A DNA stretch of 64,000 nucleotides from Mytilisepta virgata (lineage: Eukaryota; Mollusca; Bivalvia; Mytilida; Mytilidae). The translations under genes and the position numbers were made by a program. A model generated the notes under the pieces. That model was not told the DNA's origin, ran no database searches, and saw only the letters and a list, made by a program, of their open reading frames with translations. How positions within the stretch are numbered: the stretch's first letter is position 1; each line of letters begins with the position of its first letter. The DNA lies in the NCBI GenBank assembly GCA_028015205.1, contig CM051517.1, positions 10,402,501 to 10,466,500 of the forward strand. Reading direction: 5' to 3'. This document shows positions 1 to 64,000 of this stretch, in pieces.

Positions 1-2000
1 AATCAGGTAAGTTCAATTGTTTCAGTTACCATTTAGCTCAATGCATCTTTCACCCAGGTAAAAAGACAATTCGCATTGATTAAGGTATTCAAATTCTGAA
101 AAATCCACAAACTGAGGTGTCCAGATGGTAAACAAAACTTCAAATTATGTAGTAAAATTATGAAAAATGCATTTAGCAGACGAAGATTTACTGACAGTAT
201 TCAGTGAATTTTTAGAATAATCCTAGCAGAGTCTGAAGAGATTGTAGATTGTGAATATGAAATAAACAAAAAATATACTATATATGATTTATTACATCAC
301 AATTCAGCAACATCATATGAATTACACAGGGCATTATACAGTAAAACCTGTTATCACATTGACATGATTAAAATCATTTTAACAAAAAATTCAACATGAT
401 AGATGTTATAAAGGTCTGAATTTAATGTACTGTAAACATAACAAGTATATTGATATTACCAAATTTAATTTTTATACAATGATTAGAAATACTGCACTTT
501 CTGTGGGGAAACAAATATAAGGAAAAGTATTTTTGGAAACTCATATTTCATTTTTCATTATATCGCATGTATTCACGAAAAAGACAGCACATTTAAGTAG
601 AACTACTGTTACATCTATGCATGATAAAATAATGTATTATTTTTCTCCATAAAGCATCAGGCTGTCTCAAGAGTTGTCATCTGTACATAAAAATTTGGTT
701 ACTTCCCCTTCCTCTAAAATCCTTGCCTGATGAGATGCAATTTGTATGGACTTGTAATACATGTATATAATATTACAGACAAGTTTTGTAATACAATCAT
801 AACCGACTAGCAAAAAAAAAAAATAAGTAAATAAATAAATAAATTAGTGACAGCTCACTCTTTACTATAGATTATTTCATTCCAATTTCTAACAATTCTT
901 ACTGGATATTCTAATCAAATAAATGCATCTTCTGTAGAACAACTCAAGAGGTGAATATAGAAGAAAAAACACTGTATATAAAACAACTAATTACAATGAA
1001 AACTTCCCTCTATTCCTAGAATAGAAGTTTTCCTCTAACAATTGAGTGTATGGGTCATTCTGACTAACAGTCTCTTCTCCAACAACCTATATTCAATGCA
1101 CCTGACAAAATTCAATGATTTACAATTTCTTTATAAAATCTCATAATTCATTATTTCCACATTCTTCCAGAAAATATTATTCAATTCATATTATTAATAA
1201 CATGAAACAAAATAATGAAAATATAATGCAACTTTAATAACAAAAATAATTTATTATTATTTGATACAATTTGGACCCACATCGTGATAAAAATATCAAT
1301 ATATGACATAGTTTACAATCTGCTTTGTGTTAGACAAAATTTGCCTTTTTATAAACGTGAAACAATTATCATTATGTAAAGATGCATTCTGAAGTATAAC
1401 AAAAGTGATAAATTCAGCAATCTTATAAATTTGTCTATGGTAAGTAAATTTTTGTAATGATTAAATGTACAGATAACATAAAAGGAAAATTCTTTAATAA
1501 AGGGAGTATAGTATGAAGTCAAAATTATTTGCTTAAATTCCATCAGCAGCAATCTACTAGAGAGCTCGAATATATAATATTTTAGTTTAAAATGTTATTA
1601 TTAACAGTTATCTCCCTTTCAATTTTGATTTTCAATATTTAAAAAAAAAATACATTTGATAATTCTTTTTAATATAGAATGAGGCCAGAAATAGAATACA
1701 GTATAAAATCAATATCATCATATACATTTTAATTTTTAAATACACCATCATACATAATTTTAAAACACACCATCATGAGACATACAATACTTAATTTTTT
1801 ACATTATACTTGATAAGGTTGACATACAATATTGCGGTGTTCCATTTAATCAGACAACTAAGCATCAACAAATAAAAATAAAATGTTGGCTGTTTATTTA
1901 AAGAAAAATATAATATTGACCTCAGGAACAGTTATTATCTCCCCTCGTGGAAATGTTGTCTTTGTACAATTAATGTTTCCTAGTAAAACTCTCCTTCCAA
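1..2000. other. AT-rich non-coding flank, 3' side of YKT6
   Basis: No convincing coding exon is seen on either strand. The last part is the probable 3' UTR of YKT6 (minus strand): an AATAAA polyadenylation signal lies on the minus strand at 1893-1898, about 100 bases past the stop. A caggtaag string at bases 5-12 could be a plus-strand donor, but no reading frame supports it. Confidence 0.5.
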
Positions 2001-2036
2001 TCATAAAATCACACAACAAGAATTAGTCTTCTTAGC
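2001..2036 (-). CDS. YKT6: YKT6 terminal exon with CAAX box
   Basis: This 36-nt exon encodes [11 protein letters not shown] and a TGA stop, preceded by a TTTTTTTTCAG acceptor. It is too short for ordinary ORF detection but is phase-compatible with exon 2982-3083, which ends in AFYKT. The last four residues, CVIL, form a CAAX box ending in Leu; vertebrate YKT6 ends CAIM. Confidence 0.93.
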   Translation of the reverse strand, partial: AKKTNSCCVIL

Positions 2037-5000
2037 CTGAAAAAAAAACCAGATGTAACAGAAAATCCTCAATATTTCAATTGTTTCTTTGTTTTATTTA
2101 AAATCTACTTCAACGTAAACAAAAAGAAACACAATAAAAACACAAATCCCAAAGATTCAGAATATTTCTAAACACGGAAGTGAACTCTGTTTTCCAATTA
2201 ATAATAATAATCCCTAATTTAATTTTCTCAATGTTAGCTCCAGTCTAACCAGTCAACCCATTTTCTTTCCAGTAAGGTATCAAGACCACAAAGAATAATT
2301 ATATCATCTTGTATGGAAAATAAAATGAACCAAAGTCTAAAGTATAAATCCCATGTGTCTCTCTCTATATAAATATACAGATCATATAGGACATTTTGGA
2401 ATAATCTAGCAGTCATCTTAACAACAGAAGTACATAACATGGTTCCCTGACAGTAAGAAGATACATGTCTCATGCTTGAATTTTCCCACAGTCTAAATTT
2501 TGAAAATTGGAGATCACTCAATGTACAGAAAATAATGGGAGATAACTCTATATAAAAAACTTATGTACTGCATATAATGGGAGATGACTCTATATAAAGT
2601 ATCTAATGTATAGCAAATAATGGGAGATAACTATGTAAAAATGTCTGATGATGTACAGCAAATAATACATGTATGCATTGTTTGTGTTCCTCAGTTTTCT
2701 AGAATGTTAAAAGACTCAAACTAGTTTAATTCATTAAAGGTAAATCTATATATATGGAAACAAAAAAATTGAATCGACTGAGAATGAAGGTTCAAATCTG
2801 AAAGGTTATCTCCTGTTGATCTCTGTCAGTTATAAATGTATTATAACCCCTCTCAATTAATTTTTAACAAAGTATCCTTAAATTACTGCTAGTTATGTAT
2901 TGTCTTAGAAACTGTAATATGCTTGTTCAGTTCAAAATTATACAGTAAATAGATGTATGTTTTTATACCAATTTAACTTACAGTTTTATAGAATGCTTTT
3001 GACTGCATACTTAATCCATCAGATTTTTCTATCAGATTATCTAACTTTTCATGTCTATCTAACACTGCTTCGATAGTATTATGCTGAAAAAGAAATTCTC
3101 AATCTTAATGTTGAAAATTTAAAAAAATATTATAAACAGTATTTCAATGTGCATGACTGTATATGTATTATCTAATCATTTATAAATTTATCTCATTTCA
3201 ATTAAATTTTCTTATTGCTTTTCTGGAAAAAATTTTTTTTTTGACAAACAATAGATTATTCATGTTATTATAAGTGATGAAGAAACTGGATTTCTGACAA
3301 AATCTTTGGATAAAATCTTGATCATTTAGAAACTATTCCTCGGAAAATTAATTTAAATCTTTCTAGTGGTATTTGATGACAATGAGTGTTTGATCCCAGT
3401 CTTAATTGACACTGGGCATTCCAGCTTCCTCCACCAATAAAAACAACAAACTGTGGATTCATTATTATTTGTTGTATACCAATTTTTGTGGTTTTCGTGG
3501 GTCCCAGTAAACCACGAATTTAAATATCCATCGAAAAATATTTTAACTTTAGCTTAAATGCACTAAGTTTGAAACCATGGAGTTTTGATGTACCTATTCG
3601 AGACAATATTGAACAATTGCGTTTTTACAGCATGTACTTGGATACTGACATATGATGAGTCAGCTATATCGATTGAGGATACAGTGTTTCATGTATTTTG
3701 TCTTTGGTAACATATAAATACTCGAATAATTATCTTTAAAAATATTATGACTGAGTAAATTGTCGCAGAATTCACTTCCAGTTTTTTTTTTGTTCAAACA
3801 GTCAAGAAAAATATTAATCCTAAGAAGGCCTAAACAATACAGACTTTCTCATAAATTACAGTAAAAACATCTTGTAAAAAGATACTACAGCAGAAATTAT
3901 TGGTCGAAATAGGATTAAAGATATGTATGTATATGCCCCGAGGTATTTGGTGACAAGTGATTACAATTTTGTCAATATATATTTCACAACTGATTAACAT
4001 AACAAGTAAATAATTACGTATTTTGTTAATCTTTTTAAATTCATGACAAGCTTTGTTCCATTACAAATTTGAAGAAAAGCGCTTAAAATCAGTACTTTAC
4101 TGCACGTAAAATATCGACGTCTGATTGGCACATTTTGTCACATTATTTTCATGATATCTGATGTGCCAAGCAACAAATTTCAACAGCTTTTTATATTTCT
4201 TTCTCAGCTGAGCAATCAATGAATTTAAGTATCCCACGAAAGACTTTTTTTTTCTCTATCCACAAAAATAATGGAATCCACAGTACCTGATTATTGTCAG
4301 TTGATTTGAAGGAAAATGTTCTAGGAATCCTAATATCTAAGGGAGGGGAACAAATAGTGAATACGGATTAAAACCAATCCTTACTTTGTATGATTTATCT
4401 ATTACATCAAAATTCTGTGAAATCGTATTCTTGTTTTTTTTTCTTCAAGTTACAAAACCATATCATTTATCAGCTGAGTACTCACAAGAATTATCTTAGT
4501 CTCATCTAACTCCGACTGTATCTTTGTCATAGCATCAGCCTGTTTAGGGTCCTGATACTTAGCTAAGTATTCATCTAGTTCTCTGAACTGTATATCTCTA
4601 CAAAAAACCAAATAATACATGTAAAGTATAGATGTATATATGCCTTTGCTTCTGGATTTCAGTCTTACTAACTTTTCCCACTGTTTTGTAACTCCAGTAT
4701 TCAAATTTCTCTTGCCAATAGACATTAGGCCATACCAAATTGATTTTTAGTTCCTTGGATTTTTGGATGGTAAATATACGTGCGAGCAAGTGAATTTAAA
4801 TTTTTAAATTTTTCTATTTTATTGAAGACTAGTTTTTTTCGGGCGAAGATAAAATTTACGTTCGGCACACATTTTCTTAACTAAAATATTTCAAAAATGG
4901 GGAAAAAATTCCAATTTTCACAAAATTATAGGAGCGGGCAAACAATTTTTATTTTTTATTTCTTGAAAAATGAAGAATTTGGGGCGTGTTTTTAGCATTT

Positions 5001-8000
5001 TTGAAAAATGAAGCAGCAAAAAAATTTTTTCCCTTAAAATTTATATAGTCCAAAAATCGGAGCGACAAAATCCAAAGAACAAAAGATCAATTTGGTATGG
5101 CCTTAGGGAAAAAAAAAGATAATGTGACAGTCTTTTTCTGTTAAGGTTCAGGCCAATTATCATTTACTATGGATTGACAAACAAGCTACACAAACTTATA
5201 CTAATCACTCTTTACTTAGCAGGTGTAAGAGTGGTCCCTGTCATGGCACTTGAGCATTTTTTTTTAACATTTCAGAACTTTTTAACATTGTTTCCCTCCC
5301 TGAACATTGTAGACATTTTTTGTAACTATCTGAAAGATTGCTGTATGGTCTAACAGAAGTCAGTATCAATGAATGTACAATAAATTACAACTTTATCATC
5401 TTCATGTTCTCTTAAGTCAGCCAACAATTATGTAAATATGTTTTAGAGTTCGTTTAGATTTAACTTTGTTCACTAATACACTGCATCTTACAGGCTCTTT
5501 TAAAAAAAAATTAAATCTAAATTCCATATTCTTTATCTGTTCAGTGTAATTCACACTATAATTAGATTATGACACACTCTCCCAGAAGTAAGGCGATGAA
5601 ATTTTTAATATTTCATTAAGTTCTTAAACAAAATCCATGAACACTGGCACAATATAATAACTATAAATGTTCCACGGTAATTATGATAAATATTATCTAC
5701 CATATATAATACTAAACAAGAGTAATTCTGACATACCCAGGGTTTGCAGTTGACCACTGTGACTTTGGTGCTTTATTTGTAAAATCATCTAAAACCTAAC
5801 AAAATATTAAAAATAATCATTGCATACATATATGAAATTTCTGATATAAACGCTAGGCTATAACCACTTACATCTATTAATGTATGTGCTGCCCTGTTAG
5901 GATATTCATGGTCCCCTATAACCACTCACCTTATTTATTAACGTGTGTACTACCCTGGTCTCCTATTACCGCTCACCTTTTTTATTAACGTGTGTACTAC
6001 CCTGGTCTCCTATTACCACTCACCTTATTCATTAACGTGTGTACTACCCTGGTCTCCTATTACCACTCACCTTATTTATTAACGTGTGTACTACCCTACT
6101 CTCCTATTACCACTCACCTTATTTATTAACATGTGTACTACCCTGTAGGGATATTCACTATATTTATTAATATCTGTGTTACTCTGTTATGTTATTCATG
6201 ATCTCCTGTTACCATAATGTCTGTGTTACCCTGTTGTGTTATTCTTGATCCCCTGTTACAATAATGTCTGTGCTACCCTGTTGTGTTATTCTTGATCCCC
6301 TGTTACCATAATGTCTGTGCTACCCTGTTGTGTTATTCATAATCCCCTTATTACCACTTACCTTATTTATTAATGTGCATGCTACCCTGTTGGGATATTC
6401 ATGATCCCCTTATTACCACTTACCTTATTTATTAATGTATGTGCTTCCCTGTTGGGATATTCATGATTCCCTATTACCACTTACCTTATTTATTAATGTC
6501 TGTGCTACCCTGTGGTGTTATTCATGATCCCCTTATTACAACTTACCTTATTTATTAATGTGTGTGCTACCCTGTTGGGATATTCATGATTCCCTATTAC
6601 CACTTACCTTATTTATTAATGTGCGTGCTACCCTGTTGGGATATTCATGATTCCCTTATTACCACTTACCTTATTTATTAATGTATGTGCTTCCCTGTTG
6701 GGATATTCATGATTCCCTATTACCACTTACCTTATTTATTAATGTGTGCTACCCTGTTGGGATATTCATGATCCACTGTTACCATAATGTCTGTGCTACC
6801 CTGTTGTGTTATTCATGATCCCCTTATAACCACTCACCTTATTAATGTATGTACTACCCTGCTGGGATATCATGATCTCCTATTACCACTCACCTTATTC
6901 ATTAACGTGTGTACTACCCAGGTCTCCTATTACCACTCACCTTATTTATTAATGTGTGTGCTACCCTGTTGGGATATTCATGATCTCCTATTACCACACC
7001 AGCTAATGAGTCAGATCTAACATATACATGACATATATATTCTGAAATTAATAATGAAATAAATCACAAAAATAGATTAAAATAATACAAATTTCTTTTT
7101 TTATTTATTAAAAATTATCAGAACACTTTTAACCACTGCTATTGTTATTTTTCTGTAATTATCAAGCATGCCTTCAAGAAAAATTTGAGGTACAAGGATG
7201 TGTGGGTAGTCAACCATTTAAATTTTGGCATCTAGACATAATCTTTTGATCAGTTTAAGGTCTGGAGCTGGCATGTCAGTAACTGCTAGTAACTGCTAGT
7301 AGTCCTGTGTTAATATATATTGATCATTGTCATTTTGGTTAGTTTCTTCTGTTACCTTTTTTAACATTGGATTTGGACATCTTTTGAACTGAGTTTTACT
7401 GTGTGTATTGCTGTGGGTTTGTTTATTCCACATTGGCTAGAGGTATAGGGGGAGGGTTGAGATATCACAAAACATGTTTAACCCTGTCACATTTTTGTGC
7501 CTGTCCCAAATCAGGAGCCTCTAGCCTTTGTTAGTCTTGTGTGGATTTTCTTGCTGCGTTGAAGACCCATTGGTAGCCTTGAGCTGTTTTCTGATCTTTG
7601 GTCGGGTTGTTGTCTCTTTGACATGTTCCCCATTTCCATTCTCTATTCTATCAAATTATTCTGTAGAATTAGAAACTTCAAACTGAATGACAATGTCACA
7701 ATCTATATGTTTTCTCTATCAATTTGACTAAATTTCTCATTAATATTATTACTTTTTAAGATAAAACTATCTGAAGTCAAGAGGTACATCTCCTTATACA
7801 TTAAAAAAAATGAAATTCAGGATAAGTTTCACATATACATGTATGCAAACAAATAACATTTGTTTAACATGTATGCACTTGATACTAAATCAACTTTAAA
7901 TTACCCTGTTCCTTGACTGAAGATCTAGAACAAATTGCAGTTCTCTCAACTATAATTTTACTGGTAAAATCCATAAACTCTCTAACACTGAAATATATGT

Positions 8001-8595
8001 ATTTATAAATTGCTTTAATTCATCAAACTCCTCAACTGCAATTGTATGTTTAAATATTGTACAGAAAATCAAAACTACAATTATAGCTTAATAATGTGCA
8101 GAAAAAATACATTATTATGTCAAAAAATTGAACAATTTGTGCACAGCGTCTGGATATCACTCAACAACAAACTTATGACTTTAGCAAACACATTATTCCA
8201 TGCTGTTATGGTTTAAATAGAATATTTCTTTACACAGTAGTGTAGAATATAAATTATAAAAGCAATTTAAAAGCAAACTTTCTTAATTCTAACCTATGAT
8301 GTGTTTGTTACTAATTTTAATTTAAAACTTTAAATAGAAAAGTGTACATTTATTACATTTGAAAATATCTGAATTACATAAATCAGAACTGTTGTGATTT
8401 ATAAAAGAATTCTTTAGCTATAACTGTAGACACAAACAAACAGAAATGAAAGATAACAAAGAATGGATGTTCATGTATGTTATCTAACCTTGACCTCTGG
8501 AAATATCCAAAAGATGAGAGTTCATGTGTTCCTGAGAGTAGTTTAACCTTTCCATTGGAATCTTTAAACAATACTTCTATACAATATAACTTCAT
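2001..8595 (-). CDS. YKT6: YKT6 R-SNARE (synaptobrevin homolog), complete, 7 exons
   Basis: A prenylated R-SNARE for fusion in ER-Golgi, endosomal and autophagic traffic. Joined minus-strand exons are 8489-8595, 7905-7987, 6941-7041, 5737-5795, 4486-4597, 2982-3083 and 2001-2036. All have GT-AG borders and matching phases, and total 600 nt, 199 residues plus stop (human YKT6 is 198). The start is the ATG at 8595, giving [10 protein letters not shown], which matches the family; an in-frame ATG further upstream would add 19 unlike residues. The longin domain covers about residues 1-135 ([34 protein letters not shown]). The SNARE motif follows from about 139 ([19 protein letters not shown]) with the zero-layer Arg near residue 164. 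The C-terminus NSCCVIL carries the palmitoylation/prenylation cysteines 195 and 196. Oddity: the intron after exon 3 is filled by a tandem array built from exon 3's own 3' end. Identification is firm; the splice model is my own. Confidence 0.95.
2525..2670. repeat. Short tandem repeat, about 3 copies
   Basis: Three imperfect copies of a roughly 50-60 bp unit built around aataatgggagataact and tgtacagcaaataat lie within the last intron of YKT6. No coding role is seen. Confidence 0.6.
3451..4287. mobile_element. MITE-like element with inverted ends
   Basis: The left end, ctgtggattcattatt...tttgtgg, recurs inverted at the right end as ccacaaaaataatggaatccacag. The intervening ~800 bp has no ORF and includes internal phrases such as accacgaatttaaatatcc. 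This matches a non-autonomous element type I recall as frequent in bivalves. It lies in the YKT6 intron between 3083 and 4486. No clear target-site duplication is visible. Confidence 0.65.
4728..5102. mobile_element. Harbinger-type MITE with TTA target duplication
   Basis: The terminal inverted repeats are ggccataccaaattgat at the left and atcaatttggtatggcc at the right, continuing imperfectly through ttttagttccttggattttt and its inverse. The element is flanked by TTA on both sides (4725-4727 and 5103-5105), the 3-bp target duplication typical of PIF/Harbinger elements. It is 375 bp long, without an ORF, in the YKT6 intron upstream of exon 5. Confidence 0.8.
5861..6996 (-). repeat. Exon-edge minisatellite from YKT6 exon 3 and its splice donor
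   Basis: About 21 tandem units fill most of the intron between YKT6 exons 3 and 4. Read on the minus strand, a full unit holds the last ~55 nt of exon 3 (encoding [15 protein letters not shown] or close variants) followed by its GTGAGT or GTAAGT donor. Sixteen units keep the donor; the plus-strand cttac/ctcac motif starts at 5867, 5925, 5972, 6019, 6066, 6113, 6357, 6419, 6480, 6542, 6603, 6665, 6726, 6833, 6889 and 6936 (the last is the true exon 3 donor). Two unit lengths dominate: 47 bp at 5925-6113 and 61-62 bp at 6357-6726. A few units near 6150-6310 and 6785 have lost the donor part. The units carry no acceptor, so they resemble donor decoys rather than full pseudo-exons. Reading on past the first donor meets a TAG within 10 codons. 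Confidence 0.9.
6941..7041 (-). CDS. YKT6: YKT6 exon 3 (source of the array)
   Basis: The exon has a TTAATTTCAG acceptor and a GTGAGT donor, enters in phase 1 and leaves in phase 0. It encodes [18 protein letters not shown] followed by [15 protein letters not shown], the longin-domain segment that in human YKT6 reads YLCHVYVRND and EYPSRVAFTLLEK. Only this copy has the upstream half of the exon and an acceptor, so it is the parental copy. Confidence 0.93.
7290..7670 (-). repeat. Dispersed bivalve-type repeat, copy A
   Basis: The reverse complement matches the repeat at 13084-13390. Shared phrases include gagaatggaaatgggg, gtcaaagagacaacaacccg, caatgggtcttcaacgcagc, gactaacaaaggctagaggc and ctgatttgggacaggcac. 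There is no ORF. It is a high-copy interspersed family, judged from its two copies here and from memory of mussel sequences. Confidence 0.7.
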
Positions 8596-10928
8596 TGTGG
8601 TATCTGAAAAAGGCAACAAACACTTATGTACAAAATGTATTAAGATTAACAAAAATATGGATCTATTTGGTTATTCAAGTAAATTCAATAAAAATAAAAG
8701 CCTTAATAAATAGTTTTTCTGGAAATCTGATCTACTCTTATTTTTTATGAAAATTCAATCTTGATCATTTAAAAAATGGCAAGGAAACTACTTTCTTTTA
8801 CTTTTCGTTCTTTAATATTGAAAATGAGCTAAGAATAAGTAAGACACATCCAAATGGTTGGAAAATGCCACACCTTTGCACAAATTTATTTTAGCTTAAT
8901 TGGATTAACTAGTTTCTTTCATACTTTATTCTATTTTGATTTTAGATTTCTAGACTAAAAGATAATAAAAGTCCATGAATAATTCAATTTACCTAACAGT
9001 CCAAGACATTGCATCATTCACTACGGAACTACAATGTCTCCACAAAAATTTGATCTGAGATTTGTAGCATTGACCATACATGTACTATATTATTAGAAAA
9101 TAAGCATATAAATAATACTATTTTATTTTACTAATGACCCCATTATATACTTCATATGAATACCAAACTTTTTCATATTTGAATAGATTATGCCAAACCA
9201 ACAAAGCCTTCAACTACTTATCTATAAATTGATGTACTGGAGTGGGATATCAAGTCAAATCAGCACCAATACTGATGGTTAATTCGGGACCGATAAATAG
9301 TCATTTGGGATCTATCTATAGTCAATTTGGCACCACCTACTATTGTATTGTAATCTAAATTTATAACAATATAATGCCATACTAAATCATTTCTTAAATT
9401 TTTCAATATCAAAATACAACTTGAAAATACAGAATTATCAGTGATTGGTTATTTAATAAGCAAGCGAAGCTCGCTCTTCAAGGTAGAGATGTCAATTGAA
9501 TTATTCCTACTACTATGCCTGCTAAAAAGTTTCAATAACATGGCAGAATTCATGCAAAATATCGTTCCGCTATTGCTTTCGACGTGATTTTGTGAATAGA
9601 GATTTTTACTCTATTCATTCGACACTAAAATACACCTATTTTTAAGGAAAATTGGGAAATCGTTGAATAAAATAGAGTTTTCGTATTTCTGTCGACATCG
9701 TTGTCATTTTTAGACTCCATATGATCGACCTGGTCAATGTATTTTAAGAATAGGCAATCGAAATATTGGGTCATAATTGTGGTATTGTTATTTCATTTTG
9801 TCTATCATGATTTATCTTTTTGTACCTTCAAATTAATAGTTGTTTTAATGTTGAACACAATTGTTGCAAACTTCAAACGACCCGCCATGTTGTTGACTAA
9901 TATGCAACACAAGAACTTATCAGAAAATATTTTTACAATATGGATTTGGAGCATCTCACTAATGATTTTTACAACACATGTTACGTTTGTAGTCTTGTCG
10001 TCTTTTTAGAACATATTATAACATTTAAATGTCTAATTAACAATGATAAGAGGATTTGTTTTGTAAAAACATTTTTAATTTCATTTGAAAATTTATTTCT
10101 CTGAGAAACGTTAATACGCAATTCAGTTCCGAACTCGCTTCGGATTTCTTTTTAAAAGTAAACTTCCAGGAAGGAAAAATTCAATAAAATTTACTTTAAA
10201 ATGGGACTTGTTTCAATCAAAAATCAGAATTATTTAGATAGATAGTTTAAATGGTTTAGAAAGATGAAAGAAAACTTGATAAGGATTGAAAGCAAATAAC
10301 TTACCCAGGAAGTTAAAATTACTGACTGTCACCACATGAGAGCAACAATCGTAACTTTGACAATTTTGAAATTGTCAAAAACATAGAGTTATCAAAAACT
10401 TAAATTTCCCCTGAATTTTCAAAATTGTTGAATAATTAGGGTTATTACAGTAAGTTATCTATGGACTTACCTGGACTTTTTTAACATTCAGTGTCATGAA
10501 ATAAGAATAAATAGGAAAGAATCCACCTGGAATAAAATTTGAAAAGAAAACAAGATGCAGATGCAAGCGTCACATTTTCCCGCAATGGTTACCAGACAAA
10601 TCGGCCCGCAAACCCACTCGGACCATGTGAAGTAACAACATTGATAACTTGACGAACAAAATACTTTGAAGTGAGATTGTTACGTGATTACGATGTTTTC
10701 TCTAAATACCGACAAAGCAAACGTAAAACCCTTATGCTTCACTCGCTTACCAGGTCACACCTTATTCATATTAATTACATAGTTAAGGTATTTGGACATT
10801 TTTTGACAATTTCCAATTTGACATGTGACTAATTAATATTCAGGCATTGAAAAATATTTAATTTATGATTTGGGTAGTCAAACTTTTCTGAGTCTGAGTG
10901 AGTGCTTAATTAAATATTTATTGGTGCT
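8596..10928. other. YKT6 5' flank, no coding exon recognised
   Basis: The stretch is AT-rich and no exon with homology was recognised on either strand. Strong minus-strand donor-like strings (CAG|GTAAGTCC near 10471-10481, CTGG|GTAAGTT near 10299-10309) could end non-coding first exons of YKT6. The relatively GC-rich patch at 10555-10640 could be its promoter. Both are guesses. Confidence 0.3.
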
Positions 10929-10935
10929 GATTTGA

Positions 10936-11622
10936 CCACAGGAATCAGAAGTTCTATCAATAAGATTCTGTAAATAATAAAGTCGACTATCAATAGAGCT
11001 TCTCGTAGAGAAGCGACAGGAATGCAACACATTTTTCAAGGATTGTTCTAAATCTATATTTAAACGCTTATCAGCATGGATTAAAGTATTGAATTCTACT
11101 CTTGGGTGTTTACAATTAATAAATATCATGTTTTTATGTACTTACCCCGGCTGTTGAGGCAGTTTTCATGAGTTTTTCCCTTTAGAGCCCTGTCACGGAA
11201 TCCATGATGTGTAAACAGTCAGTATAATGCACAAAGTATTCCCGGACCCATTTCCGGACACTTTTTACATGGAAAAATGTCCGGAAATGGGTCCGGGAAT
11301 ACTTTGTGCATTATACTGACCTCAAAAAGTACCACACTTCCTGTTTACACATCATGGATTCCGTGACAGGGCTCTAAAGGGAAAAACTCATGAAAACTGC
11401 CTCAACAGCCGGGGTAAGTACATAAAAACATGATATTTATTAATTGTAAACACCCAAGAGTAGAATTCAATACTTTAATCCATGCTGATAAGCGTTTAAA
11501 TATAGATTTAGGACAATCCTTGAAAAATGTGTTGCATTCCTGTCACTTCTCTACGAGAAGCTCTACTGATAGTCGACTTTATTATTTACAGAATTTTATT
11601 GATAGAACTTCCGATTCCTGTG
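10936..11622. repeat. Large near-perfect inverted duplication (~690 bp palindrome)
   Basis: The left arm (about 10936-11272) and right arm (about 11274-11622) are reverse complements at roughly 97% by eye. The largest difference is a ~20-bp segment (ctcaaaaagtaccacacttc) found only in the right arm. The centre near 11273 is a short loop between cccatttccggacac and gtccggaaatgggtc. Both arms encode, outward, the same peptide: minus strand 11129-10878 and plus strand 11430-11705 each begin MIFINCKHPRVEFNTLIH and diverge only after about 63 residues. I do not recognise the peptide. A recent inverted duplication or foldback element is the simplest reading. Confidence 0.85.
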
Positions 11623-11639
11623 ATTTGACCAATCCCGAA

Positions 11640-13083
11640 ATGACTTGTATTCCTGGACTGACTGTAAGCTTCGGAATAAAAATTTTACATATTGTCCCTT
11701 TTTAGGTAATGTCTTATCATATTCTTTCAGATGTTCAAACTCACTAAAAACTTACACTAGATTCTATTTCAGAATTTATTTACAGTAACAGAAAAGATCA
11801 GACGTTTCTGATTTCTGCCTTATTGGATATTCAAAAATCTAACAGTCTAATTCACAGTACAATAGTTGTTATTTAATCAATGCATATGTGTATAACCATC
11901 TGTAAACATTGCACATAATTTTCTAAAATCACTCCAAAGTAAACAGAATGTTGTAGCTACGCTGTCACATGAATCATTGACAAATTTGTCAAATTTACAA
12001 AACAGGAAGTGACGTTCAAAATTATCGCCCCCTGAATACAGAAAAAGCAAAATCGACTTCCAAAGCAAAACTAATATAGTTCCGCAATATTTCGCTAAGC
12101 GATTTTAAAATGTTTTTGTCACTGAAAAGCCTAATCACACGTTTCAAAATGAAGAATGATGATTTATGCATCCATTCAGGACGTCAAATTGTCTGTTTTA
12201 GAACTAGCTTGGGCCTTTGGACAGCTCACTCCGAATATAATTTATCCAAGTTTTTATTCAAATTTAAATTAAATTTCCACAAACAAATTTTTTGGGGTAG
12301 AAAATAAATGTATTTAAGGTAGATAAATACTAATATTTTTCAGCAGATAGATTTTCCTATTTTTTTCCAGGCAGGATGTTGGATGGATATACTTGAAATT
12401 TCAATTTAAAAAACATAGGTCACCGTTCTTGATTTTGAGAGTCTTAAATTAATGTTGGTAAATTTTATATAGATTATAGGAAAAATCCAAATTTCTCGTA
12501 CAATAAAAAAAAAAAAAAAAAAAAAAAAACTGGCAGATAGAATTTATTATAAAATTATGAAAAGAACACTTATCTGACATGCTTATCAAATATTTACCAA
12601 TCAGATACTAGTACCTTAGAATTTAACATTTGAGGAAAAACTCTAGGAACTGAGGAATATCTCCATTGAGAAGTTTGATTAAACCGGTTCCTGTTTACAC
12701 AAATAAAAATGGAAAATTTAATGTAGGTATATAAATGATTTTCTATGAACTAACCATGTCAGTAGAAAGGTAAGGAACTGGTGATATTGTGCGGAACTTA
12801 ATTTAATTTAAACACCGCACAAGAAAACTCTCAGAAAAAACGAAAACATAGGCGAAACCCCTGTTTTTTGCCAGAATGTTGCTTGCGACTATCGGAGACA
12901 TATAATAAAATGTTTGCTCTGCCTTTTTCCTTGATATTCAAATTCAGTTGTTTCATTTTCAAGGTCCAGGCAGTCCTAACGAGTTCTTGGCATTCCCTTT
13001 ACCGGAAAACTGTTTGAAATGTAATAATAAATAATTCCATGTTGATTTTCAATCCTTCCATTTTTTATCACATTTTTATAACA
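11640..13083. other. Non-coding AT-rich stretch with poly-A tract
   Basis: Nothing coding is recognised. An uninterrupted run of about 25 A lies at 12507-12530 and may be a retrotransposition tail on the plus strand, but the sequence before it matches no element I know. Confidence 0.4.
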
Positions 13084-13390
13084 GAATAGAGAATGGAAAC
13101 GGGTAATGTACCAAAGAGATAACAACCCGACCAAAGAGCAGAAATTAGCTCAAGGCAACCGATGGGTCTTCAACGCAGCGATAAAGTCCCGCACCCGGAA
13201 GTGAGTTTCAGTTGGCCCCTAAACAATAATGCATACTAGTTCAGCGAAATGGACGACACACTATACTCCGAAACATACCAATGAACCAAAATTCAAAAAC
13301 ACACACAAGACTAACAAAGGCTAGAGGTTCCTGACTTGGGACAGACGCATAAACACGTTTTGTGAGATCTCAACCCCCTACACTTCTAGC
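13084..13390 (+). repeat. Dispersed bivalve-type repeat, copy B
   Basis: This is the plus-oriented relative of the repeat at 7290-7670. It runs from agaatagagaatggaaacgg through caacccgaccaaagagcag, gatgggtcttcaacgcagc, gactaacaaaggctagaggt and cctgacttgggacagacgc. No ORF. Only the tail part (gaggttcctgacttgggga) recurs near 49590. Confidence 0.75.
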
Positions 13391-14660
13391 CAATGATTTT
13401 TTTTTTCATCATATTTTTTAGCAAACTTATTTCGTTCGATTTTCTTACTAGCCAAATTCCTGATATGAAATAGTTGTTCCCTACTCGGATGGTACTCACA
13501 GTCAATATTCCGCAAATAACATATTTACTGCATAAGAACACAAGCTCAAAACATATGGTTGGGGAATTACGTGCTGATTACCCCTCAGTTGAAACGCTAT
13601 AGTTGTGACAGAACTTGAACATTTATCTACGAAATAATGTCGGCAAGTTGGCTTATAGTGAATATTGTTCTTTTTACAAATATAAAGGGAGTCACATATA
13701 TATATATATATATGAAAAATTATCTACCTTTCTCTGCATGGCATTTTTTTATGAAATAACTCTAATCTGCCACGCTGTTAACAAAACTGATCAGTCAATG
13801 AGGTAGTGAGGCAACAACCTTATCTAAAAATTGGGAGTATCATAACTTTTTAAAAATAAATAAAAAATAAGTGATTTGCCAGTATTAATTCAAGTGTTGA
13901 AATTCAATTCAGTGGCAAGTCTAAGCACCTTTAGGACATTATTGCAATTTCAAATAACAATTAGGTACGTATGTCCTAAAAGTCAACATGGATTAAACTT
14001 TATTTATTATATTCAGATTTGTTTGTTTACTTAAAAATCAACGGGAAACCCTTTTTACGAGCGTCTTAAAATAAAAAGATTGTAAATTTTGTATTCCATT
14101 GCTGTATTTAAGTTTCCACAGTGTAATCTCTTAGTTAAAAATGATCATTTCCAGTGCTGTGTACCAATAAATAAGTTATAAATCGTAACTGATTTATTAC
14201 TTTAGAGTACTATACCACTCCCTGATGGTTTTCTGGATTACATTTTTGTAGTTAATGTCTGTAATTTGTTTCCCTCACTTGGGATACAAAAAATAATATT
14301 GTATACTTTGGTCGAGCGTTAAGTACATGTATCAGCTTTATATCAGTACAGACTTAATCTGATGTCGCTGAATTTACTCACACAAAAATTTTCACTGTTT
14401 TAAAATTATCACAGATTTTAGTTTTATTTAAACATTTTGCAAAGGGAAAATTCGGTTAATAGTTGATTATGTACGGTAGACGAGCCGCTCCAAAAAAATG
14501 ATAAAAGAGAATCCGGTTTGATCTCAGTTTGAAAGCTCATTTCTTGTTTAACTATACACACGTATTTGGCCATGCATGAAATTTTTATCCCAATTATGTC
14601 ATTTTAAGTCAGAATGTTCATGGAGCGTCCTTTCTTTTCCATGATGGTTGGAATCACCTG
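13391..14660. other. Non-coding stretch before a LINE remnant
   Basis: No coding exon is recognised. A (TA)n tract lies at about 13697-13711. From about 14660 the sequence is pyrimidine-rich and probably belongs to the 5' leader of the LINE ORF1 that follows; that boundary is a guess. Confidence 0.3.
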
Positions 14661-14868
14661 AACTTAAATTCCAATCTGTCTGTCCTCTGCCTTTTTTCTT
14701 TAACTAGACTTCTTTACATCACACTTGCCATTGTCTAGAAGAATTCATTTATGTTCCAAAACTGACTTCCTGTTACCGTTATGTCACCCATGAATGCTGC
14801 TGTTGCTGTTTACTTACTTTACGTTTTTCCTCTTTAATATAAATTCAAACGAACATTCCGAATCCAAC

Positions 14869-15667
14869 ATGGCGTCATATGCCAATATAACCGAAACAGA
14901 CCCTAATGAAACTGATAATCAGCCAATGTCCGGAGCAAAGCCTGTTTTCATACAGGAATCGGATGTATTTGGTTCATACACTGACAAAAAGTGACAAAAA
15001 AACACACGTCTATCTCTTCAATACTGAGATGTATAAAAGTGTTAGCAGTAAAATTCCATCAAGATCCACCATAGCGCTACAACGCATAAGAGGTCTTTGG
15101 AGAATGTATCTTGACATAAAATCAGAACGTGAAAACCTGCTTCCCAAGGGGCTGGAGATCCGTGTAAAAACAGTAACTGTTTATTCAAGAAATCCTAAGG
15201 TAACCAAATATGAAAATGATAACCCCCTACGCATCAGGATAAAAGATATGCCTCTATCCACTGATGATGGACAAATCTTGAGAGAACTTGAACATTATAA
15301 GTATACAATCACAAATCATTTCCGTGAGAGATTAAGGTATGAAAATCGGTTGACCAACTGCCTCACAGGAGACAGAATAATCATTTGTCAAAGCCCTCTT
15401 ATTGAGAAAATTCCCCGTTCAATCTTAATTTGGCAATATAGAGCCACAATAACGTATCGGAGACACTCTACTAACAAAGACAAGCCAAAGACTTGTTCAA
15501 AATGCTTACAAGAAGGCCATTCTTCTAAAACTTGCACAAATGATTGGGTTTCTAAACTGTGTGGATTAGAAGGACACAAACAAAATACTTGTACTAAAGA
15601 TGTCTTCTTTGAAACCTCTCAGCCACAAGATGAACAAAATGAGGACATCAACGGTGACGATCAGTGA
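14869..15667 (+). pseudogene. LINE ORF1 / gag-like protein with zinc knuckles, frameshifted
   Basis: The original start is probably the ATG at 14869 (MASYANITETDPNE). That frame runs to a stop near 14994 in an A-rich tract (gacaaaaagtgacaaaaaaa), and the main body continues one frame over to 15667, so one frameshift near 14985-15000 breaks it. The body contains RIRIKDMPLSTDDGQI, LTNCLTGDRIIIC and two C-terminal cysteine clusters: a good CCHC knuckle (CSKCLQEGHSSKTC) and a degraded second one (CGLEGHKQNTC, first Cys pair incomplete). This layout is typical of ORF1 nucleic-acid-binding proteins of non-LTR retrotransposons in molluscs. A further acidic tail is readable in another frame (15664-15888). 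No ORF2 follows, so it is a dead fragment. Confidence 0.75.
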
Positions 15668-15889
15668 AACCCACGGAGACGATGGCGACGAGGACGGGGA
15701 TGATAAAGGCGATGATGTTGATGAAAGTTCACAAGCTACTGGGTGCACTTCCGCCTGAGAACGAACAATCTCAATCAATTTTACAACCAGTAGTCAGAAA
15801 AGTAAAAAGCGGAAACCGAAACAAGAAAGCAATTTGGCAAAAAATTCCATTAATTAGAAATAACCAGACTCCTCTCAGCCAATTCTAAT

Positions 15890-16553
15890 GAAATTATATA
15901 CACGCAAACAGCAGTGAAACAGAACATTAACATTACGATACAACATTCGCCTGTCACACCTACTGAGACCTTGCATGATGCAGAGTAGGATTCCGTTAAT
16001 AGATCAAAAACTGTAAACATGTAACATTTCATACTTTTATTAAGTTATGGAAAAAAATATTATAAACTGAATTGAAAACGAAGTCACTTGAATTATAAAT
16101 TTTACTAAAATAAATTTTTCATTTTATTTTCTCTCTGGATCCTATTAGTTCTTCCCAATTTGCCTATTCACAAAATGATTTTTTACTTTGAAGAGACATT
16201 TTTGCTCTTTCAATAAATATTTGCTGTTACTTCAATGTTTGCCAACTTATAGATATATACCGTATATTTACTTCAAATATAAATATATTTTTACTTGTTT
16301 GAGTTCTGAGCTTCAGAACTCAGACAGATGCTGTGATTTTCCACTATCATTTTTTATTTCATATACTTCAATTATTCTTCCTTCAAACTTTTTTATCACC
16401 AATTTATAAAGTACATGTAAAAAAACTGTAAGCCTGGGTTGAATGAGATACTGACGCACAAATTCTATGTGATGTCTAAACAGACTGGTGTATATATTCA
16501 TGCAGTGAAAATCCTGTATTTGCCCTTGAAAAACATTTTTGATAAATCTTCAA
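15890..16553. other. Non-coding stretch
   Basis: AT-rich with no recognised feature. It may hold the decayed 3' part of the LINE remnant, but no reverse transcriptase motif is readable. Confidence 0.35.
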
Positions 16554-16936
16554 TTACATTTATAGATACTCTATGCATCAAGATACTGCCAAAACCTCTT
16601 TGTCCAAACTGACGTGTCAATTAAATTGTTTTCAAGGGTAATCATTCTACTGTCACTACACCATTGTCGAAATGGACGTGTGAATTAATCTTTTCTCAAT
16701 GTGCATCCTGATACTATCAGTCAATTGTCAATTAATTTGTTCTAAACTGTACGCCATCCTGATACTGCTAGTATCTAATTGTCCAAACTGAAGTGTCAAT
16801 GAGGTTGTTTTCCACGGTAATCCATGGTTTCCTGATACTGTCAGTACCTCACTTTTCCAAGCTGATGTGTCAATTAAGTTGTTCTCAAGGGTACTCTGTT
16901 CATCCTGATACTGCCAATACCTCATTGTCCAAAAGA
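16554..16936. repeat. 69-bp minisatellite, left part
   Basis: About five to six diverged copies of the unit that recurs at 18665-19770: gatactgccagtac, ctcattgtccaaact, gacgtgtcaattaa and gttgttctcaagggtac. It stops at tgtccaaaa where the Penelope-type element begins. Confidence 0.85.
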
Positions 16937-18664
16937 GGACAAATATACCCAAGGAGCAAATAAAAAAAAACACACAATCCATCAGACAGACAAACCGGGA
17001 AGAAAAATGAACAACCACAAGCAAAACAAATAAACACCGAAAACTAAAAAACAATGAACAACACGAACTCCTATAAAAACCAGGAGTGAACTCAGGTGCT
17101 CCGGAAGGGTGAGCAGTTCCTGCTCCATATACGGCACCCATCGTGAAGTTCAACAAAGTGAATCCGGTGGTATTCACAATTCGGTGGGGTACATGAATTG
17201 TTACGACACTGGGAACAGGTCCAACATCATCTTAGATATTGGAACACTGTAACGGTCAATCAATTCGTGATGACATCAATTTATCCCTGATAAAACCCTG
17301 GTTAAGAAGCTTTTGTGATAGCAGTAATCCTCTTTGTTGAAAGCAATGGTAACTCACGCATGAATAAGCTGAGAAACGTACACGCCATATGCAGGAGATG
17401 CTGGTATATTGCTACTCAAGAAGGGAAAGTTAACAATAGGAAAGTCGAAATCATCACGTTTGTCATAAAGTTTTGTCTTCAAATGTCCCTCTTTGTCTAT
17501 TTCAAAAAACAAATCCAAATATGAAGCGGACTTCGATGCATCTGTAGTATCCTTAATTTCAAGATCGCTGGGGTAGATGAGATCTAGAAAGTCTTGGAAT
17601 TTATCGTTATTTAACGACAACACGTCATCTATATAACGAAAAGTGAAGTTAAAGGATTGGGCTAGATTCTTTTTGTTTTCACGTTGTACTACTTGAATGA
17701 AGTCGGCTTCATATGAGTACAGAAACAGATCGGCGAGGAGATGATCACAGTTGGCCCCCATTGAAATGCCGATAGTTTGTTGAAAAATTCGACCGACAAT
17801 TTCAACATATATGTTGTCTATGAGAAAATCTAACATGTTTGTAATTTCATCTTGAGAATACTTTTTGTCAGAATCAGAGTGGTTCTTAACGAAATAAGCC
17901 TTTTCTCTACCTAGAACTAGAAAATTATACCTGCATGTGCCATTTTTCTTGAAAAAATCTTGATGATTTAGTTGTTTCAATCGATATTTTAATTGAGAAT
18001 GTGGCATGGTAGTATAGAGTGTAGAGAAGTCGGATGTTTTTATACTGTTGCATGTAGCCAAAGATTTTGATTTTAGATACTGTATTAAATTTTTTGAGTT
18101 TTTAAGAATCCACATCTGATTGACGCCACTGGTGGAATATGATGTTTCACAGTAATTCGAAGGCCCTCTTTAATACATGCCAATATGAGTGTTAAAATCT
18201 TTGAAAGGGGTTTTGTAGAGCAAATAGCTGACCCAGCAATGTACCTTTGTTTAAACTGATTCTTATGTAGTTTAGGAATCCAATAAATAGCAGGAAGGTC
18301 CATTTCTTCACCCTTTGTAGAAATGCCAAAAGAATGAAGAACGGTCTGGTGGTTATCAAGGAATTCCTGCTTAGTGAGTGTGGTTAGTGTATAAGTTGGG
18401 TTACCCGCAGTATTATCTATTCCAGACTCGTTTCTAAGACATTCAAAATAATAGTTCTTGCAGACAAAAACGATGTTATTGGGGGCTTTGTCCGATGGGA
18501 CAATTATATATTTGTCATGTTTCAACACCCTTAGGGTCGGATGTAGCTTTAGTGCTCATAGACCCTTGGAGGTTTTTAATCCGTTTTATTGACCTAATAG
18601 CCGTCACCCACGCTGAAAGTGTGTCATCAGGCTCCTGTTCCAGTTTTATCCATTTTCTGGAATA
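16937..18664 (-). mobile_element. Penelope-type retroelement, inserted in a minisatellite
   Basis: The element reads on the minus strand: the reverse transcriptase ORF (18533-17354) leads, followed by a decayed C-terminal tail and a ~260-bp 3' region ending in ggtatatttgtcctc. The same 3' end is shared by 5'-truncated copies at about 28305-28535 and 54650-54960, as expected for target-primed retrotransposition. The two halves of the 69-bp array lie directly on either side, with almost no target sequence lost. Confidence 0.75.
17354..18533 (-). pseudogene. Reverse transcriptase of Penelope-like type (PTHR21301-like), frameshifted
   Basis: Two overlapping minus-strand frames make one protein: 18528-18085 (LKHDKYIIVPSDKAPNNIVF, LPAIYWIPKLHK, RYIAGS, STKPLS) and 18115-17354 (DFSTLYTTMPH, GISMGANCDHLLADLFLYSY, RYIDDVLSLN, ASYLDLFFEIDKEG, LYDKRDDFDFPIVNFPFLS). 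A one-base shift near 18150-18160 separates them; in the second frame the join reads YCETSYSTSGVNQMW. The catalytic RYIDD motif is intact. Another shift lies near 18530, and downstream stops break the tail after SQLIHA (KLLNQGFIRDKLMSS is still readable). No GIY-YIG endonuclease is visible. The RT type is secure; the exact clade is not. Confidence 0.8.
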
Positions 18665-19770
18665 ACTGATGTATCAGTTAAGTTGTTCTCAAGTGTACGT
18701 CATGTTTCAAGATACTACCAGTACACTGTCCAAACTAACGTGTCAATTAAGTTGTTCTCAAATGTACGCCATGCTTCCTGATACTACCAGTACACTGTCC
18801 AAACTAACGTGTCAATTAAGTTGTTCTCAAATGTACGCCATGTTTCCTGATACTACCGGTACACTGTCCAAACTAACGTGTCAATTAAGTTAATTGTTCT
18901 CAAGTGTACCCCACGCTTTCTGATACTACCAGTACAATTAAGTTGTTTACAATTGTACGCTATGTTTCCTGATACTACCAGTACACTGTTCAAACTAACG
19001 TGTCAATTAAGTTGTTTAGATCTCCCTAGCTGTAATTTGGCTTCCTATTTCTGTATTTTTGGTTATGAGTACTTCTTGTTAAAAATAAGTTTGGTTTTTG
19101 GTCTTCCAAATGTTTCGGTTTTAATGTTGCTGATGAGAGGTAACTCCTTGAAATGCGTCGTATACAGCATAGTATAAATTTATCATATCTAATATTAATA
19201 TCTTTGGATTTTTATTTTTTATTTTCAAGTGTACGCCACGTTTCCTGATACTAACAGTACGCTGTCCAAACTAACGTGTCATTTAAGTTATTCTCAAGCG
19301 CACGCCATTCTTCCTGATACTACTAGTACACTGTCCAAACTAACGTGTCAATTAAGTTGTTCTCAAGTGTACGCCATACTTCCTGATACTACCAGTACAC
19401 TGTCCAAACTAACTTGTCAATTAAGTTGTTCTCAATTTTACGCCATGTTTCCTTATACTATCAGGACACCATTGTCCGAACTCACGGATGTGCCAATTAA
19501 GTTGTTCTCAAGGGTACTCTATGCATTCTGATACTGTCAGTACATCATTGTCCGAACTGATGTGTCAATTCAGTTGTTCTCAGGGGTACTTTGTACATCC
19601 TGGTACTGCCAGTGTCTCGTTGTCCAAACTAACGTGTCAATTAAATTGTTCTCAATGTAGGCTGTGCATCAGGATACTGCCAATACCTCAATAAGTTGTT
19701 TTCAAGTGTACGACATGCTTACTGATACTGCCAGTACATTATTGTCCAAACGAACGTGTCAATTGGAAAA
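18665..19770. repeat. 69-bp minisatellite, right part
   Basis: About 14 copies of a 69-bp unit (gtgtcaattaagttgttctc, aaatgtacgccatgc, ttcctgatactaccagtac, actgtccaaactaac). Since 69 is 23 codons, one frame stays open and gives runs of CQLSCSQMYAMFPDTTSTLSKLT-like peptide, which is a by-product rather than a gene. The array is broken at about 19018-19228 by ~210 bp of unrelated sequence. Confidence 0.9.
19018..19228 (+). mobile_element. Insert within the minisatellite, probable retroelement 3' tail
   Basis: About 210 bp interrupt the 69-bp array (ctgtaatttggcttcctatt, ttttggtcttccaaatgtt, gctgatgagaggtaactcc, ttgaaatgcgtcgtata). No ORF. It resembles tails of dispersed bivalve retroelements I have seen, but I cannot name the family. 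Confidence 0.4.
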
Positions 19771-22700
19771 AAAATCGTTCAGGACCCTATCTTTTTATAA
19801 GAGCATTGAAACCCTAATTTCTTTGTCCATTACGATTTTTCATTAACCAATTAACTTATCGTTGCCTCGGGAAAGTAATGGAATACAGAGAAGTAAGTAA
19901 ACATAAGATATATTTGCTTTATCAACCCCATGGACTTAGGAAAATATCATGAAAATAGTTAATTTTCAAACACCATACACTTAGATTTATACACATTGGA
20001 CAATATCATTAATTTTCAGTTATTGTCACTGTGACATATGTGTAGTTTGAAGAAATGGTACTCTAAGAAATCTTATATATTTCAATGGAAAAAAGCCTCG
20101 CTCCTCTCCTCGCCATAAAAAGTATGAAAGATGAAACTTTAATTTCAGCATATTGTAAAAACTCTAGATTATTATCTACATTCCCATGACAGGCACTACA
20201 TACAGTCAGCCTCTCTCTCTTGGGTGACGTTCTTAACATTATGACCAACGTAATAATTTAACTTTCCAATTGTAAACTTCCCCTTTCTTATAGCAGTAAC
20301 TAGATACTGCACGTCACCAAATGTTACTCGCTGGAAATGTGACAGGTGCTGTTAACGGAGCAAAATTCATACCATTCCAGATCACGTGATGTTACTACCG
20401 GTTTTTAGTGGGAGTTCACAAGTTCTTTAGTTACTGTGCTGTTTTTTTTCTATTTTCCATTAATATATGTATCCAATATGTATTCTATTATTTAGTTTAG
20501 TATACGTTTTTGATTCTTTGAGTTATCCTTGTAGTATTCTTGTCTGTTATGTTTGTATTTTCCCACTGTTTTCATAGCCGCCTCGGTATTCTTCTGGCGA
20601 AACTCCGTCCTATTGCAGACTCATTGTTCTGATCAACAGATTAATTTTAGCATGAAAGGGAAGTACTCCATCTCAACTATTTGGGTTTGGTTTGTAGCGT
20701 GACTTGCTGGAAAAAAAACTCTCAGATGTTTTTCCATGTCATCGTCTTTTGTATGTTTCCCGATATTGTCTTTGTCTGTGGATTACTATCAAATCTGCTG
20801 CCCGCAAGGTCAAATGCCCCATACTTTATATACCAATGAGACTAAAGTACTGAATATGAGACATAATCTAAAGATTTGTTTTGTTTCAACCAAATGATTG
20901 AAATATTTCAGAACTCAAAATATTGAACCAACTGAAAAATCCAATAAGAATTTGACTTAGACTAATAATTTCTACATTTACATCATATAAATTGTATGAA
21001 TTGAACAAATTTAAAAAATGCGAAGTTTATTTATTTTTATAAGTATAATGTAAAATTTAATTTTGAAATCATTTAATAAAAAATGACTAATCCAAAATGA
21101 TACTTCTATAACCTTGGGCATAATAAAATCCATTGTAATGAGCTTATCTACGTTTCTGTTGGATTTTCACTACATGTAACAAATATGACTATGGAAACAG
21201 AAACGCAATAACTTCAATTAATCGTTACAGATAAAATTGGTTTCCCCAGTTAGTAATTTCGTAATATATGAAATCTGATAAATTTATCAGTGGATACATA
21301 TATTAATGGACCGAGTTTTATGGAGTTATTAAAATGACAAATATAGAATTTAACCTTTAATTTGCAGTACATTTTCACTATTTAAAGTTTTATTAAACAC
21401 GACTTTGACACAGGATTTAATAGCTACTAATAAATCAACAGAGATATATGTAATTATGTTTAGTTATTACTTAAAGAAGAATTTTGATGTATTTTGTGTG
21501 CGCTGTTAACAGTAAAATCTAGCTGAGGTTGGATTTGATTGTTATTTTTGGCTGTTTGTTCTTCGTCGTATATTAATTGGTCTCAAGGACAACAAACAGA
21601 AATGAATTTTCGAAATGCACAATTTAATGTTTTGCGTCATTTGAGTTTTTATCCTCCGATTACTACCACTACATTGATCCCCTGATTAAAATCCCTGCTC
21701 AGTTCCAGTACTGAAGATTAAAATTTGCATAGAGTCTTGTACTTGGTTGTTTGTTCTTCAACGTCTAGTATTACTATGAATAATAGTTTGCATATGTTAT
21801 TTCAAATACATTTATTATACTAAGTATTGTTCATGTTTAGTACTTTGTACCTGACTGAAAAGAAAATCATTGTTCTGTTTTCTGATCGATGGCAATCTTA
21901 AAGGTATTTTAATATTTAGTGGAATCCTTTTTTTTCAATATATTTGCCTTGATTCGAATCTTTTGAAGTCCTGCTCCTATATAATGAATAGATAACCTTT
22001 TTATTTTTATTTTTTTACATACTCGTGATCAAGACCATATTGGTCGAAACGTTGATTATTTTTAACTTTTTAGTTTGTTGTTGTTTTTTAAGATTTTATA
22101 TTTGGTTTTATTCGACTTGTGTATTTCATACATTTTAGTCGTTTTACGCCCCTTTTGACAGCTCACCATTTCCATTAATTTTCTTGTTATCTATTGTCGC
22201 ATGAGCTGTTTCGCAACAAACTTAGTTTTTTATATAATGAATATATTGAAAAGTACACAGTTTCAAAGTACCATGCATACAGTGAAAAAACTCCTATGGT
22301 GCTCCTTTTAAAAAATGTGTGATTTTATTTTTAGCATGAGACTTTTGGCAAATTATACAATACTGTACCCATTATAAACCACGGTGCTAAAGGGGGGTGT
22401 AGCACCCACCCATTTAATACCCAAACACTATTTTACAGATAATTTCTCGTAGCATTGATAAAATTTACACTTGTATGCGAAAAACTACGTTGTAAATAAT
22501 AATGTGTAAAAGACTTGAAATCTTTTAAAGTTACTACCCTCCCAACAGTTTAGTTTAAACATATTTTATTTATTTAAATACAGTAAAAGGGATCAGACAC
22601 AAGTTAGACAAACTTAGATCGTCTTCTCCCTGTTATACAATATGTTTCAATACAATTTAGAGCTTTGATATATAATTGTCATAAATATTAATTAAAGCCT

Positions 22701-22779
22701 AAATACAAATAAGACAAAGAAAGGAATTCAAATAAAAGAAACAAATGAGAAGTAACAAAGATTAATAATCAACGTAAAG
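19771..22779. other. Non-coding stretch, possible retroelement tail near 22015-22150
   Basis: No coding exon is recognised. The segment tactcgtgatcaagaccat, attggtcgaaacgttgatt and following resembles the 3' ends of GIY-YIG-bearing Penelope-like elements in bivalves (phrases such as ggtcgaaacgttg), but this rests on memory of similar sequences. Confidence 0.3.
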
Positions 22780-22803
22780 ATGTACGAGATAGAGAGTGCG
22801 CGT

Positions 22804-22828
22804 ATGTGTGTGTGTGTGTGTGTGTCTG
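22804..22828. repeat. (TG)n microsatellite
   Basis: A run of tg dinucleotides lies just before the LINE fragment on the other strand. Confidence 0.9.
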
Positions 22829-22914
22829 TGGGTTCCATCAGGGGTATTCCGATTATATTACGAGGAATCTTTTTTGATTATTTAATATACTTAAAAGTCT
22901 TCTTAAATATATCT

Positions 22915-23335
22915 TTATTTTTTTCGTTGGTGAATAAGTTGTCTCCAGATGTTAATAGTTTTACATCCAAGTTCAGACCGTGAATCGGGTAGCCAGACCA
23001 AACCGTCAAATAAAGAGTTACTTAAATCATTATAAAATGGACATTGAAAAAAGAAATGAAAAGAATCCTCCCTCTGTGCACCACATCGACATGGTGGATC
23101 GCATACAATATTTACTTTATAGAGATCATAATTTAGGAAAGTGAATGAGCATCTAAACTGGGTCAATAAGATATTAAGTTTACGAGGTCCAAATGAAAAA
23201 TATCCAGGAACATGTCTTTCTTCAGATTTTGACTTTTTAGTGCATTCTTAAACTTTGACAGAGAATCAGACCTACGTAGTGATATATCTAGATTATTCCA
23301 TAGTCTAATAGTTGAAGGGATATAAGAGTTATTAG
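22915..23335 (-). pseudogene. LINE reverse transcriptase C-terminal fragment
   Basis: The minus strand reads first LWNNLDISLRRSDSLSKFKN (about 23315-23255), then after a frameshift RHVPGYFSFGPRKLNILL and TQFRCSFTFLNYDLYKVN, followed by CRCGAQREDSFHFFFQC (23140-23050). The CxCG...HFFFxCPFY pattern is the cysteine-histidine motif at the C-terminus of many non-LTR retrotransposon ORF2 proteins. The RT core is absent, so this is a 5'-truncated relic. Confidence 0.8.
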
Positions 23336-24540
23336 TATTAATAATTGAAAGTCTGCATATTCAACCAGGCTCTGGATCCGTCAATGTAACTGATTATCAA
23401 AGGCAAACATTTGAGCAACCCGTGACGCCAATGTTTGTTACTGACATCACTGTACATAGATTTGTTGGAAAGACAGTTTCGAGATCACAAGCCGATCTGT
23501 AAGAGTATAACATATACGCAAGTATTCGTATTGAAACTACAAGTATGTAATGTCGTGTATTTTGGTCATAAATCACATTGCATGTTATTACATAACGTTA
23601 ATTACATTAATATAATGGAAATAAATAATTCATACCTGACTGCAGGCTATCAGAAAACAACAGTAATTTAGATCATAGCATCTACCAAACTATAGTTACT
23701 AAATAAGTCATGGCAAACAAAACGTGTTTAATTAAACAGATAGACATAATAATTATTGTATCTAGTGTTTTTTATCACCTCTATCACATTTATTATTTAC
23801 TTTATTTTATTCTTAATTTATCTGTAATCATCATAAATGCACTTTTCATCACATTGAATGTTCATTTTAACCAGGTTTGGGAAAATATCGGCGGGTATAT
23901 TGCCAAATGAATCCATGTAAGATTAATAAAAACAGAAAAAAGGCGTATTTGTTTATTGGAAGTAAATCTTTACACAATAATCTTCAAAACTATTATTTTA
24001 CTATAAAGCTAGAATAGCCATTTAAATTTATCGTCCCCATGGAAACTGTCGTTTAAACGACATTAGGTTATAGAAAGTCTGACTTTCGATGTATTAGGAA
24101 TCATTAGGGATAAACATATAACGTTTTCGTGCTGTTAAAGGCTATAAATTATAAAGCAAGTGTTTAACGTATAATTTTACGTATACAAATTTCAAGTAGA
24201 TACTTATTGTCAACGAAAAATTGCCGGAGATAACCAAATGAAACGTGCAAATCTTCTTATTTAAACTTCTCTATAATGATTGATTTTACCTACTAAATAT
24301 TTACAATGATATATAAATCCTATGATAAATTGTTATTGTATTGTCATATTCAATCTACCATCACTTCATAATCTTCAGAAAATGCGCAATTCCTTTAAAG
24401 CACCGTATAAGTCCGTGTTTTAAGTTTTTCTAGTTTCAAAAATGATAAAAAGTCTCGGAAACAATGCGATTAAAGAAGATTCCCCAGACGATTTTAGATC
24501 TTAGAACTCAAAACTAAGACATTGAATGTCCCAGTCTTAT
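23336..24540. other. Non-coding stretch
   Basis: No coding or repeat structure is recognised beyond AT-rich sequence; the last ~150 bases are probably 3' flank of the gene at 24541-25128. Confidence 0.35.
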
Positions 24541-25128
24541 TTATGAAATTTGTCTATCTCTGTATCTCCTAGGAGCGGGACGGAGATATCTGCAGTCTTT
24601 CAGTTCCTCCCACTCCTCGTCAGTGATTGGTCCTGGAGGTGGACGGTAGACGAGATCAGGTTTTCCAAGAGGATATGTCTTAGTACTGTAAACAGACGGC
24701 ATAATAATCGGCGGAAGCTTTAATGGTCGTCTATAAGACTCCATATATGGACTCCGAAGCCCAAAAGTGTCCACATAGTCCTGTTCTAAATCGTCCATTA
24801 GCAAAGGTGGAAATGTCGATTTACTTGATCGAACAGAGGTTCCAATGTCCTCGGTCTGTGAGCATTGTCTAGAGATCTGTTGGTTTGTCTTGTCTAGAGA
24901 AAACAAAGTACCCATTTCCCCATTTGGTAGTACAATGGATGCTTGTAGTCCGTTTTCACTCTGTGTTCGTTTCAGTATAGACGCTGTTTTCAAATCTTGT
25001 TTCGATTCTACTGATACCAGTCTCTTCAGAAGCCTCATCTTAAATTTTGCTGGTGGAAGATAAACAATATTTTCTGTACTTTCTGACTGATTGTCACCTG
25101 GTAATGGTATAACCTGATTGAATGCCAT
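24541..25128 (-). CDS. Uncharacterised 195-aa protein, intact single-exon ORF
   Basis: A complete ORF runs from an ATG at 25128, with an in-frame TAA eight codons upstream, to a TAA stop at 24541. The start is therefore well bounded, unless an upstream exon splices in. The protein begins MAFNQVIPLPGDNQ and has a basic patch (KFKMRLLKRL, about residues 28-37). A Ser/Gln-rich middle follows, then a proline-rich C-terminal third (RRPLKLPPIIMP, YRPPPGPITDEEWEELKD) ending in Arg-rich sequence. There is no signal peptide, membrane segment or Cys cluster, so a soluble, largely disordered protein is likely. KFKMRLL loosely recalls short docking motifs, but I do not recognise a family. Local base composition is richer in G+C than the flanks, which supports real coding. 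Function unknown. Confidence 0.7.
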   Translation of the reverse strand: MAFNQVIPLPGDNQSESTENIVYLPPAKFKMRLLKRLVSVESKQDLKTASILKRTQSENGLQASIVLPNGEMGTLFSLDKTNQQISRQCSQTEDIGTSVRSSKSTFPPLLMDDLEQDYVDTFGLRSPYMESYRRPLKLPPIIMPSVYSTKTYPLGKPDLVYRPPPGPITDEEWEELKDCRYLRPAPRRYRDRQIS

Positions 25129-25992
25129 GTTTCCTTTATTGAAATGATGTTAAATTTTATCACAACCACAACGGTCAAGTGTTTTATATCACTAAAATAT
25201 CTATGTAATAAAATTTATAAGAGTGCAGACGGCAATCTACTTTCTTATAACACAAACAATACAATCCAAATTACTATCGGTTTAGGTATACAAGACCTCT
25301 AACAGAGAAACGATTTCGGAATGTTCAAAACCTGTTCCAAAGTCGACATGTCTGAATATTGTCTAGAAACTGAATGTTACAATATTACGTTTCCAATACC
25401 GGTGGAACAAATATTCACAATTAAGGTATTGTGTAGACCTGCCTAACCCTGATACAATCCTATACTTATGTCAATATATCTATTGTTCGTTTTATATTTA
25501 ACTCCAGGATCGCTATAATTTCACTAACAACCGACCCACATCACACATTGACGTCCTTGTTAGAGAAACAGGTGCCTGAATTAAATGTTAAAATTGATAT
25601 ACACGTCAGATACAATCGCTTAATTTAACTTTATGGCAATTTTGATCAATTTTAAACTTCATATAGTTTTAAACAACGGTTTTTAAAATCTATCTTTATA
25701 CAATTTATAGTGGATTTTATTGACATTTTCTTTTAAATTACACATTTAAATATTATTGGTACGCACTTTATTCAAAGCAATAATAATAGTTCGACTTTGA
25801 CTAGAGGGGGGGAACATTTTGTTGACTAAATGGTTCAAGTAAACTCTTTAACTATTTGTTTTTCATTAGAGAAATTACCAAAGTGTTTTCTCAAATACAA
25901 TATGAACATAATGAATTGAAAATTTTGCTCCGTGAAACGAGTTCCGTTTGGTACCTAAGCATATGTCCTATTGAAGCAATCAACCACCTCGC
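25129..25992. other. Non-coding stretch, 5' flank of the 195-aa ORF
   Basis: AT-rich; no exon, repeat or clear promoter element is recognised. Confidence 0.35.
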
Positions 25993-26087
25993 CCTTTTAG
26001 CTCACCTGGCCCAAAGGGCCATGTGGGGTTTTGTCGGTCCGTCTGTCTGTAAACTTTTACATTTTGATCTTCTCCTGAAACCCCTAA
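25993..26087 (+). repeat. Fragment of dispersed 'agctcacctggc' repeat
   Basis: The string cccttttagctcacctggcc, then caaagggccatgtgggg and gtccgtctgtctg match, in the opposite orientation, the end of the longer copy at 40722-41411. This is a high-copy family I associate with bivalve genomes. Confidence 0.65.
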
Positions 26088-26090
26088 TAG

Positions 26091-27309
26091 CCCCTTCACA
26101 CACACGGATTTTTCTAACGAGTCCTTACGGATCGCCAACTCGTAGTCAATCGCAAGCATACGTATATAACTCGTTGGTATCCGTTAATAACTCGTCACAA
26201 CTCGAAGACACTCGTCAGGATCCGTGAAAGTAGAGGCAAATATTTTTGACATTTCAAACATTTTCTTGCGATTAATTGTCCACGGATTACATTTTCCGTA
26301 AATATAGCTTGTAACAATCCATAAGTACCGTAAACCGGTCTCAACAACATGTAACAATCGGTACACTACTCGCAAGATGGCTTTGCAGATTGTTAATACC
26401 CCCTTCACACACAAAGTCCTTACGAATCGCCAACTCGTGATCAATTGCAAGCATCCGTACATAACTCGTTGGTATCCGTTAATAACTCATCACAACTGGC
26501 GGACACTCGCAGACACTCGTGGGGATCCGCGAAAGTAGGGGCAAATGTTTTGACATGTAAAAAAATTCTTGCGATTGTCCACGGATTATATTTTCCCTAA
26601 ATAACTCGTTAATAACTTTTTACAATCCGTACGTATCGTAAACCTATCGCAACACCACGTAACCTCCCGTAAACTACTCGTAAGAATCCGTAAATGTCTC
26701 GTTAACAATTTGTTTTACGATTTGTTACGGTTAGTTTACGATTTGTTTATGGATTATTACGAGTGCTTAAGTGATGTTTACGATTTCATTCACGTCGTGT
26801 TACAATGTCTTTACGTATTTTTAAGAGTTATTACGAGCACTTTACGTATAGTTACAAGTACTTTACGAATACATACGTATACTTTACGATTTAGGAGAGG
26901 TATAAGAATTGTCTAGCTGGATGTCAGTTGTCGAATGATGATACACAAAGAATCCATACTTTTTCGCAAAAAGCATAAGAACTCGTAAATACTCGTAACT
27001 AACTCGCAACTATTTGTAACAACACGTTAACAGGTCGTAATTTACACGTAAAAGCTTAGATGAATCGTAACATTCCGTAATATACTCTTAACAATCCATA
27101 AAAAGCTCGTACGATGTCGTAACATGCTTGTATTAATCCTGGTAACTCGGAACAAATCGTAAATTTGTGCCGAAAATACATCGTAATAACTCGTAATAAA
27201 CCGCACTCTGCAATTGCTCGTAAAAGTGGACAAATCGTAAGGATCCGTGTACTTTTACGAATTTGTGCCATACGTCAGGATTCGTTAGAAAAATCCGTGT
27301 ATATGAAGG
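26091..27309. mobile_element. CGTAA/TTACG-rich element with terminal inverted repeats
   Basis: The left end reads cttcacacacacggattttt followed by ctaacgagtcct. The right end (27275-27309), inverted, reads ccttcatatacacgg, atttttctaacga, atcct. A possible 3-bp target duplication TAG flanks it (26088-26090 and 27310-27312). The ~1.2 kb interior is packed with short variants of actcgtaa/ccgtaac and the inverse ttacga, in blocks of alternating orientation, with a second copy of the left-end sequence near 26399. No coding capacity is credible. It is best described as a non-autonomous foldback-like element. Confidence 0.7.
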
Positions 27310-27312
27310 TAG

Positions 27313-27600
27313 ATAAGAGTTATTACGAGCACTTTTCGTATAGTTACGAGTATTTTACGAATACCTACGTATACTTTACGATTTAGGAAAGGTATCTTTG
27401 TCTCGCTGGATGTCAGTTGTCAAATTATGATACATACAGAAATGCATACTTTTTTTGCAAAAGACATACGGACTCGTAAATACTCGTAACTAACTCGCAA
27501 CTATTCGCGACAAGACGTTTACAGGTTGTAATTTACACGTAAAAGCTTAGATGAATAGTACAATTCCGTAACATACTCGTAACAATATATAAAATGCTCA
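27313..27600. repeat. Second partial copy of the CGTAA element
   Basis: This segment repeats 26824-27110 almost base for base: taagagttattacgagcac, ctacgtatactttacgattt, ctggatgtcagttgtc, gactcgtaaatactcgtaac. It starts immediately after the right terminal repeat of the element before it. Confidence 0.8.
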
Positions 27601-28300
27601 AAATTAACCCCCCACTTTAAATTTATTGTGTTCAGTGCAAAGTTTTGGATTATCCTTCGTGAGGTGCACTATCTAATATCATCAAGAAAGTCAGACCTAT
27701 AGACCCAATCAAGGAAGCCAAAATCCAACCAAAACAATTACACTTTGTTTAATGGAAGAGTCTTTACTTTGAACAACACTGCGATTTATTAACGGAAAAT
27801 TTCAATATCTAAAAATCATGCTACTGATACAGAAAAACAACGACAATGTAATCAAGATTTTTTTCTTTTCTCTTTTGCTCATTTAGTGGCTAGATGGGAC
27901 TGTAATGGGTGAATTATGTGATACCGTCCAAACGTTTCAATATTAGGCCACATGTTTTCAGAGATATACGACTGTAATGATCTACGAGTATTTCCTTAAT
28001 GTGGGTCCAAACTGTTTTTCAAATGAAAACGTGACTGAACTGTTTCTTGTGATTAACTTGTGTTGAAAATTCGTTTTTCAGGAATACTAAGGAATATCTT
28101 AAAACATACGTTTGTTCAAATATCAATAATTTTTTTTCTCGGTATCTTTTGTTTTCTTTAGTCACAATTAATTATTGCCTTTTCAAATGCTAAGAGGCAA
28201 TAGTTTTTTTCTTGAGCAGATTTGAACCAATCATTTTTTTTTCTTCTGCAGTGTAGTTTTGATGTATTAATTGTTTCAGTTCAAATTTGTGTTGAAGCTC
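27601..28300. other. Non-coding stretch
   Basis: No exon or repeat structure is recognised. Confidence 0.35.
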
Positions 28301-28304
28301 TCTT

Positions 28305-28535
28305 ATTGGTTTTGTTGAACTTCACGACGGGTGCCGTATACGGCGCAGGAACTGATTACCCTTCCGGAGCACCTGGGTTCACTCCTGGTTTTTATAGGAG
28401 TTCGTGTTGTTCATTGTATTTTAGTTTTCTGTTTATTTGTTGTGATTGTGGTTCTTCATTTGTCTTCCCGGAATTGTCTGTCCAATGGATTACGTTTTTT
28501 TTTATTGCTCATTAGGTATATTTGTCCTTTTTATT
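28305..28535 (+). mobile_element. Penelope-type element, 5'-truncated 3' end
   Basis: The plus strand matches the 3' region of the element at 16937-18664: ttgttgaacttcacgacggg, tgccgtatacggcgcagg, cttccggagcacctgggtt, tataggagttcgtgttgttc, ending ttaggtatatttgtcct. The translated read-through (LNFTTGAVYGAG) is the decayed element tail, not a gene. Confidence 0.75.
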
Positions 28536-29116
28536 AATATTTCCAATTTGTGTGCGTATGTTTTTAATCTTCGTGTATAAACTTCTGAGAGTTTCTTACC
28601 TGAGAAAAATGCGATAAATAGCGTCCGAGCAATGAATATACGATTTAATGATGAGACAATATCCGTCCATTAAGACGGATTGAAACATTTACCTGTTGAA
28701 CATCAAACAACTAACAAATTGCAGTTTTGGAGGAAGTAAATTAATAGTCATAAATATTGGTACATGTTATAAATATATGGTTAGCAGCTGGGGTTAACAG
28801 ATGTAATTCTGAAATACCATATAAACCATGGCTGCAAGTTTGGTTTCCAACATGTACAGTGGTTTTAGTCGAGGGTCCAATTTGCAAAAACGTTTTTGTA
28901 TTTTAGGATGAAGTTAGTTAGGTTTGTTTCAACTTCGACTAGGTGATTTAAATTCAGACAATTATCGTTGATAAAATCAATAACACCAGTGAACGTACAA
29001 TCCAAGAAATTGTTAGATCTAGAGGAAAAAAAATACTTCAATTATACTTTTATTCATGTATAAATATAACAATTATATACAAATTTGGCACTTTTATAAC
29101 TTAATAAATAGCACTG
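28536..29116. other. Non-coding stretch, 3' flank of the homeobox gene
   Basis: Nothing is recognised except likely 3' UTR of the minus-strand homeobox gene: AATAAA signals on the minus strand at 29117-29122 and about 29048-29053. Confidence 0.4.
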
Positions 29117-29130
29117 TTTATTTAAGATAT

Positions 29131-30609
29131 TTAAAATGAATGTTGACCGAGTCTAGGTGACACACTTTCGGATGAACTGTAAGACGGACTATAATATCCG
29201 GGAACAATCGCGGATTGTGGCTGTCTTGTGGAATATTGAGACATATACTGTGGTGAACTTATATTAGATGCTCCAATAAAACCTGGAAAATGTTGCAATC
29301 CACTTAAGTTGTGTGGTGGAGGGCATGGCATTCCCATAGCAATTAGCTGCGATATATCAACGCCACCTGTTGGTAACAAAAAGGATCTTGACTGATCATC
29401 GTCTCTTTGTTGTCTTTTTTCTTTCATTCTTCTATTTTGGAACCATGTTTTTACCTGCAAACATTGATAAAGATATATTATATATAATGTTATTAGAACA
29501 AAATATGTTTTTTTGGAAGGTGCAAGATATATGTGTATTGTTATGTTTATATATGTTTCTTTTTGATTTGGAAAATAACATTTCTTTACTAGTTTCTATG
29601 TTTCTTGCTTGTGTTATTGGAATAAACACCATGACTTTTTCTATAAAATTATTCTCGGTTTTCTCAAGCATATAGTAAATACCTAAGTAAAAAGCTGTCT
29701 ACCATAATAATTGGATACGCGTAAAGTTGTACGTTTATAATTACTTTTTCGTCTCTCTCTAGTCAAGCATTAAAATATCACTTAATAAAAAAAAATATAT
29801 TTACCTGTTGTTCTGAGAGGTTGAGTTTCTTTGCAAGAACACTTCGTTCATTAGCTGGTAGATATTTCTGGGTTTGATATCTTTTCTCTAATTTACAGAT
29901 CTGATCTGTTGTAAAAGCTGTTCGTGCCTTTTTTCGTCTACCAGAACTGTCAGAACCATCTTCAGAATCTGTAAAATAATTAATAGTACAATATATAATT
30001 ATTCATATTACATGTAAGTTAACAATAGTTTGAGATTATTATTCTTTTAATATATTACTGCTCCCTTTAATTTGTATCTGGAAACAAAAGTTCGTGTAAT
30101 ACATTGTTTTAACTACCAGCCGAGTGTGTTTATCGTGGTGCTTTGTATTTGATTTTTAATAAATAAGAAAGGAAGTTTGAAATGATATTGACGGGAAATA
30201 AAGGGTATTAGAGAAAAGTAACTTTGACTTAATGTCTACAGTTATATGGCTAGAATGTTACATTAATTTAATAAATGCCGTTAAAATACTACATACCTGA
30301 AATACTTGGACTTAATGGTTCTGAACTGTCCTCACTAGATTTACTGGAGTTTATACTGTCTGTGTCCGAGACTTCAGAATAGTTCCGTTTTCGTTTTATC
30401 AACATCTTTGGTGTGCTCATCGTAGGCGTTATCATTGCTTGTAGCTTGTCTGGGGTGTAGTTATTATGAATCTGAATCTTCGGTGCCATACCAATGGGAG
30501 GCAAATTAGGGAAAGTTAGCGGAACTTCTGGAACTATTTCATCCCTGCTACTCCTTGCTAAATTCTCGATTGTGAAAGCCATTTTCTTTGGTTTTTGTTG
30601 TTCAAGCAT
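29131..30609 (-). CDS. NK-like (ANTP-class) homeobox transcription factor, closest to Vent/Ventx
   Basis: The gene is complete: exons 30297-30609, 29805-29968 and 29131-29454, GT-AG introns, phases 1 and 0, 266 residues. The start ATG at 30609 follows an in-frame TAG three codons upstream. Residues 10-19 (MAFTIENLARSS) resemble the repressor-type N-terminal motif of Vent proteins (FSVEWLAQSS). A Ser/Asp-rich stretch follows, then the homeodomain at about residues 116-175: KKARTAFTTDQICKLEKRY, QKYLPANERSVLAKKLNL, VKTWFQNRRMKEKRQQ, with W48 and N51 present and an intron between positions 44 and 45. The C-terminal ~90 residues are Ser/Pro/Tyr-rich. It should act as a nuclear DNA-binding regulator. 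HHEX and BSX share several homeodomain residues, so the family call is moderate; the homeobox call is certain. Confidence 0.9.
29805..29968 (-). CDS. Homeobox exon 2 (homeodomain positions 1-44)
   Basis: The exon opens after a TTTTACAG acceptor, completes a split Asp codon (G|AT) and encodes SEDGSDSSGRRKKARTAF through LSEQQ, ending at CAG|GTAAAT. The next exon resumes with VKTWFQNRR, so the recognition helix is encoded separately. The phase match at both ends is exact. Confidence 0.92.
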
Positions 30610-30674
30610 ATTTCTCTAAATTGTGTGATCGAATTGTACATAGATTTAAAGTGTGAGTGACTTATGGCAGATCG

Positions 30675-30686
30675 GGTATATATACC
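30675..30686 (-). promoter_or_regulatory. TATA box of the homeobox gene
   Basis: A palindromic ggtatatatacc lies about 66-77 bases upstream of the ATG at 30609, leaving room for a start of transcription near 30650. It is the clearest TATA element in the window. Confidence 0.6.
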
Positions 30687-30689
30687 CCG

Positions 30690-31560
30690 AATAATTAATC
30701 TGATCACTTTTATAAACACCGTTTAGGTAATTTGACACATATGTATTTTGTATTGGTCTCTAATGAGACTGGTGTTAATCTGTCTATTGTTTACCCCGCG
30801 AGGACAAGTTATCTGTCATTATTCACCCGAGACATGTTGTTTTTGCTAAATACTTTACTATAGATTAATTATCAAAGCTGCATAACAATTATTTACAATT
30901 ATATCTAGGTTTTTACAGTCGGGATTAAGTTGACTGATTAACCCAAGCTATCATCTGTCCATCTATACAATACAATAACTTAATTAGCAATCTTATCATA
31001 TATCAGATGTTAAAATTTAATCATAATTATAATTTTTATTGGATTATCTGTATATTTTTGTTTGATGTTTTTAGAAGAAAGATATAAATCGCATTTGCCT
31101 GCATGTATTTTAAGTTTTTACACTGATGGAAAGATAATAAATAAATTCATTTTAAAAGATTACAGATCGCTTTAGATTTTCAAAATTGATTATTGTTTTT
31201 CAGTTCAGATTTGAACTTGATAAATTTTCCCTAATTTTACTTTCGCTCATTTATAAAATAAAAAGAAAATGACTGATAAAATCATTCTATGCACTTCACT
31301 CTTTTTAACAGGATAAGCCGTTATAAAATAAAGTAAAATGATTGTTTCTTCGCTTTACGTTACTGCTAGGATATCAAGTGGAAAGTATAAAAATAGTTTG
31401 TACAAGGGCTAGACGGAGATATTAAAAAAAATTGGCTGCATGTATCAATTGTTTATAATAAAATAGCCCCGAGGTCTAATTAAAAAATGTAGGAATAATT
31501 AAGAAATCTTCAACAAAGAAAAAATATACCATGGTCTCAAATTGATTTTATTTTAGAATA
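30690..31560. other. Non-coding upstream region of the homeobox gene
   Basis: AT-rich; contains several TAAT cores (for example aataattaatc near 30690), which homeodomain proteins can bind, but such strings are expected by chance at this base composition. Confidence 0.3.
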
Positions 31561-31597
31561 GATGATGCCTTCTGATTTTAACAAACCGACAAACAAA

Positions 31598-31815
31598 ACA
31601 TCAGCAGTGCACAAGACCAACAATGTAAAACATCATCCAAGTATAGAGCTGTGCGTGATCACCAGCAGTCCACAAGACCAACGATGTGAAACATCAGCAG
31701 TCCACAAGACCAACAATGTAAAACATCATCCAAGTATAGAGCTGTGCGTGATCACCAGCAGTCCAAAAGACCAACAATGTAAAACATCATCCAAGTATAG
31801 AGCTGTGCGTGTGGA
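31598..31815. repeat. Tandem repeat, about 3 copies
   Basis: The unit aaaacatcatccaagtatag, agctgtgcgtgatcaccagc, agtccacaagaccaacaatg occurs three times with one internal short duplication (acatcagcagtccacaagacc). A plus-strand frame stays open through it, but its peptide has no support as a protein. Confidence 0.8.
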
Positions 31816-34571
31816 GAATTGCAAAATATATTTTTTTAAACTTGTAAGACGTCATTTTTTAAACCAGTAACTGAAATGGGAATAAAATTAGTTATATTGT
31901 AGCTGTAATGTTAACGAGTCTCATTCTGAAGTTCAAACACCAATTCTACAATCTAACTGATAACAAAACTAATATAAACTTTATATAAAACCAAAACATT
32001 TTAAAAAGGTGTCTAATACTACATTTAAAACGATAATGGGACGGTGAGCTATCAATTATGCTAATATTGAATACTGGTTCAAGTTGATGTTCAATATACT
32101 CATATATGAAAGATGCAACGAATTAATCCACTTACAATAACTATAGCAATTTTTTAATAAAGACCGCCATTTGGATTTAAATTGGTTTGACGTAAAGAAA
32201 AATAATGTAAAAACCCTACAAGCTTGAGTTTACATTAGATGAAAAGCTGTAAGATACCCGGGAATAGAGAAAGAATATTTATACGAAAGAAAACACAGAA
32301 ACACTTATCACTACCGTATAATGTTCGTTATGAGTATAATAATGATTGCAAATACAGTTGTCATATTAAAGTAGATAAGATGTGTGTCTCTAGTTTTGTA
32401 GTAGACTAAGAAAAATGTAAAGAAAAACCAAAAGGAAAAAAAGTTTTGTAATTATGCAAAAGCAAATACTTTCGTGTGAAAAACAGAAGTATCTATTCAT
32501 TATTATACGCTATAAATTTACTTTTTACACATATTATAATACTGCAGAATTATATAAAATGCTTCAAATAAACCCTTTATTGCTTAAAATGATGTGACAT
32601 GTTCTTTTTAATCAATATATTTGATAAAGAGCTCTAAAACCAAATTATCGTGATACTGTCCTCAAGTATATGTTAAATTCTCCGGACAAACATAAAAATA
32701 GTGATAATCATCCCCAATCTCAACTTCTCCCAAAAATTAAGCAGATTAAGCGCTGTCTCAAGGTGCTGTGTGTAAAAAAAAAACAAAGAAAAAGGGGGTT
32801 AAAATCGTTAAAGTTTTTTTCTTGTTTGAACACGAATGCACTTGGTAGTTTTAATCTCATCATTTAAGAATGACCATCAAGTAGGATTAATAAGTAGGGG
32901 TACTATTTTTGTGGATAAAGACTAGCTAAGTCGGATTACAATTTATTGTATTTTGTTGTGATAGTTGATCAAATAATTTTTGAAGTTAAACAAGTATGTG
33001 TTAAATGGATAACGAGTAGTTGTTTCTCTCTTCACAAACACCGCTTAAACAGTTTGATCCTTGTCAATGGTATTGATAGGGTGTTCTTTTATTTAGGTGT
33101 CAAATTCCTTTTCTGTAAACAACATTGGATAAAGTGCGACGCATGCCATATTTACAAATGTTGTCAATAAAAGAAATGTTTTAGTATGATGTAAGAGTTT
33201 ATGAATAGTTAAAAAGGTCAACATTTTTTATTCTAAATGAAATTCTGCATTATCAACGATACTATATCATGACCAGTATCGTTCAGCTAATATTGATATC
33301 CGAATCTCATAGTTTTTAGACATCAACTTCTTAGCAGGTAATATAGCTGCACACATTAATTCTACAATAACACTATGCTTTGACATCACCTTCAAGACTG
33401 GGAAAATGTTGTAAAAATATAAAATTATCATAAACAGTGTGATGTTTGATATTTTTCCAAAATCTGTAATTGAAACTGTTTCTCTCAGAGAATTAATGTG
33501 AATTAACAAAAAACAAAAGAGCTTTGTGAATATGGACAAAGGCTTTGCAGCTATGCTTTATGACGTTATATATTTCAGCCAAGTTCTAAAGATGATTAGT
33601 TACAAAATATCATTTTAACTTGATGTTTCTAAGTACCATGTAAAAACGGCGATGAAACGTCAGCTGTCTCTATACCCCTAACTACCCCAGAAATCTTATA
33701 AAACAGACGGACTTCACCATGTTGAAACAGTTCAACAGACATTTTCTAACCATGAAACTGGCATTGGCTGTGGGTATCTCCTCAATGCTTTCCTTGTTCT
33801 TGGATTAACTTTTACATATCTGAAAAAGTGGGAGAAGCAATATGAATCCATAATCACCTAACGAGGTTATTTGGTAAGGGCTGATGCTCATTTTAGAAAA
33901 TCAATCTATTCCTGTGTCCCCTCCTATTGTCAAATTGCCGCCTACCCCATATTCTAACATTTTATGTGCATGTGTAAGTACAAACACTGATGAAAATATA
34001 GAAAACAAAAGTATATTCTCTATGTTTCGTGTGTTCTAAGATATCTTGCTATTTACGTATATTTTCAACGTAATTTCGACGCAATTTTGACGTCGTTAAG
34101 TGCCAAGCTATATACTGAGCAGGGCCTGGTTGTTTGATGGTTAAATTTAACCACAGGTTAAATAGGTTAAACAACTAGCTCCAGATCAATTATTTGGTTA
34201 ATGAATATTTTGTTTTCTGTATTATGACTTTATTTAATGTTTATAATACAGCAATAGGTCTATCTGCCTTGGTCCTCTAAGAATCTCACCGACGCCTTCG
34301 TGGTTTCATTTAACGTCTTTAGCTTACCATGTAACTAATAATATATTTATCACACTATGTTTTATTTCAATTTTAAAAACTTCTAATTTTTTTTTAACAT
34401 ATTCGTTGCTTTAAAATCGTTGTTTAGAAAAGACCCTTTGCTATGTTGTTATTTTACAAGATTTTGAAACCACAAGCCCTTTTTAAAAACTAAATTAAAG
34501 CGCTTTTTCCTTTGTCTCATTTTTAATAGCCTTTAACAACTTAGACTGTTAAAAAACTAAAGATATTGAAC
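31816..34571. other. Non-coding stretch between homeobox and metalloproteinase genes
   Basis: No supported gene is seen. A short plus-strand ORF at 33720-33809 (MLKQFNRHFLTMKLALAVGI then SSMLSLFLD) looks like a signal peptide but stops after about 29 codons. A 90-codon minus frame at 33267-33539 has no recognisable domain. Confidence 0.35.
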
Positions 34572-37500
34572 CTACTGAGAATTCTTGAAAAAGTATAGAT
34601 AACCATCCCTCCAGTAAACAATAGCATCAGGAGAGTTCGGTACTCCTCGCCAATATACATCAATTCTATGGCGAGTGGTTCTGATTACACCATCGTTCCA
34701 GAAATCCCATTCCCAATAATGATATTCCTTTTGGTAAAATAGAAAAATATAAACTAAAAAGGAAAAAAAAGAAATTTATTAACTTTTTTATGTTCTAATC
34801 ACATTGCATGCTGTAGTTTGCGTTCTATAATATATTTTATATCAAGTTTATATATTTGTTGTTCAGCATCGTGTGAAAAAAAATGCCGTCAAGAAAAGTT
34901 ATTAATCCTCAGTTCCATATTCAAACTTACTCCAAATATTAGAAGTCTTCTGCGCCACCCCCAGTTTGGTATTAATACAGCTGCTCTTGGTGATCCAAAC
35001 CGTTTGTGATCGTCAACTATCATCCTCGTTCCATTTTTGACATTATTTGGGTCACATTTCCAAAGGAATTCATCTAAACAAGTGTAAATTTATCTGAATA
35101 AACAAGACCATAGGAAACATAGAATTTTAAATTGATAGTTTGGCGACCTGCTGAAACTGTTGATCAAACATGGGAGTTTTCAACGTTTAAATATACAATA
35201 TTGTCCCAAGGAATGTGGGGTCAATTCAGTGAGTAGAGTACACTGCATTACAGATGAAAAATCTGGGGTTATTTTGTGATCCTTATCAATCAGATGAAAC
35301 TCGGCCACACATCAAGGCAAGCACTAGATTGCCCAAAATCCATAGTGTCAAAAATTCAACTTGAAAATTATCAAGGATTCTAGAAAAATATTGTGTAAAT
35401 GTTGGAAATTTACATTCTCTTGTCTAATCTATGGTCTTCGGTGATTTTATGACCAAAAGCTTCAAATTCTAATTGTGCGATTTATATCAAACCACAAGCC
35501 GATAAGATACAATATGAGGCATATATTTTGGATAACAATATTCCCTACAAAGTTAATGATATATGTACCTTTAAAAACATATATTTTTCTTTCTTTTGGA
35601 ATGAATTCGACAGCACCGACATCTGAGAGAAGACCGGGACATAACATAGATACTGGGTAACCTTGTAGGTCATTTCCGGTTTGTCTTAAAGGAATATTGT
35701 ATCCTCCACTGATTATGTGAGCATCGCCTCTAGCATCTAGGGGCAGATAATATTTAAATTATTTCATTATTGTTGTGTGTTCGAAAGGCATTTATTTACA
35801 CGTTTTCAAAAATATATATGTCACCATATAATAAGTTACAAATTATGAAAAAATCTTTGTCACTATAAGGATAACCATCTATTAACCAAAGTCATTTATC
35901 CACTTTTCACTGAAACTAAGCTACACATAATTGCTCGTATTATTGCAAGAAAGGTAACAATTTACACTCTTGCTGAATATACAGATATAGAAAGCAATGT
36001 ATTACCAATATAGATATCAGCTATATTTTGACAATTCTTCTCCGACCTAACAAGGGTAGATGACACACCCATAATCTTTCTCAAATACTGTAGATACCTC
36101 ACTCCTCTGCTCTTTTCCCCTACAATGGTAGAATATTACAATTCATTTTAGTTTATTGAATATACATGTATTAAATGCAGAAATTTAGATTTCTTATATT
36201 CCTTACGTTACATGTAGGTGTTTTCATTTTTTTAGTAACTAGAAAATGTTTGTTATTAAATTGTAACAAACACTGTGAATCAAACAATTAATTGATAAAC
36301 ATACTTTACTGACATGGGATATATTTAGACCATTTTCTTCCAAATTAGGTCACCAGCACCCCCCTGTAATACTGGGATGCTATATGAAAAGCAAATAATC
36401 AGCGGCTTTTATTTTATAGATCGTCATATAAGTCGCTCTTGGGTGTTCACCTATGGATAATCTGGGATCCAGACCTTAATTGTACACAGTGCCTTTTGTA
36501 GAGAATCTAGCGAAATTAAAAAAAAATACCAAGGTACCTACGTTCTAACATCTTACAGCAAAATGAAGATGGCAGCTTGCAATAACATAAACAGCCAATT
36601 AACTCAAAATTTATTTCTTATTTTTAGTAAATAAAAAGCTTAAATCGTAAAATAAACATTATTCAACCAGAATAATAGGTAGTTTCGTTTTTGATACTGA
36701 CTATATCATGTGGAATATCTAGACGAGCCCGAAGGGCGAGTTTAGATATTCCACACGATATAGTCAGTGTCAAAAACGAAACTTCCTATTATTCTGTTTA
36801 TCGGTATTTCATTTTTATTAAAAAATATCACTTTTTCAACTAATTTTTATGTGCACTATTTTTCATAGCGGAAGAAGTAATGCGGTTGACCAATCATTGG
36901 CGCGTGACATCATTTTGAAACCATTCTTGACTCACTGGGAAAGGAAAATATTGAATATATGCGTGAATTGACGACTTGTTTTCCGTAATTCATTTTTTCA
37001 TTGGACGATCAGATAAGTAGATCCTCATACATTACGGCACACAATGTATTGCCAAATATTTTCAGTGATGCAGATTGTATGTGATACTCGAAAATATTAG
37101 GCAAAAAGATCAAAGAAAATATGTAAGAATTGCCGATAAATCAAAATAGTAGTATTACTGGATCATTTGACAAAACAAATTGAGAGTATTTCAAAACTGA
37201 TTTACTTAAAGTTTACTTAAGAAATATTGAAAATTTAGATTGAATGGCTTTTATTGAATTTATACTTTATTGAGTTGTAAATTTACCACCAGCATTGTAA
37301 CAACTCGGCTCTTGACTTGAAAATTTTTTATATGCAAATCTCACCATAAATTGCTTGGGCTTGTCTCTTATCATTCCACTGCAGTGTGTGTTTGGGTTTA
37401 CCAAACCATGGTGACATGACATCCTTTTGGTTATAAGAATGTTCTAACCCAATGGCATGGCCAAATTCATGAATGGCCACTCCAAGCAGATTAAGTCCGA

Positions 37501-38441
37501 TGCCTTCAGAAGAACTCCATGGTTCGGCTTCGTCAAAATGCGTATCACCAGAGGCGTCACTTATTCCCGGACTGAATGCATGTGCTAGAGTGTTGCCTTT
37601 TAGCATAGATAATTGAATAAAAGTTTGAGATATAAAAGATCTGAGTTATTATTTCTATACTTTATGTACAAATCGACGAAAAGATATGTAGAATAAATTC
37701 TTTACACAAAATCCATACATTTAATCACGCGACAAAAGTTCCAACAAAAGAAAAGGGCTTTCATTGCTGTCCTTCATCTCGAGTCGCAATGAGGCCGTCA
37801 ACACCGACAAAAATCTCAAACATTCATAAGCTGCAAGCCAAAGACTTACAGTAGTTAACATAACACAGACTGAAGCTTATAACGTAGCATTAAGAATAAA
37901 CATCAAATTGTAATTGAACCATGCCTAAATTCATAAAAAAAATATTTTCATATTCATTTAATATTTCTTGTACTGCGGTTAAAATCTAGATTTCGTCTAG
38001 GTTTAAGGAATGGCGAATCACATGACTAGAGTAAAAAATTCTGCTTGTATATATCTAGCCATATATTATAAGATTTGACTTTTCCTGCCAAATGTTGGAG
38101 GTTCTCTCCATCTAATCCGGAATCTTCCATGAATTAAAATTGACTGCTGTAATATCATGAATATAGGCCATTGCGATGATAATGACACTTAATTTAATGC
38201 TCATGAAGAAAACCTTATCCGGATAAACCCACATCTTTAACACTCATTTCATTCATAATCTTAACATTGGAAATACGAAAATTACTAAATACTAGTACCT
38301 TTGCCATCAAAAGCATTGTACACACCATCACCATGGTTTCCATATACAAAACGGATATTTATATCTGGATCCCTTACAACATACCTAAACCGTAATGAAA
38401 TTTCTCTAGACCATGTTCTTAACGCTTTCTGTAAAATCCGT
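34572..38441 (-). CDS. Matrix metalloproteinase (catalytic and hemopexin domains), 5' end not found
   Basis: A zinc endopeptidase of the extracellular matrix. Supported minus-strand exons are 38299-38441 (RILQKALRTWS, RDPDINIRFVYGNHGDG, YNAFDGK), 37345-37596 (NTLAHAFSPG, THFDEAEPW, HEFGHAIGLEHS, DVMSPWFG), 36006-36046 (SEKNCQNIADIYI), 35569-35736 (DARGDAHIISGGYNIPL, AVEFIPKERKIYVFK), 34931-35073 (DEFLWKCDPNNVKNGTRMIV) and 34572-34727 (EYHYWEWDFWNDG, DAIVYWRDGYLYFF, stop). The HExGHxxGxxH zinc site with the catalytic Glu and the Met-turn are intact, and the last four exons form hemopexin blades with agreeing phases. Not resolved: the linker between 37345 (leaves phase 1) and 36046 (needs phase 2), and the signal peptide, propeptide and cysteine switch, which should lie above 38441. 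Family certain, subtype unknown. Confidence 0.88.
36668..36796. repeat. 129-bp palindromic element
   Basis: A near-perfect inverted repeat: cagaataatagg-tagtttcg, gatactgactatatc and tggaatatct are mirrored by agatattcca, gatatagtcagtgtc and cgaaacttcctattattctg, around a gacgagcccgaagggcgag centre. It lies in an MMP intron. It looks like a small foldback MITE. Confidence 0.85.
37345..37596 (-). CDS. MMP catalytic zinc-site exon
   Basis: The exon joins in phase 1 to the upstream exon (…FDGK + G) and carries the HEFGHAIGLEHS zinc-binding motif, the structural Ca/Zn segment (GDTHFDEAEPW) and the DVMSPWF Met-turn. It ends IY|GTGAGA. Without splicing the frame would reach a TAA seven codons later. 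Confidence 0.92.
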
Positions 38442-38521
38442 CTGAAAAGTAAGCCGATTATTTTGTTGAGGAAAAATTCACATTTTGAAACCATTGTTGG
38501 CAAATGAATAGCCAAAAACAT

Positions 38522-39160
38522 GTTTGATACATATCTTTAGCTCAGTAATTATAACCAATATAAATACATGTCAATGTTTTTTTTTCTTAAATATATATGC
38601 AACAGAAATAGTACACTGAATTGTATATTCGGTCAGGTCTAAAATGTAAAATTATCATAGTTCAACTCTTGTTTCGTATTCATTCTTAGAAAAAAAAAAT
38701 TTCAATACCAAATATAAATGGAAATCTTCTATTAATTCGGTCAGTTGATAAGTTGTTAGTGATACATGTATATGGTAATTATATAGAGGTTCTTTTGCCA
38801 TCTAACTAAATATTAGAACCTTCATCGTCGGCAAAACATATACCCAATAGGACAATTATCAATAAATTACGAACACAACCAAAAAATCATAAAACCTCAT
38901 TTGATGACTTAATGAATCGATGTGAATTCGCCAAAATAACGAATGAAAAAAGATCACAAAAACTACCTTGACTTCTCAAATGGCCAATACGACCTCAAAC
39001 CTAGAGGTGAACAGGAAAGATATGGCGAAAATATATAACAACTACATAGGCTGTCATTTTATTTTTAAAACTATACTTGAATATATATAAGCACGTACAA
39101 AGTTTGGGTTAGAGATTACCTGTCACTAAGGATGGCGTTTTTTGTCCGCAGTAGTCGAAT
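38522..39160. other. Non-coding stretch upstream of the first recognised MMP exon
   Basis: The propeptide exon of the metalloproteinase was expected here or further right, but no PRCG cysteine-switch motif was found on the minus strand. Confidence 0.35.
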
Positions 39161-39175
39161 TGGATTTATATTTAT

Positions 39176-40180
39176 CCCCGCACTTCGAATGAAGTTCGGG
39201 AATATTTGTAATCGGTCCGTCTGTCCGTCCGTTAGATAATCTTGTCTCCAGAACTCCTCGTTCATTTTTAACTTCATGCATTTAATTTCTATACAGTATT
39301 GTCACAAACTGTAAGTAGATGCACAATAACGTTTTAGAATTTTGATTTTCAAAAATAGGGGCACACAAGGGACGAATTTCAGAAATTGGAATTTTAAACT
39401 TGTGACATAAACTCCTCATTCATTTCTCATTTTATGGTTTTAATTTCAATACAGTATTATCACATACTGTATGTAGATGCACAATAAGGTTTTGGAATTT
39501 TTATTTTTAATAATTGGGGCCCACAGGGGTCGAATTTAGAAAACTGGAATTTAAGCTTGTGATCTAAACTCCTAATTCATTTTTCACTTCATGAATTTAA
39601 TTTCTATACCATATTGTCACATACTATATGTAGATGCGCAATAAGGTTTTAGAATTTTGATTTTCAAAAATAGGGGCCCACAGGGGTCGAATTTCGAAAA
39701 CTGGAAATTTAAACTAAACTGCTTAATAATTTTTCATTTTAAGCTTTTAATTTCTATACAGTATTGTCACATACTGTATGTAGATTCGCAATAAGGTTTT
39801 AGAATTTGGATTTTGACAACTTGAGGCCCACAGGGGTTGTATTTCGGAAATAGTGAATTTAAGCTTGTGCCTTAAACTCCTCTTTCATTTTTCATTTAGA
39901 TTTAACAGATTTATTTGTATATATATAATATTGTTCTTTATTCTCTGTAGATATGCGAAAAGGTTTTTAATTTTGAAAATCTATTAAGGGATAAAATTTT
40001 GGGACTGAAAATGGTAAAATTGCTAATTTTGCTTTGTCTCTGGAAATACTCATTCATGTTTTGTTTCAGTGGTTTCATTTGTATATAATATTGTTCTTCA
40101 CTATGTGTAGATGTGCAATAAGGTTTTTAATTTTGAAATTTGATTCAGGGTTCCAATTTTCAGAATGTAATTGTAAAATT
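39176..40180 (+). repeat. ~160-bp tandem satellite headed by a hairpin
   Basis: An imperfect palindrome (ccccgcacttcgaatgaagt and following, 39176-39200) is followed by six diverged copies of a 150-168 bp unit. The unit phrases aactcctcattcattt, acagtattgtcacatactg, tagatgcacaataaggtttt and ggggcccacaggggtcgaat recur from about 39249, 39411, 39565, 39716, 39876 and 40044. No ORF. The head resembles a dispersed repeat common in bivalves. Confidence 0.75.
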
Positions 40181-40311
40181 GCTAATTTTTCACTGTTAAT
40201 TGTTTTTGATGGCACCAATTTCTAGTTTAAAATTAGAAACTACCCGAATCCTTTTCTGCCTTATATATATATATTTTCCTCCTTTTCTGCCTGACAAACA
40301 TGAAATTCGGA

Positions 40312-40341
<30 letters not shown>
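40312..40341. repeat. (TA)n microsatellite
   Basis: About 14 consecutive ta dinucleotides; a shorter tract is at 40262-40274. Confidence 0.9.
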
Positions 40342-40343
<2 letters not shown>

Positions 40344-40721
40344 CTCCACTGGTATGTAATTGAACTTAATACAAAAGCAAGTGAAAAGAGTTTTTTTCAG
40401 TTGGAAGATCGATGTTAGGTCTCCGACAATAGGAAAAAAGCTCACATAATACAGAAATAACAAAATAGCTTAAGCGACACTACAATGAGCCCTTAATGTA
40501 ACCTCTTTAGGGAGGATATCAATAAATAAAAACTGGAACTATTGGCAAAGTGCTTCTTCAAACACTGTTGTCCGTTTTCTCGATACAGAAACAAAACAAA
40601 AATGATGTGAACCACACAGCACCGTGATAATTGCAGGAACACATGACAATAAGAATTCTAGATCCACTTTTACACATTTCCTTCCGTTTTATGGCTTAAT
40701 GCTAATAGTAAATATAAACAA

Positions 40722-41411
40722 GAGGATCACAAGAGCCTGAATCACTCACTGATTATTTTTGCTCTTCAATATATAGAGTCGAATTTTTCGCCTTAATATT
40801 GACTTGTACAGCTAAAATATATAATCCTGAACCCAAATATATGTGGTTGCTAGAGAATTTTTCAATTTCCATTTTGACTTGAACAGGTAGGGCAAAAACT
40901 CCTATAAGGGGTCAATTAACGATTTTGGTCATGTTGACTTATTTGTAGATCTTACTTTGTTGAACATTTTTGCTGTTAACAGTTTGTCTTTAACAAGAAT
41001 AATATTCAAGATAATAACCTAGAACTGCAAAATGTCCTGAAAATCAACAATTCAGGGGAATAACCCAACAAATGGTTGACCGATTCGTCTGAAAATTCAT
41101 GTCAGGTAGAACTTGACTAGATGAACATTTTTACATCATGTCAGTTTTGCTCAAAATGCTTTAGTTTTTGAGATATAAGCCAAAAACTGCAGTTTACCCC
41201 TTATATTTTATTTTTAGCCATGGCGGCCATGTTTCTCGACGGTTAAGAAAATAAAATATAAACTTCATACAAGATACCCTTAGGATCATTCTACCAAAGT
41301 TTGGTCCTAATTGGCCCAGTGGTTTCAGAGGAGATCGTTAAAGGAGAAGTTTATGCCGGACGCCTGGTGATGGCAATAGCTCACATGGCCTTTTAGGCCA
41401 GGTGAGCTAAA
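40722..41411 (-). repeat. Dispersed 'agctcacctggc' repeat, long copy
   Basis: Read on the minus strand it begins tttagctcacctggcct, aaaaggccatgtgagc and continues with caccaggcgtccggcataaac, gatctcctctgaaaccactg. The first ~50 bases match the fragment at 25993-26087. No ORF. Confidence 0.65.
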
Positions 41412-43395
41412 AATTGTTTACTATATATATAAATTATCAAACCCGACTCTTGCTCTTACATTTGCTGTAACTTTGTCATGTGACCAGATAACTGGGTTAC
41501 ACCCCATGTAACAACACTTTGTTGCCAGCCTGAAATATGAACACTTAAATGGGAATTGATCGATATTAGAGACAGAATATATACTTGCCGAAAATTTGAT
41601 CAAAGTAAGATGGTTCATTCTTTTAATAATACGGGATATTAAGAATAGTCTATAAGTTTCTATAAGTTTTTAAACATTTGTATCTTTCAACAACAGTACT
41701 CGTCAAGTTTTTCTGGTTTTTTTTCTGTAAACTTGAAATTCCTCAATGCCGCTTTATAACACCGTGTGATATATTATTTGACCTTACCCTTTACGGATCT
41801 CCTATTTCTCTTGTTTGTGTTGATATCTGGAATCCCACATCGTGGTTTCTTCATAAAACGTAGTGTCAATTTATTTAGTTTTCCGTTGGGTGTTATACCA
41901 TAATGACTTTGGAAAGACCTTACAAAATATATAACAAAAAATATCTATTACTTGCATGTTAGAACTATGTTCACAGAATGGTGCTTCTGTAGCTGTCGGA
42001 TATCATCGAAAATTTTGTATGAGATGCTACATTTTGATTAGTATCATTTTGCCCGTTCAACAATCGATCTCATTTTTATTTCCATCTCTGAAAAAAACTA
42101 CAGGAAATCTAAATTCCGTTTTAATTTGAAAACAAGTTATGGATGCACCAATAAGTAACACCCCATAGAGGTCTTCAGTAATTGGCAAATGCACCACGAT
42201 TCCGAGAGTCAGTTTTTAAACTGAGGCAAACAATAGTAAAAATTAAGCTACATCTGTGACTGCAAACCGGACTCTTTGAAGCCGCCCACTTGCCCGCCGT
42301 ACATCGCAAAATTATTAACAACATTTTTTCCGTTGGAAAATTCGGTTAAAAATCGATGCCAATTAGTTCCAACAGGGCTGGAACACAACACTTGTTTTAT
42401 TGTTTCAAATAGGGGCAGACATTTTGTATACGGTTAAACATTGTAAAAGTCTTTTATGTAATCAGAATGACTTTATAGGGCCATTTCCCCCTGTATTTAT
42501 TTCACTTCTAGGGCCATTTTCATAAGTCGGGCTAAAACCTTTCAAAAGTTCTTGAGGCATAGCATGGTATGTGGTGTCTAAAGATTTGCTAATAACAACT
42601 ACCAAGTAAGTTACAAAAAAAAAATTCTACATACCTCAATATCGCTTTGGGAGACCATTTTAACACAAATTTGCCAAATAAATGTCTTTAAGACAGTTTT
42701 TCGACTTGAAGGAAACTCAGAACCCAAACGAAGTTTTGGTTGTAAGTGAGATTATGTATCTCCTTTCATATGACAGTAAAATGGTTTTGGTTCTGAATTT
42801 CATCTTGGAAATATTCCAAAAATTGATGCAAATTGACCCAAATCGCTTATATACATGACTTTTGAACTCATTAATGATTAAGTATTAAATTTTTGTTTGC
42901 TAACTAAAAATGCGCTGTATACAATCGCTTGCGATAAACAGTAGGTAAATATTTAAGATTAAAAAATCAATGGTTATGAGTGAAACAAATACTGGGGAAA
43001 GTGACCCTGCTCCTTTTACTATTTGAATGATTGAATGATAATGCGTCATAACCCCTAACGGTGAGACTTAAAAAGGGAATTAAAATATTTCATAGTAATA
43101 TGTAATTTAAATATTCTATTCATTTGATGAATTATTTTCTGTTCATGAAGTTAATTTTTTGGATGATTTTATGTGCTTGACCAGCCTTTATATAATGTAT
43201 TGCAGTACCTTATTGAAGATTTTATATCCTTTCTACTTGTGATATTGTTCTGTGGTAAATAACCATATGTCTTGAGATATTCCTGAAGGATAAACTGAAA
43301 TCTATATACTACTGGCTGTAAACCTCAGTTCGTGGAATGAAGTTTTGGCATTTTGAAAGTCTAGAATTATAAGACAAATTTTTGTTGGTTAATTA
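41412..43395. other. Non-coding stretch
   Basis: No firm exon. On the minus strand at about 42647-42690 the frame reads KFVLKWSPKAILR before a GTATGT donor and could join in phase to the MMP exon at 38441, but its acceptor is weak and the usual strand following KW is absent, so I leave it out of the gene. Confidence 0.3.
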
Positions 43396-43403
43396 ACCTT
43401 TGT

Positions 43404-43503
43404 TGAGTCACAGGGGTTCGTTGCAATTGGTATTATAGATCGGGGCCGGATCAGTCACAGATGACGTACTGAGTCACTTGTAACGAGCCCCTGTGGTTGA
43501 GTT
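43404..43503. repeat. ~95-bp inverted repeat
   Basis: gagtcacaggggttcgttgcaa at the left is mirrored by ttgtaacgagcccctgtgg at the right, around cggggccggatcagtcacag. A small hairpin or MITE. Confidence 0.65.
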
Positions 43504-44786
43504 ATTTATCCTTCCTCAAGTTGCCGACTAAATTACTTTCCAAATATTTAAATTACTTTTTACTATAAATAATGATGAAAAAATATTCTAGATAACAATT
43601 GTGGCGGTAAACTGCTACATTCATGAATATGATTAAAAAAACCATTAAAAACATACAATAGGAACTATTTTTCAGTTTTTTGTAATTACAAAACATAATG
43701 ACAGCAGTATGGTAAATACGTATATTACATCCACCCCTTACCCCTAAATATCACAAGGAAAACTTTCTAGTACTCACGGTTGCTGTTATCATTTTCTCAT
43801 GTCTATCGGCTTCATTAAAATGAAGATAATGCATTATTAGTAAAACCAACAATTTTTTTTCATTCATTTTTTTAAATAACAGAGCCGAGACCTGTGACCC
43901 AATTTAAGATTTCACAGTGGGAAAGAAAATGCTGTGGAGCTGACTAATTCATGGAAGAAAAAATCTTTTTTAAATAACTTCACATAATTTGAAGTCAGAG
44001 TGCTTTGAATTCTTCTCAAAAGAAATTGTCAGGTCAAAAGAAGGAGTGAATGTGTTTCTGATGTGGTTTACTGCGTATCACCAAAAAAAAAAATAATAAT
44101 CTTTTATATCACTTCAGCTACTTATATTATAAAATGATAAAATATTTAAGTTTTTTATGTTTAGAATGAAAGACGCGTTTTTGACGACTCTAAATTGTTA
44201 ACATCAAAATCAAGTTCCCATTTGATAACATAAATAACATATATATAATAACATTATTTTCCAACTGAAAAAGTAGAGATATAAACCGTGAAAAGATTTA
44301 TAATACAGTTAACGAAATAAATACCTAGAAAAAATATAGGATTAAAAAATTATATAAAGGCTAATTAAAATAGAAATATACACGAAATAATTATCAAAAT
44401 ATCAAATAATTATTAATTTCACAATAACTTTAAAAATACCGAAATTACCTTGTGTTGTACGTATGACATCCGAAAGAGTGGACAAAGTACCCAGGGACAA
44501 ATTGGACACCTATATACAACAAATATATGTAAAACATGCAATGTGTACTAATAGGTTTTGTAGACTATCGTACCATTATATAATATACATAAAAGTTGAA
44601 ATATTTTCCATGTTAACAGATTCTGCGACAAAGAATGAAAGATGCTTTGTAGACAAATAAACACAACTTGTCCAGACTGTTACACACCAAAACTGTTTAT
44701 AAGAATTACTCTTATTAGCATCCGACAGTATATAACCGTCAGTCTCCGATTTTTTTCTGGATTAGTTAACATATAGATAGATAGAT
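43504..44786. other. Upstream region of the PIF-like gene
   Basis: AT-rich. A gtttataag TATA-like string lies at about 44693-44701, some 90 bases before the PIF-like start codon. Nothing else is recognised. Confidence 0.35.
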
Positions 44787-47700
44787 ATGTGGATATCATT
44801 ACTTTACATTTTAGGATCGGTTTATGTGTTTGCCGATGACTATTACGGGAAAGAAATAACTTTTGAAAAACCAGGTATGCATGCTAAACTATAGATGCGA
44901 ACCATTTTTTTTCTCTTGAAATACAGGTTCACGCGATTTAAACTTGCAAATTAATGCACAGAAAAATAAATCATGGCAAGTTCACTCAAAATTCTTTATA
45001 AAGTTAAAAATATACATATCGTTAAGAACGATAAATATTACAATTCTTATCTTTATAAAATTTGGAATGTTGCCAGTTTTTACAACTATCTAAATTATCC
45101 TTAAAATGAAAATTATTTATATATTGTATGTTTTAGCATTTGAATCTTCTCCCCAGCATTTTGTTTATTTGTTTCAGTTTTGTATATTTCAGTCGGGCAT
45201 GAGCCCTGCTGTTGAAACATAAATTGTTGAAATTTGCATATATAGTTCTTTAAAATTTGCATCATAGAATGTTGCCTGTTAAAATTTTTTAAATTACAAA
45301 ATAAAATTTTAGAAATATACAATGGAGTTTGTAACAGTAGAGCATTACTTGGAGGATGGACAAACTCGATTACTCCTGGCAGCTGTAATCTGTTCTATCA
45401 GTGTGATGAAAACGGCGTTTCCCATGTACAGAGATGTGCAGCAGGAACATTCTATAATGGAAAGGAATGCAGACACGCGGATAAAGTACATTGCCTGAAT
45501 GGTAAATTTTACCTTCCTAAATACATGCACTTGTACATGCAACGCTCAGCGTTAATGACAAGTTCTAGCTGGGTTTTTCTTAATTATTTCTTTCAAAAGA
45601 CTGGTTATGAGCATCGTAAATGAAGGCCAATCCAGAAAAGCCCCTCGAAAGCAGATGTGGTATTTGTTTTTGGTAATATGCATGTACCTAGTTTTAAAGT
45701 GTCATTTCATTTCACTTATTTACAACGGGAAACTCTTTAAAAAATGAAAAGAAATTATGTTTCAAATCGGAATAATTCATTTGCCGAAAGAAAAATTACA
45801 AAATTAAAATACAAGTACCTGTATGTGAAACTATCACGTAATCTTACATCATCTTAACTACGGCAACCCTGTAAAAATTTTGCGCGTTCGTATTCAATTG
45901 AGACTGACCATAAATTAAATTTTGTTCTCCGCCGTTTCGCGATAAGTACGTATGCAGTGTATTTATATATCCTATAATAAGAAACAAGTTTTAGCTTTCT
46001 AAAAAGTTGTGGACTGCTTCGCTGTATCTTAATTTATGGTAATGTTTGAGCATGTGGTTGTTGATTTAGTATTGGAATTCTCTGTTGACCAGTTAAATTT
46101 TCCGCGCGAAAACAACAAATAGACACGACTCTGGAGGTATGCCTAGATTGGCAGAAGTTATAAAGTAGAGATCATGCATTTTTTGTTGTAAACATAGGAT
46201 TATAGTGTATACGATTAAGCAAAACAAACCGTGTGTATTGCAGATTAACAAAGCAAATATACACGTATTAATAATTGATTTCAATAATGAATTTCAGAAT
46301 ATATGAATATTACAAAAACATGTAATGACAGTTGATCGGAACTGATATACACATAGTTAATTTTCCGGCTTTTGATCACTTATCCTGAACGAGTAAAGTC
46401 TGTAATTCTTTATCTCATTTAAACCAATGACTGTTGCTGTATCTCAGTCGCATCATAAAGTAACCAATCAGCGATCAGTAATTATTTCAAGATGGCGTGT
46501 ATGTCTACTGAAACTAATAGCTCCGCACCCTGATGCGAAGCAAATACTGGTGAGACGAGCTGATTTAGGTCAGCTATATATATTTCAAAATTGCGATTGG
46601 CTAAATTAAGATCAGCCTCGAGCTCGGTATCACTGACTTCGGTATCACGCTGCAAGACACTTAAATGCGCTCCAGCTTAGCGAAAGGATGTTCGATACAT
46701 ATGACAAAACTGTTTGCGATGAATAAGAAATGGAACGGTCATTTTCATGGGTCGATTCAACCATTCGACCCCAAATAATGGCCTGATATCCTTTTTCCGA
46801 TTTTGAAAATTGGTCCCAATTTAAAACTGTAATGCCATACATAGAGTCGTGATAATTCAGCATTCCCCTGCATATTCAGGACGAGATATTTTCATGTGAC
46901 CCGAATTATGAACATATATTGACATGCTTTGTGGAATTTACATGTACATACAAAATCAGGTTGCATATATACATTATTCTTATCTGTTTTACGGTCCTTC
47001 TGTTCTTAAAGGTTTCATATTTGTTTTTAGGACATTTGAATTATAAGCAAACCCTAGAAATTCGTACAGAAACAATAATCGTACGCACCAAATTTGATAT
47101 CTTTTAATTTCTTGTATTTATCAGAATATAAATAATGAATTTGAACGTGACTATTCAAGCGTGTCATCTTCTCTCAAACACATGCATTAGTATTGTGAAG
47201 GTTTATTTCCCTGTTGACAGTGAAGACTTGACCTTTCATTATCAAGTTCCGTAACATTTTCATTGATTGAAGTATTAAATAAAGCATGAGAAATATTATA
47301 TCTGGTCAAGTTTAGTATAAAAAAATATGGCTCTAAAATAACCTTTTAATTTTTTGACAAGCCAAATAATATGGGAAAGGTTTTTATTACATTGCACTTA
47401 AGGTGTGTACTTTTTAACTGTTAAACAGCGATTGGGGTTTCCGATCTTTTAACTCCCTGGTAATACATTTTATTGATGATAAATGTTGTATTATTGGCAT
47501 TTCTTTGTAGCAAAATATAGAATGATATATTTAGCGGATGTTAATAGAAATCTTTATGAGGACTTTTTCTGTGCCTCATATTTAGACAACAATCCTTTTC
47601 GACAAATCGGAATTTTCTAAATCGTGTATTTTGTTTTATTTTATATACATAAGCAAGATACATATAGAGTACCTTCAATCGCATAATCAGAATACAGTTT

Positions 47701-50700
47701 ATGACAGAAATGCTAACAGTTGTACGTATGCCATAGGAGAAAGATAACCAAAAGAAAATTTTTCGTATATCCAAAGAAGTCCAAGCCTTTCAAATCTGAC
47801 TCCTCGAAATATTTGAATCCATTAGATTTACTGTTAAAATTTTAATTAATATGTTGATAGTTCATAATATATCCGAATAATATCTCATAAATAAATATAA
47901 GTTGGAATTATTCTTAAAAAATGTGACATAGTCAGATATTATGAAGAAGAAAAAAAACATTAATTGACCTTTGAATGAAATATAATTTTAGGTCGATATT
48001 TCCTTATTTATCCTTCTTGTGTCTTCCTGTTTGAAATACCATCCATGTGTCTGTAAAAAGTTTCCAAAGAAGGCTGTATCAAAACTGAATGATCCTAAAA
48101 CTTGTATGATTTAAAAAAAAATACTATTCCCGGTTACAACGGACTCCATATTTTAAACTTTTACTAAGTTCCCGAAACTGTGCTTGTTCATACAAAAAAT
48201 ATTTTCATGATTTTCTTTTTGGCAGATCCCTGTCAGTACAAGCCAGAAGGGTATAGCTATGCCGATGGTCAGAGTTGCTATGGTTACTTTGTATGTATCC
48301 ATGGCCGTTCAAAGTATCTTACATGTCCAAATGCCTTCTATTACAACTCCTACAAGAAATCCTGCCATCCAGATCCAACCTGTTTCAAAGACAACCTTCG
48401 TCATCGTAAGTATAAGAAAATATATGGTATCACGTTCATACCACACGTATTTACATAACATATTATAATGAGGATTACCAGTTTGTCAATTATTCCCTAT
48501 CCTGACATTATGCACATTCCTGTAATATAATTCCCGACATATCTGTTTTGAAATGAATTGGAGTTTTCAGTAGTATTGTTTGGGGGTGGGGGCTTAATAT
48601 TCGATTATAAAAAAAACCTTTAAGGATATTCTGTACGTATGCATAGTGCTATATGTTGATGGACGGCGATACACGTTCCATTAAAAGTGGATGTAAAATA
48701 GTCATTCTTGTTATCATTGATTTAGACAGGTTATATGATAATTTTTACTTCAGCATGTTCTTTTGGAACAACATATCCGACACCCGGAAACCCCGGTAAT
48801 TTTTATCTGTACGATGGACGTTCCACCATGACGTTGATGAAATGCCCACGAGGATTATGGTATCGTCCTGAAATCTGTTCCTGCGATTGGATAATTCCAG
48901 GAAAGATATTCAGTCATGGCAAGTTTATTACATAAGATAAGAATTTCTTTTTCTCAAATTAGATCATTAGTTTTGTTGTGATCTAAGACAGATTTGTTGT
49001 GATCTGAGACAGATTTGTTGTAATCTAAGACAGATTTGGGGTTTTTGGGGTTTACATGTACATGAGAAACGCGTGCAGTACTAGAATACAATACAAAAAG
49101 AAAATTAACTTTGCAGTTTTTATAATTGAAGGCTTTTTAATGTATTTTTAAACAGCAAAATAAAGACGGCATCAGGTGTTTCAAAGACCGCTTCATGTGC
49201 CTCTTTATTTTGACAAATGAGAGAGTTTATCAATGAATCACTAGTGAATTAAACTATTAATACATTTTATTTTAAAAAGACTGTTTTCCATCTTCTCTAA
49301 AAAAACATGTAACAGCACATTGAGACAACCACAGAAAACAATAAATATACTCTAAAATTGAAAGGTGATATGAGGAAAATATACTGAGACAACAACCGGA
49401 GGTAAAGAAAGAGGTCGATCTTCTTCCATCTTCAACACGGTATGTGTATCCACACTAGGTAACAAGTCCTTAATGACCACGCAAAAACTCGTTTTGAATA
49501 AATTCAGTCAAAACAAAAGAAATGTATGACATGAATACTATGCTTGAAAATACATTAAAATAACAAAACGACATATATATACAGCCACTGAGGTTCCTGA
49601 CTTGGGGACATGCATATAAAATGTAGCGGAGTTAAACTAGTTAGTCAGAATTTACAAATGTAACAGCGGCAGGACAATAAAAAGGAGACATAAAGTAAAG
49701 ATCAGACAAGAAAAGCAACTAAAACAGCTTTGCACTGAGATGAGATTATTAAATCTGTTATTGTGTGTTTTAATAAAGTTTCAGACTTGCAAATGTAATA
49801 GTTTCTTCATGTCTGTTTGTAGGTTGCTCTCCATTGTTTCATTTTTCGTATGATGGAAACTTCTTAGAAAGAAATAACAGAGTTCAGCAAGTACCAAACA
49901 ACAAAGTCGCCATATACAGAAAATCGGCGCTATTTAATAGAGGAGGCAAAATTATCATTTGGGCAATGAGTAATGTAGATCTTAGCAGTGACTTTTCTCT
50001 TTGCTTCGAATTCTTTGTAAAAACGCATAATGGAGAAGTTGCCTTGATATCTAACGACTTAAATGGATATGGAGCAACATACAAAATAACAGTTACACCC
50101 GCTTTAGGAATTGTAAAAGCTTATATCATGCAGAAAGATGGCCGCCTTATTCAGATGACTGTTGTCGGTGTTGTAAGTTCATATTTCTATTCATCCTACT
50201 GAGTACATGCAGTTCAACAACTATAGTGTAACGGTTTATGAATGCAAAAAGATAATAATAAATAAATAAAAAATAAATTTTTGAACAAAGATTTTCACCT
50301 TATAAATAAATAAAGAAGAAACTTGCGAAATGTAGAGGATCATTAGCTACATAAAGACTAAAAGATATGGAAAGATAATAGATTTAAATCATCTGTTTTT
50401 TACAAAGTTTGGAAGAAGTCAGAGTCCAGCTTTGAAGAAGTAGTTCGGCAAGTGTTTTTTTTTTCTAATATAGAACTCATTGTGGGTAGAATTTAGGTTT
50501 ATTGTCGTTAGAAAGTTTATTTGACTATACAGACATTTCATTTATTATACAGAATCCCAACAGATCAAACTTCTTACGTCTAGCTAGAAGTGATGAGAAA
50601 TTAACGCTCCGAGTTAACAACATGCCTGCAGCGGTAGTTAAATGTGGTGAGTCTGAATTTTTTACTGTTAAAAATTCGAATTTCTGATTATTCAGAAACT

Positions 50701-51466
50701 GGAATGTACATTTTAATAAGAAAAATAAATAAATAAGTGATTTAAAATAAATGAAAAAAACAAACCCAAATCATTGCAACATTATTCGTATTACTTTAAT
50801 GTTTTATTATGTTTTAATAATTTGTATAATTATTTGTAGACGATGGTATTGCAAAGAATAACAGTCCTATGGTTATTGGTAAAGCCGGCGGTTGTCGTAA
50901 CTTTGAAGGTTTTATTGACGAGGTAAGGTTGCTTTAAAATGGCCAAACAACCCTTACCTTTGTACGTGTACTAAATGTTGTTATCTTGTATTCTGAGCGT
51001 ATGAATTTCCTAAATGTATAACGTAGAAATTACTGAGAAGCCCATAAACAAGATGATAGTGACGGGTGCTGCTGGAATTGCCCACTCGTCAGGAGCATCC
51101 TTTAGTTTCGGATTATTACAGGAGGTTTTATTTATTTTATTATTGTTTTAATATTGTGTTTTTATCTGTTTTTTTTTTCGTAACAAAGACACGAGAACGG
51201 AACACAACAAATAAATAAACACGGACAACCAAAAGAATAAGAAAAATATAATAAACTAAACAAAAATAGAACGAGACAGCACAGAAACTAAAGAAGTCCC
51301 AGTAAAAACCGGGAGTGACGTCATTTCATATGTCATATGAAAATATACATTTTTGTTGTAGGTAAAATTTTTCCGTTGTGTACCCAAAGGATTCACTGAT
51401 GACTATGAAGATTTTGTCAAATCAAGACCGAGACACAATGATGATAGCAGTATAGAGCTTAACTGA
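44787..51466 (+). CDS. Secreted PIF-like protein: three chitin-binding modules plus laminin-G-like domain, complete
   Basis: Exons 44787-44874, 45313-45501, 48226-48405, 48754-48918, 49823-50172, 50490-50646, 50840-50922 and 51362-51466 join in phase to 438 residues. Residues 1-16 (MWISLLYILGSVYVFA) are a signal peptide. Residues ~34-91 (CNSRALLGGWTN, CNLFYQCDENG, CAAGTFYNGKEC) and ~94-148 (PCQYKPEGYSYADG, CYGYFVC, CPNAFYYNSYKKSC) are peritrophin-A/CBM14 chitin-binding modules. A third, sparser module follows (CSFGTTYPTPGNPGNF, CPRGLWYRPEICSCDW). From 208 on a LamG-like fold is suggested by CSPLFHFSYDG, DFSLCFEFFVKTHNGEVAL and CRNFEGFIDEVKFFRC. The C-terminus is acidic/basic (DDYEDFVKSRPRHNDDSS). 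Shell-matrix PIF/BMSP proteins combine VWA, chitin-binding and LamG domains; here no VWA is seen. The exon-6 acceptor (gtgggtag) is weak. AATAAA lies at 51682-51687. Likely a matrix or cuticle protein. Confidence 0.88.
48754..48918 (+). CDS. PIF-like exon 4, ending at a GC donor
   Basis: The third chitin-binding-like module. The exon ends TCATG|GCAAGT rather than at a GT. Phase 1 joining to TTTGTAG|GTTGCTCTCC at 49823 gives SHGCSPLFHF without a break. A GC-AG intron with an otherwise strong donor consensus is a recognised minor splice class. A GT-based alternative was not found. Confidence 0.8.
48973..49037. repeat. 22-bp tandem repeat, 3 copies
   Basis: tttgttgtgatctgagacaga recurs three times with single-base changes, inside the PIF-like GC-AG intron. 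Confidence 0.8.
49585..49700 (+). repeat. Tail fragment of dispersed repeat
   Basis: gaggttcctgacttggggac and the following bases match the 3' part of the repeat at 13084-13390. Located in a PIF-like intron. Confidence 0.5.
51050..51325 (-). mobile_element. Possible diverged Penelope-type 3' fragment
   Basis: The minus strand reads tcactcccggtttttactgg, gacttctttag…tgtgctgt and ttgttgtgttccgttctcgt, similar in layout to the 3' region of the element at 16937-18664 (actcctggtttttataggag, ttcgtgttgttc). A tgacgggtgctgctgga string at 51060 may belong to a second piece. Similarity is weak, in the last PIF-like intron. Confidence 0.4.
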
Positions 51467-52284
51467 TTAATTAAAGGTGTTGTTTACTCATTACCATCTA
51501 ATCTTAAGCTGCTGTACAGAGATAGCCTGGCTAGTTAATGAAACAAATAGCCAGTGGTTGTCAAATTTGTATTTTTGTATATATCATATTTGATGGATTA
51601 GGCGAATTTTATATTATTAAACTTTATTTTGCTATATAATGTATACAATTTGTTATCTCTTTTTGTTGAAAGTTGTTGAAAATAAAATGAGTAGATTTTA
51701 GTCTATATTTGATCAGTACTACTAGTCGGTTGTTTAAAAATTTCAATGAAGAAATTAACGTTGAAAAATTCAAATTCTCTGTGTGAAGTCACTGGAAAAT
51801 TCTACTGAAAAACTTTAATCACAGAATTATAGATTTAAAAGTTCTGGATTAGTTACCAACATCTTGTAGGATCAAGGATAGCATTGTTAAAGAATCGTAT
51901 TCTTATCATAGTTTATATTCCAACACATATAAACGTCTTATCAATAAAACGTACCTTATGATCATTTCTACAGACACCAGATCTTTCTTCAAAATGGATC
52001 TTTATTAATATCAATTGAACTCTTTAATTTCAAAATGGCCTTTCACAAATTCTCAGTGTCGATTTCTATTAAACTTAACAATGATATATCGCTAAACCCT
52101 ACATGAGTGTAGGATGTCTAAATATGCTGCTTAATATTGATGCAGTATGTATCCATGACAAGAAGTAGATTTTTTTACACTTTTTTTGGATTTTTTAACA
52201 TACTGTATTGTCTTTTAAGGTTTGCTAATACATATCAAATGGTCAGGATAGATAAAGTGGAGGCTTAGATACTAAAGTCCAGGA

Positions 52285-52450
52285 AAATCCTACCACTGTA
52301 GATCAGAATATCCCGACTCTCTATTATATTTATGTATATTAATTTTACCACAGTAGATCAGATTGTCCCGACTCTCTGTTGTATTTATGTTTGTGTCCTA
52401 CCACTGTAGATCAGACTATCCCGACTCATTGTTATATTTATGTTTGTATT
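52285..52450. repeat. Tandem repeat, 3 copies of ~65 bp
   Basis: The unit taccactgtagatcagaat, atcccgactctctattatat, ttatgtttgt occurs three times downstream of the PIF-like gene. Confidence 0.8.
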
Positions 52451-54056
52451 TTGCCATTTTTGAGTTGTAAATTTGGACAAAGGTGATGTTGCTGAAATAA
52501 TTTTTTTAACCTGTCTTCCACATATTCTGACTTACAATAAATTAGTTACTACATGTATATAGACAACTACTGTTTTAAGACTGCCATTTTACTGCCTAGG
52601 ATCCTGAAACTTGAAATCGGAAACCTTTTAAATTATTGTTCTGGTTTTTTAAATATTATAGGCCTTCAGCACAACTGATGAGTGCATCAAAAGTGTTATC
52701 AAAGTATTTTGGCTATGACACTCAAATCCATCAAAAGTCAATAAAGGGCTTTGCTAAGCAAAATACATGAAAAGTTGAGGCTACCATGAATTATCTCTTT
52801 ATCAAATGATACTGTAGAACTATAATAAAATGCTTATTATGGCATCCTGTTACATCTTAAGGTTGTACATCAGTAATGTCTATCAGTTTTCTGTCTGAGT
52901 GGCACAGATATGAACGTTTCTGGGAAATTTTGCAGCTCTGCATCTGTACTGTATATTAAAATAATTTTGGGCTTCTGATGTGGTTAATATGACGTTGGTA
53001 ATAACCACACCACAAGTCCGTCATTGTAAATTTATTAATTATGCTTTTCATATTGACCTTGAAAAGTCAATTAACCGGGTAAAAAACATAATTTTCATAT
53101 AATATATTTCAATAAAGTGCATGTTGAATGGAAATAAGAAATATAATTACCAAGATAAGTATATTTCGCCAAATTACAACTAGTCAGTTGAACCCGAAAG
53201 TTGAAAGTCATAACAATAAACCAAAATAGTGAAGATGAGATTTACAAATACCAAATGACCAAAAGGGTACAAAAGGGTACAGCCAAAACCATCTAAGCAC
53301 CGAGTTATGTATGAGGGAGACAAGAAAATAAATATAAACATATACATTGTACATTGAATTTATAACAGTTTATTATTAATTTTAACAATAGTGTATTGAA
53401 TAATTTATAACAAATAACAAGTTTTGTGTTTTTTTTAAATAAGTAAGGTAATAATAATAAAAGTAAATTATTCTCCAACAATTTGCAACAAATTCATAAA
53501 ATACATACAAAAGTAAAAATTACTTTAGTGCAATAAAATCTGTTAATAAGTAAAATACAATTAAAATTTTATATCCATCCTGGATAAAATTATTTCGGTA
53601 TTATTTTAAGATAATAAAATTTTATATGTACATTCCATATCAACAAAACATGCAACAATATATATTTATAAATAACATCACAATATATATATAAATAACA
53701 TCACAATATATTGTATACACAACAAAAAGATTATGGATCACTTTTGAAAAAATTCATAACATCATCATGATAAGCATTAAAAACACAATTACATTTAAAT
53801 ATAATTTCAAAAAGTTAAATAAAGAACTAGTTTTAAGAGAATATAGAGTGTTTTAGTCTTTCAAATCATAAATAATACAAAATGTACATTGTTTGTGATT
53901 CCTCTGACGTCGCAATTTTGTAAATAAAGTTCGTGAAAATATTATTTGATCTGAAAGGCATTGTTTATATGAGCAGAAATATAGTGAATTAAATTGGCCT
54001 GCTAAAACAAAGTCAATATACGTTTCTGTTTGAGACCTGATTGCTGTAAAAAAAAA
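52451..54056. other. Intergenic stretch and probable IR25a 3' UTR
   Basis: Between the convergent PIF-like and IR25a genes. The part from about 53360 to 54056 is very AT-rich and probably the IR25a 3' UTR; a minus-strand AATAAA is at 53369-53374. A short duplication (ataaataacatcacaatata) occurs near 53668-53712. Confidence 0.4.
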
Positions 54057-57000
54057 TTATAGCTTCCCGTTCAGATCGAAGTGGACGCCATTATTCCTAA
54101 TTTCTTCTTCTGGTACAAAATCCGGTGCATTATTTATCCACGAAGCTGACATGTTGCCATTTGACAAAGACAAATTTCCATTGGAAAGTGATGTTGTAGC
54201 CGTTTCACTAGCTTGTAATGTCAATTTGGACTGATTCTTCTTAACCTTATACCTCATGGCATCTTTCTGTGGTATATATTTGTAAAAATAAAACTCAAAT
54301 GCCAAACAAATAAGAGACAGTGCAGTACCAACTGCTATAACAAGGAAAACACCCCCAATGTTTTCAATACTTATTCCTTCACTTTCCATTTCAATATCTG
54401 GACACGTTTTCTTCTTTATATTGTTCGTCCACCATTTATGTTTTAATGTTTCAAGTTGTCTTTGGTTGAGTAACTTCAGTATTCTGTAAGAATTGAAACT
54501 TTATTTACTCTGGATAACATTAATCCCCATAACAAGAGAAGCGGAACCACAAGCGATCTATGTAGTACTTTTTCTCTTGTGTCTACTGTATTTGTTGTGT
54601 TTTTATTTATATAACTTTCTATGTAAGGTTAGTACTTAGGAAATTTTACGGTCGTCATCACGAATTGATTGACCGTTACAGTGTTCCAATATCTAAGATG
54701 ATGTTGGACCTGTTCCCACTGTCGTAACATTTCATGTACCTCCACCGATTTGTGACTACCACCGGACTGACTTTATTGAACTTCACGACGGGTGCCGTAT
54801 ACGGAGCAGGAACTGCTTACCCTTCCGGAGCACCTGAGTTCACTCCTGGTTATTATAGAAGTTCGTGTTGTTCAGTGTTTATATGTTGTGCTTGTGGTTG
54901 TTCATTTGTCTTCCCGAGTTTTGGATTGCTCCTTAGGTATATTTGTCCTCTTTACTCAATATACTCATGTTGCGTTTTTGTTACATAGCAATGCAATCAG
55001 TGCTTCCCTTTTCAAAAATCAATGAGACATTGTTGGGTAGTTATCTGATAATGAAGGGTCAGTTGGTACTTCCAGAAAGAGAATATAAAACATTACCATT
55101 CTTAATTGTCATAGTCATGGTTGGATGTTATTAAGATATTATTCAATATTTGTTGAAAGTAGGATATAAACATAAAGATGCTCTTAATATATAACTGAAT
55201 ATTTGTTACAAATTTTTTATTGACAACGAAAGACATTTGAAGAAAAAAATATATATAATGTCATGACTCAAACTCCCCAATTGTTAATTTTCATTTTTGA
55301 GTAGCAATATACCAGCATCGACTACGTATGTTGTTTTTTCACTATATCGTTGCTTATCCGATACAGTTTCTTTTGAAATAATAAAGCAGCATTTCAAGTT
55401 CATGAAGATTAAAATACCAGTAAACTATGTTGAATTAAACATAATGATGGTAATACAGTTCTCAACAAACAAATCGAAGTGTACATATGATAAATGCAGA
55501 TACCAGGTTAAAGATATCATTATATAACTTACGCATTTGACAAAATATTCCTTAAAGGCGAGCCCTCTTGTACTGCAAAGGCAAAGGGCTTCCTGCTGAA
55601 TTCTTCTCCTACCTCCCACAAGTCACATTTGGTCAGAGTCTGAAATTTGTTCTCGGCAGCATCTCCTAAAAGATAAAAGAAATTACAGGTACAACTATAC
55701 TTACTTAATAACCAATAACAGAATATTAAAATATTTCATTTGAAACAACGTAAACACTGAATTATTCAACATCAAACTTACCTATATAAGCAAACTCTCC
55801 TGTTATCACTTTACTCAAGGCTTCATTCAGAGAATTTGGAAATCCAGTATCTTGCATGGTTTCCCAAAGTTTAGTATATTTATTGCTTACTGGATAGTCC
55901 CATACTGCAAGTTTTGCCCTCTGCACCGCATCTAAGCTGTCGTTTAGGCTCATCTGTTTCCAAATACTGAAAAAATAAAGCTTTTTCACTATTTTATGTT
56001 TATACTGAACATGTGTATTGTCAGGGTTAAAATTGTATACGGCCTGTCATATCCATTTGTCTTATTACTGACACTTAAGATTAACAGGCTCACATTATGA
56101 TCCAAACTCTATTTAAAGTCGACGTGTTTGTACATATGACTTTAAGTTAAATTTAAAAAGTAATGTGTAAATCTTTAAAAAAAAATCTAAAGTTTATACA
56201 GATGAAACAAAACTAATAATATGTGCAAAGTAGACGATCAAAACGAACTTACGTGTAAAATTTCTGTTCAATTTCTGCCATTCGTTTGAAGTAAACAAGA
56301 CCGGTGCTTCCATTCATTGGTGCATATGTGACCTGATACTGAGAAGACAAGTCATCTAATGATTTTATTGGTTCATCCATTCGCGACACAGTCAGGAAAG
56401 CTGCAAGGTTAGCAGTGTACGTTGCTATGACAATAAAACCGAAAAGCCACCACGTGGCTGCGATGAGTCGTCCTGACAATGCTCTAGGCGCTTCACCGCC
56501 ACCTTTTAAAAGAAAAAAAGTATGAACTAACATCAAATAACAAAATGTTTGCTTTACTTAATACAGAGAAGTATACTTTCATAAGCCGTTTTTGGTTTTT
56601 TTTTATCTTGCTACACATTTTGATGATGGGTATAATAAAATATTCTTCAAATATCTGGTTTTCTGTCAATTTTATTTAGAAACAACAATGTTTCTCACTT
56701 GGTAGTTAAGCAAAGATAAAGTAACATCATTGGATTTGTTAATTGATTTTGTACCAATGTACTTGCTCAAGCATTGATAGAGTCACTTGAGAAACAAGGA
56801 ATCCTATTACTCATTGGTTCTTACAAATAATAAAAGTAGAAAATTCCATTTGACTTTAGTAACTTTACTCTGATCTATGAAATGCACCAAATATTTGTCA
56901 TAAGTGGTCCGACTTCTTTAAAAGAATACCTTGGGCATTCAAAGTTTAATGTATGTAATGTGTTGTGAACTTGAGTCTCACATTTTTCGATATACATCAA

Positions 57001-60000
57001 AACTTCTTTATCTTCATTTTGAGTCTTTCATCCTGGTTATGAAACTGTTATCTTTTCAAGTAAGCAAGTAAGAGAATTACCTTGTGGTGTAAGAGACATC
57101 ATGCAAAACCAAATCCCTTCCTTAAACGTGAATACCCGTGGCTCTGGTCCCTGGCCATCCCATAGAGCTCTGTCATTTTGGTAGCTGTAAGGACTAAATT
57201 TGTCAAACGCCCAAAGCAATCCACTAAACAGGAAGAATGCAGCTATTATACATAGCCAAACGTAATTGTCCAATACTTCAATAAATTTTGACAATTTGTA
57301 GTCGAATTCTGGTTTCTTCATCAGAATGGTCAAACCAACAAGATCATAATAAGGGACAGTAAAATCTACGACATTTTCTCTCTCCGCCATAACAGATATT
57401 GGTCCAACTGCAATGTCAGCTTTCTGAAATGTTAAGGAGATACAGAAGGCAGAATATACGCTGAACTCTTTAAAAATTGTATGGTGATATGGAAAATACT
57501 ATAAGAATAAAATATTCAAAGAATATCGACCTTAACACAGTACCAACCAAATCTTGCCTTTATCTTTACTCGTTGTTTTAAACCAAAATCAATATTACCT
57601 GATTGAAGAAGATTCTATTCTCACTGTAGGTTTCAAACATATATTCAATATATTTACATACATGTTATAGAAAATGAGTTTTTATTAAAAAAATTAAATG
57701 TCTACATTTCGATTCTAAATTTTCGTTATTTGCTACTACCTCTAGTATGTTCATGTTTAATATGATTAATTTATGTCATCTATCTTGAAAATTTCTTATC
57801 TCTTTTGATGATGATATGAATATTTTTGTTATCTTTGTTTTCTTCATTGCGTATGTTCATCATTTCTGACTTGTATTTTGTATCTTGTACCTTATCCATC
57901 AAATGTTTAATAACACCATCCCATGTCCCATCATCAGTCATGGCACCAACCAATCCATCAGGAGATTCCTCTATCTCATAATCAAAGTCGGCCATGTTTG
58001 CTATTTCATCAAGTAAATCCAAACAATACCCGTTATAATCAGCTCGTGTCACATTTTTCTTCGTATTGTTGGTTAATTTTATAACAAAAGGTTCGTACTG
58101 CAATTACAAGAAATGTACCGATATTATAAGAATTATATATTTAAAGGAACATTGTATACGTTTTGTTACTTATGCAAATTTTAATGAGAAAATTTATTTA
58201 ATCAGTTCTATAAATTTTCCTACAGGAACTATTACAAAACGTATATAGCTAAAACGTGGCAAAAACTTTATTCACTTCCTCAAAGGACAATTGATTTACA
58301 TTTATTCCATGAAATATACTATTATTTGAAACATTTTACTTAAGAAACAAATATGCATCACGGAAAATATTCTATAAAAATACAATCATACCTTTGGAAC
58401 AATAACAACTCTATACTTCTTCTTTCCTATTTCTTTCACTAGTCTGAAATTATCTTTTACCTTCACCCCAGCTTCTTTGTTCCAGTTTCCTATCTGCAAA
58501 GGTCAAAATTTTAATTATGTAGTAAGTGTGCATTATGTTTTCATGGTATTCTAAAAACAATGAACCAGCATTTACAGGTGCAGATTCGTTGTTTCTTGTG
58601 GGATTTCCCTGCAAGTGGGGTAACAATGCTTTTAATGCTGTTTGTTATATCATCTGCATGTTCTTTGTCGGTCACACAGCAGTGATTGGATAAAATTCTA
58701 AACCCAAATGAAATTAGTTCGGAAACTCCACATGTGTTGAATCAAAGGTAAAACCAATTGTATCAATGTGAAGTGGAATATTCGAACTCGTATCATAGGA
58801 ATAGAAGAAAGCCTCGTTATTTACTAAGTTTGTACATTCGAGTCTATCAATGGTTAAACCTGAATATTAGGGTAAAGTAGTTTTACACTGCAATATACAT
58901 TTACGTAGGCCGGTATCTCGATTTTTGAACGACGTGACGGTTACCGCGATAAGTCTGTGAAACATGTATTATTTAAATTTTTCTTGTGTAAATGATGAAT
59001 TACATAATTTGACTGTGTAAATGGTTATCTTATGAAAATATTTTTATTCAAAATATGGTCTTAAAATGACAGACTGCAACATATTAATCACAGAAGAAAT
59101 GGAAAGTCCAAACCAATGTCAGATACGTATCGGACAACTCAAATGAGCAAAATGTGCGTATTTGTCCTATTACAAAAGAAATAATTTATGGGGGTTATAG
59201 AGTACCAACATTTTATTCGACCGTTCTTAAATACAGTAAATATTTTAATGTCTTAGAAACTAAGTGAAACTAACAATCTTTAATGTCTTAGAAACTAATC
59301 TAGAAATGAAGGGCATTTTGAAGGGATTTATCAGTGCGTATACTCGGGCGATTCACTCACAAATTTAAACTAAATAAAGTCCGAACGACTTTATGCAAAG
59401 TTTGTAAGTGATAAGCCCGAGTTTACACATTGATAAATTCCGTAAAAATAACCTTTATCATGTTTATTACTAATATAATTCCAAAGTAATGCAGAAATAC
59501 GACATTTTCCATTTGAAATTAACATTTTCCTCATGCACTAAATTGCATGCATACGTATTCATACGCACGACGTAATGAAAGGAATTTATTAAGTTATAAA
59601 CTGTTTGCCGGAAGTTGCTATAAGTCAATGAAATTACTGCATTTGATGTTTTGAAAACAACATTGGAATTATATGAATCTAACAATCTATCGACATTTAG
59701 TAGATCGTCATTATATGTTTATAGCTTTTATTGTTGGATCAGTCTAAACATGACAAAATTACAGTCTTATAGTGTTAAATTTTAAAGTTGAATTTAATTA
59801 TTAACAGTTTCGCTAGCAATTAAGAGGCATTTATCCAATGGCCGTAATAAAGCTTCTTCAGTATAAATTTGGATACATTAGTTACACTTTGGTAAAGATT
59901 TTGTTTAGTTGTTTGATTGGTTTTGTTTTGTACCTGTTTATTTTGTTACAATGTTTGACCACGATGATCTGTTTCATTTGTTTCTCATTATTGTTGGCGT

Positions 60001-62217
60001 ATCTGATAACAATATAGGACTTCTAAAGACATTGGTTCTACATATACCGGAATTAAGAATCTCTTGTGTTACCTGGCTTTAGAAAACCTACTCTATTTGC
60101 TCCTTTGTGTTACCGGGCTCTAGACGACTTACCTCTATTTGTTCCCTTGTGTTACCGGGCTCTAGAAGACCTACCTCTATTTGTTCACCTGTGTTACCGG
60201 GTTTTAGAATACTTACCTCTATTTGCTCCCTTATGTTACCGGGCTTAAGAAGACCTACCTCTATTTGCTCCCTTGTCTTGCCGTGATTTAGAAGACCTAC
60301 CTCTATTTGCTCTCTTGTGTTGACAGGCTTTAGAAGACTTACCTCTACTTGCTCCCTTGTGTTACCGGGCTTTAGAATACCGACCTCGTTTTGCTCCCTT
60401 GTGTTACCGGGCTTAAGAAGACGTACCTGTTTGCTCTCTTGTGTTACCGGGATTTAGAAGACCTACCTCTATTTGCTCTCTTGTGTTACCGGAATATAGA
60501 AGACCTACCTCTATTTGCTCTCTTGTGTTACCGGGAATTAGAAAGCCCTACCTCTATTTGCTTTCATGTGTTACCGGGCTTTAGAAGACCTATTTGCTCT
60601 CTCGTGTTACTGTGATTTAGAAGACCTACCTCTATTTGCTGTCTTGTGTTACCGGGATTTAGAAGACCTACCTCTATTTGCTGTCTTGTGTTACCTGGAT
60701 TTAGAAGACCTACCTCTATTTGCTCTCTTGTGTTAATCGTTACACTGTGAATACTGAGTTCCACATTCTGTCTTAACATGCCATCTTTGTAGGAAATATC
60801 ACCATAAACACCGATTCGTTTTACCTTAGAATAAAAAGGTTTCAAGATTTAATTTCGTCTTGTTCAGTATCTGAAACGTCAATCAAAGAACAGATGTATT
60901 CCTTCAAGAAATGGAACCAAAAAAAAAAAAGGCAAAACACTAGGGTTTAGCAATCGGTATGTTAACTGGCGAGAAAATTGTAGGGATCTTAACAGTTAAT
61001 GTAAAGTCAAATTGAGCAAACACCAATGAATGAGAACTTTCGACATCACAGACACATGAGAGTTGGTAACAGGGCTTAAGAACAGACATAAATTGTAATT
61101 ATAATTTATAACACCAAACTTATTGATCTGTGCAATAAATTGTAATTATAATTTATAACACCAAACCTATTGATCTGTGCAATAAATCGTAATTATAATT
61201 TATAACACCAAACCTATTGATCTGTGCAATAAATTACATTACTTATTTTAATTGATGTCATAGCTGCAGGTGTCTGAACGCATTGGCTTCTTTTATATAT
61301 ATCATTGGGGTCTACATGAAGCGTTAATTTTATTCAAATGCAAACACTTAATGAATGAGCAAAATATATACATTTGCATTTGTAAACTATAGAATTAACA
61401 GCACTTCCAACTTACCGTTTTGAAGGCATCGACGACTTTCCTTGATTCTAGAACGCGTGACATGTTCCGTTCCAATGAAATATCAGTACAGTCCGGTATT
61501 ACAATGGGAGACATGTTCCTCAACTGATAATCTATATCATCAACAATCATTCTCAAATCATACAGAAAAGCTTCGTCAACCTGAGGAGGTGAATATAATT
61601 ATGACCTTTATACAGAATAGCTTCGTCAATCTGCTGAGGTCGAGGTCATTATAACCTTTTTTCCTGATTAAAGAACTGAATTAGAATCAACAAATGAGAT
61701 TAAATAATTTTCATACTGCTTTTGAACTAGATTAATATAAAGATAATGATAGACGAACGTCTCATCTTTTCCCTGACTAGATATTTCAGCAGATATTGCA
61801 AAAGGTTTCAGTTAGTTTCTCTGAAATGAAGTTTATCAAAGAATGAACCAAATAGATGTACTATAAAATGGTTAGGGTTCGGACTTCAAATGGACAAAAC
61901 TAGTAGTTAATGCTTAAGTCTATCTCTTCGGAACAGGAAAAAGTCGACTTATCTGGTCCTTAGCTTACTTTTATCATGGTTGATTCTCTCACAACTCCCT
62001 AAGAATTTGAAATGGAGAAAGCAGATGTATCCAGATAGCCTTGATTTTCACTACTCACATTAAAATGGTTAATGCTGAAGTAACTTTCTCCCAGCTTAAG
62101 CTGAACAAAATCGACATATTCAGCCCTTGTTGTAACATTATAAAGAGAGTTACCACTTATATGTACAACTTTGGCCAAGGTTTGTTGTGAACATTTCACA
62201 CAAGTCAGCGTCGGAAT
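54057..62217 (-). CDS. IR25a: Ionotropic receptor IR25a, C-terminal ten exons, N-terminus beyond the window
   Basis: Chemosensory co-receptor of the ionotropic glutamate receptor family. Minus-strand exons are 62059-62217, 61416-61580, 60714-60824, 58392-58493, 57891-58097, 57081-57423, 56253-56502, 55782-55966, 55533-55665 and 54057-54483: 2082 nt, 693 residues plus stop, all phases agreeing. The amino-terminal domain is partial (AEYVDFVQLKLGESYFSI, VKRIGVYGDISYKDGML). S1 starts YEPFVIKL and ends KADIAVGPISVMAERENVVD, FTVPYYDLVGLTIL. M1 is VWLCIIAAFFLFSGLLW. The pore exit is SLTPQGGGEAPRALSG, M3 WWLFGFIVIATYTANLAAF. S2 includes MSLNDSL, LAVWDYPVSNKYTKLW and VGEEFSRKPFAFAVQEGSPL; M4 GGVFLVIAVGTALSLICLAF. 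SLTPQGGGEAP, SVMAERENVVDFTVPYYD and ILKLLNQRQLETLK identify IR25a rather than AMPA or kainate receptors. About 200 N-terminal residues are missing to the right. Introns carry an exon-edge minisatellite and Penelope fragments. Confidence 0.93.
54650..54960 (+). mobile_element. Penelope-type element, 5'-truncated copy in an IR25a intron
   Basis: The plus strand matches the C-terminal tail and 3' region of the element at 16937-18664: cacgaattgattgaccgtta, cagtgttccaatatctaaga, gaacttcacgacgggtgccg, cttccggagcacctgagtt, ending ttaggtatatttgtcctct. It lies opposite to IR25a transcription in the last intron. Confidence 0.8.
55290..55400 (+). mobile_element. Penelope-type RT fragment
   Basis: The plus strand encodes SSNIPAS-T-YVVF, the segment SSNIPASPAYGVY near the end of the RT ORF (minus strand about 17415-17380). 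In the element this part precedes the 3' region, yet here it lies after the 3' end at 54960. It therefore belongs to a separate or tandem copy. Confidence 0.6.
56253..56502 (-). CDS. IR25a: IR25a exon with pore exit and M3
   Basis: The exon joins in phase 1 (SLTPQ|G) and encodes GGEAPRALSGRLIAATWWLF, GFIVIATYTANLAAFLTV and SRMDEPIKSLDDLSSQYQ, ending FYT across a phase-2 junction. The usual SYTANLAAF gate motif reads TYTANLAAF here. Confidence 0.93.
58494..60060. other. IR25a intron, no further exon seen
   Basis: Left part of the intron between exons 60714-60824 and 58392-58493, up to the start of the exon-edge array. No coding segment or named repeat is recognised; frames are stopped frequently. 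Confidence 0.5.
60061..60735 (-). repeat. Exon-edge minisatellite from an IR25a exon and its splice donor
   Basis: About 16 tandem units of 42 bp (a few 36-43). On the minus strand each unit joins ~21 nt of the exon end (AACACAAGAGAGCAAATAGA-G) to ~21 nt of intron (GTAGGTCTTCTAAATCCCGG-T). Thirteen units keep the GT donor; potential exon ends are 60714 (the parental one), 60672, 60630, 60552, 60509, 60467, 60427, 60343, 60301, 60259, 60217, 60175 and 60133. The unit is 14 codons, so reading through gives NTREQIEVGLLNPG repeats. The frame stays open across the first three donors, then a stop appears at about 60564-60566. The array runs downstream of the exon into the intron, as in YKT6. Confidence 0.9.
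60714..60824 (-). CDS. IR25a: IR25a amino-terminal-domain exon (source of the array)
   Basis: A 111-nt, phase 0 to 0 exon: VKRIGVYGDISYKDGML, RQNVELSIHSVTINTREQIE, then GAG|GTAGGT. It follows FKT of exon 61416-61580 and joins IGNWNKEAGVKVKDN of exon 58392-58493 without a break. Only this copy has the full upstream sequence, so it is the parent of the tandem units. Confidence 0.88.
61091..61233. repeat. 47-bp tandem repeat, 3 copies
   Basis: Three nearly identical copies of taattataatttataacacc, aaacctattgatctgtgcaa, taaattg lie in an IR25a intron. Their high identity suggests recent origin. Confidence 0.9.
61561..61660 (-). repeat. 50-bp duplication of an IR25a exon acceptor edge
   Basis: The segment at 61561-61610, which includes the start of exon 61416-61580 and its CTCAG acceptor, is repeated at 61611-61660 as tacagaatagcttcgtcaat, ctgctgaggtcgagg. 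The outer copy keeps a CTCAGCAG acceptor-like string followed by ATTGACGAAGCTATTCTGTA. Only the inner copy joins the exon body. Confidence 0.8.
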
Positions 62218-62224
62218 CTGAAAG

Positions 62225-63828
62225 AAATGATCTTTCCATAAAAATCATGAAAATGTTGAATGTCTCGTTATACAATTCCGAGTTGTCTCTCTTTACTGAA
62301 GAAGATTTAAATATGGTAAAGCTTGCAGTTAGGTTTTGGTATCACATTGTTAATTCAAGTCCTGCTAATTTAGCACATCCAGTGTATGATAGTCTAAATA
62401 AACAGGCTGATATTGTACGAAAATAAAGACACTTTTCCATAAGATAAATTTTGATCATATTTGGGAAAAACAAAACTCTTTCAGTAAAAGAAGATTAACT
62501 TTAATTGAAAGATTGTTTTATTAGGATTTGGAATCGCTCACTGTTCAATGATGATATTAAAACACGAAAAGGAAACAAATTATGAACATACAGAAAGCTG
62601 AAGAAGGATTTTGAGACTTTTCTAAAAAATTCTGATTTAGAAAATAAATTTTTCGTTAAAACATTTGAAAATTAGAATAAGCAATAATAATTTGTTCATT
62701 GAGACGGGCAGGCATAGAAATATTGATTTGTAAACTAGAATCTGTCCACTCTGTAAAGCTGAAGAGGAAGAGGAAATACATTTTTCGATAAAATGTTCTG
62801 CACTTTCTTAGCAACGTGTCTCATTTTTTTTTTTAAAAAAACTATCATTAGTTCATCATCATTCTCAGAACTATCTGACACAGAAAATTTTTGTTTTTAT
62901 TTTTCATAGTAATAAATATGACATAACAAAATGTTGGATTCAAAATACATGTATTAGCCAACCATATATTAAACTAAATGGTTTAGCTCAAGGGAAATTT
63001 AGCAAATGTACCAAGTATGTAAATGCTTTTCAATAACACTTATATCACAAATAAATATTATATCTATAGATATTTTTATACTCGTACCTATAGAAGATCA
63101 AGCGGCTGTGATGAGTAGTTGCAGAGAAAAGTGTGACGAAAATTTTGGTAATAAAAAACGAAGTCATCAAACAGGAAGTTGATGTCGCCTTGGTCCAAAA
63201 ACGTATCCCAAGATATGGCGTACCGATAGAAGGCTTGTGACAAAATATCGAGTGGCTGTGACGAGTAGTTGCAGAGAAAAATGTGACGAACATTTGGTAT
63301 TCAAAACCATAAGATAGAAAAATAAGCGAAGTCGTCAAACAGGAAGTTGATGTCGCCTTGGTCCGAAAACGTATGCTACGATATGGCGTACCTATGGAAG
63401 TCTTGTGACAAAATATCAAGCGGTTGTGATGCCAGTAGTGTAACGAAAGGTAGGACGGACGCACGCACGGACAGAACCACAAGGGTAAAACAGTATACCC
63501 CTCACCTTTGGAGGGGGTGTACGGACGGAACCACAAGGGTAAAAAAGTATACCCATCACCTTTGGAGCGGGTGTACGGACGGAACCACAAGGGTAAAACA
63601 GTATACTCCTCACTTTTGGGTGTATAATTAGTATTCTCTAATCTAAGAAAGACATAAAAGTTATGCATATATATTTTAAATGGTTCCCCTCAGTCAGATC
63701 AAGATATTTTATATGTAAATATAATTGTATTGTTGTTGTTATTGTATTATGTTTATATTGTCATTGATGATAACCCTTCATTTGGATTTGATCAATAAAT
63801 TTGATTTGATTTGATTTCTATGTTGAAA
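62225..63828 (+). pseudogene. LINE ORF2 C-terminal relic with 3' tail
   Basis: The plus strand reads SERNDLSIKIMKMLNVSLYN, LAVRFWYHIVNSSPANLAHP (62211-62426), then in broken frames ETGRHRNIDL and RICPLCKAEEEEEIHFSIKC (about 62700-62800). The CPLCxxE…IHFSIKC pattern is the C-terminal Cys/His motif of non-LTR retrotransposon ORF2. The copy ends in a (tttga)n tail at about 63797-63828 (aaatttgatttgatttgat). The repeat at 63060-63625 interrupts it. It lies against the first IR25a exon in the window, opposite strand. Confidence 0.7.
63060..63625. repeat. Composite tandem repeat inside the LINE relic
   Basis: Two ~185-bp units (gaagttgatgtcgccttggt, aaaacgtat, gatatggcgtacc, cttgtgacaaaatatc, gagtagttgcagagaaaa) are followed by three ~59-bp units (gtacggacggaaccacaagg, gtaaaacagtatacccctca, cctttggagggg). 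The open frames across it on both strands are by-products of the repeat. Confidence 0.8.
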
Positions 63829-64000
63829 TAATTCTTTACACTATATGACCTTCAGAAAATGTGAGAAAAACATGGTCAACAATAAAATGAAAACTTCATT
63901 CATAAATCAGTTCTAAATGTGGTTTAGAGAGAAAAGATATTCTTGGTATCGGCACAGCCACTTGAATTTCTATAAATAAATGGTCAAAAATGCCATTGGC
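63829..64000. other. Right-edge sequence
   Basis: Nothing is recognised. The missing N-terminal exons of IR25a should lie further right, outside the window. Confidence 0.4.

Follow-up and report, generated by a model that had tools for sequence, protein, structure and literature searches.

A minisatellite straddling an exon-intron border of IR25a in the mussel Mytilisepta virgata

The closest described counterparts of the repeat reported here are the "mirage" minisatellites of amphioxus, which are found in Adh3, the globins BflGb6 and BflGb9, troponin C, and PGBD5; the sections cited here report from mRNA that splicing is regular (PMC3087553, PMC3902484). As those sections describe them, they resemble the mussel arrays in that tandem units extend across exon-intron borders and many carry splice signals (PMC3087553, PMC3902484). 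How does the mussel compare? The window, which is the whole 64,000-nucleotide stretch analyzed (contig C10, positions 10402501-10466500; all coordinates without a contig name refer to it), has donor-side arrays at 60713 and 6940, and a third lies in a DUF5917 gene. Its acceptor side is represented by a 2-copy duplication only, at 61580; the amphioxus mirages, in the sections cited, occupy both 5' and 3' borders. In those sections the amphioxus repeats vary by haplotype, BflGb6 having 6 and 3 units; the IR25a array of the mussel has 16 units on C10 and 9 on a second contig, C81, which is probably the other haplotype. What sets the mussel apart is its mollusc host and a donor-side array of 16 units with 14 donors; regular splicing, reported from mRNA in amphioxus, is a prediction for the mussel.

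A second precedent is human IFI6 (6-16, G1P3), in which the repeat unit is about 12 bp. According to the part of the report cited, its minisatellite supplies several donors, two downstream repeat donors being used in isoforms (PMC4526556). The likeness to IR25a is that repeat units at the exon end supply the donors; the difference is that IFI6 is documented, in the cited part, to splice at its extra donors, whereas in IR25a they are predicted from the genomic sequence. Because amphioxus mirages are reported to leave splicing undisturbed and IFI6 uses its repeat donors, the published precedent, in the sections cited, is two-sided. Human duplicated genes are also described, in the excerpts cited, as having internal tandem repeats at exon-intron borders, and there, as in the mussel array, duplication of a border multiplies splice signals (PMC2812944, PMC4974935). 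In C. elegans, the CeRep25B minisatellite occurs near alternative splicing more often than expected and is, like the IR25a array, an intronic minisatellite tied to splicing decisions; in the cited part of the report, however, it is a dispersed intronic element with motifs and apparently no copy of an exon-intron border, which the IR25a array is (PMC4039745). Human tandem alternative splice sites resemble the IR25a donors as closely spaced competitors but, in the account cited, are apparently not repeat-born arrays of many near-identical donors (PMC8055015).

Among the open-licence papers listed, judged by their titles and the opening lines of their abstracts, no bivalve case of a mirage minisatellite was found, and mussel IR25a would extend the amphioxus mirages to a mollusc. 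The locus also provides a natural test of how one 5' splice site is chosen among a dozen or more that are nearly identical. Its value as a test is that some rivals are predicted to out-pair the presumed donor with U1 and that alleles, as they probably are, of unlike length occur in one genome.

The IR25a exon, its repeat, and the donor series

The receptor gene on the minus strand is, judging by its domains and nearest relatives, IR25a. It has both a ligand-binding and a channel domain (Pfam Lig_chan-Glu_bd, 2.6e-34; Lig_chan, 4.6e-37), and in protein comparison its best named matches are the IR25a proteins of Mytilus and scallop (Mytilus edulis 79% and M. galloprovincialis 78%, at 99% query cover). 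The exons found by tblastn, guided by IR25a of M. galloprovincialis, run from 77498, past the window's end, to 54060. The features around the array are as follows.

61560..61659, minus strand: duplication of 2 x 50 bp over the acceptor of IR25a exon 61416-61580, the one before, from Tandem Repeats Finder; junction 61580 scores 26
60714..60824, minus strand: IR25a exon that probably founded the repeat with its 3' end (VKRIGVYGDISYKDGMLRQNVELSIHSVTINTREQIE), placed by frame, acceptor, and donor
60060..60735, minus strand: 42-bp minisatellite of 16 units, each with exon end and intron start, from Tandem Repeats Finder and unit lengths
60712..60713, minus strand: parental donor GAG/GTAGGT, yielding orthologue length
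60670..60671, minus strand: first extra donor, in frame, +14 residues
60628..60629, minus strand: second extra donor, in frame, +28 residues
60564..60566, minus strand: in-frame TGA that ends all longer extensions (codon 86 in the extended exon, numbering from 0; end of the open reading frame)
60131..60551, minus strand: eleven donors past the TGA, three of which (60342, 60216, and 60132) read GTAAGT
58392..58493, minus strand: following IR25a exon, first residues IGNWNKEAG, placed by tblastn with Mytilus IR25a and splice signals

On the minus strand, exon 60714-60824 has the acceptor TTTTATTCTAAG/GTAAAACG and the donor AAATAGAG/GTAGGT, and its protein ends in NTREQIE. As far as the GNW/GTW motif it aligns without gaps to the IR25a proteins of M. 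edulis and M. galloprovincialis, and with the parental donor its product up to there is as long as theirs; an extra insert of 14 or 28 residues is absent at the corresponding place in both of these aligned proteins. Intron gain by tandem duplication was considered and rejected, as there is no new intron and the parental junction gives Mytilus length in the protein alignment used.

The original prediction described a 42-bp unit made of an exon end and an intron start with a donor between them, and the anatomy bears this out. Tandem Repeats Finder reports 60060-60735 with a period of 42, 16.3 copies, and 84% matches, and each unit joins 22 nt from the exon's end (TAACACAAGAGAGCAAATAGAG) to 20 nt from the intron's start. 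Anchor-to-anchor counting, in which the end of the exon itself makes up one unit, gives 16 units, of which 12 are 42 nt long and the others 36, 43, 40, and 41 nt. Because these 4 depart from 42 nt, the frame varies along the array.

Sites with AG or CG ahead of GT, and with G at +5, were scored as donors. By this definition the 16 units hold 14 donors, the parental one at 60713 and 13 extra ones at 60671, 60629, 60551, 60508, 60466, 60426, 60384, 60342, 60300, 60258, 60216, 60174, and 60132. As predicted, the frame stays open through the donors at 60671 and 60629 (last exon bases 60672 and 60630), whose use would place 14 or 28 residues directly before IGNWNKEAG, the beginning of the next exon. 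A TGA follows, and since it precedes the donor at 60551, the other 11 extra donors are out of the open frame. Does strength single out the parental donor? It is predicted to pair with U1 at -10.4 kcal/mol. Among the 13 extra donors, 3 are predicted to be weaker, 7 equal (60671 and 60629 included), and 3 better (-10.7 kcal/mol at 60342 and 60132, -12.6 at 60216). With 3 rivals pairing better and 7 equally in this prediction, donor strength alone gives the parental site no advantage.

The duplication at 61560-61659 is a small acceptor-side counterpart of the donor array. An intron of IR25a also has a 47-bp array of three copies at 61088-61235, which C81 matches several times (469196-469490 and on); the length of this array, too, seems to differ between C10 and C81.

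Where in the receptor would an insert fall? It had been expected in the linker that joins the amino-terminal domain to the ligand-binding one, but an alignment to GluK1 and a structural model move it into the amino-terminal domain's last hairpin. Among solved receptors, the stretch of GluK1 that aligns with this site is KEEGTE--KIGIWN. In the model, made for IR25a of M. galloprovincialis (mean pLDDT 74), the junction lies at residue 372/373 (landmark W376), at the start of strand 369-377 and following the turn 365-368, and the next long strand, 395-401, is the first of the ligand domain. On this model an insert would land in the last amino-terminal-domain hairpin, some 22 residues before strand 395-401. 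Bivalve proteins in the alignment differ from one another by up to 3 residues in the stretch leading to the GNW motif.

A second copy of the locus and two genes of like anatomy

A search of the whole genome (1.03 Gb, 109 contigs) with 60061-60824, by a method that passes over very common words, gave C81:468179-468686 as the sole other match. C81 is colinear with C10 across about 40 kb, in main blocks that are 89 to 97% identical, with gaps. Over 13 exons (the first exon excluded), the two copies of IR25a show 27 mismatches in 2612 aligned bases and no gaps, and C81 IR25a is intact across them. Given the colinearity and the 99% exon identity, C81 is probably the other haplotype; it may instead be a recent duplication. 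By the same donor definition its array has 8 donors in 9 units, and its frame is open to +14 only, with an in-frame stop after that. Repeat number therefore varies, and the open frame is not preserved.

The anatomy recurs in two further genes, the first of them also in the window.

6941..7041, minus strand: YKT6 exon adjoining an array, donor at 6940, AATAAG/GTGAGT
5909..6997, minus strand: array of 47- and 61/62-bp units over the donor of the YKT6 exon, from Tandem Repeats Finder

The protein of this exon ends at the donor as AHTLINK/GTGAGT, and the joined exons identify YKT6 by Pfam Longin (1.6e-15) and Synaptobrevin (1e-11). About nine-tenths of intron 5796-6940 is array. By the IR25a donor definition, the C10 array has 15 donors and the C81 array, which is longer, has 16. 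Within C81:405001-415000, the YKT6 array has about 18 successive 45/47-bp units that contain no donor, beside donor-bearing 61-bp units.

Beyond the window, about 100 kb on, a third array, with units of 52 and 67/68 bp and 10 donors, lies over the donor of an exon, LPEDLKSSYQTADSGYDMYLKDAHKQ/GTAAGA (C10:10565210-10565748). This exon and the one downstream match DUF5917 (3.5e-17); the match takes in residues 24-78 of 78, the array exon residues 1-30. As the match lies mainly downstream, the array exon is supported mainly by its frame, splice signals, and neighbourhood. We take the gene to be FHIP-like.

Do the extra donors of these genes also keep the frame? Of those scored, none in the YKT6 or FHIP-like arrays is in frame. 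Over the three arrays and two copies, with alleles counted apart, 3 of 58 extra donors are open and in frame (IR25a, 2/13 and 1/7; YKT6, 0/14 and 0/15; FHIP-like, 0/9), and a stop falls in the extended exon at 55 of the 58. Two other arrays were rejected as further cases. One, C10:10527391-10528229 (93 bp in nine copies, with donors), starts about 170 bp past the end of an exon that has no Pfam match; the other, C10:10373647-10373906, has the donor motif but no exon assigned to it.

If the repeated donors had a use, are they better preserved than the rest of the unit? Ranked by conservation among the 42 possible windows of the IR25a unit, the donor 9-mer is 25th on C10 and 24th on C81; in the FHIP-like array (7 units) it is 28th among 52, these being the three arrays covered, as the motif is absent from the YKT6 consensus. 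The donor is thus not preferentially conserved in any of the three. Units do differ among themselves (mean column conservation in IR25a, 0.90). With the donor 9-mers ranking in mid-range, there is no sign of selection on the donor copies, and the pattern is the one expected of a neutral repeat.

Tandem arrays and splice junctions

Are arrays aimed at splice sites? A tandem copy (within 600 bp, score of at least 25) occurs at 3 of 35 IR25a and YKT6 junctions versus 43 of 300 intron-interior positions, so that junctions are not enriched in a set that excludes the exon 1 donor and the last exon acceptor, has two YKT6 donors one base off, and draws its controls from IR25a introns, with few independent arrays among them. 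Across 264 kb, 75 tandem arrays make up 36.6 kb (14%), and some are therefore expected on exon borders. The donor motif, which was picked after the arrays had been seen, is present in 4 of the 75 versus 1.3 expected (P 0.04), and an acceptor-like motif is present in 3 versus 4.0 expected. A stricter donor motif again gives 4 of 75, one of them a different array, for five in all.

Pattern searches with AGGTAAGT and AGGTGAGT find, on many contigs, arrays in which one unit after another holds a strong donor motif. From C1 to C3:32.64 Mb, triples of AGGTAAGT were counted by eye at 15 or more loci among the matches listed. Control triples over the same stretch, again among the matches listed, are at at least 6 loci for the reverse, TGAATGGA, at least 6 for AGTAAGGT, and at least 1 for GATGAAGT. 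AGTAAGGT is an 8-mer matched to AGGTAAGT in dinucleotides and frequency, and one of its 6 loci is also a donor array. For loci among the matches listed, the one-sided P of AGGTAAGT is 0.046 against AGTAAGGT and 0.001 against TGAATGGA and AGTAAGGT pooled. Total triple matches, which big arrays inflate, are 1064 for AGGTAAGT, 276 for TGAATGGA, 716 for AGTAAGGT, and 404 for GATGAAGT; single sites number 35931, 67709, and 34718 for the first three. Since arrays of AGGTAAGT outnumber the controls, there is a hint that donor-bearing arrays may be favoured. The second motif, AGGTGAGT, shows no excess, with 157 matches versus 182 for its reverse; among the matches listed, its triples are at 6 or more loci from C1 to C3:32.64 Mb. 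Three AGGTGAGT arrays, all with 44-bp spacing, lie within 0.35 Mb (C2:32092819, 32395834, and 32427022) and are perhaps copies of one array.

The idea that arrays are directed at splice sites is not supported, as junctions are not enriched locally and the genome-wide counts of AGGTAAGT and AGGTGAGT conflict. We conclude that arrays on borders are tolerated rather than directed there, and a modest preference for borders may exist.

Donor choice in IR25a

Which donors would the mussel use? IR25a carries a border-straddling minisatellite, itself the likely product of border duplication, and we consider it likely that splicing would fall mostly at the parental donor, leaving the repeats intronic and the receptor of ordinary length. 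Tandem duplication of the exon-intron border would have generated the array and unequal exchange would have changed its unit number, both as proposed for the amphioxus mirages. Exon definition would favour the first donor, which gives a 111-nt exon, over donors giving exons of 153 to 692 nt. Were one of the first two extra donors used now and then, the amino-terminal domain's last hairpin would gain 14 or 28 residues; with any other extra donor, translation would stop prematurely and the mRNA would probably decay. By analogy, the mussel arrays are likely minisatellites of the amphioxus mirage type and likely neutral. Weighing against this reading are the predicted U1 pairing of the extra donors, the repeat donors used in IFI6, the over-representation of CeRep25B near alternative splicing, and the excess of AGGTAAGT arrays among the matches listed.

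That the first two extra donors are regularly used, so that IR25a comes in forms longer by 14 or 28 residues and repeat-number alleles add further variation, seems unlikely to us. The frame open to 60671 and 60629, the 42-nt unit, U1 pairing predicted equal to that of the parental donor, the variation of up to 3 residues among bivalve proteins, and the precedent of IFI6, as described in the cited part of that report (PMC4526556), would all suit such isoforms. Yet C81 permits +14 only, 4 of 16 units are of other lengths, the YKT6 and FHIP-like arrays are closed at once, the donors are not conserved, and the two Mytilus proteins have no such insert. The variable-length device first proposed stands as far as its two in-frame donors and the 16 versus 9 units are concerned. 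A device dedicated to IR25a is unsupported, because C81 closes after +14 and two other genes share the anatomy without in-frame donors, and because the array donors are not preferentially conserved and the parental product already has Mytilus length.

Could the extra donors be decoys that act as a brake set by copy number? Nearly all of them give early stops, and more units would therefore mean less productive mRNA. The stops in 55 of 58 extended exons and the copy numbers that differ between the two copies of both IR25a and YKT6 agree with this proposal. We nevertheless find it rather improbable, for the donors are no more conserved than the rest of the unit, YKT6 has donor-less units in a row, and amphioxus mirages are reported, in the sections cited, to be neutral for splicing (PMC3087553, PMC3902484). 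The broadest version is a long shot, namely, that donor minisatellites are a mass phenomenon in the genome of this mussel and serve as heritable dials, in which the count of decoy donors at an exon end governs the productively spliced share of a gene's pre-mRNA and, in the few in-frame cases such as IR25a, the length of a receptor domain. Finally, tandem arrays assemble poorly and the two assembled copies differ in length, but an inflated or collapsed unit number at a locus that truly has few copies is scarcely credible when the units have diverged and two separate contigs each carry a diverged array at the same exon.

Several other features of the window were noted by eye. On the plus strand, exons among the open reading frames at 48168-51460 show peritrophin-like patterns of cysteines as well as a LamG-like stretch, and they resemble shell-matrix proteins such as Pif/BMSP. 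The minus strand has matrix metalloproteinase-like exons at 34575-38536 (HEFGHAIGLEHS) and the exons of a homeobox gene at 29134-30615 (RTAFTTDQ...WFQNRRMKEKRQQ). Reverse-transcriptase-like open reading frames at 17357-18555, also on the minus strand, are flanked by look-alike tandem arrays at 16755-16933 and 18674-19659.
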